DNA from: Thiomonas delicata
GTDB lineage: Bacteria > Pseudomonadota > Gammaproteobacteria > Burkholderiales > Burkholderiaceae_C
Reading direction: 5' to 3'
Length of the DNA: 64,000 bases
NCBI RefSeq assembly: GCF_900088825.1
Contig: NZ_LT592171.1
Span: forward strand, 792,425 to 856,424
The notes under the pieces were generated by a model. That model was not told the origin of the DNA and made no database searches. It worked only from the letters and a program-made list of their open reading frames with translations. Below, one piece after another: positions 1 to 64,000 of the stretch; position 1 is the stretch's first letter, and each line of letters opens with the position of its first letter. Both the position numbers and the translations under genes were made by a program.

Positions 1-1
1 G

Positions 2-835
2 GCTGGAACACCCAAGGGGAATAGCTTTTTTGTCGGTGTGAATGCGCAGGACCACCAAGTCTTCATCCCGAGTCTTGCCGGGACCACCGATGTGATCGAC
101 CTTCGTACAGACAAACCGGTCGGGCAGTTCAAGAGCATCCCGGGTGGGCGCGTGGCGGTGGTGTCGCCTGACCACCGCCTGGTGTTCGTGCTCTCCGGCA
201 AGGCATTGGCGGCGTACGCAACCCGCGATGATGTGTTGCGCTACGAGATCCCGGTTGGTGGCAATGCGTTGGCGTTCAACGCGGACGCCAGCCACTTGTA
301 TGTGGGTGGCAATATGGATACGGCCATCACCGATATCGATCCCTCCACCGGTCAAATCCTGCGGCGGATCCCCATCGGTCATTCCGGGGATCTGGTCTGG
401 GCGCACGGATTGTTGTTCTCGGCAGACATTCAGAGTGGCGTAATGACTGCCTTCAATCCCGTGACCAACCAGATCGTCAACATGAGGACTAGCGAGGTTG
501 ACCCCAATTTCGCCTACAACAAAATTCCTGCCGCAACAGCAGGATTCATGCAATTGGCGGTGAGCCCTCGTCAAGACATCGTGTATGCAGCCGGCTTTTC
601 TGGTCACATTTTGCGGTTCTCTACCATCGGGCCGCGCTATCTGGGTGAGGTCAAGGTTGCCGTCGGCAAGGAAGGGCCCAACAAGCTCAGCGGTCTTGCG
701 GTGCTGCCCCATGGAACCAAGGCCATCACGACCATCGAAAACCGTCACGAGTCCGTGGTGGTCGACCTTCGCACTGGCCAAGTGCTCAAGCGTCTGCCAG
801 GCATCGCCAGCAATCGCTGGGTGCTGGCGCGCTAA
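2..835 (+). CDS. YVTN-type beta-propeller protein, 5' partial
   Basis: The reading frame is open from the first complete codon of the window, so the true start probably lies upstream; the GTG at 38 is only an internal candidate. The visible 277 residues carry repeated blade-like units, with phrases such as VIDLRTDKPVGQF, DPSTGQILRRIPIG and VVDLRTGQVLKRLPG. Each is a beta-hairpin with a D-x-x-T-G/D turn, as in surface or periplasmic YVTN/NHL propellers. No catalytic motif is visible and no function can be assigned. It ends 44 bp before an exported DUF302 protein on the same strand, which suggests co-transcription and a shared envelope role. Confidence 0.75.
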   Translation, partial: AGTPKGNSFFVGVNAQDHQVFIPSLAGTTDVIDLRTDKPVGQFKSIPGGRVAVVSPDHRLVFVLSGKALAAYATRDDVLRYEIPVGGNALAFNADASHLYVGGNMDTAITDIDPSTGQILRRIPIGHSGDLVWAHGLLFSADIQSGVMTAFNPVTNQIVNMRTSEVDPNFAYNKIPAATAGFMQLAVSPRQDIVYAAGFSGHILRFSTIGPRYLGEVKVAVGKEGPNKLSGLAVLPHGTKAITTIENRHESVVVDLRTGQVLKRLPGIASNRWVLAR

Positions 836-879
836 TCCGCACAACCCGTGGTTTGAACCCGAACGACAAGGAGATTGAG

Positions 880-1335
880 ATGTCCAAATTCCTGCTGGCC
901 CTTGCTGCCGTATTTGTCCTGGCCCAGGGCGCCTGGGCACAAGCCCCACAAGTAATTGAGGTGCGCAGCACGCACACGGCTGCAGAGACGTTGCAACACT
1001 TGGAGCATGCGATCCAGCAACGTCATTTGCAAATCGTTGCCGTGGTGGATCACAGCGGCTCCGCGCACAAGGCGGGGCTGGAACTTCGGCCCACCAAGCT
1101 GGTGATCTTCGGCAATCCGGCCTTGGGCACAAAGCTGATGCAGATGAACCAACAGGCAGGGCTTGGGCTACCTTTGAAAATACTGGTCTGGGAGGATGCC
1201 AAACATCGCGTTTGGTTGGGCTATACCAACCCTGCGGTGTTCGCGCGGCGCTACGACATCAATCCTTCGGCCAAGCCCATTCTGATCATGAGCAAGGCCC
1301 TGCATGCGATCGCTGCCGAGGCGGCCGGGAGCTAG
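880..1335 (+). CDS. Exported DUF302-domain protein
   Basis: A 151-residue protein. The ATG at 880 is preceded by a good ribosome site (AAGGAG at 868-873), so I prefer it over the in-frame upstream start at 853. Residues 1-20 form a classic signal peptide (MSKFLLAL... ending AWAQA). The rest matches the DUF302 fold: an H-T-A-A-E-T-x-x-x-L helix, then NPALGTKLMQMNQQAGLGLPLKIL and a conserved W-x-x-Y-T-N-P segment. DUF302 proteins are small periplasmic or cytoplasmic proteins of unknown function, often near sulfur or metal genes. It follows the beta-propeller gene closely and may share its transcript. Confidence 0.8.
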   Translation: MSKFLLALAAVFVLAQGAWAQAPQVIEVRSTHTAAETLQHLEHAIQQRHLQIVAVVDHSGSAHKAGLELRPTKLVIFGNPALGTKLMQMNQQAGLGLPLKILVWEDAKHRVWLGYTNPAVFARRYDINPSAKPILIMSKALHAIAAEAAGS

Positions 1336-1653
1336 GCTGACCCGGTTATCGGCAATGCGATGACCGGATCTGGGCTGCCGTGATGCGGGTTCGCGCAGTC
1401 GGCAAAGTGACTGCAACTGATCGCTGAGCGACCACCAAGGTTCGGCACTCCAGCGGGGCCTGACCGACCCGCATGGACAGTCAGAAGGATGTTTAGCAGA
1501 TGTGGGTTGCACGAAGGAAGAATCACCCCGTCAACCTTTCGGCCCAACGTTTCTCGTCCGAACGGACAAAGGCCATGCTGCGCTGGACTCACATGGAAAC
1601 GCGCGGATGGCCTGGCCTTTGACATGACGGCTTCTATGTGCTTCTATGCGCAT
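1336..1653. other. Gene-poor spacer before arsR
   Basis: About 320 bp with no convincing gene on either strand; the open frames here have atypical composition and no domain. The last 25 bp contain two copies of CTTCTATG (from 1631 and 1641), the second running into the palindrome-like TATGCGCATAT that covers the arsR start. This is a plausible promoter/operator area for arsR. Confidence 0.4.
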
Positions 1654-2019
1654 ATGTCTAAAGCGGCCAATTTCTTCAAACTCTTCGCCGATCCAACGCG
1701 CTACCGGATTCTCCACTTGTTGACGCTGGATGAATGTTGCGTGTGTGAGCTCGTGGATGCGGTGCAAACTCCACAGTACACAGTCTCACGCCACCTCGCT
1801 GGATTGCGCAAGGGAGGATGGGTGGTGGAACGGCGTGATGGAACCTGGATCTACTACCGCCTCGCCCCCGAGCATGCCGCCCTGATCAAGGCGGTGCTGC
1901 AAACCGCCCAAGCCCATGACCTGGATGCGCAGTTGCTCACTGCGGATGCAGCTCGACTTCAAACGCGGTTAGACATGCGAACAGCGGGTCGCTGTACGTT
2001 GGGCTACGGCATCGTATAA
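1654..2019 (+). CDS. ArsR/SmtB-family metal-sensing repressor
   Basis: A 121-residue winged-helix regulator. Translation probably starts at ATG 1654 (MSKAANFFKLFADPTRYRIL, the usual family start). An ATG at 1624 would add ten residues, and an open frame back to 1489 lacks family similarity. The ECCVCEL stretch at about residues 26-32 sits at the start of the recognition region and places paired cysteines where ArsR-type arsenite or cadmium sensors bind metal. The helix QYTVSRHLAGLRKGGWV and wing ERRDGTWIYYRL follow. It probably represses itself and the downstream efflux gene, released by a thiophilic metal. The inducer is inferred only from the C-x-C motif. Confidence 0.85.
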   Translation: MSKAANFFKLFADPTRYRILHLLTLDECCVCELVDAVQTPQYTVSRHLAGLRKGGWVVERRDGTWIYYRLAPEHAALIKAVLQTAQAHDLDAQLLTADAARLQTRLDMRTAGRCTLGYGIV

Positions 2020-2043
2020 CTTTTTTACTTTCTAATATGCTTA

Positions 2044-2062
2044 ATTGTCCATATACGCGCAT
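2044..2062. promoter_or_regulatory. Candidate ArsR operator
   Basis: The stretch CATATACGCGCATAG upstream of the truncated efflux gene is, apart from two inserted bases, the reverse complement of CTATGCGCATATG at the arsR start (1644-1656). Two related palindromic sites flanking the regulator gene fit an ArsR-type autoregulatory and divergent-target arrangement. This is inference from similarity only. Confidence 0.35.
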
Positions 2063-2094
2063 AGCATGCATGGCGAACGGATCCCATCAACCCC

Positions 2095-2620
2095 ATGCCC
2101 TCCTCCATGCGTGCCACAGCTGGCGACCAGCTTCGAAGAACCAAAGCGTCGTCCTGTGCCCAGTTTCGAAGGGGTTGGGGTGGCGCATTGCTGTTCGCTC
2201 TGCTGCTCGGCGGCTGTGCGAGTTACCAACCCCAGCCTCTCATCCCAGCGCAGGATGCCGCCGCACTTCAAGCACGAGACGTGAATGCAGCGGGGTTGCG
2301 GGCTTTCCTGGCAGCCCATGGCCAAACCGTGACGCCATGGCCACTGCCTTCTTGGGATCTGAGCAGCCTGACTCTGCTGGCTCTGTACGACAACCCCCAA
2401 TTCAAGGTCGCTCGCGCGCAATGGCAACGGGCTCGCGCTGGAACGGAAACAGCAGCGCAGTTGCCCAACCCATCCCTTCACCTTTTCGAGCAACACCACA
2501 GCTTGGCACCGGCAGGCCTCTCGCCTTGGTCCTATGGCCTCGCGCTGGGAATCCCTTGGCAGAGCACAGAGCTGCGTCAAGCGCGTGTCGCCCAAGCCCA
2601 TGCGTTGGCAGACGCGGCTA
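2095..2620 (+). pseudogene. TolC-family outer-membrane efflux lipoprotein, cut by IS630
   Basis: The N-terminal third of a CusC/CzcC-type outer-membrane factor. It has a lipoprotein signal (GALLFALLLGGCASY, lipobox LLGGC), followed by the typical W-D-L-S-x-L-T-x-L-A-L-Y-D-N-P-Q-F-K-V-A-R-A-Q helix and Q-L-P-N-P-S-L. About 175 codons are intact, against about 420-480 in the family. Reading stops at the insertion of an IS630 element at the TA dinucleotide 2619-2620. The sequence beyond the element is not the missing part of this gene, so the 3' two thirds are deleted, not merely separated. Its position behind arsR suggests it was part of a metal efflux operon. Confidence 0.75.
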
Positions 2621-3734
2621 TTGATCCGGCACTAAACATTTGAACTTATTGCAAGTCGTAGAGTCAGATCGAGCATGGAAAAGATCGACTCCCGAACGCT
2701 GCCGGTGGATGCGCTCAACGAGCGCCGCCGACGTGCGGTGAAGATGCGGCTGGACGGCGCGAGTCTGAAGGACACGGCGGCGCAATGCGAGATGTCGCGC
2801 ACGACGGTGATCGCGGCGGTGAAGGCCTTTGAGGCCGGCGGTTGGAAGGCGGTCGACGTCGACCGCGGCGGCAGACCGGTGGGCAGCGGCCGCACCCTCA
2901 ACGCCGAGCAGGAGCGCGAGGTTCAGCGACTGATCCGCGACCGCACGCCCGACCAGTTGAAGATGGTCTACGCGCTGTGGACGCGCCAGGCCGTCGCCGA
3001 GCTCATCCGGGACCGCTACGGCATCAAGCTGGCCGTGCGCACGATGGGTCTGTATCTCGAGCGCTGGGGCTTCACGCCGCAGAAGCCCATGAAGAAGGCC
3101 TACGAGCAGTCGCCGGCGGCGGTCAAGAAGTGGCTCGACGAGGAATACCCGGTCATCGCCGCGTGCGCCAAGGTCGAGGGCGCCGAGATCCACTGGGGCG
3201 ACGAGACCGGCCTGCGCAGCGACGACGTGCGCGGCCGCAGCTACGCACCCCAAGGCCAGACGCCGGTGATCCGGGTGAACAACAAGCGCCACGGCCTGTC
3301 GGTCATCTCCACCGTCACCAACAAGGGCCAGATGCGGTGGAAGGCCTTCGACGGGGCTCTGAACTCGGACATTCTGATCGACTTCCTGCGCCGGCTCGTC
3401 AAGGACGCGGGCCGCAAGATCTACCTGATCCTGGACAACCTGCGAGTGCATCACAGCAAGCCCGTGAAGGACTGGCTGGTCGAGCACAAGCACCAGATCG
3501 AGGTCTTCTACCTGCCCAGTTACAGCCCCGAGCTCAACCCCAACGAGATGGCCAACGCCGACCTCAAGCAGGCGGTCACGAAACTGGCTCCGGCGCGGAC
3601 CAAGCTGCAACTCGTCAAGGCCACCGCCAGACACCTCAGCAGCGTCCAGCGGCAGCCCGAGCGGATCAAGAGCTACTTCCAGCATGCTCCGGTTCGGTAT
3701 GCGGCTTGAGTTCAATGCTTCAATGCCGGGTCAA
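2621..3734 (+). mobile_element. IS630-family insertion sequence, apparently complete
   Basis: The element is about 1.11 kb. The left end (TTGATCCGGCA...) and the reverse complement of the right end (TTGACCCGGCA...) form imperfect inverted repeats of roughly 25-30 bp, including a shared TTGAACT stretch. It is bordered by TA at 2619-2620 and 3735-3736, the TA target duplication typical of the Tc1/mariner-like IS630 family. It holds one intact transposase gene. The flanks do not rejoin into one gene, so a deletion or recombination occurred next to it after or during insertion. Confidence 0.85.
2675..3709 (+). CDS. IS630-family transposase
   Basis: A full-length 344-residue transposase. An N-terminal helix-turn-helix (about residues 14-60, KDTAAQCEMSRTTVIAAVKAF) precedes a winged-helix part with WTRQAVAELI. 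The DDE catalytic triad is visible: D in HWGDETG (about residue 168), D in LILDNLRVHHS (about 250) and E in YSPELNPNE (about 288). This is the usual spacing for single-frame IS630 transposases. The ends of the element lie 54 bp and 25 bp outside the gene. The gene looks intact, so the element may still be mobile. Confidence 0.93.
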   Translation: MEKIDSRTLPVDALNERRRRAVKMRLDGASLKDTAAQCEMSRTTVIAAVKAFEAGGWKAVDVDRGGRPVGSGRTLNAEQEREVQRLIRDRTPDQLKMVYALWTRQAVAELIRDRYGIKLAVRTMGLYLERWGFTPQKPMKKAYEQSPAAVKKWLDEEYPVIAACAKVEGAEIHWGDETGLRSDDVRGRSYAPQGQTPVIRVNNKRHGLSVISTVTNKGQMRWKAFDGALNSDILIDFLRRLVKDAGRKIYLILDNLRVHHSKPVKDWLVEHKHQIEVFYLPSYSPELNPNEMANADLKQAVTKLAPARTKLQLVKATARHLSSVQRQPERIKSYFQHAPVRYAA

Positions 3735-3754
3735 TAGCTCGACCATCGTTTGCG

Positions 3755-4170
3755 TCACGATGATGGCCGGTAGCACTGGAATAGCACCGGGCACCGCCAG
3801 GGCAGGGTGCTCTTGGTCATGCGCGCAGCGTTGGCGCACTCGCACAGGATGTAGCGAATGGCGTTGTTGCCGTGCCGGGTGCGGCCGGACTTGCGCTTGC
3901 CTGCGCTCTCGTGGTTGCCGGGGCTCAGCGCGGCCCAGCAGGCCAGGCGCTCAGGCGCGCCGAAGCGGGCCATGTCGTCGTCGATCTCGATGAGGATCAG
4001 CGCGGCGGCGGTCTCGTCAATGCCGGGGATGGTCTGCAGCAGGCTGTGAGCCCAGGCGTAGGGCTGCATGGCGCGCATCAGGTAGGCGTCGATGTCGGCC
4101 AGTTGGCGCTGCAGCGCGTCGATGCTGTCGCTCAAGTGGCGCAGCACGAACAGATGGCCGAGCTGCAGGT
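3755..4170 (-). pseudogene. IS110-family transposase, C-terminal fragment
   Basis: On the minus strand this encodes the C-terminal IS116/IS110/IS902 domain. A helix (SDSIDALQRQLADIDAYL) leads to LLQTIPGIDETAAALILIEI (the helix-hairpin-helix-like element), then FGAPERLACWAALSPGNHESAGK and a run with GRTRHGNNAIRYIL. The N-terminal DEDD catalytic domain is absent in this orientation, and the C-terminus departs from the family after ARMTKSTL. A piece of the missing N-terminal domain lies immediately to the right on the opposite strand, so the copy has been broken and inverted. Confidence 0.75.
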
Positions 4171-4171
4171 T

Positions 4172-4262
4172 GAGCTCATCGTCATGGAGAGCACCGGCAT
4201 CTACTGGAAGAGCGTCTACGCTCACCTGGAGAACGTCGGCATCACCGCCTGGGTGGTCATCC
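4172..4262 (+). pseudogene. IS110-family transposase, N-terminal fragment, inverted
   Basis: On the plus strand a short stretch reads ELIVMESTGIYWKSVYAHLE followed by NVGITAWVV. This is the conserved second acidic motif of the DEDD catalytic domain of IS110 transposases (V-x-M-E-S-T-G-x-Y-W). It abuts the C-terminal fragment of the same family head to head, with no spacer. It is too short to function and marks a rearrangement breakpoint. Confidence 0.65.
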
Positions 4263-4304
4263 TCGACTCGCTCGAAGCGCGCAACCGCCAAGCCATCGAC
4301 GGCA

Positions 4305-4729
4305 AGCTGTGCGTCGCCAGCCTACCTGAAGCGCCAAGGCACGCCATCTGTCCCCGCCGATCTTGCCGACCATGCAACCCTGAGCTTCAGCTATTTATGG
4401 GCGGGTGATGAATGGCCTTTCATCGACGTGCAGGGCAAGGTCGCCCGGATCAAGGTCAGTCCCAGCGTGCATGCCACCAATGGCGAGCTGCTGCGCGAAC
4501 TTGCAGTCGATGGCGCAGGCGTCATCATGCAACCAACGTTCATCGTCGCCTCCGAACTCGCGCAAGGGACGCTTGTGCCCGTTCTGATGGACTACCAAAC
4601 CCTCGAACTCAATTTATTCGCTGTGTACCTCAGCCGCCGCCACCTCTCGAACAAGGGGTGTGTGTGTTTATCGACGAGATCGTGAGCGCAATCGGCGAGC
4701 AACGCGCATGGGAGCGATGGGCACGCTGA
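4305..4729 (+). pseudogene. LysR-type regulator, C-terminal fragment with frameshift
   Basis: This encodes the effector-binding end of a LysR regulator. It begins at C-A-S-P-A-Y-L-K-R-Q-G-T-P, runs through DLADHATLSFSYL, GELLRELAVDGAGVIMQP and GTLVPVL, to LFAVYLSRRHLSNK. There the frame breaks near 4656 in a GGGGTGTGTGTG run. The family ending (VFIDEIVSAIGEQRAWERW) continues two bases out of phase and stops at 4729. The DNA-binding half is missing and replaced by IS110 sequence. It is clearly a non-functional remnant; slippage in the GT repeat is the likely cause of the shift. Confidence 0.75.
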
Positions 4730-4798
4730 AGTGCTCGCCCGACAACAGCCCACGCTTGTCGGCCATCTCCACCGTCGCGTTGAACAACCTGGGGCTTG
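4728..4798 (-). pseudogene. IS5-family transposase fragment
   Basis: On the minus strand, about 23 codons read LFNATVEMADKRGLLSGEHFSV. This closely resembles the stretch just before the first catalytic aspartate (S-x-E-H-F-S-V-D-G-T-L) of IS5-type transposases. It is cut exactly where the aspartate should follow, at the end of the lysR fragment. Recognition rests on memory of the motif, so confidence is moderate. Confidence 0.5.
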
Positions 4799-4875
4799 GA
4801 TCCGAGGGTTCGCGCGAGGATCGGCGCCTTCACGTCCAGCGTCTTCACCTCCAGCACATCCACCTGCTGGCGCAT
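4799..4875 (-). pseudogene. Start of a small coupled gene, cut by IS5 fragment
   Basis: An ATG at 4875 shares one base with the stop of the upstream AbrB-like gene (TGATG) and has GGAG about eight bases before it, a strong sign of translational coupling. About 24 codons follow (MRQQVDVLEVKTLDVKAPIL...), then the sequence turns into the IS5-like remnant. I do not recognise a family. It may be the broken last gene of the small operon that starts at 5602. Confidence 0.35.
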
Positions 4876-5144
4876 CACGGACACTCCACCGGCTTCACCG
4901 CGCGTTCAGCCCGGCGCACGCGCACCGTCCCGTCCTTGCCGACCTCCCAGGCCAAGGTATCCCCGGCTTCGACCCCGAGAGCCTTGAGGATCTCCGGCGG
5001 AATCCCAATCCCGCGGTGCTGGTTGCGGCGCTGGTTCTCCTGCTGCGCCTGCTCCGCCAGGCGCAGCACGAACAGCACGCTCCCCAAGGTGCAGAGTATG
5101 GCCACCGCGGCAGTGACATACACCCCCGTCATGAACGACATCAT
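4875..5144 (-). CDS. Membrane-anchored AbrB/MazE-like small protein
   Basis: An 89-residue protein. Residues about 6-28 (TGVYVTAAVAILCTLGSVLFVL) form one hydrophobic membrane segment, followed by a polar linker rich in Q, N and R. The remainder (GIGIPPEILKALGVEAGDTL, then WEVGKDGTVRVR) looks like the swapped-hairpin fold of AbrB/SpoVT/MazE DNA-binding antitoxins, where I/L-P-x-x-I/L...LG-x-x-x-G-D is the signature. AbrB proteins are normally soluble and have a K-G-Q motif that is not seen here. The start overlaps the stop of an upstream 44-codon frame (ATGA). Its function is unknown. Confidence 0.6.
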   Translation of the reverse strand: MMSFMTGVYVTAAVAILCTLGSVLFVLRLAEQAQQENQRRNQHRGIGIPPEILKALGVEAGDTLAWEVGKDGTVRVRRAERAVKPVECP

Positions 5145-5275
5145 CCTTCTCCTTCAGGTTCGAACGGCAAGTTGGATGCTCTGGTGCTGCAGGGCTGGGA
5201 TGCGTTCATGCGGTCGTTGTCGTCGTCCGCGGCTCCTGCCATCTGCCACCTGCCATTTGCCACCAAAATCTCCAT
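5141..5275 (-). CDS. Possible 44-residue coupled leader ORF
   Basis: ATG at 5275 with GGAG seven bases upstream; the frame runs 44 codons and its TGA overlaps the ATG of the AbrB-like gene (ATGA). The product is hydrophilic, with a DDDND stretch and an acidic end (FEPEGEG), and shows no known domain. Evidence for expression is only the ribosome site and the stop-start overlap. It could be a regulatory leader peptide or chance. Confidence 0.35.
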   Translation of the reverse strand: MEILVANGRWQMAGAADDDNDRMNASQPCSTRASNLPFEPEGEG

Positions 5276-5386
5276 TGCTTTCTCCTCGGATGCCCACCGG
5301 GACATCTCCAGAACCATCATCCCGCACGAACGTGGTTTCGCAAGTCGGCAAGACGGGCTTGCCCACTACTCGATAGCCGACAGACT

Positions 5387-5602
5387 TCAGACGCTTGCCA
5401 CCCAGAGCGTCTTGCCGCTGAGGCGGCATAGAGCGCGGATGCGCCCCTCGCGTTCGAGCTTGACGCCGAGTGCCGCACTGATGGGCAGACGCTGGTGCTC
5501 GGCGATCAAGGTGTAGCGGCGGCCGGCGTGGTGGGACTCTTCGAGCGTCGCGCCCTGGGCGACGAGCTGGACGAGTAGAGGATAGAGGCGTTCTTCGCGC
5601 AT
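5387..5602 (-). CDS. Small hypothetical protein
   Basis: A 71-residue frame with a good ribosome site (AGGAG six bases before ATG 5602). It starts MREERLYPLLVQLVAQGATLEES, likely helical, then a beta-rich part (RRYTLIAEHQRLPISAALGVKL) and ends GKTLWVASV. I recognise no family. It is the first gene of a run of small minus-strand genes (5602 down to about 4800) that shares no clear partner outside the run. Confidence 0.5.
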   Translation of the reverse strand: MREERLYPLLVQLVAQGATLEESHHAGRRYTLIAEHQRLPISAALGVKLEREGRIRALCRLSGKTLWVASV

Positions 5603-5917
5603 GGGAATCTCCTGAAGGCGTTGGACATTGCGGACGCACGAAGGGTGTGCGTGGTTCCAAGCTCGGGACCGCAGGGAGCGGTCGATTCAGGATCTGCGCG
5701 GGTGAGAAGGGCCTTTAAAACGTGAAGATGGACGGGAAGAGGCTTGAATCGTACCCGCGTTTGCGGTGTGCGCAAGTCGACGAACATGGTTCAGCATGGA
5801 TCCTGCCCGCCGGGTTGCCACATTACCGCATCGGGCAACTCGATTCGCCTGAAATCGTTTCGGATAGTCGGTCAATTAATTTTCAATTGGACGCTGATCA
5901 ATCTACAATCAGCCGAC
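5603..5917. other. Spacer between divergent genes
   Basis: About 315 bp between the small minus-strand genes and the DUF4143 ATPase. The right end is AT-rich and contains TACAAT at 5904-5909, eight bases before the ATPase start, a fair sigma-70 -10 element. If used, the transcript would begin within a few bases of the ATG and be nearly leaderless. No -35 of good quality and no gene are seen in the rest. Confidence 0.4.
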
Positions 5918-7198
5918 ATGCAAGCCTCCGAATATCATCCCCGTTTTGTCCAGCCCCGCTTGATCGAGGCCTTGCGCGATACGCCTGTTGCCCTCATCCA
6001 TGGGCCGCGGCAGTGCGGCAAGACCACGCTGGCGCGTGCCGTCGGTGCGCAGCACGGCTATGCCTACATCAGCTTTGACGATGACGTGCAGCGTGCTGCG
6101 GCCCAAACCGATCCGGTCGGTTTCGTGGCGGATTTGCCCGACAAGGTCATTCTCGACGAAGTGCAGCGCGTGCCCCTGCTGTTCACCACCCTCAAGGCCG
6201 CCGTTGACCACGATCGCCGCCCCGGGCGGTTCATCCTGACCGGCTCGGCGAATGTCCTGCTGTTGCCCAAGCTGGCCGATTCGCTCGCCGGGCGCATGGA
6301 GATCCTGCGCCTGCATCCGCTGGCGCAGGCCGAGTTGGCGGCGGTGCCGACGGACTTGCTGGCCGCCTTGTTCAGCGCCAGCTTCCCACCCCGGGCGCAC
6401 GTCCGATCCCCCACCCGACCCCATATCCAACCCCACGCCAGGCTGGGCAAGAGGTTGGCCGAACGGGTGGCCGCCGGAGGTTTCCCCGCTGCGCTTGCGC
6501 GTGGCACCTCACGGCGTCGCACCGCCTGGTACCGCGACTATGTCGAGACCCTGGTGCAACGCGATGTGCGCGACCTGGCACGCATCGCCGCCCTGGACGC
6601 CTTGCCCCGTCTGATGGCCATGGCTGCGGGACAAACGGCGCGTCTGCTCAACGTCACCGACCTCGCCGCGCCGTTCCAGCTCAGCCGCCCCACCATCCGC
6701 GAGTATGTGTCCTTGCTGCAGCGCATCTTCCTGTTGGAAGAGCTTCCACCCTGGCACAGCAACCGGCTGAGCCGCCTGGTCAAGACCCCCAAACTGCACC
6801 TGGGCGACACGGGTCTGGCTTGTGCCCTGCTCGGTGTCGACGCCCAGGGCTTGTGGGATGATCGTCGACTGTTCGGACAATTGCTCGAAACCTTCGTTTA
6901 CCAGGAGTTGCGCCGCCAGGCGAGTTGGGCCGGGGAGCGCAGCGCCTTCTTTCACTTCCGCGACAAGGACGGCGTCGAAGTCGACATCGTCGTCGAGCAA
7001 GGACAGAAGCTCGTCGGTATCGAGGTCAAGGCCGCATCGACCGTGACGGCAGCCGACTTCAAGGGTTTGCGCAAACTCCAGGACGCCGCTGGCGCACGTT
7101 TGATTGCTGGCGTGGTGCTGTATGACGGCGAGGCTGTTCTGCCCTTCGGGCCCGGCCTGCATGCCCTGCCGATCAGCGTCTTGTGGAAGGAGGTTTAG
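5918..7198 (+). CDS. AAA/DUF4143-type ATPase with nuclease-like C-terminus
   Basis: A 426-residue protein of the ATP-binding DUF4143 family. The Walker A motif GPRQCGKTTL is at about residues 29-38 and Walker B VILDEVQRVP at 77-86; the sensor ILTGSAN is at 106-112. The C-terminal DUF4143 part ends in FHFRDKDGVEVDIVVE followed by GIEVKAA, a D...E-x-K arrangement like PD-(D/E)xK nucleases. I place the start at ATG 5918, where family similarity begins, although no Shine-Dalgarno is visible. A proline/histidine-rich stretch at about residues 156-178 looks like an insertion. Family members are common in accessory DNA; their biochemical role is not established. Confidence 0.85.
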   Translation: MQASEYHPRFVQPRLIEALRDTPVALIHGPRQCGKTTLARAVGAQHGYAYISFDDDVQRAAAQTDPVGFVADLPDKVILDEVQRVPLLFTTLKAAVDHDRRPGRFILTGSANVLLLPKLADSLAGRMEILRLHPLAQAELAAVPTDLLAALFSASFPPRAHVRSPTRPHIQPHARLGKRLAERVAAGGFPAALARGTSRRRTAWYRDYVETLVQRDVRDLARIAALDALPRLMAMAAGQTARLLNVTDLAAPFQLSRPTIREYVSLLQRIFLLEELPPWHSNRLSRLVKTPKLHLGDTGLACALLGVDAQGLWDDRRLFGQLLETFVYQELRRQASWAGERSAFFHFRDKDGVEVDIVVEQGQKLVGIEVKAASTVTAADFKGLRKLQDAAGARLIAGVVLYDGEAVLPFGPGLHALPISVLWKEV

Positions 7199-7240
7199 CC
7201 CGGCTGGCAACCCGGGCCGAAGCCTCCCTAACAGCCCGCC

Positions 7241-9409
7241 TCACACAAACCCCATGGTTCCAGCTCCCACCCCACCCGGTTTGAAGCCGCATTCCGTTCG
7301 CAGCGCGATGACGAAGTCCTGCGCGCTGCGCAGGGGCTGTAAGCGATGCCGCCGCGCCACCGTGGCGAAGTCCCCCGGCGTCAGCGACGCCAGCGCCCGA
7401 AGGTCTTGCCGCAGCCCTTCTTCCGGCACGCCAAGTCCCAGGACCGCGCAATGACTGCCCAGCAAAGCCCAGGCCTGCTCCGGCCGCAAGGCCCGGAACT
7501 GCAGCTTCAGATCAAAGCGCCGCAGCGCCGCCGGGTCCAGCCCCTCCAGACGATTCGTCGTGGCGATGAACACGCCGGGGAAGGCCTCCATCTGCGTCAA
7601 CAACTCGTTCACCAGCGTCACCTCCCAGGCCTGCGCCGCGCCGCGCCGATCCTGCAGCAGGCCATCGATCTCATCGATCAGCAGCACCGCCCCGTCCTCC
7701 TGCGCGTCATGGAAGGCCCGCGCCACCAGCCGTTCACTCGCCCCCAGCCACTTGGCGAGCAGGTCCGACGCCCGCCAGAGCTGCAGCGGTCGCCCCAGTT
7801 GCTCCGCCAGCCAGCGCGCGTACGCTGACTTGCCCGTGCCGGGCAGGCCGTAGAGACACAGCCTGACGCCCCCGGTGTGGGAGGCGTGGGCGATGCCCTG
7901 GGCAATGGCCTGTAAATCCACGTCGGCATGGACCAGCCGCGGATCGTAGGTGCAAGGCAAACGCTGGGGATCGCAGGCCATGACGGCAGTGTGGCCCTGG
8001 GCCCGCAGGGTGTGATTGACCAGGGCGAGCAAAGCCGCATCGCGTTGCGCGGGATCCAGCCCTGCGCCGACCTGCCGCACCACATCCGCCGCCCGGGTCA
8101 GCACGGCTGGCGCCAGCACCGCGCTGGCCGCCAGGGCCGCCAGGGTCTCGGCCCCCACCAGCGCCCCCACAGTGGCCCGGGCGATGGAGTCGCGCACCTG
8201 TCGTGGCGGCACCGGAAGCTCCAGCACCAGATCGAAACGCCGGATCAGCGCGGCGTCCATCTCCCCCACGGCGTTCGTCACCCAGAAGGTGGGCACCGGG
8301 TTGGTCTCCAGCGCCCGGTGCAGCCAGCCCTTGCGGTGCTTGCCCGGGTTGGGACTGTGCAGAGCGAACAGGCCCGTGACGTCGCCCTCGGTCTGGCTGG
8401 TGAACACATCCTCGATCTCGTCGAACAGGATCAGCGCCCGACGCCGCGCCAGGAAGCGCTGCGCCGCCCGCCAGGCCCGCAGCCGCTGCTCCCCGCCGAT
8501 CGGATCGCCGTCCTCGTCCGCCGCGCTCACCTCCAGCAACTCACAATCCAGGACCGCGGCCAGCGTGCGGCACAGTTCGGTCTTGCCCGTGCCCGGCGGG
8601 CCGTAGAGCAGGACATTGGTGCCACGCTTGCTGCCTCCCGCCGAGTGGTGACCCAGGGCCGACGCCAGATAGGTGCGCAGCAGCGTCCGGCTCAGCCCCA
8701 GATGCGGGTAATCGTCCAGGGTGAGGCGCGCCGGAGCACTGGAGGCGACTGCCCCACGCAGCAGCGCCAGCGGCTCGGTGTCCGGCGCCAGCATGGCCTC
8801 GGCAAAGGAGGCCGAGAACAGTTCCAGCCGGGTGGACAACGTGCCCTGGCCCGCCCGCCTCAGACTCAGCAGTCCACTGTGGGCCAGCACCCCCGCCGGC
8901 GCCAGCGCCCGCTTCACCGCGACCTCGGGCAGGTCCAGCAACGTCGCCAGCACCCCGATGGCCTTCGCCGGGGTCAACGGTCCCAGGGTGTCGGCGGCGT
9001 CCTCGAACAGCCGCAGCGTCTGCAACAGACAGGCACAGCCCAGCAGCCGGCAGTCCACGGCCGAGAGCTGCACCAGGGCCGCCAGGCGTGCCAGGTTCTC
9101 CTCCAGCGCGACCGGCAGCGCGAACGCGTCGGCCTGTGCCTCCAGCGCCTGCCAGTCGGATTCGAGCACGCGGCGGATCGCGACCAGGCCGGCGGCGTCC
9201 GTGCCGCCCTCCCGCAGATCGTGGGGCACGCCCAGCGTGGCGAGCAGACCGGACGCGCCCTGGCCGTCATGCACGAGCTGGCGGAGCCCGCCCAGCGGCA
9301 GCAGGATGCGCAGCAGCCACAGGCGCACCAGGGGGACTGGCGGCTCGGGCACAGGCGAGCGCGTGGGGGTGTCGTTCAGGGCGTCGAGCAGGCGTTGATG
9401 GCGTGGCAT
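7241..9409 (-). CDS. Tandem AAA+ ATPase (two modules)
   Basis: A 722-residue protein with a helical N-terminal region (about 1-240) and two complete AAA+ modules. Module one has Walker A GPPGTGKTE at about 270-278, Walker B LILFDEIEDV at 327-336 and a second-region RRFD at 390-393. Module two has GLPGTGKSA at 521-529, VLLIDEIDGL at 575-584, the sensor IATTNR and RRFD at 630-633. This is the CDC48/SpoVK-like class, in which both modules usually form hexameric rings that remodel proteins. No protease or nuclease domain is attached. It is followed 51 bp upstream by a membrane protein in the same direction, a probable partner. Substrate and process are unknown. Confidence 0.85.
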   Translation of the reverse strand: MPRHQRLLDALNDTPTRSPVPEPPVPLVRLWLLRILLPLGGLRQLVHDGQGASGLLATLGVPHDLREGGTDAAGLVAIRRVLESDWQALEAQADAFALPVALEENLARLAALVQLSAVDCRLLGCACLLQTLRLFEDAADTLGPLTPAKAIGVLATLLDLPEVAVKRALAPAGVLAHSGLLSLRRAGQGTLSTRLELFSASFAEAMLAPDTEPLALLRGAVASSAPARLTLDDYPHLGLSRTLLRTYLASALGHHSAGGSKRGTNVLLYGPPGTGKTELCRTLAAVLDCELLEVSAADEDGDPIGGEQRLRAWRAAQRFLARRRALILFDEIEDVFTSQTEGDVTGLFALHSPNPGKHRKGWLHRALETNPVPTFWVTNAVGEMDAALIRRFDLVLELPVPPRQVRDSIARATVGALVGAETLAALAASAVLAPAVLTRAADVVRQVGAGLDPAQRDAALLALVNHTLRAQGHTAVMACDPQRLPCTYDPRLVHADVDLQAIAQGIAHASHTGGVRLCLYGLPGTGKSAYARWLAEQLGRPLQLWRASDLLAKWLGASERLVARAFHDAQEDGAVLLIDEIDGLLQDRRGAAQAWEVTLVNELLTQMEAFPGVFIATTNRLEGLDPAALRRFDLKLQFRALRPEQAWALLGSHCAVLGLGVPEEGLRQDLRALASLTPGDFATVARRHRLQPLRSAQDFVIALRTECGFKPGGVGAGTMGFV

Positions 9410-9460
9410 GGTTCAGCGTGGCATTGGAGGGGGATGGATGTGATGGATGAGCGCCTCGAG

Positions 9461-10237
9461 TCAGCGCGCGGCGTCCGGGGGCGCTTGAACGGCCGCGGCG
9501 GCTTCGGCTTCGGCTGTTTCGGTCGCATCCAGGCTCAGGCCCAAGGCCAGGCCCACATGGTGGTCGTAGCGGGTGGGCAGCCACATCGCCAGCCCCAGCG
9601 CCGTGCCCAGCAGCCAGGGCAGGGCGCGACAGCCGTGCGCAGGCTGGTGGGCCAGGACCCAGCCCACGCCCCGAGCCAGTCCCCAGGCCAGACCCGCCAG
9701 CAGCGCCACCGTCGTCCAGGCCCAGCGCCGGGCGCACCGCCAGTGCCGCAGGACCTCGCCCCCCAGGGCTTCGGGCCGCAGCCGCTTCAGGGTGGAGGCC
9801 AGGGGCAGGGCCTGCAGATCATGGCCGCTGGCACGGAACACCGACTTGCGCCAGGCCTCGTCACGGCCGAGGTGCAGGATGCCGCGGCCATACAGCCCGA
9901 CCAGGGCGAACGCCAGCAGCAGGAATGCCCGGCTCATCCCGGGTGCATGGGAGAGCAGGGTCGCACTGCCCAGGGCCGCAGCCAGGATCAGCCAGGGGGC
10001 GAACAAGGTGGTGACGCCCAGGGCGGCGGCAAGACGCAGGCCCGCCATGCGGCGTGCGCCTTGCGGAGATTGGCCACGGTGTGCAAAGCGGCGTTGCAGC
10101 CCCAGGCGGACGCGATGACCAGCCGGCGAGTCGGTCCAGAACAGCACGAGCAGGATGTCGCGCAGGGCGGTCAGGCGGCGGCACAGCCGCGATGGGGGTG
10201 ACGAGGATGCGGGTTGCGCTGAGGGTTGGATGGGCAT
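9461..10237 (-). CDS. Multi-pass membrane protein paired with the tandem AAA+ ATPase
   Basis: A 258-residue protein starting at ATG 10237 with GGAG seven bases before it. Hydrophobic segments lie at about residues 68-90 (AGLRLAAALGVTTLFAPWLI), 100-117 (FLLLAFALVGLYG), 172-195 and 205-225. The N-terminus is basic and the C-terminus alanine-rich. No known domain is recognised. The gene lies immediately before the tandem AAA+ gene on the same strand, so the two are probably co-transcribed and act together at the membrane; this is inferred from position only. Confidence 0.6.
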   Translation of the reverse strand: MPIQPSAQPASSSPPSRLCRRLTALRDILLVLFWTDSPAGHRVRLGLQRRFAHRGQSPQGARRMAGLRLAAALGVTTLFAPWLILAAALGSATLLSHAPGMSRAFLLLAFALVGLYGRGILHLGRDEAWRKSVFRASGHDLQALPLASTLKRLRPEALGGEVLRHWRCARRWAWTTVALLAGLAWGLARGVGWVLAHQPAHGCRALPWLLGTALGLAMWLPTRYDHHVGLALGLSLDATETAEAEAAAAVQAPPDAAR

Positions 10238-10485
10238 CGTGGACGCTCCGGGACGAGGATGCAGACCATCTCATCACAGGAAGGCGCGGATGCAAGTCGA
10301 CGCCAGCCGACGTCAGCGGGGGCGGGACACAGAGTCGGGAGTCAGCCGATGCGTCGGCGACCTGGGCAGGTCATGCGGCTCGCCACCCTCGGAAGGCTTG
10401 GGATCTGCCCGGGCTGGGCTCAGCGCGTAGGCTATATATTCGACCGTAGCGATGGACGCGAAGCTGCTGCTCTACGAGTCGGGGT

Positions 10486-11361
10486 TCAAAGAGCGGCTCG
10501 GTTCAACGCAGGTGCCAGGGCGGATCGCAACCGATCCACGATGACAGGCAGGGGCTCGGGGGTAAGCGCGTTCTTCTTGAAGAACGCCAGCCACAGCGAC
10601 GCCCGCGAGGAATCGAGTGCGAATTCCTCCGACAGCCCAATCGGCAGCGCATCGGGCACAGCCATGCCGCGCCGATCAAAGGTGGCCTTGATCGCTTTGG
10701 CCAGCAAATCGATGTCCAGGGTTTCTCGTTCCAGCAGAACCGACAGATCGAAGTAGTCCTTCAGGCGGCTGTTGGTCATGCCCAACAGGGCGATAGCGTG
10801 GAGTTTTTCTGCAATGACCGTGTACGTCGGGTAGGCCCGCAGCCGGGGAGCGGGCAGATCGTCCAACAGCACTGGATAGACCGAATCCACCGGAGCGGGC
10901 GTGACGACATCGCCGAAGCCGACATCGATCTGCGTCTTGCAGCGCGCCTTGGCCAGCTCGCCAGCGATGATCACCCGGACGCCGCCGTAGCCTGCCTCCT
11001 TACGGATTTCCTCGACCGTGACCGAGGTTGGGTCAAATACGATGCCGTCGTCAGCAGCCACGGCGGCGATGTCGCGGAAAGTCTCAGCGACCGAAGCCAG
11101 ATCGCTCGCGCCGAAACCAAGCAGATCGGCGTCGCGCGTGGCCCGGTGCGGCATGTCGTACCAGAGTGTGAAGAGCAGCGCGCCTTTGAGCAGAAAGCGA
11201 TCGGCGTGCCGCGATTGAGTCAGGCGGTAGAGGATGCGTTCCAGCGCGAAGCGCACCAGCACCTGATTGAAATCGACGCCCTGCGCTTTGGCGACGTTGA
11301 GCAGGCGCGCACGGACGGACGCGGCGACACTCGCCTGATTCGTTGGACGCGCCGGGCTCAT
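10486..11361 (-). CDS. abiEii: AbiEii toxin, nucleotidyltransferase
   Basis: A 291-residue protein of the AbiEii/AbiGii family. The nucleotidyltransferase signature is visible: FLLKGALLFTLW at about residues 56-67 and the catalytic T-R-D-A-D at 75-79. The family motif R-L-K-D-Y-F-D-L follows in the second half. AbiE toxins transfer nucleotides, to tRNA acceptor ends in studied members, halt growth and can abort phage infection. Its start overlaps the stop of the antitoxin gene by four bases (ATGA), giving coupled translation in the usual antitoxin-first order. All catalytic residues appear present. Confidence 0.9.
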   Translation of the reverse strand: MSPARPTNQASVAASVRARLLNVAKAQGVDFNQVLVRFALERILYRLTQSRHADRFLLKGALLFTLWYDMPHRATRDADLLGFGASDLASVAETFRDIAAVAADDGIVFDPTSVTVEEIRKEAGYGGVRVIIAGELAKARCKTQIDVGFGDVVTPAPVDSVYPVLLDDLPAPRLRAYPTYTVIAEKLHAIALLGMTNSRLKDYFDLSVLLERETLDIDLLAKAIKATFDRRGMAVPDALPIGLSEEFALDSSRASLWLAFFKKNALTPEPLPVIVDRLRSALAPALNRAAL

Positions 11362-11963
11362 GCGACGCTCTCCAGATAGGGCCGCATCACGTTGGCTACG
11401 CGGCAGATCTTGGCATAGCGCCAGATGTCATCGACCGATGCCTTGTTGCGGGCCCGCGCGTCCTTCAGGGCCTCCAGCGCCACATCCAGGCCGATCTTGT
11501 TGCGGTGCTTGAAGCAGTCCGCCACGGTCTTTGCAATACCGTACACCCGGAGCTTGACGCCATCGCGTTCAATTTCCTCGACGCCTGCCGTGTAAGCGTC
11601 GCCCGTGAACTGCACCATCTTGATCGGCGGATGGTCGAACCGTGGGGCATGGCTGCCGCGCGGCATGGCGATCCAGACCTGGCGCGGCAGTTGGGTGGTC
11701 AGTTCGTGGAACTGCAGCGCGGTGAGCAGGCAGAACACGGCTTGCGGCACCTTGGTGGCGACGGTCACGAGACTCTCAAATTCCGACCCGTTGGAGTCCG
11801 TCAGACGGTACAGGCCACGCCCAATCTTTTCCAGCAGGCCAGCGGCGGTCAGGCGCGTCAGGACGACCCGGGGCGCATCGATGGCGTCCAGATCGCTGGC
11901 GCGCAGCATCCCCTTCTGGCTGGCCAGAACGAGGACGCGCTGAGTGTGTGTGTCGGGGAGCAT
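11358..11963 (-). CDS. abiEi: AbiEi antitoxin and autorepressor
   Basis: A 201-residue AbiEi-type protein. The N-terminal winged helix (about residues 5-55, LVLASQKGMLRASDLDAI...VVLTRLTAAGLLEKIGRGLYRL) binds DNA. The central part has the family stretch CLLTALQFHELTTQLPRQVWIAMPRG, and the C-terminal part holds the antitoxin function in studied homologues. Translation starts at ATG 11963. A perfect inverted repeat lies 22 bp upstream and is the probable autoregulatory site. The toxin gene overlaps its stop. Confidence 0.9.
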   Translation of the reverse strand: MLPDTHTQRVLVLASQKGMLRASDLDAIDAPRVVLTRLTAAGLLEKIGRGLYRLTDSNGSEFESLVTVATKVPQAVFCLLTALQFHELTTQLPRQVWIAMPRGSHAPRFDHPPIKMVQFTGDAYTAGVEEIERDGVKLRVYGIAKTVADCFKHRNKIGLDVALEALKDARARNKASVDDIWRYAKICRVANVMRPYLESVA

Positions 11964-11984
11964 GGCTGGAGTATGTTCCGTTTA

Positions 11985-12010
11985 TTCGTCGAATGCAATC
12001 GTTCGACGAA
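11985..12010. promoter_or_regulatory. Perfect inverted repeat, probable AbiEi operator
   Basis: Nine-base arms TTCGTCGAA (11985-11993) and TTCGACGAA (12002-12010) are separated by eight bases. Each arm is itself nearly palindromic around TCGA. It lies directly upstream of abiEi. AbiEi proteins are known to bind inverted repeats in their own promoter, so this is the expected operator position. Confidence 0.75.
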
Positions 12011-12060
12011 AAATAGGAGCATGCCCGCGATGACGGGCTGGCTCGTCGGCGCAGGCACTT

Positions 12061-13065
12061 TCAGTCCGCCTTGAGCCGATCCGCCATCGTCTCGGCGCTT
12101 TCGTTGTAATAGATTTGCAGCATGCGAAGATCCTTGTGCCCGATCATCCTCGCCAGATCGAGAATGGGGAGTTTCTTGGCTAGCCGGGTGACAGCGGTAT
12201 GCCGCAGATCGTGGAAATGCAGATCCTCGATCATGGCGAGCTTCTTCGCTTTGCGCCACAGCGAATCAATCTGCGATGTATTCAGATCAAAAACTCTGGC
12301 CGTGAGGTCGACCGGATCCGGTTTGAGCCCAGACAACACGGTTTGCGCTACGGGTGAGAGCGGAACACGGCGTGTTGCTGCGGCAGTCTTGCCTGAACGG
12401 ACCGTCACGACGGTCGGAGCGACGTCGGCCCAGGTCAACTTGGCAATTTCGCCGACACGCATGCCCGTCTCGACAGCGAACACCGCAGCGGCTCCAATGC
12501 GCTCCGAAATCGTGGATGGGCGCTGTCCGGGCTGATAGCTGAGCGCAAAGAGGATGCGATCCAGTTCCGCCTCGGTTGCCAAGCGATCTCTTGGCGGGGT
12601 TGGGGGAGGGCGCCGCACCCCAGTAAACGGGTTTTCGGCCAGCCAATGCCACTCCTTGACGGCCAGACTGCAGGCGTGCGACAGCAGGTTCCACTCGCGC
12701 TGCACCGATGCTGGGCTGACTTGCTTCAATCGCCGGTCTCTCCATGCGGCGACAGCCGGTTGCGCCAGGCGCACCAGCGGAACCTCGGCAATCGCATCTC
12801 GCAATGTCAGATTGATGCGCGTGACCTCCCAGCGCTTGCCGCGCTTGTATTCGCTGACATCATCTCGATAGCGTTCGAGCAGTTTGGCAAACGTCGCCCC
12901 AGCGGGGGCGGCTGAGCCACCGGTAACACCAGCGCCGATTTCCCGCTCAACTTGTTCGACCCATACATAAGCCGCAGCCTTCGTATCGAAGGTTGCCGAC
13001 CGGCTCGCGCCATTGCGCCTGACTTGCGCCCGAAAAGTCTTGCCGCGTTTGACGACCGTTCCCAT
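12061..13065 (-). CDS. Tyrosine site-specific integrase
   Basis: A 334-residue tyrosine recombinase. I choose ATG 13065 (MGTVVKRGKTFRAQV), preceded by a purine-rich GGAAGGGGAACGGGA; an upstream in-frame start at 13182 would add an unlikely leader. An N-terminal arm-binding part leads to a SAM-like core (about 58-150) and the catalytic domain. Catalytic residues are visible: R203 in TGMRVGEIAKL, H285 and R288 in FHDLRHT, H310 in MIGHKD and Y319 or Y320 in LQIYYNES. The gene begins 172 bp from the 3' end of a tRNA-Thr, the standard layout of an island integrase at its attachment site. Confidence 0.93.
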   Translation of the reverse strand: MGTVVKRGKTFRAQVRRNGASRSATFDTKAAAYVWVEQVEREIGAGVTGGSAAPAGATFAKLLERYRDDVSEYKRGKRWEVTRINLTLRDAIAEVPLVRLAQPAVAAWRDRRLKQVSPASVQREWNLLSHACSLAVKEWHWLAENPFTGVRRPPPTPPRDRLATEAELDRILFALSYQPGQRPSTISERIGAAAVFAVETGMRVGEIAKLTWADVAPTVVTVRSGKTAAATRRVPLSPVAQTVLSGLKPDPVDLTARVFDLNTSQIDSLWRKAKKLAMIEDLHFHDLRHTAVTRLAKKLPILDLARMIGHKDLRMLQIYYNESAETMADRLKAD

Positions 13066-13237
13066 TCCCGTTCCCCTTCCGCTTGGTGCAGCACCTGGTG
13101 CAAATTTGGTGCAAATGGTATGGGAAACGGCGACAAACGGTGGCGCTTGATGCCGATTTTCGGCAAGAAAAAAGCCACGCAACTCATTGAATTACGGGGC
13201 TTTATGGGGTTAAGCGGTGTTTAATGAAACATGTTCG

Positions 13238-13313
13238 TGGTGCCGGTGAAAGGAATCGAACCCTCGACCTTCTCATTACGAATGAGCTGCTCTACCAACT
13301 GAGCTACACCGGC
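13238..13313 (-). tRNA. tRNA-Thr (anticodon CGT)
   Basis: On the minus strand the cloverleaf is complete. The acceptor GCCGGTG pairs with CACCGGC, the D arm is GCTCAGTTGGTAGAGC, and the anticodon loop TTCGTAA gives CGT. The T arm contains GGTTCGATTCC, the discriminator is A, and CCA is encoded (13238-13240). The anticodon stem shows the G27-A43 mismatch also found in other bacterial tRNA-Thr(CGT). Its 3' end faces the integrase gene, so the 3' half is the likely island attachment site. Confidence 0.95.
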
Positions 13314-13417
13314 GGCGAAGCCCGAAATCTTAACCGATTCGAGCACTTGGCTCACGCACTGCGCGCAGGCCGGTCAGACGGCCGCTTGCGGGCGTGGACG
13401 GTCCAGGCGGGGAAGGC

Positions 13418-14431
13418 CTATTGCGCCTCGGCGTGATAGCGCTGCAGCAGGGCGACTTCTTCGCGGCTGCCGAGCATCACGGCGGCGCGCTGATGCAGGT
13501 TCTGGGGCTGGATGTCGAGAATGCGTTCGGTGCCCGCCGTGGCCATGCCCCCGGCTTGCTCCACCAGCATGGCCATCGGGTTGGCCTCGTACAGCAGTCG
13601 CAGCTTGCCGGCGCGATCCGGCTCGCGCCGGTCCCAGGGGTAGAGGAAAACGCCGCCGCGCATCAGGATGCGGTGCACGTCGGCCACCATGCTGCCGACC
13701 CAGCGCATATTGAAATCCTTGCCGCGCGGGCCGTTCCTGCCTTGCAGGCATTCGTCGACGTAGCGTTGCACCGGCGGCGCCCAGTGGCGCATGTTCGACA
13801 TGTTGATGGAGAACTCGCGCGTGGATTCGGGGATGCGCAAGCCTTCCTGCGTGAGCACGAAACTTCCCTGCTCGCTGTCGAGCGTGAACACGGCCACGCC
13901 GTGGCCGAGCGTGAGCACCAGCGTGGTCTGCGGCCCGTAGGTGCAATAACCGGCGGCGACCTGGTCGCGCCCGGCTTGCAGGAAATGCTCGGCGCCGACG
14001 TCGCGCACGCCGTCCGCGAGGTGCAGCACGGAGAAGATGGTGCCGATGGTGACGTTGACCTCGATATTGCTCGAGCCGTCCAGCGGGTCGAACAGCAGCA
14101 GGTATTCGCCACGCGGGTAGCGGTGCGGCACGGGGTAGATCTGCTCCAGTTCCTCCGACGCCATGGCGGCCAGATGTCCGCCCCATTCATTGGCTTCCAG
14201 CAGCACGTCGTTGGCGATCACATCCAGCTGCTTCTGCACCTCCCCCTGCACGTTCTCGCTGCCGGCGCTGCCGAGGATGCCGGAGCTGGCGCCCTTGCTC
14301 ACCGCGCGGCTGATGCGCTTGCAGGCGCGCGCCACCTGTTCGATGAGCAGACGCAAGGAGCCAGGAATGTGACCGTGGCGGCGCTCCTGCTCGATGAGGT
14401 AGCGCGAGAGGCTGATGGGATTGTCGGACAT
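13418..14431 (-). CDS. fbp: Fructose-1,6-bisphosphatase, class I
   Basis: A 337-residue enzyme that hydrolyses fructose-1,6-bisphosphate to fructose-6-phosphate in gluconeogenesis or the Calvin cycle, in the cytoplasm. The metal-binding signature [16 protein letters not shown] is at about residues 110-125, with the upstream ASEELEQ. The sugar-phosphate part has [20 protein letters not shown] and GGVFLYP. Length and start ([17 protein letters not shown]) match the family. It follows pepN by 41 bp on the same strand. Confidence 0.95.
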
Positions 14432-14472
14432 GGTGGCGTCGGGGCGTGGGGTTGGCGCGGCTCGCCTGGGTT

Positions 14473-17133
14473 TCAGGCCAGGGCCTTGCCGAGGATTTCG
14501 CGCGTGTCGGCCGAAAGGCCGGGGTGGGCGGCGAGTTCGCGCATCACCGGCTCGGCGCTCTGGGCATAGGGCGGGGCCAGCTTGCGCCAGCGGTCCATGG
14601 CGCGTGCGAGGCGGGCGGCGACTTGCGGGTTGATCGCGTCCAGCGCCCGAACCTGCTCGGCCCAGAACGCATAGCCGGCGCCGTCGGCGCGGTGGAAGGC
14701 GCCCGGGTTGCCCTGGCAGAAGGTCGAGATCACGCTGCGCGCACGGTTGGGGTTGCGCAGGCTGAAGTCCGCGTGGCGCATCAGGGCGCGGATGGCCTCG
14801 ATTTCCGCGCCCGGCGCGCCGGCCTGCAGCGCGAACCACTTGTCCATCACCAGCGGCTCGTGGGCGAACTGCGCGGCGAAGCGCTGCAGCGCCGCTTCGG
14901 CAAGCTGCGCGCGGCTGCCGACCAGCGCGGCCAGGGCGTCGAAGCGGTCGGTCATGTTGTCGGCATCCTTGACGCGCTGGTAGGCGCGACCTTGCCACTG
15001 CGCGTCGCCCAGCAGGCACAGATGCGTGAGCGCCAGATTGCGCAGGCCGCGGCGGCCCGCGTCGGCGAAGTCAGGGGAGTAGCCGCGGTTGGGCGCCAGC
15101 GTATGCCAGAGTTGTTCCCAGTCGGCCTGCAGTTGCTGCGCCAGGGCCAGGCGCATGGCCTGGTGGGTCTGGTGGATGCGGGGAGGGTCGATCTCGCCGA
15201 GCTGTTCGGCGATATAACCTTCGCTGGGCAGGGTGAGGACCAGCTCCTTGAACGCCGGGTCCAGCGCGGGGTCGCGCAGCACGGCGCGCAGGGCGTCCAG
15301 ATAGGCGGCATCGACCTTGAGATCGCCTTCGCACACCGCCGGAAGCAGGCGGGACAGGGCCAGGCGCTGGGCCGCCTCCCAGCGGTTGAAGGGGTCGGTG
15401 TCGTGCGCCAGCAAGATCAGCCGGTCGGCGTCGCCCAGGCCATCGTCGAGGATGACCGGGGCCGAGAAGCCGCGCAGCAGCGAGGGGATGGGGTCGGCGT
15501 CGACCTCGTGCAGGACGAAGCTCTGCTCGGGCTGGGTGAGCACCAGCAGGGCCTCGGGGCCGCGCCCGGTACGGTCTCCGGCGCGAAAGGCCAGCGCCGC
15601 GCCGTCGCGGCCGACCAGACCCATGCGCACCGGCACGACCTGGGCTTGTTTCTCCCCTTGGCCCGGCGTGGGCTGGCAGGCCTGGGTCAGCGTGAGGGTG
15701 TAGGTGCGCGAGGCGGCGTCGAAACGGCCCTGGGCACGCAGGCGCGGCGTGCCGGCCTGCGCGTACCACAGGCCGAACTGCTGGCGGTGCGTGTCCAGCG
15801 CCGAGCCGGGGTTGGCGTCGGCCATCGCGGCGAGGAAGTCGTCGCAAGTCACGGCCTGGCCGTCGTGGCGGCTGAAATACAGTTGCATGCCTTTGGCGAA
15901 GCCGGCGCGTCCGACCAGGGTTTGCATCATGCGCACGACCTCGGCGCCCTTTTCGTAGACGGTCGGGGTGTAGAAATTGTCGATGGCCACGTAGCTGTCG
16001 GGCCGCACCGGGTGGGCCATGGGGCCGGCATCCTCTGGAAACTGCACCGCGCGCAGGGTGCGCACGTCCTCGATGCGCTTGACCGCGCGCGCCGATTCGC
16101 CACCGCTCTGCGCGGCCAGGTCCTGGCTGAATTCCTGGTCGCGGAAGACGGTGAGGCCTTCCTTGAGACTGAGCTGGAACCAGTCGCGGCAGGTGATGCG
16201 GTTGCCGGTCCAGTTGTGGAAGTACTCGTGCCCGACGACCGATTCGATGTGCTGGTAGTCGGCGTCGGTGGCGGTGGCCGGGTTGGCCAGCACGTACTTG
16301 GTGTTGAAGATGTTGAGGCCCTTGTTCTCCATCGCCCCCATGTTGAAGTCGCTCACGGCGACGATCATGAAACGGTCGAGGTCCAGGCTCAGGCCGAAGC
16401 GCTGCTCGTCCCAGGCCACCGAGGCCATGAGCGACTGCATGGCGTGGTCGGTCTTGTCCAGGTCGCCCTCGCGCACGTAGACCTGCAGCAGGTGCTCGCG
16501 CCCGGCGCGGCTGCGAATGCGCTGTTCGCGGCACACCAGGCGCGCGGCCACCAGGGCGAACAGGTAGCTGGGCTTGGGGAAGGGATCTTCCCACACGGCC
16601 TCCAGGCGGCCATCGTCGAGGGGACGCTGGCTGCGCAGGTTGCCGTTGCTCAGCAGCACCGGGTAGATCGACTTGTCGGCGCGCAGCACCACGGTGAAGC
16701 GGCTCATCACGTCGGGACGGTCCGGCCAGTAGGTGATGCGGCGGAAACCCTCGGCCTCGCATTGGGTGAAAAAGGCGTCACCGGACATGTACAGGCCCGA
16801 CAGCCGGGTGTTGCCGCGCGGCGAGCAGGCGGTGACGATCTCCAGCGCGAACGTCTCGGGCAGCTTGTCCAGGCGTATGCCGCCGTCGGTCTGGGCATAG
16901 ACGTAGGGTTTGCCGTCGAGCAGCAGCGATTGCAGCGTGATGTCCTCGCCGTCGAGCAGCAGCGGCGCGGTCGGCGCCGCACCAGGCATGCGCCGCACCT
17001 GCATGCGGCTTTTCACGCGCGTGCGTTCGGGATCGAGGTCGAATTCCAGGGTGACTTGGTCGATCGCGTAGGCGGGCGCTTCGTATTGCAGGCGGGAGAT
17101 CACGGGGGCTTGGTCGGTGCGCATGGCATTCAC
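14473..17133 (-). CDS. pepN: Aminopeptidase N (M1 zinc peptidase)
   Basis: An 886-residue cytosolic aminopeptidase that removes N-terminal residues from peptides. The exopeptidase motif [12 protein letters not shown] lies at about residues 265-276. The zinc site is HEYFHNW, with the second glutamate ligand in [15 protein letters not shown] shortly after. Length is close to the E. coli enzyme (870). The C-terminal alpha-helical DUF3458 region is present. It begins 41 bp after prfB on the same strand and probably shares its transcript. Confidence 0.95.
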
Positions 17134-17174
17134 TCGGTTGATGCGTCTTGGCGTATCAGATGAACCTGGAAGGC

Positions 17175-18279
17175 TTACAGCCCCTGCTTGAGGCTGGCGG
17201 AGATGAAGTCGTCGAGATCGCCGTCGAGCACCTTCTGGGTGTTGGACATCTCCACCCCGGTGCGCAGGTCCTTGATGCGGCTCTGGTCCAGCACGTAGGA
17301 GCGGATCTGGTGTCCCCAGCCCACGTCGCTCTTGCTGTCTTCGAGTTTCTGCTGTTCGGCCTGGCGCTTGCGCAATTCATGCTCGAACAGCCGTGAGCGC
17401 AGCATGGCCCAGGCCTCGGCACGATTCTTGTGCTGCGAGCGGTCGTTCTGGCACTGCACGACGATGCCGGTGGGGACGTGGGTGATGCGCACCGCGGAAT
17501 CGGTCTTGTTGATGTGCTGACCGCCGGCGCCGGAGGCGCGGAAGGTGTCGATGCGCACCTCGGCGGGATTGATGTCGACCTCGATGGAATCGTCCACCTC
17601 GGGGTAGACGAACACGCTGGCGAAGCTGGTGTGGCGGCCGCCGGAGGAATCGAAGGGGCTCTTGCGCACCAGTCTGTGCACGCCGGTCTCGGTGCGCAAC
17701 TTGCCGTAGGCGTAGTCGCCTTCCACCTTGATCGACGCGCTTTTCACGCCGGCCACGTCTCCGGCCGACTCCTCCAGCACCTCGACCTTGAAACCCTGGC
17801 GCTCGCAATAGCGCAGATACTGGCGCAGCAGCATGGAGGCCCAGTCGCAGGCCTCGGTGCCGCCGGCGCCGGCCTGGATGTCGATGAAGCAGTTCCCTGC
17901 ATCCATCGGGTTGGAGAACATGCGGCGGAATTCCATGTCCTCCACGCGCTTGCCGGTGGCCCGCGCGTCGGCTTCGATGGACAGCAGCGTGGCGTCGTCG
18001 TTCTCGTCGCGCGAGAGATCGAACAACTCCTGCTGGTCGGCGAGCTCGCGCTCGATGCGGTCGATTTCCAACACCACAGCCTCCAGGCTGCGGTTTTCCT
18101 TGCCCAGATCCTGCGCGCGCTTGGGGTCGTCCCAGACCTTGGGATCTTCCAGCGCGGCGCTGACTTCCCTCAGGCGCGCGGCCTTGGCGTCGTAGTCAAA
18201 GATACCCCCGAAGCAGCCGGGTGCGCTCGGACAGGTCGCGCAGCTGGGCGGAGAGGGCGTTGAGTTGTTCGGCTTCCAT
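17175..18279 (-). CDS. prfB: Peptide chain release factor 2, programmed +1 frameshift
   Basis: RF2 recognises UAA and UGA stop codons and triggers release. Translation begins at ATG 18279 ([16 protein letters not shown]). It reaches an in-frame TGA at 18198-18196 after the slippery CTT, with the Shine-Dalgarno-like GGGGG just before, then continues one base forward (CTTTGAC, giving L-D-Y-D). The full product is about 367 residues. The GGQ loop ([13 protein letters not shown]), which reaches the peptidyl transferase centre, is in the second half. Frameshifting lets RF2 control its own level. The gene lies 65 bp after dnaJ. Confidence 0.95.
18196..18209 (-). promoter_or_regulatory. RF2 programmed frameshift site
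   Basis: On the minus strand the order is a G-run (GGGGG), then TAT, CTT and TGA followed by C. This is the classical prfB recoding signal: an internal Shine-Dalgarno-like run, the slippery CTT and a poorly terminated UGA-C. The zero frame ends here and the +1 frame carries the rest of RF2. Confidence 0.95.
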
Positions 18280-18344
18280 GAGTCAGATCGGCTGGATTGG
18301 AGGGAAAAAGGCGAATTGTCGCACCCGCCGCGGCAACTGCAGGC

Positions 18345-19472
18345 TTACTTGAAAAAGTCCCGCACCTTGTCGGCCCAGGTCTTGCCGCCGGGGGAATGGC
18401 GATGGCCGTCGCGTTTGAACGACTCATCGAGCTGCTCGAGCAACTTGCGCTGCTCCTCGCTCAGGCGCACCGGTGTTTCGACCAGGATGTGGCAATACAG
18501 GTCGCCCGGATGCCCGGCGTGGATGCCTTTGACCCCTTTGCCGCGCAGGCGCAGGGTCTTGCCCGACTGCGTGCCCTCGGGCAGGTCGATCTCGGCCGGG
18601 CCGGAGAGGGTGGGCACCTCGATGCGCGAGCCCAGGGCGGCGGCCGTCATGCTGACCGGAATCTTGCAGTGCAGATCATCGCCGTCACGCTCGAAGATGG
18701 CGTGGGGCTTGATCTGGATTTCCACATACAGATCGCCCGCCGGGCCGCCGTTGACGCCGGGCTCGCCGTTGCCGCTGGAGCGGATGCGCATACCGTTGTC
18801 GATGCCGGCCGGAATCTGCACCTCCAGGGTCTTCTGGCGCTGGATGCGACCTTGGCCATGGCAGGCCGGGCAGGGTTCGGGAATGATCTTGCCGCTGCCG
18901 CCGCAGGTGGCGCAGGTGTGCTGCATGGCGAACGGCCCCATGCGCTGCGTGGTGGCGCCGCTGCCGCCGCAGGTGGGGCAGACCTTGGGCTTGGTGCCGG
19001 GTTTGGCGCCGCTGCCGGCGCAGGCGTCGCAGCTATCCCAGGACGGAATGCGCAAGGATTTTGTCGTGCCCAGCGCGGCCTCTTCCAGTGTCAGGGCGAG
19101 CGAGTAGCTCAGGTCGGAACCGCGGTAAACCTGCTGTCCGCCGCGCTGCCTGCCGCCACTGCCACCGAAGATTTCCTCGAAGATGCTGCCGAAATCGGCA
19201 AAGCCCCCGGCTCCGGCGAAACCCCCGCCCATGCCGCCCGCCGTCGGGTCCACCCCGGCGTGGCCGTAGCGGTCGTAGGCCGCGCGCTTTTGCGGATCGG
19301 ACAAGGTTTCGTAGGCCAGCTTGGCCTCCTTGAAGTGCTCTTCGGCCGCCTTGTCACCCTGGTTGCGGTCCGGGTGATGCTTCATGGCCAGTTTGCGGTA
19401 GGCCTTTTTCAGGGTGTCTTCGTCGGCGTCGCGGGGGACGCCCAGAACTTCGTAAAAATCGCGCTTGGCCAT
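18345..19472 (-). CDS. dnaJ: Chaperone DnaJ (Hsp40)
   Basis: A 375-residue type I J-protein that stimulates the DnaK ATPase and delivers substrates. The J domain (1-70) has the HPD motif in KHHPDRNQ. A glycine/phenylalanine-rich linker (about 75-115, [17 protein letters not shown]) follows, then four CxxCxGxG zinc repeats ([32 protein letters not shown]) and the C-terminal substrate domain. It lies downstream of dnaK, separated by a probable terminator hairpin, so its expression may be lower than that of dnaK. Confidence 0.97.
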
Positions 19473-19503
19473 GCTTGAAGCCGTCCATGTTCAACAAAAA
19501 TGC

Positions 19504-19530
19504 AAAAAGGGAGGGTGTAGCACCCTCCCT
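19504..19530 (-). terminator. Intrinsic terminator between dnaK and dnaJ
   Basis: Read on the minus strand, AGGGAGGGTG and CACCCTCCCT form ten-base arms around a three-base loop, followed by TTTTT. This is a strong rho-independent terminator placed after dnaK. It would attenuate dnaJ relative to dnaK unless read through. Confidence 0.8.
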
Positions 19531-19550
19531 GCAATCGGCATGCCAGGAAA

Positions 19551-21485
<1,935 letters not shown>

Positions 21486-21586
21486 ATTGAACTCCGTCTA
21501 TCGTTGCTTGGTGAGATGCGTGCCGGTGTCGGGGGAGGCCGTTTCTCGGCGCTGTGTCTAGGTAGATGCTGACATTCGTGCCGGAT

Positions 21587-22174
21587 TCAAGCGCCGGCTT
21601 TGTCGGCTTCGCCGGGGCTGGACGCCGCCGCCACCGTGACCAAGGCCGGACGCAACGTGCGTTCGGCCAACGCGTAGCCCTTCTGCAGCACGTTCACCAC
21701 GGTGTTGGGTGGCTGTTGCGCCGGTACGGTGGAGATGGCTTGATGGCGCGTGGGGTCGAAGCGTTCGCCTGCGGCCGGGGCCAACTCCTGGATGCGGTTG
21801 CGCTCGAAGGCGCTGCGCAGTTGGCTCAGGGTGAGTTCCACGCCCTGCTTGAGCGTCTCGATTTTGCCGCTGGTGTCGGCCAGCGCGGCTTCCAGGCTGT
21901 CTTTGACGGGAAGCAACTCCTGCGCCATGGACTCGACTGCGAATTTGCGCGCCTTGACGGCTTCCTCCTCGGCGCGACGCCGGGTGTTTTCGGCCTCGGC
22001 CTTCGCACGCAGGAATTGGTCCTTCAGGGTCTCAAGTTCGTCCTGGGCGGCTTTCAGCGCCAGCTCCAGGGCATCCGGACCCTGGTCCTGGACCTGTTCG
22101 CTGCTGGATGGGCTGGAGGTTGCCGCGGCCTCGGGCGGGGACGGCGGGGGCGATTCTTGCTCGGCTGGACTCAT
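21587..22174 (-). CDS. grpE: Nucleotide exchange factor GrpE
   Basis: About 195 residues from ATG 22174 ([14 protein letters not shown]); an in-frame ATG at 22228 is upstream but lies before the probable transcription start context. After a disordered acidic/proline leader comes the long dimer helix ([36 protein letters not shown]) and the beta domain with [24 protein letters not shown]. It releases ADP from DnaK. A sigma-32-like promoter is found just upstream. Confidence 0.93.
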
Positions 22175-22229
22175 CGTATGAGGGCTGGGTTGATGGATCT
22201 TGGGTCGGAAAAAACGAAATCTGGCCATG

Positions 22230-22257
22230 ATCTGGGGGCGCCTGGACCGGATTCAAG
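22230..22257 (-). promoter_or_regulatory. Sigma-32-type heat-shock promoter for grpE-dnaK
   Basis: On the minus strand CTTGAAT (22257-22251) is followed after 13 bases by CCCCAGAT (22237-22230). This agrees with the sigma-32 consensus CTTGAAA, 11-16 bases, CCCCATNT. It lies about 55 bp before the grpE start and overlaps the 3' end of the upstream glycosyltransferase gene. Confidence 0.7.
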
Positions 22258-24010
22258 GCAGCGCCGGCGGATTTTCGGGCGCGGGCGCGCTGGAACGGTT
22301 CGTCCGGCGTCCGATGAACACCACGCTGTCCTTGAAATCCAGGCGCTGCAACCCATGCCCGAGGCCGCTCGCCAGCCAGGTGGGCAGGCGGCTGCGCGCC
22401 ACCCAGACCGCCACGGCTCGCCCTTCCGATCGCGCCTGCTCCAGCGCCGACGGTCCGACGCAGGGCGTGTGTCCCTGCGCGTGACGGCAGCCGAACCAGA
22501 GGTCTGAACTGGTGCTGTCGATGACCCGCAAGGGACGAAATCCATACAGCAGGAGCGAGGCGTCGTGATCCTCGAAGGTCTGCCATGAAAACAGCTCGGC
22601 GCCGCCCGGAAGCGCGGCATGCAGCGCCGCGGCGACGTTCTTCTGCGAGGTGTCGTCCGTCTTGGCGATGGCCAGTTCCGTGGCGTAATGGCTCATCACC
22701 ACCGCGCTCAAGCCAAACACCAGCAGGCCGGGCTGCAGCTTGCGCCTCCACCACAGCGCGGCGCCCAGCCCGGCCGACAGGGCCACGGCGGCGAACAGGC
22801 TTGGCAGCCGGGCGAATTGCGCGGCCGGCAGGCCCCAATGGGTGAACTGTCCATCCACCGCGGCCGTGTGCGAGACGCCCCACAGGATCAGCGCCGCCAC
22901 AGCGAACAGCGCGGCACCCGCGCCGAGCCAGGGCAACAGGCGGTGGAGTTCCCCGCGGCGTTCGGCTACATCCAGCTTGACACCCAGCCACCAGCCGACC
23001 AACGGCACCACGGGCAACAGGTAGTAGGCCCCCTTGTTGCCCGCCGCCGAGAAGAAGATGGTCAGCACGAGCGCGGCGTTGCGTGCCCAGCGGGCGCAAA
23101 GCGCGCCGGCGTCGTGGCCGTCGAGGCGCGGGCCGCGCCATGCCAGCAGGGCCAGCACCGCGGTCCACTGGAAAAAGCCCAGCACCAGCTTCGGGCCGTA
23201 ATACCACCAAGGCCCGGTGTGATAGTCGTCGGGGATGCGCTTGCCAAGAAAGCGCATGATGGTTTCGTTCACGAAGTAGAACCAGGCGAACCCGGGCTGC
23301 TCGCGCACGGCGGCCAGATGCCAGGGGGCCGTGACCAGGATGAAGATGGCGATGGCCCACGGATCGAGGAGGAAGCGCAGCAGTTCGCCGCGTCTCCATG
23401 CGCCGGGCGAGAACAGCAGATGCAGTACCGCGATCAGCCCCAGCAGCAGCAGCGCCTCCGGCCCTTTGGTGAGCGTGGCCAGGCCGACCGCCGCCGCGGC
23501 CAGGCGCAACCAGAGTCGTTTGCGCGCGTGGATGGCGAGGACCACTCCACCCAGGGCGGCGAGCCAGAACAGCAGCATCAAGGGGTCGAACAAGATGGTG
23601 CGCGCCACCAGCACGAATCCCAGGGCCGTACCGCTGACCAGCGCGGCGAAGCGTCCGGCCAGGGGGGCTTTCACCAGGCGCCCGTAGGCAATGCTCCCGG
23701 CGCAGATCAGCCACGCCGCCAGCGCGTCGGGAAGGCGGGCTTGCCAGGCGCCGACGCCGAACAGCTTGAACGTCGCGGCCATGAGCCAATAGAGCAGGGG
23801 CGGCTTCTCGATGTAGGGCACGCCGTCCAGGTGCGGGATGACCCACGAGCCGCCCCGCGCCATGGCCCAGGCGATATCGGCGTAGAGGGCCTCGTTGTTG
23901 TCGCGGATGGCCGGGCCGCCCAGGCCCCAGAACAGGCAGGCGGCGGCAATCAGCAGGACCAGGGCGTCGAGCAGCCAGTCGGGAGCGCGGAAGGTGGGGC
24001 GGTCGGGCAC
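22253..24010 (-). CDS. ArnT/PMT-like membrane glycosyltransferase
   Basis: About 585 residues of the GT-C superfamily, with ten or more membrane segments. The first luminal loop has the acidic motif AIRDNNEALYADIAWAM. It is followed by G-V-P-Y-I-E-K-P-P-L-L-Y-W, the hallmark of ArnT-like transferases that use undecaprenyl-phosphate-linked sugars, for example aminoarabinose addition to lipid A. The acceptor here is unknown. The start is uncertain: GTG 24010 begins just before the first membrane helix, while the frame stays open to 24277, overlapping hemH. It lies 137 bp after hemH. Confidence 0.8.
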   Translation of the reverse strand: MPDRPTFRAPDWLLDALVLLIAAACLFWGLGGPAIRDNNEALYADIAWAMARGGSWVIPHLDGVPYIEKPPLLYWLMAATFKLFGVGAWQARLPDALAAWLICAGSIAYGRLVKAPLAGRFAALVSGTALGFVLVARTILFDPLMLLFWLAALGGVVLAIHARKRLWLRLAAAAVGLATLTKGPEALLLLGLIAVLHLLFSPGAWRRGELLRFLLDPWAIAIFILVTAPWHLAAVREQPGFAWFYFVNETIMRFLGKRIPDDYHTGPWWYYGPKLVLGFFQWTAVLALLAWRGPRLDGHDAGALCARWARNAALVLTIFFSAAGNKGAYYLLPVVPLVGWWLGVKLDVAERRGELHRLLPWLGAGAALFAVAALILWGVSHTAAVDGQFTHWGLPAAQFARLPSLFAAVALSAGLGAALWWRRKLQPGLLVFGLSAVVMSHYATELAIAKTDDTSQKNVAAALHAALPGGAELFSWQTFEDHDASLLLYGFRPLRVIDSTSSDLWFGCRHAQGHTPCVGPSALEQARSEGRAVAVWVARSRLPTWLASGLGHGLQRLDFKDSVVFIGRRTNRSSAPAPENPPALP

Positions 24011-24147
24011 GGTCGATTCGCAATGCGGTGTGTGCCAGCAGAACCAGCGGCAATTCGGGCGCAACACGGGGAAGACAAGCCGCGCATTGTAGGCAGCGCG
24101 CCGCGGGTCTTGGGCGCGATGCGCCCGGCCGGCATGGATGCGGCCGG

Positions 24148-25245
24148 TCAGACGTTCTCGGCGCCCATGGCGCGGGCGCGTTCGCGGCTGGCCGCGCCTT
24201 GCGCGACATCCGCCGCCTGGCGCGTCGGCCAGCCCTGCAAGTGGGTTTCGATCAAACCGGCCAATGCGTCGATCCAATGCGCATCGGCATTCAGGCAGGG
24301 GATGTAATGGTATTCACGCCCGCCGCTGGAGAGGAAAGCCTGTTTGCCCTCCATGGCGATTTCCTCCAGGGTTTCCAGGCAGTCCACCGTGAAACCCGGG
24401 CAGACCACGTCGACGCGGCCGGTCCCAGCCTTCGCCAGCGCGCGCAGCGTGGGGTCGGTGTAGGGCCGCAGCCAGGGTTGCTTGCCGAATCGCGACTGGA
24501 ACGTGACCTTGTAGCGGTCGGGGCCGATGCCAAGCGCATCCGCAAGCAGGCGCGCTGACTTCTGGCATTCGCAATGGTAGGGATCGCCGAGTTGCAGGGT
24601 GCGTTGAGGCATGCCGTGGAAACTCATGAGCAGGGTCTCGGGTTCGCCGTGCTCGGTCCAGTAGGCGCGTATTTTTTGTGCCAGGGCGCCGATATAGCCG
24701 GCGTCGTCGGCAAAGCTGCGTAGCGTGCGTAATTCGGGCTGGCGCCGCGCCCGGCCCAGCCACGCCGTCACCGCGTCGAGCGAGGATGCCGTCGTGGCCG
24801 CGCTGTATTGGGGATAGAGCGGCACGACCAGCAGGCGGGTGACGCCTTGTGCATGCAATGTGTCGAGTACCGCGGCCGTGGCCGGGTTGCCATAGCGCAT
24901 GGCATGACGGACCAGGACGTGATGGCCGTTCGCGGCCAGGCGCGCCTCGAGGCTCTTTGCCAGCGCGGCGGTGCCGCTTGCCAGCGGTGAGCCGTCCGCC
25001 CGCCAGATGCTGGCGTACTTGGCCGCCGATTTGGGCGCGCGCAGCGGCAGGATGACGCCGTTGAGCAGTGGAAGCCAGACTGCGCGCGGGATTTCAACCA
25101 CGCGCGGGTCGCTCAGGAATTCCCGCAGGTAGCGGCGCAGGGCCGTGGCGGTGGGTGCGTCGGGTGTGCCCAGATTGAGCAGCAGGATGGCGGTGCGTGG
25201 AACCGTGCCATGTGTGTACTGGCGGTCCGCGGCTGGGGGTTTCAT
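24148..25245 (-). CDS. hemH: Ferrochelatase
   Basis: A 365-residue enzyme that inserts ferrous iron into protoporphyrin IX, the last step of haem synthesis. The N-terminal LLNLGTPDAPT, the signature LLMSFHGMPQRTLQLGDPYHCEC with the metal-binding histidine, and the C-terminal PGFTVDCLETLEEI with its catalytic glutamate are all present. Length fits the betaproteobacterial family. It starts seven bases after the cyclase-FHA gene stop, so the two are probably one transcript. Confidence 0.96.
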   Translation of the reverse strand: MKPPAADRQYTHGTVPRTAILLLNLGTPDAPTATALRRYLREFLSDPRVVEIPRAVWLPLLNGVILPLRAPKSAAKYASIWRADGSPLASGTAALAKSLEARLAANGHHVLVRHAMRYGNPATAAVLDTLHAQGVTRLLVVPLYPQYSAATTASSLDAVTAWLGRARRQPELRTLRSFADDAGYIGALAQKIRAYWTEHGEPETLLMSFHGMPQRTLQLGDPYHCECQKSARLLADALGIGPDRYKVTFQSRFGKQPWLRPYTDPTLRALAKAGTGRVDVVCPGFTVDCLETLEEIAMEGKQAFLSSGGREYHYIPCLNADAHWIDALAGLIETHLQGWPTRQAADVAQGAASRERARAMGAENV

Positions 25246-25252
25246 CAGGTTT

Positions 25253-26167
25253 TCAGGAGCTGTGGATCTGGAACAGGACCGTGGGCGCCGTGGGATCGGT
25301 GGGTTTGGCGCCCAGGCAGATCTCGCCCTGGCCGTGAAGCACGCACTCGTTGCGGCGCAGTGCCAGCACGTTGTCCTGGCCGTTGTAGCGCACCCAGGTG
25401 CCGTTGCTGCTGAGGTCGGTCAGCATGAAATAGCTGCCGCGCCACTCGATGCGGGCATGCTGGCGCGAGACGCGGATATCGTTGACGGCGAATTCGGCCG
25501 CCTGGGTGCGGCCGATATGGATGGGGCTTTGTTCTGGGGTGAAATCCTGCGAGCTGTCGAGCCAGCACAGGTTCAGGAGTTGTGTCAGCGCCGAAATGAC
25601 CGTGGGCTGGTGCGGCAGGGTCTGGCTGTTTTGCCAAGCGGCGTCCCATTCGATCTGGTGCACGGGAACGGGCACGTCGTAACCGCGCAGGAAAATGGCG
25701 CCCAGGCTACGCAGCCGTGCCAGAAGTTCCAGCGGCAGGCCTTCCATCACCGCATCGCTGACCAGGATCTGCCCGCCTCCGGCCGAGTCCGAGAGCCGTG
25801 CAGCAGCGTTCACCGCGTCGCCGAAGCAGTCGCCTGGCGTCAGGACCACGGGCCCCCGCGACAGGCCGATTTTCAGGGGCACGACAATCGGCGTGGCCTT
25901 GGTATGGCCCCAGTTGGCCAGCGTCCGCTGCACGTCGCAGCAGGCATTGACGGCCTCGGTGTTGAGTTCGAACACCGCCAGAACGCCATCGCCCAGGGTC
26001 TTGACGACCTGGCCGCCGCGGCCGTGGACGGCGGCGGCCACGGCATCGGTGACATTCGTCATGAGCCTGGCTGCGACGGTATCGCCGAGCGTCTTGTAGA
26101 GCCCCGTGCTGCCGACCACGTCGGCAAAGACGACGGTGCGAACAACGGGTTTGCGCAAATTCGACAT
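25253..26167 (-). CDS. Class III nucleotide cyclase with C-terminal FHA domain
   Basis: A 304-residue regulator starting at ATG 26167 (MSNLRKPVVRTVVFADVVGST). Residues 1-180 form a class III cyclase homology domain, with metal aspartates in FADVVGST and TLGDGVLAVF and the transition-state asparagine in DAVNAAARL. Residues about 220-295 are an FHA domain with all key residues: IGR, SRQHA and DLSSNGTW. FHA domains bind phosphothreonine, so output or activity may respond to a kinase. Whether it makes cAMP or cGMP, or is only regulatory, cannot be told here. Confidence 0.88.
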   Translation of the reverse strand: MSNLRKPVVRTVVFADVVGSTGLYKTLGDTVAARLMTNVTDAVAAAVHGRGGQVVKTLGDGVLAVFELNTEAVNACCDVQRTLANWGHTKATPIVVPLKIGLSRGPVVLTPGDCFGDAVNAAARLSDSAGGGQILVSDAVMEGLPLELLARLRSLGAIFLRGYDVPVPVHQIEWDAAWQNSQTLPHQPTVISALTQLLNLCWLDSSQDFTPEQSPIHIGRTQAAEFAVNDIRVSRQHARIEWRGSYFMLTDLSSNGTWVRYNGQDNVLALRRNECVLHGQGEICLGAKPTDPTAPTVLFQIHSS

Positions 26168-26232
26168 GGTGGCGAGTCTAGCGTGAGTCGGTCGGCGGCA
26201 GCGCAGGCGGGTCTGCATGCGTGGGCGGGAGC

Positions 26233-26275
26233 GCCCCATGAAAAAACCCGGCCGGGCCGGGTTTTTTCATGGGGC
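26233..26275. terminator. Long bidirectional terminator hairpin after rpoD
   Basis: Perfect 21-base arms (GCCCCATGAAAAAACCCGGCC and its complement) almost touch, with A-run and T-run inside the stem giving T-tracts on either strand. It lies 10 bases after the rpoD stop and 66 bases before the cyclase gene start, so it would end rpoD transcription and insulate the cyclase-hemH unit. Confidence 0.85.
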
Positions 26276-26284
26276 TTTGCAGAT

Positions 26285-28639
<2,355 letters not shown>

Positions 28640-29054
28640 CTTGGTGTTCCTCGGTTGGTCATCCTGCGCGGGGCGGGCGATGGAATCGGGATGAGGCATA
28701 CTGGCTGGATCCCGCAAGGCCTGGCATGGGATGCGGCGCTCAATCCCCAAACCGTCCTTCTTTTTGCCACCTTACTTTGTGTTGCCAGGTTTCCGCGTTT
28801 CATTCTGGGCGTCAGCCATTCAAGCAAAATCCCATTCAAGCAAAACCCTGACCAGCGTTGTTGCGCCAAGCTCAAGGTTCGGCGCCGCGAAGGCCGTGCG
28901 GGCAACTTTGGGCAGGAACCCGCGGAAAAACATTTAATTATAGTCAGGCGGCCTGGATTTCAATCCCTCGCGTCGAAAACGGGCACCGGCAGCGCCACGC
29001 CTGGATTCGACTCCGGATTGGCCTCGGCGTTCACAGCCAGAGCGAGCGTTCGCT
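28640..29054 (-). promoter_or_regulatory. dnaG-rpoD intergenic region with candidate promoter
   Basis: A 415 bp region with no gene. On the minus strand TTGAAA (28963-28958) and TATAAT (28942-28937) are separated by 15 bases, a near-consensus sigma-70 promoter with a short spacer, about 300 bp before rpoD. A direct repeat of CATTCAAGCAAAA (starting 28817 and 28833) lies between the promoter and the gene. rpoD may thus be transcribed independently of dnaG with a long leader. Confidence 0.5.
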
Positions 29055-30914
29055 TCAGCTCAATTCGCGGCGGCGGCTGAGCAGGCTGCGGAACTCCGCT
29101 TTCGACGCTTCGTCGATCAATCCTCCTCGGCTGAGCTCATCCTGCCTGCGTTCGATGCGGTCCAGTTCCACCCAGCGCAGCGCGCCGAAAAGGTCTTGGC
29201 GCACGACGGAAGGGTCGGCGTCCAGCATGTCGGCCGTGCCCATGGCCTGGGCTTGTTCGAGCAGGCCATCCAGGCGCAAGCTCTCCCACAAGGCCGAGGC
29301 GCTCATGCCGGGGAATGCGTCGAGCCGTGCCTCAAGCCAGCGGGCGAGTTGCTCCGTCGTGCTGCCGTCGTGCATCAGCAATTCGTGCTGGCTCGAACTC
29401 AGGCTGTCCCACAACTCGGGATGCGCCAGGAGAATGCGCATCGCCGTTTGCGCGTGCACTTGCACGTGATCTGTGCGCGGGGTGAGCATTCGGCTGGCAC
29501 GCCTTGCGGCCAGGCTGGGCGAGGGACGGCGGTCGTTTTCGCCCGAGTCGCGCTTCGGCGAGCGCATGCCTTGCGCCGGGGTCAGGGCCTGACGCAATTC
29601 GGCGGCGGGGGTCTGTACCCGTTTCGCAAATTCGCCAATGATCTGCGCCTTGAGCGCCGATTCGGCGAGTTGCCCGATCAGGGGCCGGGCTCGGGCGATG
29701 GCCTGGGCGCGGCCTTCGGCGGTGTCCAGGGCCAGCCCGTTCGCCAGGGTGTCGAGCAGGAAGACCGACAGCGGCTGCGCGCGGCCGACCTCGCGCTCGA
29801 AGGCGTCGGCACCGTACTCGCGCACGAAGGTGTCCGGGTCGTGTTCGGCTGGCAGGAAGAGAAATTTGACCGAGCGCTCGTCACCGAGCATGGGGAGGGT
29901 TGCCTCCATGGCGCGCAAGGCGGCTTTCCGTCCAGCGGCATCGCCGTCGAAGCTGAACACGATCTGCCCGCAGTGCCGGAACAGCTTTTTCACATGTTCG
30001 GCGGTGCACGCCGTCCCCAGGGTGGCCACGGCATGGCCCACGCCGTGCTGGGCCAGCGCGATGACGTCCAGATAGCCTTCGACGACGAGGGCGTAGCCCT
30101 GGCGCTGAATCGCGGCGCGACCCTCGAACAGGCCATACAGTTCTTCGCCCTTGTGGAACAGCAGGGTCTCGGGGGAGTTGAGGTATTTCGGCTCGCCCTG
30201 GTCGAGGATGCGTCCGCCGAATCCGATGAGTTCGCCTTGGGTGTTGCGGATGGGAAAGGTGATGCGGTCGCGCAGGCGGTCGTAGCGCCGCGCGATGGTG
30301 CGGCCGTCCAGGTCGCCGGGTTCGATGGTTTCGCCCTGCGTGTCGCGTCCGACGACCAGACCCGCCTGGATCAGGATGTCGGCCTCGTAGTTCGGGAACA
30401 CGCGGGCTAGGCCCTGCCAGTCATCCGGGGCGTAGCCAAGGCCGAAACCCGCGGCGATCTTGCCGCTGAGGCCGCGGCCCTTGAGATAGTCGACGGCCCG
30501 CCTGTTGTCGCGCAGCTGGTCGCGGTAGAAACGGTTGGCTTGCTCCAGGACTTCCTGCAAGGTTTGCTTGAGGCTGCGCTGTTCACGTACCTGTTGCGCC
30601 GTGCCCGGGTCTTGCGGCATTTCGGGAACCGACATGCCGACCTGCGAGGCGAGCTCGCGCACGGCGTCGGGAAAGCTCAGGCCCAGATGGTCCATAAGGA
30701 AGCCGATCGCGGTGCCATGCGCGCCGCAGCCGAAGCAGTGATAGAACTGTTTGCTCGGGCTGACCGTGAACGAGGGGGACTTCTCGGTGTGAAAGGGGCA
30801 AAGCCCCTTGTAGTTGGTGCCGGCCTTTTTCAGCTGCACCGAGCGGCCCACGACGTCGGCGATGTCGACGCGGCCGAGCAGTTCCTGGATAAAGTCTTGC
30901 GGAATCAGGGACAT
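29055..30914 (-). CDS. dnaG: DNA primase DnaG
   Basis: A 619-residue primase that makes RNA primers at the replication fork. The N-terminal CHC2 zinc finger is CPFHTEKSPSF...YHCFGCGAHG (about residues 40-67). The RNA-polymerase (Toprim) core has VVEGYLDVIALAQHG and FSFDGDAAGRKAALRA with the metal-binding acids. The C-terminal DnaB-binding domain is about 480-619. Start ATG 30914 (MSLIPQDFIQELLGRVDI) matches the family; a frame extension to 30935 is less likely. Confidence 0.96.
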   Translation of the reverse strand: MSLIPQDFIQELLGRVDIADVVGRSVQLKKAGTNYKGLCPFHTEKSPSFTVSPSKQFYHCFGCGAHGTAIGFLMDHLGLSFPDAVRELASQVGMSVPEMPQDPGTAQQVREQRSLKQTLQEVLEQANRFYRDQLRDNRRAVDYLKGRGLSGKIAAGFGLGYAPDDWQGLARVFPNYEADILIQAGLVVGRDTQGETIEPGDLDGRTIARRYDRLRDRITFPIRNTQGELIGFGGRILDQGEPKYLNSPETLLFHKGEELYGLFEGRAAIQRQGYALVVEGYLDVIALAQHGVGHAVATLGTACTAEHVKKLFRHCGQIVFSFDGDAAGRKAALRAMEATLPMLGDERSVKFLFLPAEHDPDTFVREYGADAFEREVGRAQPLSVFLLDTLANGLALDTAEGRAQAIARARPLIGQLAESALKAQIIGEFAKRVQTPAAELRQALTPAQGMRSPKRDSGENDRRPSPSLAARRASRMLTPRTDHVQVHAQTAMRILLAHPELWDSLSSSQHELLMHDGSTTEQLARWLEARLDAFPGMSASALWESLRLDGLLEQAQAMGTADMLDADPSVVRQDLFGALRWVELDRIERRQDELSRGGLIDEASKAEFRSLLSRRRELS

Positions 30915-30955
30915 GGCCGAGGGTCTGGGCGGCATGCCGTCGCCCGTGCCGGGGA

Positions 30956-31714
30956 CTACTTTGGCTGCATGCGGATGGCGCCATCGAGCCGGATGGTCTC
31001 GCCGTTGAGCATGGGGTTGGTGACGATGGCCTCGACCAGCATGGCGAATTCATCCGGCCGCCCCAGTCGCGAGGGGAAGGGCACGGCCGCGCCGAGTGCT
31101 GCGCGTACCGCCTCGGGCATGCCCATGAGCATCGGTGTTTCAAAGATGCCCGGCGCGATGGTCATGACGCGGATGCCGTCGCGCGCCAGGTCGCGCGCCA
31201 TCGGCAGGGTCATGCCGACGATGCCGGCCTTGGACGCCGCATAGGCCGTCTGCCCGATCTGGCCGTCGTATGCGGCGACCGACGCGGTATGCACGACGAC
31301 ACCGCGTTCGCCGTCATCCAGCGCCTCCTGCTTGGCCATCGCAGCAGCCGCGAGGCGGGCCATATTGAAGCTGCCAACCAGGTTGATGGTGATCGTGCGG
31401 ACAAAGACGTCGAGGGGATGGGGGCCCTCCTTGCCCAGCGTGCGCGAGGCTGGCGCCACGCCCGCGCAGTTCACCAGGCCGCGCAAAGGTCCCAATTCCA
31501 GCGCCAGCGCGACGGCTTGTGCCGCATCGTCCTCTCGCGTGACGTCGCAATGCACATAACGTCCCTGCACCGCGTGTGCCAGCGCCTGTCCAGCGTCGTC
31601 CTGCACGTCCGCGATCAAGACCTTGCCGCCCATGCCGGCGAGGCGGCGGGCCGTTGCCGCACCGAGGCCCGAGGCGCCCCCGGTGACGATGAAAACCTGT
31701 TGCGCGATTTGCAT
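30956..31714 (-). CDS. Short-chain dehydrogenase, HSD10-like 3-hydroxyacyl-CoA type
   Basis: A 252-residue classical SDR. The NAD-binding motif TGGASGLG is at about residues 11-18, NCAGVAP at about 84-90, the catalytic serine in [11 protein letters not shown] and Y-A-A-S-K at about 160-164. The C-terminal region [22 protein letters not shown] matches 3-hydroxyacyl-CoA dehydrogenase type 2-like enzymes of beta-oxidation and branched-chain degradation. It starts 19 bp after adk on the same strand; the exact substrate is inferred. Confidence 0.85.
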
Positions 31715-31733
31715 GGCGACGGATCCCGTGTGT

Positions 31734-32510
<777 letters not shown>

Positions 32511-33329
32511 CTACGCGGCGTTCTGGATCAGTCGGCGCACCCGGGCCAGGTCTTCCGGCGTGTCGACGCCGGGTGCCGGCGGGGTCTGCACCTTCAGCAC
32601 CGCAATATGCCAGCCGTGCCACAGCGCGCGGAGTTGTTCGAGCGCCTCGGCCGACTCCAGCGGGCAGGGCGGGAGGCGATGGAAGCGCTGCAAGGCATGC
32701 ATGCGGTAGGCGTAGATGCCGACATGGCGCCAAAAAGGCAGACCCGCCTGCGGGTCGCCCGAGGGGCTGGATTCGGGCGGCAGGACGGGCAGGCCTGCCG
32801 CGGCGGACATTGGCGCGAAGGCGTCGCGCCGCCACGGGATGGGGGCGCGCGAGAAGAACAAGGCGTGCTGCCTGGCGTCGAGAACGACTTTGACCACATT
32901 GGGATTGAACACATCGGCCGCGTCGAAAATGGGGTGGGCGGCGGTGGCGATGTCGGCCTGGGGGTCATTGGCGAGGCATTCCGCGCAGGCGCGTATGAGC
33001 GCGGGGTCGATCAGCGGCTCGTCGCCTTGCACATTGACCACGAGGGCGGTGTCGGGCAGCGCGAGTTGCGCGGCCGCTTCGGCGATGCGATCGGTGCCGC
33101 TGGCATGGCGGCCGTCCGTCATGAGCGCCTCGACGCCGTGGGCGGCGCAAACCGCAGCGATCTGCGCATCGTCGGTGGCCACCGCCACGCGGCTGGCCCC
33201 GCTTTGCTGCGCGCGGCGCGCCACGTGAACGACCATGGGTAAGCCGGCAATGTCGGCCAGCGGTTTGTCGGGCAGGCGCGTGGAGGCCCGGCGCGCCGGG
33301 ATGAGCGCGGCGAAGTCCGGCATCGTCAT
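32511..33329 (-). CDS. kdsB: 3-deoxy-manno-octulosonate cytidylyltransferase
   Basis: A 272-residue enzyme activating KDO with CTP for lipopolysaccharide inner-core synthesis. The N-terminal nucleotide motif is [29 protein letters not shown] (about 98-108) binds metal, and HVGIYAYR and GVDTPEDL lie in the C-terminal part. An extra segment after RAPIPW ([14 protein letters not shown]) is longer than in E. coli. It overlaps the ycaR stop by four bases (ATGA). Confidence 0.95.
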
Positions 33330-33535
33330 GCGCGAGGGTCGCGCATCGGGTCGCTGGACGGCTCGCCGGTGATGTCGAGATCGCGCGCCTGCTCCACCAG
33401 CATCACGGGAATGCCGTCGCGAACCGGGTAGGCCATGTGGTCGCGCGGGCAGATGAGTTCCTGTGCGCCGCGGTCGTAGTCGAGGGGGCCCTTGCAGATG
33501 GGGCAGACCAGCAGGTCAAGCAGGCGTGAATCCAT
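33326..33535 (-). CDS. ycaR: Trm112-family zinc-ribbon protein (YcaR)
   Basis: A 69-residue protein starting at ATG 33535 ([20 protein letters not shown]). CPIC and the later CPRD, with [12 protein letters not shown], give the UPF0434/Trm112 fold. Eukaryotic Trm112 activates methyltransferases; the bacterial role is unclear. Its first 20 bases overlap the end of lpxK and its stop overlaps the kdsB start, so translation is tightly coupled in a lipid A/KDO operon. Confidence 0.92.
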
Positions 33536-34595
33536 GAGGGTATTCCGTACGCGCGCGCAACTGCGCGCGCAGCCAGGGGAAGAAAGCGGGATCGACGTCG
33601 AGTTGCAGTTCAACCGCCCAGAGCCGGGCGAGCTGTATCTGAAGCGCCTTGCATTTTAGGGCGTCCTTCTCCGTGATCAGCACGGCGGAGGCGGAAATGG
33701 CCACGAAGGCATCCGCGCCAAAGGCATGGTGGTCGGGGAGGGCCAGGGTGCTGGACAGCGGGATGCCGGCCTGCCGCAGCATCGCGAAGAATTGTTCCGG
33801 GTGCCCGATTCCGGCCGCGGCAGCGATCGCCTGGCCAGCGTGTCGCTGAACGAAGGCCTCGATGCCGATGCGCTCGCCAGTGGCGAGTTGGCGCACCGCC
33901 CCCAGGTGGCGCCGGATGACGAAGCCGGGCGACGCCTGCGGCATCGTGGCGAGGGCTTCGCGCGGGCCCAGCGTGGCGTCGCGTCGGCGATTCCAGGGTT
34001 CGCGCAGCGGCCCCGCCGGCAGCAGCCAGCCGTTGCCCGGGCCGCGTGCGTCGACCACCACCAGTTCCAGGTCGCGCGCAAGCGCCAGGTGCTGCAGTCC
34101 GTCGTCGCTCAGCAGCAGATCGACCTCAGGATGCGCGCGCAGCAGAGCCCGCGCCGCCTGCGGTCGGCTGCTTCCGACCCACACGGGACAGCCGCTCAGC
34201 CGCCGCAGCAGCAGGGGTTCGTCGCCGGTCAGGGCGGGGTCGGCATCGGCGCGGACCTCCATGGGGTCCGCGGCCTGCGCCATGCGTCCGTAGCCGCGCG
34301 AGACGATGCCCGGTTTCCAGCCCGCACGCTGCAATTGTTCGGCCATGCTCAAGACCAGCGGCGTCTTGCCGGTGCCCCCTACCGTCACGTTGCCGATCAC
34401 GACGACGGGTACCGGTGCCTGCCAGGCTTTGAGCCAGCCGCGTCGGTAGGCCAGCCTCCTGGCGGCGGCCAGCGCGGCGAACAGCCCGGCGCAGGGGAGC
34501 AGGGCACGCGAGAGCCAGCAGCGTCGCATCCACCATGCAGGCCAGCCCGAAGCCGGCACTTGGGCCTGGATGGTCGGGGCCTCGGTTCGGCTCAC
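33516..34595 (-). CDS. lpxK: Tetraacyldisaccharide 4'-kinase
   Basis: A 359-residue inner-membrane kinase that phosphorylates the 4' position of the lipid A disaccharide. The membrane anchor is at about residues 22-48 ([28 protein letters not shown], in part). The Walker A variant [14 protein letters not shown] is at about 69-82, followed by [15 protein letters not shown] and the C-terminal substrate region. It overlaps exbD by four bases at its start and ycaR by 20 bases at its end. Confidence 0.94.
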
Positions 34596-35014
34596 GAGCC
34601 CGGAGCGCGCTGCGTGGCGAAGGTCAAGCGGCTCAAGCCTGCGATGCGCGCCGCCTCCATCACGTTGATGACGGACTGCTGGGTGCTCTGGGCGTCGGCG
34701 CTGATCACCACCATGGCATCGGCGTCGCCTTTGGCGGCTTGGGTCAGGGCGTTGGCGATGTCGGCCACGGTCCGATTGGGGAGCACTTGGCGATTGACCG
34801 CGTAGGTGCCATCCGCCGCGACAGCCACCACGATCTGATGCGGGTATTGCTCCGCTTTGGCCGCGTTGGCCGTGGGCAGGTTGATCTTCAGCTCGGTGTA
34901 CTTGGAATAAGTGGTGGTGATCATCAGAAAAATCAGGATCACCAGGAGGACGTCGATGAGCGGAATGAGGTTGATTTCCGGGTCATCATGGCGGTGGTGG
35001 CGCTGGAAATTCAT
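34592..35014 (-). CDS. exbD: Biopolymer transport protein ExbD/TolR
   Basis: A 140-residue inner-membrane protein. A short cytoplasmic tail leads to one membrane helix (INLIPLIDVLLVILIFLMITTTY) holding the proton-carrying aspartate in PLIDV, then a periplasmic domain. Together with ExbB it converts the proton gradient into work for TonB-type uptake or a Tol-like task. Its stop overlaps lpxK (ATGA) and it lies 25 bp after exbB, so envelope transport and lipid A synthesis genes are co-transcribed here. No tonB is nearby. Confidence 0.92.
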   Translation of the reverse strand: MNFQRHHRHDDPEINLIPLIDVLLVILIFLMITTTYSKYTELKINLPTANAAKAEQYPHQIVVAVAADGTYAVNRQVLPNRTVADIANALTQAAKGDADAMVVISADAQSTQQSVINVMEAARIAGLSRLTFATQRAPGS

Positions 35015-35039
35015 AGCAAGGCTCGCGGGTTCTCAGTTC

Positions 35040-35675
35040 TCAGGATAGGGTGCGCGCTGCAGCCTCCACCTGGGGCTGCAGATGGGTGGCCAGGCGTCGC
35101 GCGGCTTGCTCCAGTTCGATGCCGAAGTCGTCGACGCGGCCGCGGAAATAACGGTAGAACATCAACGACGGCACGGCGATGATGAGGCCGAATGCGGTGT
35201 TGTACAGCGCCACGGAAATGCCGTGGGCCAGGAGCGTGGGGTTGGTGCTGGTGCCGGTCTGCGAGCCGAAAATCTCGATCAGACCGACGACGGTTCCCAG
35301 CAATCCCAGGAGCGGGGCGGCCGAGGCCACGGTACCCAAGGCATTGAGGTAGCGCTCGAGTTTGTGCATGACCGTGCGGCCGCTGTTTTCCAAGTCTTCG
35401 CGCAGGCTCTCCATGGAGGCGCGCGGCCGGCGCGCGGCGCGAAAACCCGCGGCCAGTACGGTGCCCAGCGGAGAGTTGCGCTCCAGCTTGTCGATGGTGT
35501 CGGGCGCCGGCAGCGAAGCGACCGAAACGGTGATGGCTTCCTCCAGCAAACGCGGTGGTATGACCTTGGCGGTCCGCAACGTGGTCAGGCGCTCCAGAAT
35601 GATGGCCAGGGCGGCGATGGAACAGGCGATCAGGGGCCAGATGGGCCAGCCAGCGGCTTCGACGATGCTCAGCAA
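35040..35675 (-). CDS. exbB: MotA/TolQ/ExbB proton channel protein
   Basis: About 211 residues. I favour the TTG start at 35675 (reading M-LSIVEAAGWPIWPL, the family N-terminus), with GAGG seven bases before it; an ATG at 35753 would add an atypical leader. Three membrane helices are seen: AGWPIWPLIACSIAALAIIL, then ASAAPLLGLLGTVVGLIEIF with its conserved threonine-lined pore, and VALYNTAFGLIIAVPSLMFY. It forms the pentameric channel around ExbD. Confidence 0.88.
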   Translation of the reverse strand: MLSIVEAAGWPIWPLIACSIAALAIILERLTTLRTAKVIPPRLLEEAITVSVASLPAPDTIDKLERNSPLGTVLAAGFRAARRPRASMESLREDLENSGRTVMHKLERYLNALGTVASAAPLLGLLGTVVGLIEIFGSQTGTSTNPTLLAHGISVALYNTAFGLIIAVPSLMFYRYFRGRVDDFGIELEQAARRLATHLQPQVEAAARTLS

Positions 35676-36077
35676 GATGGAACCTCGGAAACGAAAGGGG
35701 AGTACGGGGCGGCAAGCTCCAGCATGGTAAACCGAGGCGTCTTGCGCAGACATGCATGTGAGGCGTGCGAAACGGCACGGTTTACCCGGAACGTCAGGCC
35801 GGGCTCGCTTCATGGCCGCAGGTCTGTTTCGGGCGCCTCGGTTATCCCAAAAAAATGTGGATAACAATGTGTGCAACTCTGCGGCGCTCGTCGTAGAAGG
35901 CTGAATTACAAAGCCCAGAATTAATATGACTCTTTTTTGAACACAAAAAAATCATGAATAATCAATGGCATAGGTCGATTTTTCGCGTTCCTGGTGGCGG
36001 TCGTCGAGATCTCCAGCCCCTCGTTGTGGAATGTGGACAGCTTGCCACGGCGACCCAGGCCGAGACAGAGGCATTCG
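35676..36077. other. exbB-xseA intergenic region with DnaA-box pair
   Basis: A 400 bp region between divergent genes, AT-rich on the right (35840-35990). It contains TGTGGATAA at 35856-35864, an exact DnaA box in reverse orientation. This is part of a perfect inverted repeat GTTATCC (35841-35847) / GGATAAC (35859-35865). No gene is seen. Confidence 0.5.
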
Positions 36078-37466
36078 ATGGCGTTTGAACGTTCGGCAGC
36101 CCAGACATGGAGCGTGGCCGCCCTGGTCAGAGCGCTGGCCGATACCTTGTTTGCCCGCTTCGGGGTCGTCGCGGTGCAAGGCGAAATCAGCGGTTTCACG
36201 CGCGCGGCAAGCGGGCATTGTTACTTCGCCTTGCGTGATGAGGCGGCTCAATTGCGGTGTGTAATGTTCCGCCAGCGCGCGGCGCTGGTCGATTTCGATC
36301 CGCGCGACGGGCAGCGCGTGGAAATCAAGGCGGCGGTCGGCTTGTACGAGCCGCGCGGGGAACTGCAGCTCACGGTGGAGTCCATGCGACCCGCCGGGCA
36401 GGGGACTCTGCTGGAGGAATTTCTTCGCTTGAAGTCGCGTCTGCAGGCGGAGGGCTTGTTCGATGCGGCGCGCAAGCGCGCGCTGCCGGCGCATCCACGA
36501 GCCGTCGGCATCATCACCTCGCCCCAGGCCGCGGCGCTGCACGACGTCCTGGTCACGCTCGGACGCCGCAGTCCGCAGGTCCGCGTGGTGATCTATCCCG
36601 CCAGCGTGCAGGGCGTTTCGGCGCCTGCCGATCTCTTGCGCGCGCTGCAAGCCGCCAATTCCCGGCGCGAGGTCGATGTGCTGCTGCTGGTGCGCGGCGG
36701 CGGCGCCATGGAGGATCTCTGGGCGTTCAACGACGAGCCGCTGGCCCGGGCCTTGGCGGCAAGCCATCTGCCCGTGGTCTGCGGCGTCGGCCACGAGACC
36801 GATTTCACCCTGGCGGACTTCGCCGCCGCCGTGCGCGCCGCAACGCCCACGGCGGCCGCCGAGTTGTGCGCGCCGGCCCTGGCCGATTTGCGCATGGCGG
36901 CCGCGCAGTTGCGCCGCGCCTTGGCGCAGGCGGCGCAAGGTGCGCTGGCCCGGGAACAGCAGCGTCTGGACCGGCTGCACCTGCGATTGCCCTCGCCGGA
37001 GCGCACGCTGCACGCGGCCTTGCGGCAATGGCAGGACTTGCGGGTGCGCCTGCAGTCCCATGCGCAGTCCGCACTTGCCCGATCGAACCAGGCTCAGATG
37101 CAGTGGGCCTCGCGGTTGCGCATGTTGCCGTCCCGCGACCGGGAGCGGCGCCATGTCTATCTCGCCGATCTGGAGCGCCGTTTCCGGGGGAGGATCGCCC
37201 AATGTCTGCGTGACCAGGAGTCCGGCCTCGACGGCCTGCAGCGGCGCCTTGCGCTGTTGAATCCGGCGGCGACATTGCAGCGCGGCTACTGCCTGGCCTG
37301 GGGAGGGGACGGCCGCATTCTTGAAGATGCCGCGGCTGTGCATGAAGGGCAAGCGCTCGTGCTGGCGACCGCCAACTCGGCCGTCAGTCTGGACGTCGGG
37401 CGCACGCGCCCGATCGATCATCCGCTGGCGGCCCTGATGGCGACCAAGTCGCGCGATTCTTCCTAG
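36078..37466 (+). CDS. xseA: Exodeoxyribonuclease VII large subunit
   Basis: A 462-residue subunit of the single-strand exonuclease that degrades DNA from both ends. ATG 36078 begins at the usual MAFERSAAQTWSVAALVRAL. The N-terminal OB-fold has VQGEISGFTRAASGHCYFALRD; the catalytic region contains RVVIYPASVQG, LLLVRGGGAMEDLWAFNDE and VVCGVGHETDFTLADFAA. The coiled-coil C-terminal part ends LNPAATLQRGYCL. xseB is not in the window. sodB follows 51 bp downstream. Confidence 0.95.
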   Translation: MAFERSAAQTWSVAALVRALADTLFARFGVVAVQGEISGFTRAASGHCYFALRDEAAQLRCVMFRQRAALVDFDPRDGQRVEIKAAVGLYEPRGELQLTVESMRPAGQGTLLEEFLRLKSRLQAEGLFDAARKRALPAHPRAVGIITSPQAAALHDVLVTLGRRSPQVRVVIYPASVQGVSAPADLLRALQAANSRREVDVLLLVRGGGAMEDLWAFNDEPLARALAASHLPVVCGVGHETDFTLADFAAAVRAATPTAAAELCAPALADLRMAAAQLRRALAQAAQGALAREQQRLDRLHLRLPSPERTLHAALRQWQDLRVRLQSHAQSALARSNQAQMQWASRLRMLPSRDRERRHVYLADLERRFRGRIAQCLRDQESGLDGLQRRLALLNPAATLQRGYCLAWGGDGRILEDAAAVHEGQALVLATANSAVSLDVGRTRPIDHPLAALMATKSRDSS

Positions 37467-37517
37467 AATGATTCGGGTTTACTCGCCACTCGCTGATCAA
37501 CCACGAAAGGTCTTTCC

Positions 37518-38102
37518 ATGGAACATCAACTCCCCGCATTGCCGTTTGCCCTGGACGCGCTGGCTCCCCACATGTCACGCGAAACCCTCGAGTTCCACCA
37601 TGGCAAGCATCATCAAGCGTATGTCACCAACCTGAACAACTTGTCCAAAGGCACGGAGTTCGCGTCGATGAGCCTGGATGAGATCGTGCGCAAGGCTCCC
37701 GCCGGCGGTGTGTTCAACAACGCGGCGCAGGTCTGGAACCACAGTTTTTTCTGGAATTGCCTCAGCCCCAAGGGCGGCGGTGAGCCGGGCGGGGCGCTGT
37801 TGGAGGCCATCAACAAGAAGTGGGGCGGGTACGCGGCATTCAAGGAAGCGTTCCACAAATCGGCCGTGGGCAATTTCGGCTCAGGCTGGACCTGGCTGGT
37901 GAAAAAGGCCGACGGTTCCGTCGACATCGTCAATACCGGCAATGCGGCGACGCCACTGACGACCGCCGACAAGCCCCTGCTGACGATCGATGTCTGGGAA
38001 CACGCCTATTACATCGATTTCCGCAATCGCCGCCCTGATTTCGTCACGACCTTCCTGAACCACCTGGTGAATTGGTCGTTCGCCGAGCGCAATTTCGCCT
38101 GA
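37518..38102 (+). CDS. sodB: Superoxide dismutase, Fe type
   Basis: A 194-residue cytoplasmic enzyme converting superoxide to peroxide and oxygen. Metal ligands are visible: H in LEFHHGKHH (about 27), H in WNHSFFWN (about 74), and D and H in [11 protein letters not shown] (about 158-162). FGSGWTWLV and the absence of Mn-specific residues favour the iron form. Start ATG 37518 is preceded by AAAGG. Confidence 0.95.
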
Positions 38103-38141
38103 ACGGCATGCAGCGATGCGCCGGCGGCGCATTCATGGATT

Positions 38142-38618
38142 TCAATGTGCTGGGGCCGTCCCGAAGGGCTGGCCCCGCAGCTTGAATCCGGGTTTGATGC
38201 CGCGTTTCGCAAACCATCCCAACGGCATTTCCAGGGCGAAGCGCACGTTTTGATTGGCGCAATGGCTGTCCAGCGTTTGCGGCTGCATGTCCGCGATGTT
38301 GGTAATGCCGCCCTGGTTGTCGATGAAGGCAACCGACAGCGGGATCAAGGTGTTCTTCATCCACATGCAGACCGGCTGATCCCGCTCGAAGATGAACAGC
38401 ATGCCGTGGTTGCCGCTTAATTCGCGGCGGAACATCAATCCTGTTTCACGATCATCCGGGGTGCTTGCAACCTCGGCGTGAATCAGTTGCATGCCTGCTT
38501 GCAAGGTAATTCGCGGCAAGGCGCCAGGCTGCGCCATGGCGAAGAAAGAAATGACAGCCAGGGCGCTCGGGAGCATCCATCGCAGCAGGCGCAAAACGTA
38601 GGTCGATGACGTTTTCAT
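38142..38618 (-). CDS. Exported DUF192 protein
   Basis: A 158-residue protein from ATG 38618 (MKTSSTYVLRLLRWMLPSALAVISFFAMAQ...), whose first 30 residues form a signal peptide. The DUF192 fold follows: IHAEVASTPDDRETGLMFRREL, GMLFIF, CMWMKNTLIPLSVAFID and the final GWFAKRGIKPG. Function is unknown, although the family is widespread and usually periplasmic or membrane-attached. It faces sodB convergently with a 39 bp gap. Confidence 0.85.
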   Translation of the reverse strand: MKTSSTYVLRLLRWMLPSALAVISFFAMAQPGALPRITLQAGMQLIHAEVASTPDDRETGLMFRRELSGNHGMLFIFERDQPVCMWMKNTLIPLSVAFIDNQGGITNIADMQPQTLDSHCANQNVRFALEMPLGWFAKRGIKPGFKLRGQPFGTAPAH

Positions 38619-38673
38619 GGAGCGGATCAAACCGTTTCGTGGGGTTGGCTGCGGCCCGGCTGGCGGGGTGCGC

Positions 38674-38703
38674 AAATGAAACAGGGCGCCCGAGAGCGCC
38701 CTG
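38674..38703 (-). terminator. Hairpin after the Lys/Ala-rich gene
   Basis: Eight-base arms CAGGGCGC (38682-38689) and GCGCCCTG (38696-38703) with a six-base loop, followed on the minus strand by TTTCATTT. It lies about 45 bp after the stop of the small exported gene and is a moderately good terminator. Confidence 0.5.
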
Positions 38704-38746
38704 AAAGGGCCAATGCAAATTCGGCCCGCAAAAACATCAAGACAAT

Positions 38747-38950
38747 TTATTTGGTTGCGGGAGCGGCTTCAGCCTTCTTTTCCATCTTCTTCTTGGCGAC
38801 CTTCTTGTGCACGGCCTTCTTGCTGTGCTTCACTTCTTTGTGCGCAGCAGCCTTGGCGGGCTCGGCAGGCTTGGCGGTTTCGGTGGCGGCTTGGGCCATC
38901 ACGGCGGAGGCGAAGAACATGGCAAACACGGCGGCGAGAATCTTTTTCAT
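38747..38950 (-). CDS. Small exported Lys/Ala-rich protein
   Basis: A 67-residue protein. Residues 1-21 are a signal peptide (MKKILAAVFAMFFASAVMAQA); the mature part is almost only A, K, E, P, H, with runs such as HKKVAKKKMEKKAE. Composition resembles acid-shock (Asr-like) proteins and other low-complexity periplasmic proteins, but I see no defining motif. The region before it (38951-39235) is intergenic. Confidence 0.65.
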   Translation of the reverse strand: MKKILAAVFAMFFASAVMAQAATETAKPAEPAKAAAHKEVKHSKKAVHKKVAKKKMEKKAEAAPATK

Positions 38951-39159
38951 GACTAACCTTTCATAAGAGATTTAGAGTTGATCCAGCAGGATCGAAGAAC
39001 GTAACGCGGCCCATCGGCATCCGGTTGACACAGCCCGACCCAATCGTCTCTTGCCGCCAAGGCCGGCCGGGCCCGTTTGGAGGCTGAGCGGGGCGGATGT
39101 GGGCGCGAACCCGGCATCGGCCGTGCCGAATCAATTCGATGTCAGGTGATTTTCCTCTT

Positions 39160-39177
39160 ATGTCTTATAAAAGACAT
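39160..39177. promoter_or_regulatory. Palindrome upstream of icd
   Basis: Perfect seven-base arms ATGTCTT and AAGACAT around ATAA, 59 bp before the icd start and next to AT-rich sequence. Symmetry and spacing suggest a dimeric repressor site controlling icd. Which regulator binds is not known from the sequence; a GntR-like factor is one guess. Confidence 0.55.
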
Positions 39178-39235
39178 GACTTTGCCGTGACCGGCTGACT
39201 AGAATGGAAAGCTCTTCCTTGTTCCGGAGATTCTC

Positions 39236-40492
<1,257 letters not shown>

Positions 40493-40523
40493 AGCCGGAC
40501 CGCCGATCCCGGCCGATGCATCG

Positions 40524-40554
40524 AGAAAAAGCCGCACCGTGTGCGGCTTTTTCT
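40524..40554 (+). terminator. Intrinsic terminator after icd
   Basis: Fourteen-base arms AGAAAAAGCCGCAC and GTGCGGCTTTTTCT around CGT, with a T-run in the right arm, 32 bp after the icd stop. Confidence 0.9.
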
Positions 40555-40725
40555 TGGCTGCTACGTTATGTGCTCGGTGGGGATGTCATGGAGCCTGGGG
40601 TGCTGTGCGGCAGCAACACATCGAATCGGAGCTTGCATTTCGCGCCCGGCCCAGCGAAAGTTGTCGAACCAAGGATTGAAGTTCGCGGGCCAGCGGGCAC
40701 GTTGTCGAGTACTTAGAATCAAAGC

Positions 40726-41055
40726 ATGACCAAACCACGCAAAATCTCTGGTTCCGACCCTGGTTCTGCGGCTGTCGTCGAACGTCAGGAGCAAAGAGTC
40801 AAGCCACCGCCGCTCTACCAGGTGGTCATGCTGAACGATGATTTCACGCCGATGGAGTTCGTGGTTTTTGTGATTCAGCAGTTTTTCAGCAAGGACCGTG
40901 AAACGGCGACGCAGATCATGCTCAAAGTGCATCAGCATGGCCGCGGAGTCTGCGGGGTGTATGCGAAGGATGTCGCGGCGACGAAAGTCGAGCAGGTGAT
41001 GTCGGCGGCGCGTCAGGCCGGGCATCCTTTGCAGTGTGTGATGGAGGCCATTTAG
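40726..41055 (+). CDS. clpS: ClpS adaptor protein
   Basis: A 109-residue N-recognin that delivers proteins with N-degron residues to ClpAP. The binding-pocket segment [21 protein letters not shown], then [29 protein letters not shown], matches the family. A flexible basic tail of about 25 residues precedes the fold. It lies nine bases before clpA, the standard arrangement. Confidence 0.96.
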
Positions 41056-41064
41056 GAGATTGTC

Positions 41065-43362
41065 ATGATTGCCCAGGAACTGGAAGTCAGCTTGCATATG
41101 GCCTTTGTCGAGGCGCGCCAGCAGCGGCACGAATTCATCACGGTCGAGCATCTGCTGCTGGCCCTGCTGGACAACCCGTCGGCGGCCGAGGTGCTGCGGG
41201 CCTGCTCGGCCAATCTCGACGATCTGCGCAAGAGCCTGTCGGCCTTCGTCAAGGAAAACACGCCGGTGGTGCCTGGAACCGAGGAGGTGGACACGCAGCC
41301 CACCCTGGGTTTTCAGCGCGTCATCCAGCGTGCCATCATGCATGTGCAGTCGTCCTCGAACGGCAAGAAGGAAGTCACCGGCGCCAACGTGCTCGTGGCC
41401 ATTTTCAGCGAGAAGGATTCGCACGCCGTCTACTACTTGCACCAGCAGGGCGTGACCCGGCTGGACGTCGTGAACTATCTGTCGCACGGGATCCGCAAGA
41501 CCGACCCGGTGGAGCCGGCCAAACCGGCGAGCGCGGCCTCGTCCGACGAGGATGAGAAGGAGGGCAAGGAAACGCCTCTGGATCAGTTCACGCAGAATTT
41601 GAATCACCTTGCCCGCGAGGGCCGCATCGACCCGCTGATCGGGCGCGAGGCCGAAGTCGAACGTGTCATCCAGGTGCTTTGCCGCAGGCGCAAGAACAAC
41701 CCGCTGCTGGTTGGAGAGGCCGGCGTGGGCAAGACCGCGATTGCCGAGGGGCTGGCCTGGCGCATCGTGCAGGGTCAGGTCCCGGCCGTGCTGGAGCAGG
41801 GGGTGGTGTATTCGCTGGACATGGGCGCACTGCTGGCCGGAACCAAGTACAGGGGCGATTTCGAACAGCGCATCAAGGCGGTGATCAAGCAGATCAAGGA
41901 GATGCCGCATTCCATTCTGTTCATCGACGAAATCCACACCCTCATCGGCGCCGGCGCGGCGTCGGGCGGCACGCTGGACGCGTCCAATCTGCTCAAGCCG
42001 GCGTTGACCTCGGGCCAGTTGCGCTGCATCGGCGCGACCACCTTCAATGAATACCGCGGTATTTTCGAAAAGGACGCGGCCCTGTCGCGCCGCTTCCAGA
42101 AGATCGAGGTTTCCGAACCGAGTGTCGAGCAGACGGTGGAGATCCTCAAGGGCCTCAAGTCGCGTTTCGAGGAGCACCACGGCGTGAAGTATGGCACTGG
42201 CGCGCTGGCTGCGGCGGCGGAGCTTTCGGCCAAGTACATCAACGACCGCCACTTGCCGGACAAGGCCATCGACGTCATCGACGAGGCCGGTGCGGCGCAG
42301 CGCATCCTGCCCAAGAGCAAGCAGAAAAAAACCATTGGCAAGGCCGAGATCGAGGATATCGTCTCCAAGATCGCCCGCGTGCCGGTGCACAGCGTGACCA
42401 CCGACGACCGCTCCAAGCTGCGCAATCTGGAGCGCGATCTGAGAAACGTGGTGTTCGGCCAGGAGGATGCGATCGCTGCCCTGGCTGCCGCCATCAAAAT
42501 GACGCGCTCGGGGCTGGGCAAGCCCGATAAGCCGATCGGCTCCTTCCTCTTCAGCGGCCCCACGGGCGTAGGCAAGACCGAGGTGGCGCGGCAGCTGGCC
42601 TTTGTGCTGGGCATCGAGCTGGTGCGTTTCGACATGTCGGAATACATGGAGCGCCACACGGTGTCGCGCCTCATCGGCGCGCCTCCGGGGTACGTCGGTT
42701 TCGACCAGGGCGGCCTGTTGACCGAGGCCATTTCCAAGAAGCCGCACGCGGTACTGCTGCTCGACGAAATCGAGAAGGCGCATCCCGACGTCTACAACGT
42801 GTTGTTGCAGGTCATGGACAATGGCACGCTCACCGACAACAACGGCCGCAAGGCCGATTTCCGCAACGTCATCCTCATTATGACCACCAACGCGGGTGCC
42901 GAAACCATGCAGAAGGGCACCATGGGCTTCACGTCCAAGCGCGAACGCGGCGACGAGATGGCCGACATCAAACGCATGTTCTCGCCCGAGTTCCGCAACC
43001 GGCTCGATGCCATCATCAGCTTCCGGCCGCTGGACGAAACCATCATCCTGCGCGTGGTCGACAAGTTCCTGCTGCAACTGGAATCCCAGCTTGCCGAGAA
43101 GCGCGTGGAAGCTACCTTCACGGACAAGTTGCGCAAGCATCTTGCCGCCGAGGGTTTCGACCCCCTCATGGGCGCGCGCCCTATGCAGCGCCTGATCCAG
43201 GACACCATCAGGCGCGCGCTGGCCGACGAACTGCTGTTTGGCAGGCTGGTGGACGGGGGGCGCGTGACGGTGGATATCGACGAACACGACAAGGTGCATC
43301 TCGATATCTCGGAGGCCGAGCCCAAGTCACGCAAGCGCGAAGCAGAGGACGCCCAGGCTTGA
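41065..43362 (+). CDS. clpA: ClpA, ATP-dependent Clp protease ATP-binding subunit
   Basis: A 765-residue unfoldase. The N-domain (about 1-145, two Clp_N repeats) docks ClpS. AAA module one has [16 protein letters not shown] at about 215-230 and Walker [15 protein letters not shown]. Module two has [16 protein letters not shown] at about 495-510 and [17 protein letters not shown]. The end is rich in charged residues. It unfolds substrates for ClpP, which is not in the window. Confidence 0.96.
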
Positions 43363-43402
43363 CCCTGCAAGGCAGCCCGGGCGCCTTTTGGCGCACGGCG
43401 CG

Positions 43403-43426
43403 CTGGGGGATCTGCCCATCCCCCAG
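43403..43426 (+). terminator. Hairpin after clpA
   Basis: Nine-base arms CTGGGGGAT and ATCCCCCAG around CTGCCC, followed by TTCATT. It lies between the convergent clpA and ilvD genes. The T-tract is short, so activity is uncertain. A second small hairpin, GCGCC-TTTT-GGCGC, lies at 43381-43394. Confidence 0.5.
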
Positions 43427-43441
43427 TTCATTGCCCGGGTA

Positions 43442-45127
43442 TCAATCCAAATCGGCGTCCAGCACGGCGCCCCTGGATGCGGTTCCGGCCAGCTTGGCGA
43501 ATTTGGCAAGCACACCGCGCTTGTAGCGCTTTTCCGGCGGGCTCCAGGCGGCTCTGCGGCGCGCCAGTTCCTGCTCCGGCACATTGAGGCTGAGCGTGAG
43601 GGTTGGCGCATCGATGGTGATGGAGTCGCCTTCCTGCACCAGCGCGATGTCCCCGCCGACCATGGCCTCGGGGGCGATGTGGCCGACCACCATGCCCCAG
43701 GTGCCGCCCGAAAAACGCCCGTCGGTGATCAGGCCGACCGACTCGCCCAGGCCGGCGCCAACCAGGGCCGAGGTGGGAGCGAGCATCTCGGGCATGCCGG
43801 GTCCGCCCTTGGGTCCGAGGTAGCGCAGCACCATGATGTCGCCCGCCTTGATCCGGCCTTCGAGAATGGCGTTGAGCGCGCTCTGCTCGTCGTCGAACAC
43901 GCGCGCCGGGCCGGTCATGCTGGGATTTTTCAAGCCGGTGATCTTGGCCACGCAGCCTTCCGGGGCCAGGTTGCCCTTGAGGATGGCGAGGTGCCCATGT
44001 TCGTACATCGGCTTGTCGATGGGGCGAATGACCTCTTGATCGGCGCGCGGCGTCGCCGGCACGTCGGCGAGATTTTCCGCCACGGTCTTGCCGGTGATGG
44101 TGATGCAGTCGCCGTGGATCAGCCCGGCGTCGAGCAGAATCTTCATCACCTGGGGGATGCCGCCGGCCCGATGCAGGTCGGTGGCGACGAAGCGGCCCGA
44201 CGGCTTGAGATCGCACAGCACGGGAACCTTCTGGCGGATGACCTCGAAGTCGTCGATCGTGAACGGCAGCTCGGCGGCATGGGCGATGGCCAGCAGGTGC
44301 AGCACAGCATTGGTCGAACCGCCCGTGGCCATCACCACCGCGACGGCGTTTTCCAGCGCCTTGCGCGTGACGATGTCGCGCGGTTTCAAGTCGGCCTTCA
44401 CCGCGTCCAGCAGCGCGCGCGCCGAATCGCGCGCGGACTGCACCTTTTCCTCGTGCACGTTCGCCATGGTCGAGGAATAGGGCAGGGACATGCCCATGGC
44501 CTCGATCGCGCTGGACATGGTGTTGGCCGTGTACATGCCGCCGCAGGAGCCGCTGGTCGGGATCGAGCATTGTTCGATGGCGTCGAAATCCTCCTGGCTC
44601 ATGCGCCCGGCGGAGAACTCGCCGACGGCCTCGAACACGGACACGATGTTCAGGTCCCGGCCCTTGTAGTGGCCGGGCAGGATGGTGCCGCCGTAGACGA
44701 AGATGCCCGGCACATTGCAGCGCATCATGCCGATCATCGCGCCGGGCATGTTCTTGTCGCAGCCGCCGATGGTCAGCACGCCGTCCATCCATTGGCCCTG
44801 CACGCAGGTTTCCACGCAGTCGGCGATGACTTCGCGCGACACCAGCGAGTATTTCATGCCCTCGGTGCCCATGGACATGCCGTCGGCAATGGTGGGCGTG
44901 CCGAACACCTGCGGATTGCCGCCGGCCGCGCGCACTCCTTCGGCGGCCGCGTCGGCCAGCTTTTGCAGGCCCGAGTTGCAGGGCGTGATGGTGGAATGCG
45001 CGTTGGCGATGCCGATCATCGGATGGGCGAAATCGGATTTCTTGTAACCCATCGCGTAGAACATGGAACGGTTGGGCGCGCGTGCGGCACCCTCGGTGAT
45101 GTTGGAGGAACGCAGTTTTTCAGTCAT
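43442..45127 (-). CDS. ilvD: Dihydroxy-acid dehydratase
   Basis: A 561-residue iron-sulfur enzyme of valine, isoleucine and pantothenate synthesis. Cluster cysteines are visible in ITPCNSGLQ (about residue 50), [11 protein letters not shown] (about 123) and [13 protein letters not shown] (about 195). The C-terminal [10 protein letters not shown] carries the catalytic serine region. Start ATG 45127 matches the family (MTEKLRSS). It is divergent from lgt with a 128 bp shared upstream region. Confidence 0.96.
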
Positions 45128-45255
45128 GGAATGGCAATGGAAAGAGAAACGAATCGCGACGCCAGTTGAACCGGGCGGGCCGTCCGACATCGTATGGGCA
45201 GGCCCCGAACATTGGCGAGAGGGTCTTTTCATCCAACCCCCGTACACTTCGACCC

Positions 45256-46077
45256 ATGCTAATTCATCCTGATTTCAACCCCATAGCCCTCAAGCTCGGG
45301 CCCGTCGAAATCCACTGGTACGGCATCATGTACCTGCTGGGGTTCCTGAGCTTCTGGCTGCTGTCCCGCCGACGCCTGAAAGACCAACCCTACGCCCGGT
45401 ACGGCTGGACGACGCGCGATATCGAAGATTTGCTGTTTGCCGGCGTGCTGGGGGTGATCCTCGGCGGCCGCATCGGGTATGTGCTGTTCTACCAGCCCGA
45501 CTACTACTTCGCCCATCCGGCGCAGATCGTCGCGGTGTGGGACGGCGGCATGTCCTTCCACGGCGGATTGCTCGGCGTCATGGCGGCCGCAGGCTGGTTC
45601 GCGTGGACGCGCAAGGTCTCGTGGCTCGATCTGATGGACTTCGTCGCTCCCCTGGTTCCGCCGGGGCTGGCGTTCGGGCGCATCGGCAACTTCATCAACG
45701 GTGAACTGTGGGGCCGAGCCGCTCCTGCCTGGTGGCCGGGGGCGATGATCTATCCCGAGTCCGGCAGCATGGTGCCGCGTTTCCCTTCCGAACTGTACGA
45801 GATGTTCCTCGAGGGCATCGTGCTGTTCGCGGTGCTGTGGTGGCTGTCGCGCAAGGAGCGGCCGCGCGGCTTCATCGCCGGCAGCTTCGCGCTGGGCTAC
45901 GGCCTGGCGCGCTTCACCGCCGAGTTCTTCCGCCAGCCCGATGCCTTCCTGGGCTATCTCTGGTTCGGCTTGACCATGGGCCAGCTGTTGTCGATTCCGC
46001 TCATCGTGCTGGGTATCGTGATGATCGTGTGGTCCAAGCGCCGCGCCGCGCGCCTTGGCCCGGGCGCCGCGGCCTGA
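45256..46077 (+). CDS. lgt: Prolipoprotein diacylglyceryl transferase
   Basis: A 273-residue membrane enzyme that adds diacylglycerol to the lipobox cysteine. From ATG 45256 ([23 protein letters not shown]) about seven membrane helices follow. The catalytic HGGLLGV (about 103-109) and the family signature [16 protein letters not shown] (about 138-153), with essential arginine and asparagine, are present. An open frame from 45166 adds no family similarity. Confidence 0.96.
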
Positions 46078-46083
46078 GCCGGA

Positions 46084-46575
46084 TCACGCGGCCAGCCAGG
46101 CCGCGATATCGATATCCTGCGGGCGGGCGATACGCAGTCCGCGCGCCAGTGCGGGCGACGCGAGGGCGAGGAGTGCCTTGTCCCGGGTCAGCAGCCATTG
46201 CGCTTCCTGCTGCAAGGCCAGGTCGATGAACATCTGATCATCGGGATCGGCGCAAATCAGCGACGAGGGCGCGGTCGAGGCGATGTGCTGCGCGTATCGG
46301 GCGTAGCCTTGCGCAACCCGATCGCACAGCGCGTTGGCCGAACCGCGCTTGGAGAAAACGGCGCGTGCCGCCACCTCCAGGGCTTCCTCGCGCATCGCCG
46401 CGGTGGCGATCCAGCGGGCGAGCCCGTCTTGCAGCGACGCCCCTGGCGCGCGCATGGCCGCATCGTCGAAAATCAGCCAGTCGAGGACGACATTGGTATC
46501 GAGAACCCATCGCGGCCTGTTTTCGGATCGTGCGCGCCCAAGCGCAAATCCAGCGCCGGATGAGCCCTCGCTCAT
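46084..46575 (-). CDS. PIN-domain protein, putative ribonuclease toxin
   Basis: A 163-residue protein of the COG1569-like PIN group. VLDTNVVLDWLIF (about residues 24-36) has the first catalytic aspartate. A later glutamate lies in AAMREEALEV, and CADPDDQMFIDLALQ and WLLTRDKALL have the remaining acids. PIN proteins are usually toxin nucleases. No antitoxin gene is seen next to it; the TSUP gene ends eight bases upstream on the same strand. It converges with lgt. Confidence 0.8.
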   Translation of the reverse strand: MSEGSSGAGFALGRARSENRPRWVLDTNVVLDWLIFDDAAMRAPGASLQDGLARWIATAAMREEALEVAARAVFSKRGSANALCDRVAQGYARYAQHIASTAPSSLICADPDDQMFIDLALQQEAQWLLTRDKALLALASPALARGLRIARPQDIDIAAWLAA

Positions 46576-46582
46576 GGCGTGT

Positions 46583-47419
46583 TCAGGCCTGGATCCAGCC
46601 CATCGCATGCACGCCCTTCCAAAGCATATAGCTGGCCAGGCTCAGCAGCAGCAAGGCGAACACCCGTTTGAGCGATTGCACATGGATGCGATGCGCCACC
46701 GTCGCCCCCACTGGGGCCATCAGCACGCTCGTCGCCGCGCAGGCAAACAAGGCGGGAAGGTAGATATACCCCAGCGAGCCTGGTGGCAGGCCATCGGCAT
46801 GAAGCCCGGCGACGACATAGCCGGCTAGGCCGCCTGCGGCAATGGGAAACCCCATGGCCGCGCTGGTGGCCACGGCGTTGCGCAGGCCCACGCCCCGCCA
46901 GCTCAGGAACGGCACGGTGAGGAACCCACCTCCGGCGCCCAGCAGCGATGAAATGAATCCGATCAGGCTTCCGGTGCCGATGAGCGCGGGCCTGAGCGGC
47001 AAGGATTCGGCTGTGCCGACCGCCTGTTTCTGGCCCGCCACGATCAGCATACGCAATGCCGAAAGACCGACGAAGAACGCGAAGAACATGGCGAGCCAGC
47101 CCGATTTGAGCAGGCCGGCGACCTGGGCGCCGGCGAAGGTGCCGAGCACGGCGCCCAGGCCCATCCAGCCCGCGATGTCCCAGCGCACGGCGCCGCGTTT
47201 GTGATGCGCGCGCACGCTCGATACGGAGGTGAACAGGATGGTGGTCAGCGAGGTGGCGATGGCCATGCGCACGATCAGCTCGGCACCGAACTGTTCGCGC
47301 GTGAACATGAAGGTGAGAAAAGGCACCAACAGCATGCCGCCGCCGATGCCAAGCAGTCCTGCCATGAAGCCGGTGAACGCGCCAAGCACCATGAGTTCGA
47401 GCAGGAATTGCCAAGCCAT
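46583..47419 (-). CDS. TSUP-family permease (TauE/SafE)
   Basis: A 278-residue transporter with about eight membrane segments in two halves. Each half begins with a glycine-rich motif: GFMAGLLGIGGGMLLVPFL and GFISSLLGAGGGFLTVPFL. The family exports sulfite, sulfoacetate or similar organosulfur anions; the substrate here is unknown. The start ATG 47419 precedes the first helix. It lies 66 bp downstream of the 6S RNA on the same strand. Confidence 0.88.
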   Translation of the reverse strand: MAWQFLLELMVLGAFTGFMAGLLGIGGGMLLVPFLTFMFTREQFGAELIVRMAIATSLTTILFTSVSSVRAHHKRGAVRWDIAGWMGLGAVLGTFAGAQVAGLLKSGWLAMFFAFFVGLSALRMLIVAGQKQAVGTAESLPLRPALIGTGSLIGFISSLLGAGGGFLTVPFLSWRGVGLRNAVATSAAMGFPIAAGGLAGYVVAGLHADGLPPGSLGYIYLPALFACAATSVLMAPVGATVAHRIHVQSLKRVFALLLLSLASYMLWKGVHAMGWIQA

Positions 47420-47484
47420 TGCGAATTTCGCGGGAGAGGGGCGAGTCAGCCTGGCCTTTGCCTGCAGCTGCGCGTGTTGGGGGT

Positions 47485-47657
47485 GTCTGCCCGAACCCCG
47501 CCGACCATTGATCCCTGAACCCTGTTGGGACAGGTGGGCGAGGTCACCACATTTCGGGAGCGTCTGCGCGAGACACTGCGCACCCATGTGAAATATTCCA
47601 GGCCCGAGGCAAAGCGCATCGGTTCAAGAAATGCCTGATCGGCGAGGTCAGGCAGAC
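47485..47657 (-). ncRNA. ssrS: 6S RNA
   Basis: About 173 nt. A -10 box TACAAT (47669-47664) sets the start seven bases later at 47657. The ends pair: GTCTGCCTGA-CC at the 5' end with GGTTCGGGCAGAC at the 3' end. A second closing stem is CTTGAACC with GGTTCAGG. The central region keeps the GGAATATTTCACA-like sequence of 6S and a large open bubble that mimics a promoter and traps sigma-70 polymerase. It lies just downstream of zapA, as in most proteobacteria. Confidence 0.85.
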
Positions 47658-47708
47658 GGAGCCATTGTAGGGAAGTGGCGGGCCTCGCGCATGCCTCCAG
47701 GCGCAGGG

Positions 47709-48044
47709 TCAAAGCAGTTGACCGTCGGTATCCAGTGCGGAATCAAGCCGCTGGTTGATGCGCGCGATTTGGGCGGCGATGTCGGGCGTGATCGGGGTTT
47801 CGGCACGTTGCGTGGGAGGGGGCGTGCCCGCCGCACCAGCACTCAGCAGTTTGGCATGTGCGAGGTTGAGCGCGGCCAGGACCGCGATGCGCTCGCGTGC
47901 GCGGATCTTGCCCAGGTCGCGAATGCTGCACATCTCGCGGTCCACCTCCGCCACCGCTTGGCGCAGGGCGTCTTCTTCGCCCTGCGGGCAGGCCAGGACA
48001 TAGCTCTGTCCCATGATGTTCACTTCCACGGTCGCACTGCTCAT
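47709..48044 (-). CDS. zapA: Cell division protein ZapA
   Basis: A 111-residue protein that cross-links FtsZ filaments. It begins VEVNIMGQSYVLACPQGEEDALRQAVAEVDREM, the ZapA fold, followed by the long dimer helix RERIAVLAALNLAHAKLL. The C-terminal tail is longer and proline/threonine-rich. It follows the small coiled-coil gene by 45 bp and precedes 6S RNA. Confidence 0.93.
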   Translation of the reverse strand: MSSATVEVNIMGQSYVLACPQGEEDALRQAVAEVDREMCSIRDLGKIRARERIAVLAALNLAHAKLLSAGAAGTPPPTQRAETPITPDIAAQIARINQRLDSALDTDGQLL

Positions 48045-48089
48045 GGCTCGGTCTCGAAAGGGTCTGAGGTGGCGCGGCGCAACAAGCGC

Positions 48090-48341
48090 TCAGGCCGGAA
48101 GATCGGGTTTGGCTGCCGCGGGCGGCGTATCCAGGCGCGCGAGAAGATGGTCGACCCGCGCTCGCGCCTCGCCCAGCCGCTGGCGCAGGGCATCGCGTTC
48201 CGCTTCGAGTTGGCGCACGCGTTCATCCAGCAAGGCGTTGATGCGCTGGAGCTCGGCATGGCGCAAGGCCAGGCGATCGGCCTTGTCGCTCAAGGCTTGC
48301 AGCAACGCTGGCAACTCGGAGGGCGGCTTCGTGGCGTTCAT
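48090..48341 (-). CDS. Small coiled-coil protein upstream of zapA
   Basis: An 83-residue protein starting at ATG 48341. Residues about 10-70 form one continuous coiled coil with heptad leucines (ALLQALSDKADRLALRHAEL, INALLDERVRQLEAERDALRQRL); the tail is proline/alanine-rich. Position before zapA and the architecture suggest a ZapB-like or TIGR02449-like cell-division accessory. The assignment is by context. Confidence 0.7.
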   Translation of the reverse strand: MNATKPPSELPALLQALSDKADRLALRHAELQRINALLDERVRQLEAERDALRQRLGEARARVDHLLARLDTPPAAAKPDLPA

Positions 48342-48401
48342 GCGGCGGATTCTAGTGCGCATGGGCTGCGTCAACCCCAAGTTCCGCGATCCCATACCAT
48401 G

Positions 48402-48628
48402 CCACTGTTGGTGCTCGCGCGGTGTGTTCGATGCCGCGCGGTTAAACGGGAAACAGAGTGATGCGCGTCTCGCGGCGCGTGTCTTGCCTGTGCTGCCCCC
48501 GCAACGGTGAGTGGACGCGGCCCATCCGGGGCCGTCGTTCGTATGCAGGGCCACTGGTCGTCTTCGCAGGACGGCTGGGAAGGCGCATCGAATGGGTCCA
48601 CCAGCCCGGATACCGGCCAACAGGCGAA
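48402..48628 (+). promoter_or_regulatory. Cobalamin (AdoCbl) riboswitch
   Basis: The conserved core is present in order: GTTGGTGCTCGCGCGG..., the GGTTAAACGGGAA box, GTGCTGCCCCCGCAACGGTGA, GGACGGCTGGGAAGG and the B12 box in CCAGCCCGGATACCGGCC (about 48601-48618). When adenosylcobalamin binds, the kissing loop forms and expression of the downstream gene falls. It lies about 160 bp before btuB and controls the btuB-btuC-btuD unit. Confidence 0.93.
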
Positions 48629-48788
48629 AACCGCAGCGCTGCCCGGGGTGAGGCAGACTGTGCGCCGCGACGCGTGCCGATGGCGCGTGCTCGAGGTTCG
48701 CGTGGTCTCGGCACGGGGCGATGCGGTTTTCGATTTCGGTCGGTCGCGCGGGGGAGCGCGGCAGCCGCTTTCTCTCGCTCGAAGTTCC

Positions 48789-50747
48789 ATGAAAACCCAT
48801 CGTTTCACCTCCCAGGACGTTCCGTCCGCAGGGCGCATCGCAGGCAACCGCCGTTTCAAGCAAGCTAGTACCACCGCGCCGCTTGCCCGGCGCAGGCCCG
48901 CTCCATTTTTCGGCGCGTTCGCGCTGACCATGCTGGCCGCTGGCATGGCGCAGGCGCAGACCGCAACCGGCACGACCACCTTGCCCCCGGTCGTGGTGTC
49001 GGCCACCGGCTATCCGCAACCGCTGTCCAGCGCGCTGCCCAGCGTGAGCGTGATCACCCGCGAGCAGATCGATGAGTCGGGCGCGCAAAACCTCACGACC
49101 CTGCTGCAGCAAGTGGCCGGCCTGCAGGTCACGTCCAATGGCGGCCCGGGCCAGACCGGCAACGTGTTCGTGCGTGGTTTCGGCGGCCCCGACGTGCTGG
49201 TGCTGCTCGACGGCGTGCCGATGAACGCGCAGGACGCCACGGGCAGCGCCTATCTCAACAACTTCACCACGGACCAGATCCAACGCGTCGAAATCATCCG
49301 CGGCAACGTCTCGGCCATCTATGGCTCGGGTGCGATCGGCGGCGTGGTGCTCATCACCACGCGCCACGGCGGGAAGACTCCGCGTGCCTCGCTGAGTTTC
49401 ACCGCCGGCAGCCGCAACACCTTCACGTCTTCGGCCGACGCCAGCGGACAGATCGGCAAGACCGCGTTGCAGGCAGGTATCAGCCGCTACACCACGCAGG
49501 GCATTTCGTCGCAAAACCCGCAACAAATGGGCCTGCCCGACGCGGCTGATGGTTACCGCAACACGACAATGAACGGCTCCATCGTGCAAACCCTGGCACC
49601 GGGCCAAACGCTGGGCCTACGCGCGTTCCGCAGCGATGGCAAGTACACCTACAGCAACGCCACCCTTTCCGGGGAGACGAAGCAGAATTTGTATCAATTG
49701 TTCAGTGACAACCAACTCACGTCTGACTGGACTTCGCACTTGAGTCTGTCGCAGCAGGAAACCACGAACGACAATGCGCCTGTGGGCAATCTCAGCCATT
49801 ACCGCACCCGTGTGCAACAACTGCTCTGGCGCAACGTCGTGCAACTGATGCCGGGGTGGACGGCGACGGCGGGGGCGGACTTGCAGAAGCAGAGCATCGT
49901 CGGCAGCTACAACTATGGTCCCTACTACAGCGGTGCGTTCGACAACAGCCGCAACGCACGCGCGGTGTTTGCCGGCATCGACGGCAGCTTCAATGGCAAT
50001 TCGCTGCAGCTCAACCTGCGCCATGACAGCATCGACGGCTACTCGGGGCAAAACACCGGTTATCTAGGGTATGGACGCGAACTCGGCGGCGGCTTCAAGG
50101 CCATTGCTAGCTATGCCACTGCGTTCAACGCACCGCCATTGGGCTATCTGTACGACCCGAATGCCGGCAATCCGAACCTCAAACCCGAGAAGGCGCATAC
50201 CGTCGAAGCAGGACTGCAATGGGCGCAGGGCGTCAATGTGTGGCGCGCCACTTTGTTTCAGACCAAGGCGACCGAACAGTGGAGCTATGGCAAGAACTTC
50301 ACGTTCGAGAACATCGCCAGTGCACGCACCCGCGGCTTAGAACTGACGGGCCGCGGCGCCTGGAACGGCTGGGCCTACGACACCAACCTAACCTTGCAAC
50401 AGCCTGTCGATTTGACACAACCGGGTGATCCGACCCTGCAGCGTCGCGCCCGCAGTGTTGCGAATATCGCGGTGAACCACGCGGTGGGTTCGGTTCTGCT
50501 CGGTGCAGCCGTACATTACAGCGGCCCACGCTGGGACTTCAACTACAACGTCTATCCGGCGCAGCGCGTCACCCTGGGAAGCTACACCACCGTCGACCTC
50601 ACCGCCAGCGGCCAGATCAGCCCGCAGTGGAGCTGGAACGCGCGGGTGCAGAATCTGTTCGACAAGAAGTACCAGACGGCGTGGGGCTATAACCGTGAAC
50701 CCTTTGGCGTCTTCCTGGGTCTGACTTGGCGGCCGCTGGGAACCTGA
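48789..50747 (+). CDS. btuB: TonB-dependent vitamin B12 receptor
   Basis: A 652-residue outer-membrane receptor from ATG 48789. A long basic leader precedes the hydrophobic signal core (FGAFALTMLAAGMAQAQ, cleavage near residue 57), so the mature start is late. The TonB box region is LPPVVVSATG. The plug domain has SVSVITREQIDESGAQNLTTLLQQVAGLQV, RGFGGPDVLVLLDGVPMN and a 22-stranded barrel follows, ending GVFLGLTWRP. The cobalamin riboswitch upstream and btuCD downstream define its ligand. Confidence 0.93.
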   Translation: MKTHRFTSQDVPSAGRIAGNRRFKQASTTAPLARRRPAPFFGAFALTMLAAGMAQAQTATGTTTLPPVVVSATGYPQPLSSALPSVSVITREQIDESGAQNLTTLLQQVAGLQVTSNGGPGQTGNVFVRGFGGPDVLVLLDGVPMNAQDATGSAYLNNFTTDQIQRVEIIRGNVSAIYGSGAIGGVVLITTRHGGKTPRASLSFTAGSRNTFTSSADASGQIGKTALQAGISRYTTQGISSQNPQQMGLPDAADGYRNTTMNGSIVQTLAPGQTLGLRAFRSDGKYTYSNATLSGETKQNLYQLFSDNQLTSDWTSHLSLSQQETTNDNAPVGNLSHYRTRVQQLLWRNVVQLMPGWTATAGADLQKQSIVGSYNYGPYYSGAFDNSRNARAVFAGIDGSFNGNSLQLNLRHDSIDGYSGQNTGYLGYGRELGGGFKAIASYATAFNAPPLGYLYDPNAGNPNLKPEKAHTVEAGLQWAQGVNVWRATLFQTKATEQWSYGKNFTFENIASARTRGLELTGRGAWNGWAYDTNLTLQQPVDLTQPGDPTLQRRARSVANIAVNHAVGSVLLGAAVHYSGPRWDFNYNVYPAQRVTLGSYTTVDLTASGQISPQWSWNARVQNLFDKKYQTAWGYNREPFGVFLGLTWRPLGT

Positions 50748-50768
50748 GCCCGGGCCGTGCCCCTTGCC

Positions 50769-51749
50769 ATGTCCAGCCCCGCCATCGCCCCCACCCCCGA
50801 ACTGCCCGGCCGGCGACTCGAGCCGCACGACCTGAGGCTTCTCGCCGTGGTTGGCGGTGCCAGCCTGCTTGCCTTGTTGCTGGGCATCGGCGTGGGCGCG
50901 GGGGGGTGGAACTGGCTGCTGATCGAGCAGTTGCGCCTGCCGCGGGTGCTGGCCGGCGCAGGTGCAGGCGCCCTGCTGGCCGAGGCGGGCCTGGCGATGC
51001 AATTGGTGTTGCGCAACCCCCTGGCCGATCCTTACGTGCTGGGTGCCTCGGCCGGCGCCGGCATGGGCGCCATCGCCATGCTGGTGGCGTTCGGCAGCCA
51101 GCTCTGGCTGGGCAGCGTGGGCGGTGCGCTGGCGGCGCTTGGTCTGCTGTTGCTGCTGGGCCGCAAGGCCATGGCCAGCCCGGACGACGAGGCGCCCGCC
51201 CAGCTCATTCTCATCGGTGCCATGCTTTCCGCCGTTTTCGGCGCGGGGTCCACGCTCTTGCTGGCCCTCGTGCCCGAGCAGAGCCTGCGCGGCGCGGTGT
51301 TCTGGCTGGTCGGAGACTTGTCCGGTGCGCGCTTCGGCCACTGGCTTTGCCTGCTGGCCTTGGTGCTGGCGCTGGCGCTGGCGGCATCGTGCCGCGCGCT
51401 CGACCGTCTGGCCCTTGGCAGCGAGCATGCATGGCTGCTGGGCGAGCCGGTGCACCGGCTGCGCCTCGGATTGGTGTTGCTGGCCGCGCTGGCCACCGGG
51501 GCCGCGGTGGCCGAAGCCGGAGCGGTGGGTTTCGTCGGGCTGGTGGTACCGCACGTGCTGCGCATGTTCGGCGTCGTGCGCATGCGCCAACAAAGCTGGG
51601 CCGTGCCGCTGCTGGGGGCAGCCCTGGTGGTGGCTGCCGATGCGCTGGCGCGCGGCGTCGCCATGCCTTATGAGTTGCCGGTCGGCGCGATCACGGCGCT
51701 GCTCGGCGCCCCGGTGTTCATCGTGCTGCTGATCAAGCAACCGCGATGA
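50769..51749 (+). CDS. btuC: Vitamin B12 ABC transporter permease
   Basis: A 326-residue FecCD-family permease with about ten membrane helices. LRLPRVLAGAGAGALLAEAGLAMQLVLRNPLADPYVLGASAGA is the typical first periplasmic/membrane block (about residues 56-100, quoted in parts), and the coupling helix region is FVGLVVPHVLRM. GTG 50757 is an alternative start four codons earlier. It begins 21 bp after btuB and overlaps btuD by four bases (ATGA). Confidence 0.93.
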   Translation: MSSPAIAPTPELPGRRLEPHDLRLLAVVGGASLLALLLGIGVGAGGWNWLLIEQLRLPRVLAGAGAGALLAEAGLAMQLVLRNPLADPYVLGASAGAGMGAIAMLVAFGSQLWLGSVGGALAALGLLLLLGRKAMASPDDEAPAQLILIGAMLSAVFGAGSTLLLALVPEQSLRGAVFWLVGDLSGARFGHWLCLLALVLALALAASCRALDRLALGSEHAWLLGEPVHRLRLGLVLLAALATGAAVAEAGAVGFVGLVVPHVLRMFGVVRMRQQSWAVPLLGAALVVAADALARGVAMPYELPVGAITALLGAPVFIVLLIKQPR

Positions 51750-52483
51750 GCGCCGCGGTCTTGCTCGAGGCCGAGCGGATGGACGTGCGCGTCGGCGTGC
51801 GCGTCCTGCTGCGCCACTTGTCCTTGGCGGTGCGGCGCGGCCAGCGCTGGGCCCTGCTCGGGCGCAATGGGGCCGGCAAGTCCACCCTGCTGCGCCAATT
51901 GGCCGGCCTCGGCGGAGATCCCTTGCCGGTGCGGCTGGGAGGCGTGGCCCTGTCCACCATGTCGCCCGCCCAGCTTGCGCAGCAGCGCGCCTACCTGCCC
52001 AGCCAGCCGCGGGATCGCTTCGGCATCGCGGTGCTCGACGCGGTGATGCTGGCGCAGCACAGGCCCGAAGAAAGAGCCGCGCTGGATTGTCTTGAGAGGG
52101 TGGATGCCGCGCATCTGGTGCATCGGCATGTCTTGCAGCTTTCGGCAGGGGAGCGCCAGCGCGTGGCGCTGGCCCAGGTGCTGGCGCAGCGCACGCCCCT
52201 GCTCCTGTTGGACGAGCCCGTCACTTTCCAGGATCCGGCCCACCAGGGCCTGGTGGCGCGCTTGCTCGGCAGCCTGCCGGAACAGGGCGTCGTGTTCGCC
52301 GCGCACGACATCAACTGGGTGGCCCATGTCGCCACCCATGTGCTCGGTCTCGTCCCTGGAGGGCAATGGATCGCGGGGCCGGTGGAACTGGTCTTGCATG
52401 CGCAGACCCTCCAGCGTCTGTACGGTTGCGACTGGCAGCGCGTGGCGCGGCCCGACGGCCCGGATTTATGGCTGCCGGCTTGA
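51746..52483 (+). CDS. btuD: Vitamin B12 ABC transporter ATPase
   Basis: A 245-residue ATPase. Walker A GRNGAGKSTLL is at about residues 37-47, the signature LSAGERQRVALAQVLA at about 132-147, Walker B LLLLDEPVTFQD at about 153-164 and the switch histidine in FAAHDINWV at about 184-192. It powers BtuC. It is the last gene of the riboswitch-controlled unit and faces btuF, whose stop lies nine bases away. Confidence 0.94.
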   Translation: MSAAVLLEAERMDVRVGVRVLLRHLSLAVRRGQRWALLGRNGAGKSTLLRQLAGLGGDPLPVRLGGVALSTMSPAQLAQQRAYLPSQPRDRFGIAVLDAVMLAQHRPEERAALDCLERVDAAHLVHRHVLQLSAGERQRVALAQVLAQRTPLLLLDEPVTFQDPAHQGLVARLLGSLPEQGVVFAAHDINWVAHVATHVLGLVPGGQWIAGPVELVLHAQTLQRLYGCDWQRVARPDGPDLWLPA

Positions 52484-52492
52484 ACCCGGCGG

Positions 52493-53458
52493 TCAGGGTT
52501 TGGGTTGCATGTGCCGCGCGCCGGCGATGGCCTGGCACAACTGCGCCACGCCGTCGAGGACATGCGCGCCCATGCGTGGGAGCTGGTCCGGATTCAAGAG
52601 CACAAGCTGGCCGTGCCGCACGGCGCTGACCTCGGGAAAACGCGTCCAGGCGTCGAGCGCCCGGGCGTTCGGACTGGCGGCGACGATGATCTGCGGATCG
52701 GCGGCGATCACGGCTTCGCGGCTGACCGTGGGTGCCAGGACGGGCAGAGGAGCGAAGGGATTGACGCCGCCGCACAAATGAATGGCCTGGTTGATCAGTT
52801 GCGGTCCGCCCACGGTCATCAGCGGTTCGGCCCAGACCTGATAGAACACGCGCACCGGGGGTTGATGCGCATAGCGCGCACGCAGCGCAGCCAGTCGCGC
52901 ATCGTAGGCCCGGACCCAATGGGCGGCCTGCTCTGGCGTGCCGGCCAGTTCGCCGATGCGTTGCACGGTCCTGGCGACGGACTCCAGGGTGTTGGTTTGG
53001 CTCCAGTACACCGGGATGCCAAGGCGCTGCAGGGTGTCCGCCTGACGCGGCGGCGTGCCGGATTTCCACGCCAGGATCAGGTCGGGGCGCAACGCGACGA
53101 TGGACTCGAGGTTGAGCGCGAAGGCGTCGCCCACGCGTGGCAGGCGGCGTGCCTGGGGCGGGCGGTCGGCGCCGCGTATGGTGGCCACGAGCCGGCCACC
53201 GGCCCCGGCGGCAAAGCTCAGTTCTACCAATTGGGGAGACAACGCGACGATGCGCCGCGCCGGGTGTTGCAGCACGACGGCACGTCCCGCGTCGTCATGG
53301 ACTTCAATGTCGGCGCGGGCCTGGGGCAGCAGGCTGACCAGGAGCAGGGCGGGAAGCAGGAGGCGGCGCAAGATTTCGCGTCGGCGCGAAGGGCGCCGCA
53401 CTATGCGGGAAGGCGCCGACGGGGCCGTGCCGCAGCGCGCGTGCCCCACCACGTTCAT
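52493..53458 (-). CDS. btuF: Periplasmic B12-binding protein
   Basis: A 321-residue class III solute-binding protein. A twin-arginine-like basic N-terminus precedes the hydrophobic signal (LLLPALLLVSLLPQARA, cleavage near residue 49). The mature part begins IEVHDDAGRAVVLQHPARRIVALSPQLVELSFAAGAG, and RPDLILAWKSGTP and VFYQVWAEPLMTVGG match BtuF. It is convergent with btuD and thus not under the riboswitch, and it overlaps the nth stop by four bases (ATGA). Confidence 0.9.
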   Translation of the reverse strand: MNVVGHARCGTAPSAPSRIVRRPSRRREILRRLLLPALLLVSLLPQARADIEVHDDAGRAVVLQHPARRIVALSPQLVELSFAAGAGGRLVATIRGADRPPQARRLPRVGDAFALNLESIVALRPDLILAWKSGTPPRQADTLQRLGIPVYWSQTNTLESVARTVQRIGELAGTPEQAAHWVRAYDARLAALRARYAHQPPVRVFYQVWAEPLMTVGGPQLINQAIHLCGGVNPFAPLPVLAPTVSREAVIAADPQIIVAASPNARALDAWTRFPEVSAVRHGQLVLLNPDQLPRMGAHVLDGVAQLCQAIAGARHMQPKP

Positions 53459-54099
53459 GCCGCGGGCCTCGCGGTCTTGGGTTGATGCGGACACAGATCC
53501 GCGAGCGCACAGCGCCAGCAGTCGGGGCTGCGTGCCTTGCACACATAGCGGCCATGCAGGATCAGCCAGTGGTGGGCGTCGTGCAGATAGGCCTCGGGCA
53601 CCACCTTCATCAGTTTGGCTTCGACGTCCAGCGGCGTTTTCCCCTTCGCCAGCCCGAGGCGGTTGGCGACACGGAAGATGTGCGTATCCACCGCCAGCGT
53701 GGGCTGGCCGAAGGCGATGTTGAGCACCACATTGGCCGTCTTGCGGCCCACGCCCGGAAGGGCTTCCAGCGCTTCGCGCGTGCCCGGCACCTGTCCACCG
53801 TACTGCTCGATCAGGATGCGGCTGAGCGCCGCCACGTTCTTGGCCTTGGTGCGGTACAAGCCGATGGTGCGGATATAGGGCGCCACGCCATCCTCCCCCA
53901 GTGCAGCCATGGCCTGAGGCGTGGGAGCCGCGGCGAACAGCGCCGGAGTGGCCTTGTTGACGCTGGCGTCGGTGGCCTGGGCCGACAGCACGACGGCAAC
54001 CAGAAGCTCGAAGGCGTTGTGGTATTGAAGCTCGCTGCGGGGGTTGGGGTTGGCGGCCCGCAGGCGGGAGAACAGAGTTTCGATGTCGGTCTTGTTCAT
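53455..54099 (-). CDS. nth: Endonuclease III
   Basis: A 214-residue DNA glycosylase/AP lyase removing oxidised pyrimidines. The helix-hairpin-helix with the catalytic lysine is LEALPGVGRKTANVVLNIAFG (K at about 120), and the aspartate is in LAVDTHIFRV (about 138). The [4Fe-4S] cysteines are C-x6-C-x2-C-x5-C in VCKARSPDCWRCALADLC. Start ATG 54099 aligns with E. coli; an in-frame ATG at 54141 is upstream. It lies 44 bp after rsxB and may be co-transcribed with it. Confidence 0.95.
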   Translation of the reverse strand: MNKTDIETLFSRLRAANPNPRSELQYHNAFELLVAVVLSAQATDASVNKATPALFAAAPTPQAMAALGEDGVAPYIRTIGLYRTKAKNVAALSRILIEQYGGQVPGTREALEALPGVGRKTANVVLNIAFGQPTLAVDTHIFRVANRLGLAKGKTPLDVEAKLMKVVPEAYLHDAHHWLILHGRYVCKARSPDCWRCALADLCPHQPKTARPAA

Positions 54100-54143
54100 C
54101 GCATCCACATTGTCGCTGGCGGCCGAACTACCGCGCGCCATCC

Positions 54144-54842
54144 TCAGCGCAGGCGCTCAGCCTGGCGCTGGCGGGCGCGCTCCAGCGCGGCGGCGACCAC
54201 GTCCTGCTTGCGTTGCTGTTCCGCGGTCTTGCTGCCGGACGGCGCCTCGAGCGGCAGCGCGCCGTCCTGCGGGTTTTCCATCTCCCCACCGTGCAAGGGG
54301 TTGCGGCGTTCGCGTCTTGCCGGAGCCAGCCTTTGCTGGCGCGCCGCATAGCGCTGCCGGGCGGCCTGGGCTTGCGCGGCACTCCAGGCCGCCCAGCCGG
54401 TGCTGCCGGCCAGCGCCTGATCCGGCAGGGGGCGCAGTTCAATGCAGTCCATCGGGCAGGGCGGCAGGCAGAGCTCGCATCCGGTGCACCAGTCGGCCAG
54501 CACGCTGTGCATGCGCTTGGGAGCGCCCACGATCGCGTCGACCGGGCAGGCCTGGATGCACAGGGTGCAGCCGATGCACCAGGCCTCGTCGATCACGGCC
54601 AGCCTCCGGGGCGCTTCGGTGCCGTGCTCGGGGTTGAGCGGCATGGGCTTGAGCCCGGTGATCGCCGCGAGCCTGGCGACGCCTTCGGCCCCGCCGGGCG
54701 GACATTGGTTGATGCCGGCCTGGCCGGCCGCGATGGCCTGCGCATAGGCGCGGCAATCGGGGTAGCCGCAGCGCGTGCATTGGGTTTGCGGCAGGGCCGC
54801 GTCGATGCGTTCGGCCAAGCCGGGCCATCCAGCCTGCGGCAT
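54144..54842 (-). CDS. rsxB: RsxB/RnfB iron-sulfur protein
   Basis: A 232-residue electron-transfer protein. The N-terminal four-cysteine cluster is [16 protein letters not shown]...INQCPPGG (about residues 22-50). Two ferredoxin motifs follow: [16 protein letters not shown] and [16 protein letters not shown]. The hydrophobic N-terminal anchor of RnfB is absent, as in the betaproteobacterial stand-alone form. No other rnf genes lie nearby; the RnfB-nth pairing is common in this class. ATG 54902 is an alternative start. Confidence 0.9.
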
Positions 54843-54902
54843 GACACCGGCAGACCCTGATGCCAAGGCGGATCGTTGTCCGCGCTGTGCGGAAGAGGGC
54901 AT

Positions 54903-56180
54903 TCAGGCCGTGCGTCGGCGTGGAGGATTTTGCGCGACGCCTTCGCGGTGGGAGGCGATGAAGTCGCGCACGCGCGGATAGGTGAGCTCGCGCCAGCGGC
55001 GCCCGGCGAAGATGCCGTAATGTCCCGCGCCGGGTACGGTGAAATGGGTGCTGTCCGCCGCGGGGATGCCGGTGCAGAGATCGTGCGCCGCCTCGGTCTG
55101 GCCGGCGCCGGAGATGTCGTCCAGTTCGCCCTCGATGGTCATCAGCGCGGTATCGTGGATGTCCTGCGGGCGCACCGGCCTGCCGTTGACGGCCCAGGTG
55201 CCTTGGACGAGAGCGAACTCCTGGAACACGAGGCGGATCGTGTCGAGGTAGTACTCGGCCGGCAGGTCGAGCACGGCGTTGTACTCGTCGTAGAAGCGCC
55301 GATGCGCATCGGCGTCATCGGTATCGCCGCGCACCAGGTTGAGGAAGAAGTCGTAGTGCGAGTTGAAGTGCCGATCCGGGTTCATGGCAACGAAGCCGGT
55401 GTGCTGCAGGAAGCCGGGATAGACGCGCCTGCCCGCTCCGGGATAGTTCCCCGGAACTCGGTAGATGACGTTGGACTCGAACCATTCGTAGCTCTTGTTC
55501 ATCGCCAGGTTGTTGACGGCGGTGGGCGATTTGCGCGCATCGATCGGCCCGCCCATCATCACCATGCTGCGCGGCGTGGGCTCAGCGGCCGATGCCATCA
55601 AGGAAATCGCGGCCAGGACCGGCACCGTGGGCTGGCACACCGACATCACGTGCACGTCGGGGCCGATGTGGCGGATGAACTCCTGCACATAGGCGACGTA
55701 ATCGTCGAGCGAAAACGGACCCTGCTCGGTGGGCACCATGCGCGCGTCCACCCAGTCGGTGATGTAGACCTTGTGATGTTGCAGCATGGTGCGCACGGTG
55801 TCGCGCAGCAGCGTGGCGTGGTGGCCCGACAGGGGCGCCACGATCAGCACGGTGGGGTCGGATTTGATTCGCTCGAGCGTCTTGGGATCGTCGCTGAAGC
55901 GCTTGAAGCGCAGGAGGCGGCAGAAGGGCTTGTCCATCGCCACCTGCTCCTGGATTGCCACATCGTGGCCGTCCACGCTCACCGTGGTGATGTCGAACGC
56001 CGGTTTTTCATAGCTCTTGAGCAGTCGGTGCATCAGCTCATAGCTGGCGGACATGCGCTGCACGCCCGGCGTCTGCGACAGGGGCCAAAGAGGGTTGTTG
56101 TAGAACTTGGCGGCGGCCTGCGCGAACTCGGCGAGAGGGCTGAGCATGGCGCGCTGCGATTCATACCAGTCGTAAACCAT
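54903..56180 (-). CDS. phaZ: Intracellular polyhydroxybutyrate depolymerase
   Basis: A 425-residue enzyme that mobilises stored poly-3-hydroxybutyrate. The nucleophile elbow is HVMSVCQPTVPVL, with cysteine 182 in place of the usual serine, as in the PhaZ1 type from Ralstonia. The aspartate lies in TIEGELDDISG (about 355) and the histidine in VPGAGHYGIFAGRRW (about 390). No signal peptide, so it acts on granules in the cytoplasm. It lies 60 bp upstream of rsxB. Confidence 0.93.
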   Translation of the reverse strand: MVYDWYESQRAMLSPLAEFAQAAAKFYNNPLWPLSQTPGVQRMSASYELMHRLLKSYEKPAFDITTVSVDGHDVAIQEQVAMDKPFCRLLRFKRFSDDPKTLERIKSDPTVLIVAPLSGHHATLLRDTVRTMLQHHKVYITDWVDARMVPTEQGPFSLDDYVAYVQEFIRHIGPDVHVMSVCQPTVPVLAAISLMASAAEPTPRSMVMMGGPIDARKSPTAVNNLAMNKSYEWFESNVIYRVPGNYPGAGRRVYPGFLQHTGFVAMNPDRHFNSHYDFFLNLVRGDTDDADAHRRFYDEYNAVLDLPAEYYLDTIRLVFQEFALVQGTWAVNGRPVRPQDIHDTALMTIEGELDDISGAGQTEAAHDLCTGIPAADSTHFTVPGAGHYGIFAGRRWRELTYPRVRDFIASHREGVAQNPPRRRTA

Positions 56181-56292
56181 CTCGATTCCTTGTGCGATGC
56201 AGCAATTCTAGGCCGGGAATCATGGATTTGTCCGGGATCGGGTCCGTTTGGTCATGCCGGACGTGTATTCACCCGGCACGGCGCAGCCCGCT

Positions 56293-57498
56293 TCAGCGCA
56301 TGATCGCCGCCATGGCCTTGGCGACATAGTCGATATTGTGGGTATTGAGCGCAGCCACGCAGATCCGGCCCGTGCTGACGCCGTAGATGCCGTATTCGGC
56401 GCGCAGTCGCTCCATTTGCTGCGGAGTCAGGCCCGAGTAGCTGAACATGCCTTTCTGGCGGGTGATGAAGCGCAGGTCGGTGGCCACGCCATGTGCCTTG
56501 AGCCGGTCGACCAGGGCTGCGCGCATGCTGCGGATACGCTCGCGCATGTTCGCCAGCTCCTGTTCCCATTGTGCCCGTAGCGCGGGAGTGGACAGGACGG
56601 TGGTCACCACTTGTGCGCCGTGCGTGGGCGGATTCGAATAGTTGGTGCGGATCACGCGCTTGAGCTGCGACAGGACCCGGGCGGCTTCTTCCTTGCTCTC
56701 GCAGACCACGCTCAAAGCGCCCACCCGCTCGCCGTAGAGCGAAAAGCTCTTGGAGAACGAGGTGGAGACGAAAAAGTCCAGGCCGCTGGCGACGAATTGC
56801 TGGATCACGGCGCCGTCCTCGGCAATGCCCTCGCCGAAACCTTGATACGCCATATCGAGGAAGGGCACCAAGCCGCGCGCCTGCACGACGGCGATGACTT
56901 GCCCCCATTGGGCGGGCGTCAGGTCATAGCCGGTGGGATTGTGGCAACAGGCGTGGAGCACGATCACGGTGCCGGCCTGGGCTTGGTTCAAGGCCCCCAG
57001 CATGGCCTCGAACGCGACGCCGCGTGCCGCGGCGTCGTAATAGGGATAGTTGCCGACATCGAAGCCTGCGGATTCGAACAGCGCGCGGTGGTTTTCCCAG
57101 CTTGGATCGGAAATCAGCACCCGGGCCGACGGATTCAATCGCTTGAGGAAGTCCGCACCGACCTTCAGCCCCCCGGTGCCGCCCAGGGCCTGCACCGTGA
57201 CCACGCGGCCCGCGCGCAACACTTCGCTGTCGGCGCCGAACACCAGCGACTGCACGGCCTTGTCGTAGGCGGCGATGCCGTCGATCGGGAGATAGCCGCG
57301 CGGCTTGGGGATCTCGGCCAACACATTCTCGGCCTCCTTCACGCAGGCCAGCAATGGAAGTTTGCCGTTTTCATCGGTATACACGCCCACCCCCAGATTG
57401 ACCTTGTTCGGGTTGGGGTCGGCCTGGAACTGTTCATTCAGGCCGAGGATGGGGTCGCGTGGAGCCATGTCCACGCTGGCGAATAGCGATGCACTCAT
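56293..57498 (-). CDS. Aspartate/aromatic amino acid aminotransferase
   Basis: A 401-residue class I aminotransferase of the AspC/TyrB group. The PLP lysine lies in FFVSTSFSKSFSLYGERVGAL (about residue 250). The substrate region has NLGVGVYTDENGKLPLL, the N-terminal domain GTGGLKVGADFLKR, and HACCHNPTGYDLT and the arginine in GRICVAALNTHN are present. The sequence resembles TyrB at least as much as AspC, so it may take both aspartate and aromatic residues. It diverges from uvrB. Confidence 0.9.
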   Translation of the reverse strand: MSASLFASVDMAPRDPILGLNEQFQADPNPNKVNLGVGVYTDENGKLPLLACVKEAENVLAEIPKPRGYLPIDGIAAYDKAVQSLVFGADSEVLRAGRVVTVQALGGTGGLKVGADFLKRLNPSARVLISDPSWENHRALFESAGFDVGNYPYYDAAARGVAFEAMLGALNQAQAGTVIVLHACCHNPTGYDLTPAQWGQVIAVVQARGLVPFLDMAYQGFGEGIAEDGAVIQQFVASGLDFFVSTSFSKSFSLYGERVGALSVVCESKEEAARVLSQLKRVIRTNYSNPPTHGAQVVTTVLSTPALRAQWEQELANMRERIRSMRAALVDRLKAHGVATDLRFITRQKGMFSYSGLTPQQMERLRAEYGIYGVSTGRICVAALNTHNIDYVAKAMAAIMR

Positions 57499-57681
57499 GG
57501 GTGTTTGCTTGCTGGGGGAGGGTGGTTTGGAGTTTGCCGGCGCAAAATGAACGCTGTGTGCGTTTTTCGCATGCGCTGCCTGACATGAAGGGGATTTTAG
57601 GCCGCCGCCGGATTTCCGGTCCGAACTTGCCCCGGCCATGTCGCCGACCCGCAACGCCCGCGCGTTTTCCCAGAGGACTCC

Positions 57682-59775
<2,094 letters not shown>

Positions 59776-59829
59776 GACGGTTGCGTCGACTTCACCGACC
59801 TTGCCTGCATTTCATCCACGCCTTCCGCC

Positions 59830-60354
59830 ATGACTGCACCGAAATCCGCCCCACGTTATGCCGTGCTGTTTTGCTGCATGGGCAATATCTGCCGCTCCCC
59901 CACCGCCGAGGGCGTGTTCCGCGCCGAGGTCGAGCAAGCGGGGCTGGCGGATGTCGTGCGCATCGATTCCGCCGGGACGCACGCCTATCACATCGGCGAG
60001 CCGCCCGATGCGCGCAGCCAGCGCCACGCACTCAAGCGCAACTACGACCTGAGCCGGCAGCGCGCACGCGCGGTTCGCGACTCCGACTTCGAGGAGTTCG
60101 ATCTCGTGCTGGCCATGGACTGGGACAACCTCGCCCTGCTGCAGGAACGCTGCCCCGAAGCCCATAGGCACAAGCTCGGGCTGTTCATGAGCTTCGCCCC
60201 CGAGGCGGGAAGCCCCATCGTGCCCGATCCGTATTTCAGCGCCGCGGACGGTTTCGAGCGCGTGCTCGACCTGGTGGAGCACGCCAGCCGCGGATTGCTG
60301 GCCCATGTGCAACAGTGCCTGCGTGCGCAGGACGCGGCATCGCAGGTTTCATAG
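59830..60354 (+). CDS. Low-molecular-weight protein-tyrosine phosphatase
   Basis: A 174-residue phosphatase. The P-loop CCMGNICRS (C-x5-R, about residues 13-21) lies near the N-terminus, the general-acid aspartate in VPDPYF (about 138). The basic tail is VEHASRGLLAHV. Such enzymes dephosphorylate tyrosine kinases of capsule export or act on other phosphotyrosines; no capsule locus is visible. It overlaps the convergent acyltransferase gene by six bases. Confidence 0.93.
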   Translation: MTAPKSAPRYAVLFCCMGNICRSPTAEGVFRAEVEQAGLADVVRIDSAGTHAYHIGEPPDARSQRHALKRNYDLSRQRARAVRDSDFEEFDLVLAMDWDNLALLQERCPEAHRHKLGLFMSFAPEAGSPIVPDPYFSAADGFERVLDLVEHASRGLLAHVQQCLRAQDAASQVS

Positions 60355-61548
60355 CCCGGCATCTTCGGCCGGGCACGTCGCCGCCTTGCGAAACGGCACA
60401 TGCTCGTGCAGCTCGTCCATATGCTGGTCCAGCGCCAGGTTTTCACGCTGCAGATAGTGTTCGATGGCGGCGTTGAATCTCGCATCGGCCAGCCAATGCG
60501 CCGAGGTGCAGGGCACCGGCAACAGGCCGCGCGCCATCTTGTGCGTCCCCTGCGCACCGCCCTCGAAGCGGGTGTAGCCTTGTCCGATGCAGAACTCCAG
60601 AGGCTGGTAGTAGCAGGCTTCGAAATGCAGATTTGGAACATGGTGCAAGGCGCCCCAATAGCGCCCGTAGGCATGGCGCAGTTCCGGGTCGAGCAGGATC
60701 AGCGAGGCGCCGATCGCCTCGCCATGCCGTTCGGCGATGAGCAGCAACACGTGTTCGGGCAGATGACGCCCAATGGCGCGAAAGAAGCCCAGGTTCAGGT
60801 AGGGTTGTGAACCATGCTCCGCATAGGTCTGCCGGTAGCAGCGGATGAAGAAGGCCCAGTCCTCCGGCGTGACTTGCGCCCCCTGCACGCGGCGAAAGCG
60901 CACGCCGGCCTGCGTCACCTTGCGCCGTTCCTGCTTCACCTTCTTGCGCTTGTCGTGGTTCATCGCGCCGAGAAAGGCATCGAAATCCAGCCACGGCGCG
61001 TTGGGCTGCTGCCAATGGAACTGGACGGTCTGACGTAACAGCAGACCCGCCTGCGCGCACAGTTCGCGCTCCTCGGGAGTCAGGAACAGCAGGTGGAGCG
61101 ACGACAGGCCGCTGCGCTGGGCAAAGTCCAGCAAAGCCCCGAGCAGCGCGCGCCGCGCCGGTTTGTCGCGTCCAAGCAGCCGCGCTCCGGTCACGGGGGT
61201 GAACGGGGTGGCGGCCAGCAGCTTGGGGTAATAAGCCAGGCCGTTGCGCTCGTAGGCGTCGGCCCAGGCCCAGTCGAACACGTACTCACCCATGGAATGG
61301 CCCTTGGCATACAGTGCGCAGGCTGCGGCCAGTTGGCCATCGCTGTCGCGCAGTTGCAGCACCAGGGTTTGCCAGCCGGTTTGCGGCACGGCGCAACCAT
61401 GCTCCTCCAGCGCCAGCAGGTAGGCATGGCGCTGGAATACGGTGCTTCCGGGCGTGAGTGCGGCGAGCGCATCCCACTGCGCGGCAGGCACTTCGGCCAT
61501 GCCATCGGCCATGCCATCGGCCATCTCAATGCGAAAATCGCTGTCCAT
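60349..61548 (-). CDS. COG3146/GNAT-like acyltransferase
   Basis: A 399-residue protein of the DUF482/COG3146 group, which adopts a tandem GNAT (FemAB-like) fold. Typical segments are ALYAKGHSMGEYVFDWAWADAYERNGLAYYPKLL, MNHDKRKKVKQERRKV and YTRFEGGAQGTHKMARGLLPV. Its substrate is not known. The start is uncertain: ATG 61548 shares two bases with the divergent nadE start, while ATGs at 61524, 61512 and 61500 lie in a 12-base tandem repeat (M-A-D-G repeats). Confidence 0.8.
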   Translation of the reverse strand: MDSDFRIEMADGMADGMAEVPAAQWDALAALTPGSTVFQRHAYLLALEEHGCAVPQTGWQTLVLQLRDSDGQLAAACALYAKGHSMGEYVFDWAWADAYERNGLAYYPKLLAATPFTPVTGARLLGRDKPARRALLGALLDFAQRSGLSSLHLLFLTPEERELCAQAGLLLRQTVQFHWQQPNAPWLDFDAFLGAMNHDKRKKVKQERRKVTQAGVRFRRVQGAQVTPEDWAFFIRCYRQTYAEHGSQPYLNLGFFRAIGRHLPEHVLLLIAERHGEAIGASLILLDPELRHAYGRYWGALHHVPNLHFEACYYQPLEFCIGQGYTRFEGGAQGTHKMARGLLPVPCTSAHWLADARFNAAIEHYLQRENLALDQHMDELHEHVPFRKAATCPAEDAGL

Positions 61549-63256
61549 GTCTATTCCCATTGCAATCGCGCAGTTCAACGGCACCGTCGGCGACCTGGCG
61601 GGAAACAGCCGCGCCATGGCCGCCATGGCGGCACAAGCCTACGCCCAGGGCGCGCGCGTGCTGCTCACCCCCGAACTGTCGCTGACCGGCTATCCGCCGG
61701 AAGATCTGTTGCTTCGGCCCGCGTTTCTGCGCGCGACCGAGGAGGCATTGCACCAGCTGGCGCAAAGCTTGGCGCAGTATCCGGATTTGGCCGTCGTGGT
61801 CGGGCATCCCCACGTTCCTGGCGAGCGCGCCGACGTGCGCACCGCGTCGACCCAGCAACCGCTGCGCTGGAACGCCGCTTCGGTGCTGCGGGGCGGCCGG
61901 GTGGAGGCAACCTATGGCAAGCTCGAGCTTCCCAACTACCAGGTGTTCGACGAGCGGCGCTATTTTGCCCGCGCCGGCGAACCCTGCGTGTTCGAGGCGG
62001 GCGGTTTGCGCATCGGCATCAACATCTGCGAGGACGCCTGGTTTGCCGAGGCGCCGAGGCGCGCGCGCGCGGCGGGCGCGCAGGTGCTGCTCGTGCTCAA
62101 TGCATCGCCCTTTCATCTGGGCAAGAGCCAGGCGCGCGAGGACATCATGCGCCGGCGCTGCCTGGAAACGGGGATGGCTCTCGTATTCGCCCACGGCGTG
62201 GGTGGGCAGGATGAACTGGTCTTCGACGGCGGCTCGTTCGTGATGGACGCGCAGGGTCAGGTGCTGGCACGCGCGCCGCAGTTCGAGGAATGCCTGCTGG
62301 TGGCGGGTTTCGACGCCCACGGCGCGCCGCAGGCGGGTCTGCGCGCCGAGATCCAGCCGCTTCCGGCCCAAGCCTGGGATGCCCTGGTGACCGGCACCCG
62401 CGACTACGTGAACAAGAACGGCTTCCCGGGCGTGCTCATCGGCCTGTCCGGCGGGGTGGATTCGGCGCTGGTGCTGGCTGTCGCGGTGGATGCGCTGGGG
62501 CCTGAGCGCGTGCGCACGGTGATGATGCCTTCGCCTTACACGGCCGACATCTCCTGGCTGGATGCGCGCGAGATGGCGCAGGGCCTGGGTGTGCGGCACG
62601 ACGAGCTTTCCATTCGCCCCATGTTTGACGCCTTTCGCACCAGCCTGGACCCGTTGTTGACCGCGCGCGAGGGCGATACGACCGAGGAGAACCTGCAATC
62701 GCGCATACGCGGCACATTGCTCATGGCGCTGTCGAACAACACCGGCTGGATGGTGCTGACCACCGGCAACAAGAGCGAGATGGCCACCGGCTACGCCACC
62801 CTCTACGGCGACATGGCCGGGGGCTTCGCCGTGATCAAGGACGTGCGCAAGACCCTGGTGTGGGAACTGGCACGCTGGCGCAATGCGCAGGCTCTGCTGC
62901 GCGGCAAGCCGGCGGTCATTCCCGCGCGCATCATCACGCGCGCGCCTTCGGCGGAATTGCGGCCCGACCAGACCGACCAGGACAGCCTGCCGCCTTATCC
63001 GGTGCTGGATGCCATCCTGGAGCGCTATATGGAAAACGACCAGAGTCCCGAGGAACTGCTCGCGGCCGGGCTGGACCCGGCGGCCGTGGCCCAGGTGCTG
63101 CGCCTGATCAAGCTCAACGAATACAAGCGTCGCCAGGCGCCGCCGGGGGTGCGTATCACGCACCGCGCTTTCGGCCGCGATTGGCGCTATCCCATCACCT
63201 CGCGCTGGCTGGAGGGCGTGGAGATCAAGCCATCTGCCGCGCAAGGTCAGGGCTGA
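61547..63256 (+). CDS. nadE: Glutamine-dependent NAD+ synthetase
   Basis: A 569-residue bifunctional enzyme. The N-terminal nitrilase-type glutaminase has the triad E in LTPELSLTGYPPEDL, K in YGKLELPNYQVFDERRYF and C in INICEDAWF. The C-terminal synthetase has the P-loop IGLSGGVDSALVLAVA and LTTGNKSEMATGYATLYGDMAGGFAVIKD, and converts nicotinate adenine dinucleotide to NAD. It lies 63 bp before glnB on the same strand. Confidence 0.95.
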   Translation: MSIPIAIAQFNGTVGDLAGNSRAMAAMAAQAYAQGARVLLTPELSLTGYPPEDLLLRPAFLRATEEALHQLAQSLAQYPDLAVVVGHPHVPGERADVRTASTQQPLRWNAASVLRGGRVEATYGKLELPNYQVFDERRYFARAGEPCVFEAGGLRIGINICEDAWFAEAPRRARAAGAQVLLVLNASPFHLGKSQAREDIMRRRCLETGMALVFAHGVGGQDELVFDGGSFVMDAQGQVLARAPQFEECLLVAGFDAHGAPQAGLRAEIQPLPAQAWDALVTGTRDYVNKNGFPGVLIGLSGGVDSALVLAVAVDALGPERVRTVMMPSPYTADISWLDAREMAQGLGVRHDELSIRPMFDAFRTSLDPLLTAREGDTTEENLQSRIRGTLLMALSNNTGWMVLTTGNKSEMATGYATLYGDMAGGFAVIKDVRKTLVWELARWRNAQALLRGKPAVIPARIITRAPSAELRPDQTDQDSLPPYPVLDAILERYMENDQSPEELLAAGLDPAAVAQVLRLIKLNEYKRRQAPPGVRITHRAFGRDWRYPITSRWLEGVEIKPSAAQGQG

Positions 63257-63265
63257 ATCAGTTAA

Positions 63266-63658
<393 letters not shown>

Positions 63659-63707
63659 GAAGGAACCGGCCCCGGGGTTTGTCGGCCTTGGCGTGCCATA
63701 TCCGGGA

Positions 63708-64000
63708 TCAGATGGCTTCGCGCATGCGCCACCATGGATCGTCACGAACCAATTGGCTGCCCACCATGCGGTCGAGCAGCCGGCCAGGATCGGTGTCCAC
63801 CACCAGCGGGGCCAGAACCTCGGCACGTACAAAGCCTTGCTCGTGGCTTTGCGCCAGAAAATCCAGCAGCGAATCGTAGTAGCCCTGCACGTTGAGCAGG
63901 CCCACGGGCTTGTTGTGGTAGCCAAGCTGGCGCCAAGTCCACACCTCGAACAATTCCTCCAGCGTTCCCAATCCTCCGGGCAGGGCGACGAAGCCATCGG
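63708..64000 (-). CDS. LOG-family nucleotide-binding protein, 5' partial
   Basis: The C-terminal 96 residues of a TIGR00730/LOG protein; the gene runs out of the window at the right edge. The family motif [18 protein letters not shown] is visible near the window end. The rest ([20 protein letters not shown], then REAI at the end) also fits. These proteins are phosphoribohydrolases that act on cytokinin-like nucleotides or similar nucleoside 5'-monophosphates. Confidence 0.88.

Follow-up and report, generated by a model that had tools for sequence, protein, structure and literature searches.

A mobile gene pair of Thiomonas, encoding an orphan membrane protein and a tandem AAA+ ATPase, is a minimal variant of a partner-swapping ATPase arrangement

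We found that a tandem AAA+ ATPase gene and the membrane protein gene upstream of it (hereafter MEM) form a two-gene unit of 3.2 kb in the window, i.e. the whole 64,000-nucleotide stretch of Thiomonas delicata DNA analysed here. The unit spans 7238-10428 on the minus strand, its limits being those of DNA similarity to other islands, and it travels between islands as one piece. It is a minimal two-gene form of an already known but unstudied ATPase arrangement, in which the family retains the ATPase and swaps its partner (DUF2779 together with WYL, Sir2 or, here, a four-TM orphan protein), a swap that is read from gene neighbourhoods and not from function. Within this arrangement the pair is a recent, shallow variant.

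The coordinates, strand and order of the two ORFs are as a preceding sequence-only reading had listed them: the ATPase (722 aa) occupies 7241-9409 and MEM (258 aa) 9461-10237, both on the minus strand and separated by a gap of 51 nt, in which no terminator was found. That reading had placed the pair in mobile DNA between a DUF4143 ATPase and an AbiE system, and both neighbours are indeed present, accompanied by an integrase and a tRNA-Thr. The island is located at tRNA-Thr(CGT) (13238-13313), its integration site, and comprises a tyrosine integrase (12061-13182), the antitoxin AbiEi (11358-11963) and the type IV toxin AbiEii (10486-11361), all on the minus strand, in addition to the pair; AbiE adjoins the pair in the island but consists of separate genes. 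The DUF4143/AAA_14 ATPase gene (5744-7198, plus strand, PADLOC PDC-S01) is convergent with the pair. Two small ORFs, one of 71 aa (MREERLYPLL..., 5387-5602) and one of 89 aa with one TM (MMSFMTGVYV..., 4875-5144), recur beside many islands (L101, L104, L118, L121, L171) and are likely conserved island genes of unassigned function.

Besides the window, the pair is present at one further site of the window genome (L101), on the chromosome of Thiomonas sp. 3As and, in two copies, in a third genome. The 3As chromosome most likely corresponds to G309, a genome assigned to another genus that carries the same island with 98.7% identity over 7235-13248, the similarity stopping within the tRNA gene. 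As dnaK is 84% identical between the two genomes, the island must have moved recently. The G309 island is without the stretch 5781-7234, which holds DUF4143 in the window, and its element is inserted in the terminal part of a ferredoxin-like (4Fe-4S) gene (L168:6507-6690) and not in a tRNA gene. The element of L169 is located at tRNA-Leu, and L101 and L170 carry the pair in islands without AbiE.

One edge of the similarity between the window and L101 (88%), at 7238, lies three bases beyond the ATPase stop; the other, at 10428, lies 191 bp before the MEM start. This upstream boundary, at 10426-10428, is found again in L001, L105, L122 and L145. Constant co-occurrence of the two genes across genomes, proposed earlier as a check, was borne out in part. 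Where clade-A MEM genes are followed by readable, undisturbed DNA, the ATPase follows within 49-55 nt in five of five cases (window, L101, L168, L169, L170), but the pairing fails across the ATPase family and MEM also occurs without the ATPase. In genome G013 three MEM copies have an IS directly after them, with the ATPase broken or missing. Both genes are under purifying selection. Synonymous divergence in G013 amounts to 0.37 for MEM and 0.09 for the C-terminal half of the AAA gene, so the two have not always been evolving as one block. A putative extra ATPase fragment at L101:10666-11130 was discarded, as its 465 bp are 100% identical to window 9040-9504 and lie beside runs of N, probably a scaffolding artefact.

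A 36-bp motif, GTCGACTTGC-N18-TGNGATGG, is located at 10266-10301 (minus strand), 28 bp upstream of the MEM start. Five whole genomes contain eight matches to it, all eight upstream of MEM genes or their remnants, and no match to its reversed version. It also precedes a 45%-identical MEM paralogue (L119) that has another downstream gene. The motif is probably a promoter or operator. Because MEM has this upstream motif of its own and occurs without the ATPase, we regard the pairing as conserved but shallow.

MEM had been described as a membrane protein of no known family, and it remains one: searches against the Pfam, NCBIfam, PADLOC and PHROGs libraries gave no hit (best Pfam E=0.13 among 13 members). 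The suspicion that its ORF might be a spurious frame was laid to rest by homologues in the window genome and in related genomes and by dN/dS values of 0.29-0.46 among close homologues. Hydropathy maxima at residues 69-87, 105-123, 177-195 and 202-220 correspond to about four TM helices. The basic loops, on the N-terminal side and at 124-176 (11 K/R), are predicted to be cytoplasmic, and by the positive-inside rule the topology would be N-in/C-in. It is this second loop that holds the best-conserved motifs of the family, YGRGxLxLGR.DAW and ARRWAW. The AlphaFold2 model is all-helical and of moderate confidence (pLDDT 73), and with it the best PDB match had E=0.58, no solved pore or channel being matched.

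MEM was convincingly scored only in two sister genera, Thiomonas and its sister, where it occurs in 5 of the 28 genomes of the genus and in two of the sister genus. The MEM profile, run against 399 genomes from the order and 398 from the phylum, returned the window genome only, plus one match with E=7.5e-4, and MEM was not found in viral contigs or in phage and plasmid collections. In Wohlfahrtiimonas (CcmB-like, judged by eye) and Leucothrix the ATPase gene is preceded by genes for TM proteins that are unrelated to MEM and sit in fixed chromosomal neighbourhoods. The window genome has three divergent MEM copies without the ATPase (L116, L117, L118; one truncated), thus the ATPase is not obligatory for MEM. 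At L119 and L171 the MEM paralogues are directly followed by a different gene (L119:304-1077, L171:4685-5458), whose 257-aa product has no Pfam match; its start overlaps the MEM end by 11 bp and it may be another partner of MEM.

The description of the ATPase as a double-ring type with two intact Walker A and B sets is confirmed by two Pfam AAA matches (E=4.7e-42) and by an alignment of 110 full-length homologues, in which the Walker A glycines and the Walker B DE of both modules are invariant. A helical, putatively winged-helix-type N-terminal region (residues 1-261) is followed by AAA1 (about 262-470) and AAA2 (about 513-722). AAA1 has Walker A GPPGTGKT (residues 270-277, 8579-8602; G270, G273 and G275 unchanged in all 110) and Walker B ILFDE (327-331, 8417-8431), while AAA2 has Walker A GLPGTGKS (521-528, 7826-7849), pore loop 1 KWLG (553-556, 7742-7753) and Walker B LLIDE (576-580, 7670-7684), all on the minus strand. 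The sensor-1 Asn (379, 619) and the arginine pairs (390/391, 630/631) are likewise 100% invariant. In AAA2 residue 554 is aromatic in 109 of the 110 homologues, and Gly556 and Glu559 are present in all; by these residues the loop is a classical substrate-threading pore loop, which makes the protein remodelling suggested earlier a reasonable activity. The AAA1 counterpart is acidic and without an aromatic, so the ring that carries out translocation appears to be AAA2. The nearest solved relatives of this ring are VCP/Cdc48-type unfoldases. The N-terminal region, previously called unusual, is in fact the normal one for its ATPase family and probably winged-helix related: 22 of 54 homologous regions match winged-helix PF22977, and the window's own, although short of E=0.1, aligns with the matching homologues and has helices and short strands there in the predicted structure. 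A structure comparison, also proposed earlier, yielded a confident model of this region (pLDDT 86) and no Foldseek match in PDB or BFVD.

The ATPase is not an orphan either. It belongs to the broad proteobacterial family phrog_10401, labelled 'ATP-binding protein', whose profile it matches at full length (E=1.5e-107, residues 26-711 against profile positions 12-658 of 667), and plasmid-borne relatives of about 700 aa in PLSDB carry the same label. These relatives share the domain order and have both AAA modules intact; they differ in their neighbours, which are DUF2779/WYL or Sir2, MEM being absent outside the window clade. The earlier statement that the ATPase has no known effector therefore does not hold for the family. 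In 101 related genomes 12 of the 16 DUF2779 genes have a homologous ATPase gene no more than 8 kb away. Among the best 25 of 33 partner families the most frequent adjoining ones are WYL (8), Sir2 (6) and DUF2779 (6), and further frequent ones are SIMPL (4), PD-(D/E)XK (3) and WCX, a domain of WYL proteins. Defence-type genes near the relatives include BREX, HipA and SNF2/PLD. For DUF2779, which contains a PD-(D/E)XK domain, 3'-5' exonuclease activity is predicted (PMC3985635), and WYL regulators have been found alongside phage defence (PMC9122601). A phage origin was considered and rejected: besides the lack of MEM hits in the viral, phage and plasmid collections, the ATPase query found no relative in viral contigs and only one unannotated 'Bacteriophage sp.' entry.

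In a rapidly computed tree, which gave some long-branch warnings outside the region of the window, the window and L101 ATPases form one clade inside the DUF2779-associated ATPases (SH-aLRT 95-99%); their nearest relatives are L102, L002 and L003, then L109, all of them DUF2779-associated. Sir2 and WYL neighbours are scattered over the tree, and the MEM gene adjoins only ATPases at least 83% identical to that of the window. Neither pair of the window genome (window, L101) has a DUF2779 gene beside it, both DUF2779 genes of this genome being unlinked to the pairs, and the genes called and scanned around the window pair include no WYL gene. Some AAA-DUF2779(-WYL) operons (L108:7773-13766, L103:7626-15000, L149, L151) have unannotated genes of about 400-470 and 600-650 aa downstream, followed by SNF2/DEAD-type helicases, in some cases with PLD/tyrosyl-DNA-phosphodiesterase matches and a weak match to PADLOC ZacB.

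The AAA-DUF2779-WYL operons (e.g. Diaphorobacter and Rhodoferax plasmids L148/L149; L002, L003, L109, L113) encode a homologous ATPase with 48-57% identity and are, like the pair, accessory and plasmid- or island-borne, whereas the pair is without DUF2779 and WYL and has the four-TM orphan upstream instead. IetAS consists of the AAA ATPase IetA and the subtilisin-like protease IetS. IetA is the top-scoring PADLOC and NCBIfam profile for the window ATPase, but for the AAA core only: its score of 111.7 bits falls below the cut-off of 510, and the model has 367 positions, compared with the 722 residues of the protein. An IetS-like protease is not adjacent, the neighbours being MEM and DUF4143, and the S8 family is absent from the best 25 of 33 partner families of the ATPase. 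Cdc48/VCP also has two AAA modules, the second with an aromatic pore loop. In contrast to it, the window ATPase has no Cdc48 N-domain among the matches listed, scores 76.2 bits with the CDC48 model (cut-off 802.65) and has the acidic loop in place of pore loop 1 in AAA1. We rejected an identity as IetA, TRIP13 or Cdc48, since these best-scoring profiles cover the ATPase core only.

As to function, we tentatively favour the possibility that the pair is a mobile conflict (abortive-infection-like) cassette, in which an AAA+ machine would control a membrane effector. The N-terminal region of the ATPase would recognise a trigger or client, and the ATPase would remodel it and thereby restrain or free MEM. 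MEM, which would occupy the effector slot that a nuclease holds in the relatives, would act on the inner membrane by permeabilising or depolarising it, and the infected or stressed cell would be arrested or die. This reading draws on the sharp edges of the unit at several sites, the conserved 49-55-nt pairing, purifying selection and recent island transfer, as well as on the nesting among DUF2779-associated ATPases, the frequent DUF2779, WYL, Sir2 and PD-(D/E)XK neighbours in the family, the defence-type neighbours, the invariant Walker motifs and the near-invariant AAA2 aromatic. Against it stand the MEM genes without an ATPase, a partner swap seen in neighbourhoods only, the scattering of Sir2 and WYL, the unequal divergence in G013 and a MEM model of moderate confidence that matches no solved pore or channel. 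Phage defence by the pair is plausible from the gene context. The wider proposal, that tandem AAA+ ATPases of this family serve as the fixed chassis of an undescribed, modular defence system with a lineage-exchanged effector (DUF2779 exonuclease/PD-(D/E)XK, a Sir2-type enzyme, or the new four-TM orphan MEM with its own conserved promoter element), appears rather doubtful.

A membrane-anchored remodelling or quality-control role without killing, in which MEM as an adaptor would bring the AAA+ ring to the inner membrane for clients to be extracted or unfolded, by a logic like that of FtsH-adaptor or Cdc48, is unlikely in our estimate. The classical pore-loop ring of AAA2 with its unfoldase relatives would suit it, as would the large, likely cytoplasmic loop 124-176 with its conserved motifs; yet these motifs are retained in ATPase-free MEM copies, so the loop is not specifically an ATPase dock, the pair is strictly accessory and mobile, and no protease gene adjoins it.

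MEM might also be a hitch-hiker: a small selfish or mobile cassette, independent of the ATPase and equipped with a promoter of its own, would have inserted once upstream of the ATPase gene, and the ATPase would work alone or with DUF2779/WYL encoded elsewhere in the genome. The genome-unique motif retained upstream of the L119 paralogue, the ATPase-free copies and the two unlinked DUF2779 proteins of the window genome agree with this. We consider it quite unlikely, given that the pairing persists over 12% protein divergence and in at least four integration settings (tRNA-Thr, tRNA-Leu, the secondary site in G309 and the L101 island), with a terminator-free 51-nt gap and purifying selection on both genes. 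Very improbable is a toxin-antitoxin-like pair maintained by addiction rather than for phage defence, with a toxic MEM and the ATPase as antidote: it would fit a two-gene mobile unit adjoining AbiE with the MEM gene first, but intact MEM genes beside broken or lost ATPase genes in G013 indicate that MEM is tolerated without an antidote, unless silent, and a 722-aa double-ring ATPase would be an unusual antitoxin.

Carried on islands and plasmids and repeatedly found next to nuclease, Sir2 and WYL genes, this large, uncharacterised double-ring ATPase family makes a good conflict-system candidate. A clade in which a compact membrane protein of an orphan family, with a probably private regulatory motif, replaces the nuclease would reveal the effector part in a simple, testable two-gene unit. 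Thiomonas strain 3As, whose genome is fully sequenced, appears to carry the pair, which makes a test in a culturable host possible.

A separate observation concerns an element in G013 that encodes a 692-aa serine recombinase and a 66-aa ORF (L104:5390; L105:6407, 8992; L106:6241, 8809). It looks like a recombinase targeting Walker A coding DNA, of which a paper search found no description. In three homologous ATPase genes its insertion point in the first Walker A codons is identical (GGCCCGCC|), and it also adjoins Walker A in an istB gene. The right end of the element creates a new start and a P-loop-like VTASPGTGKT.
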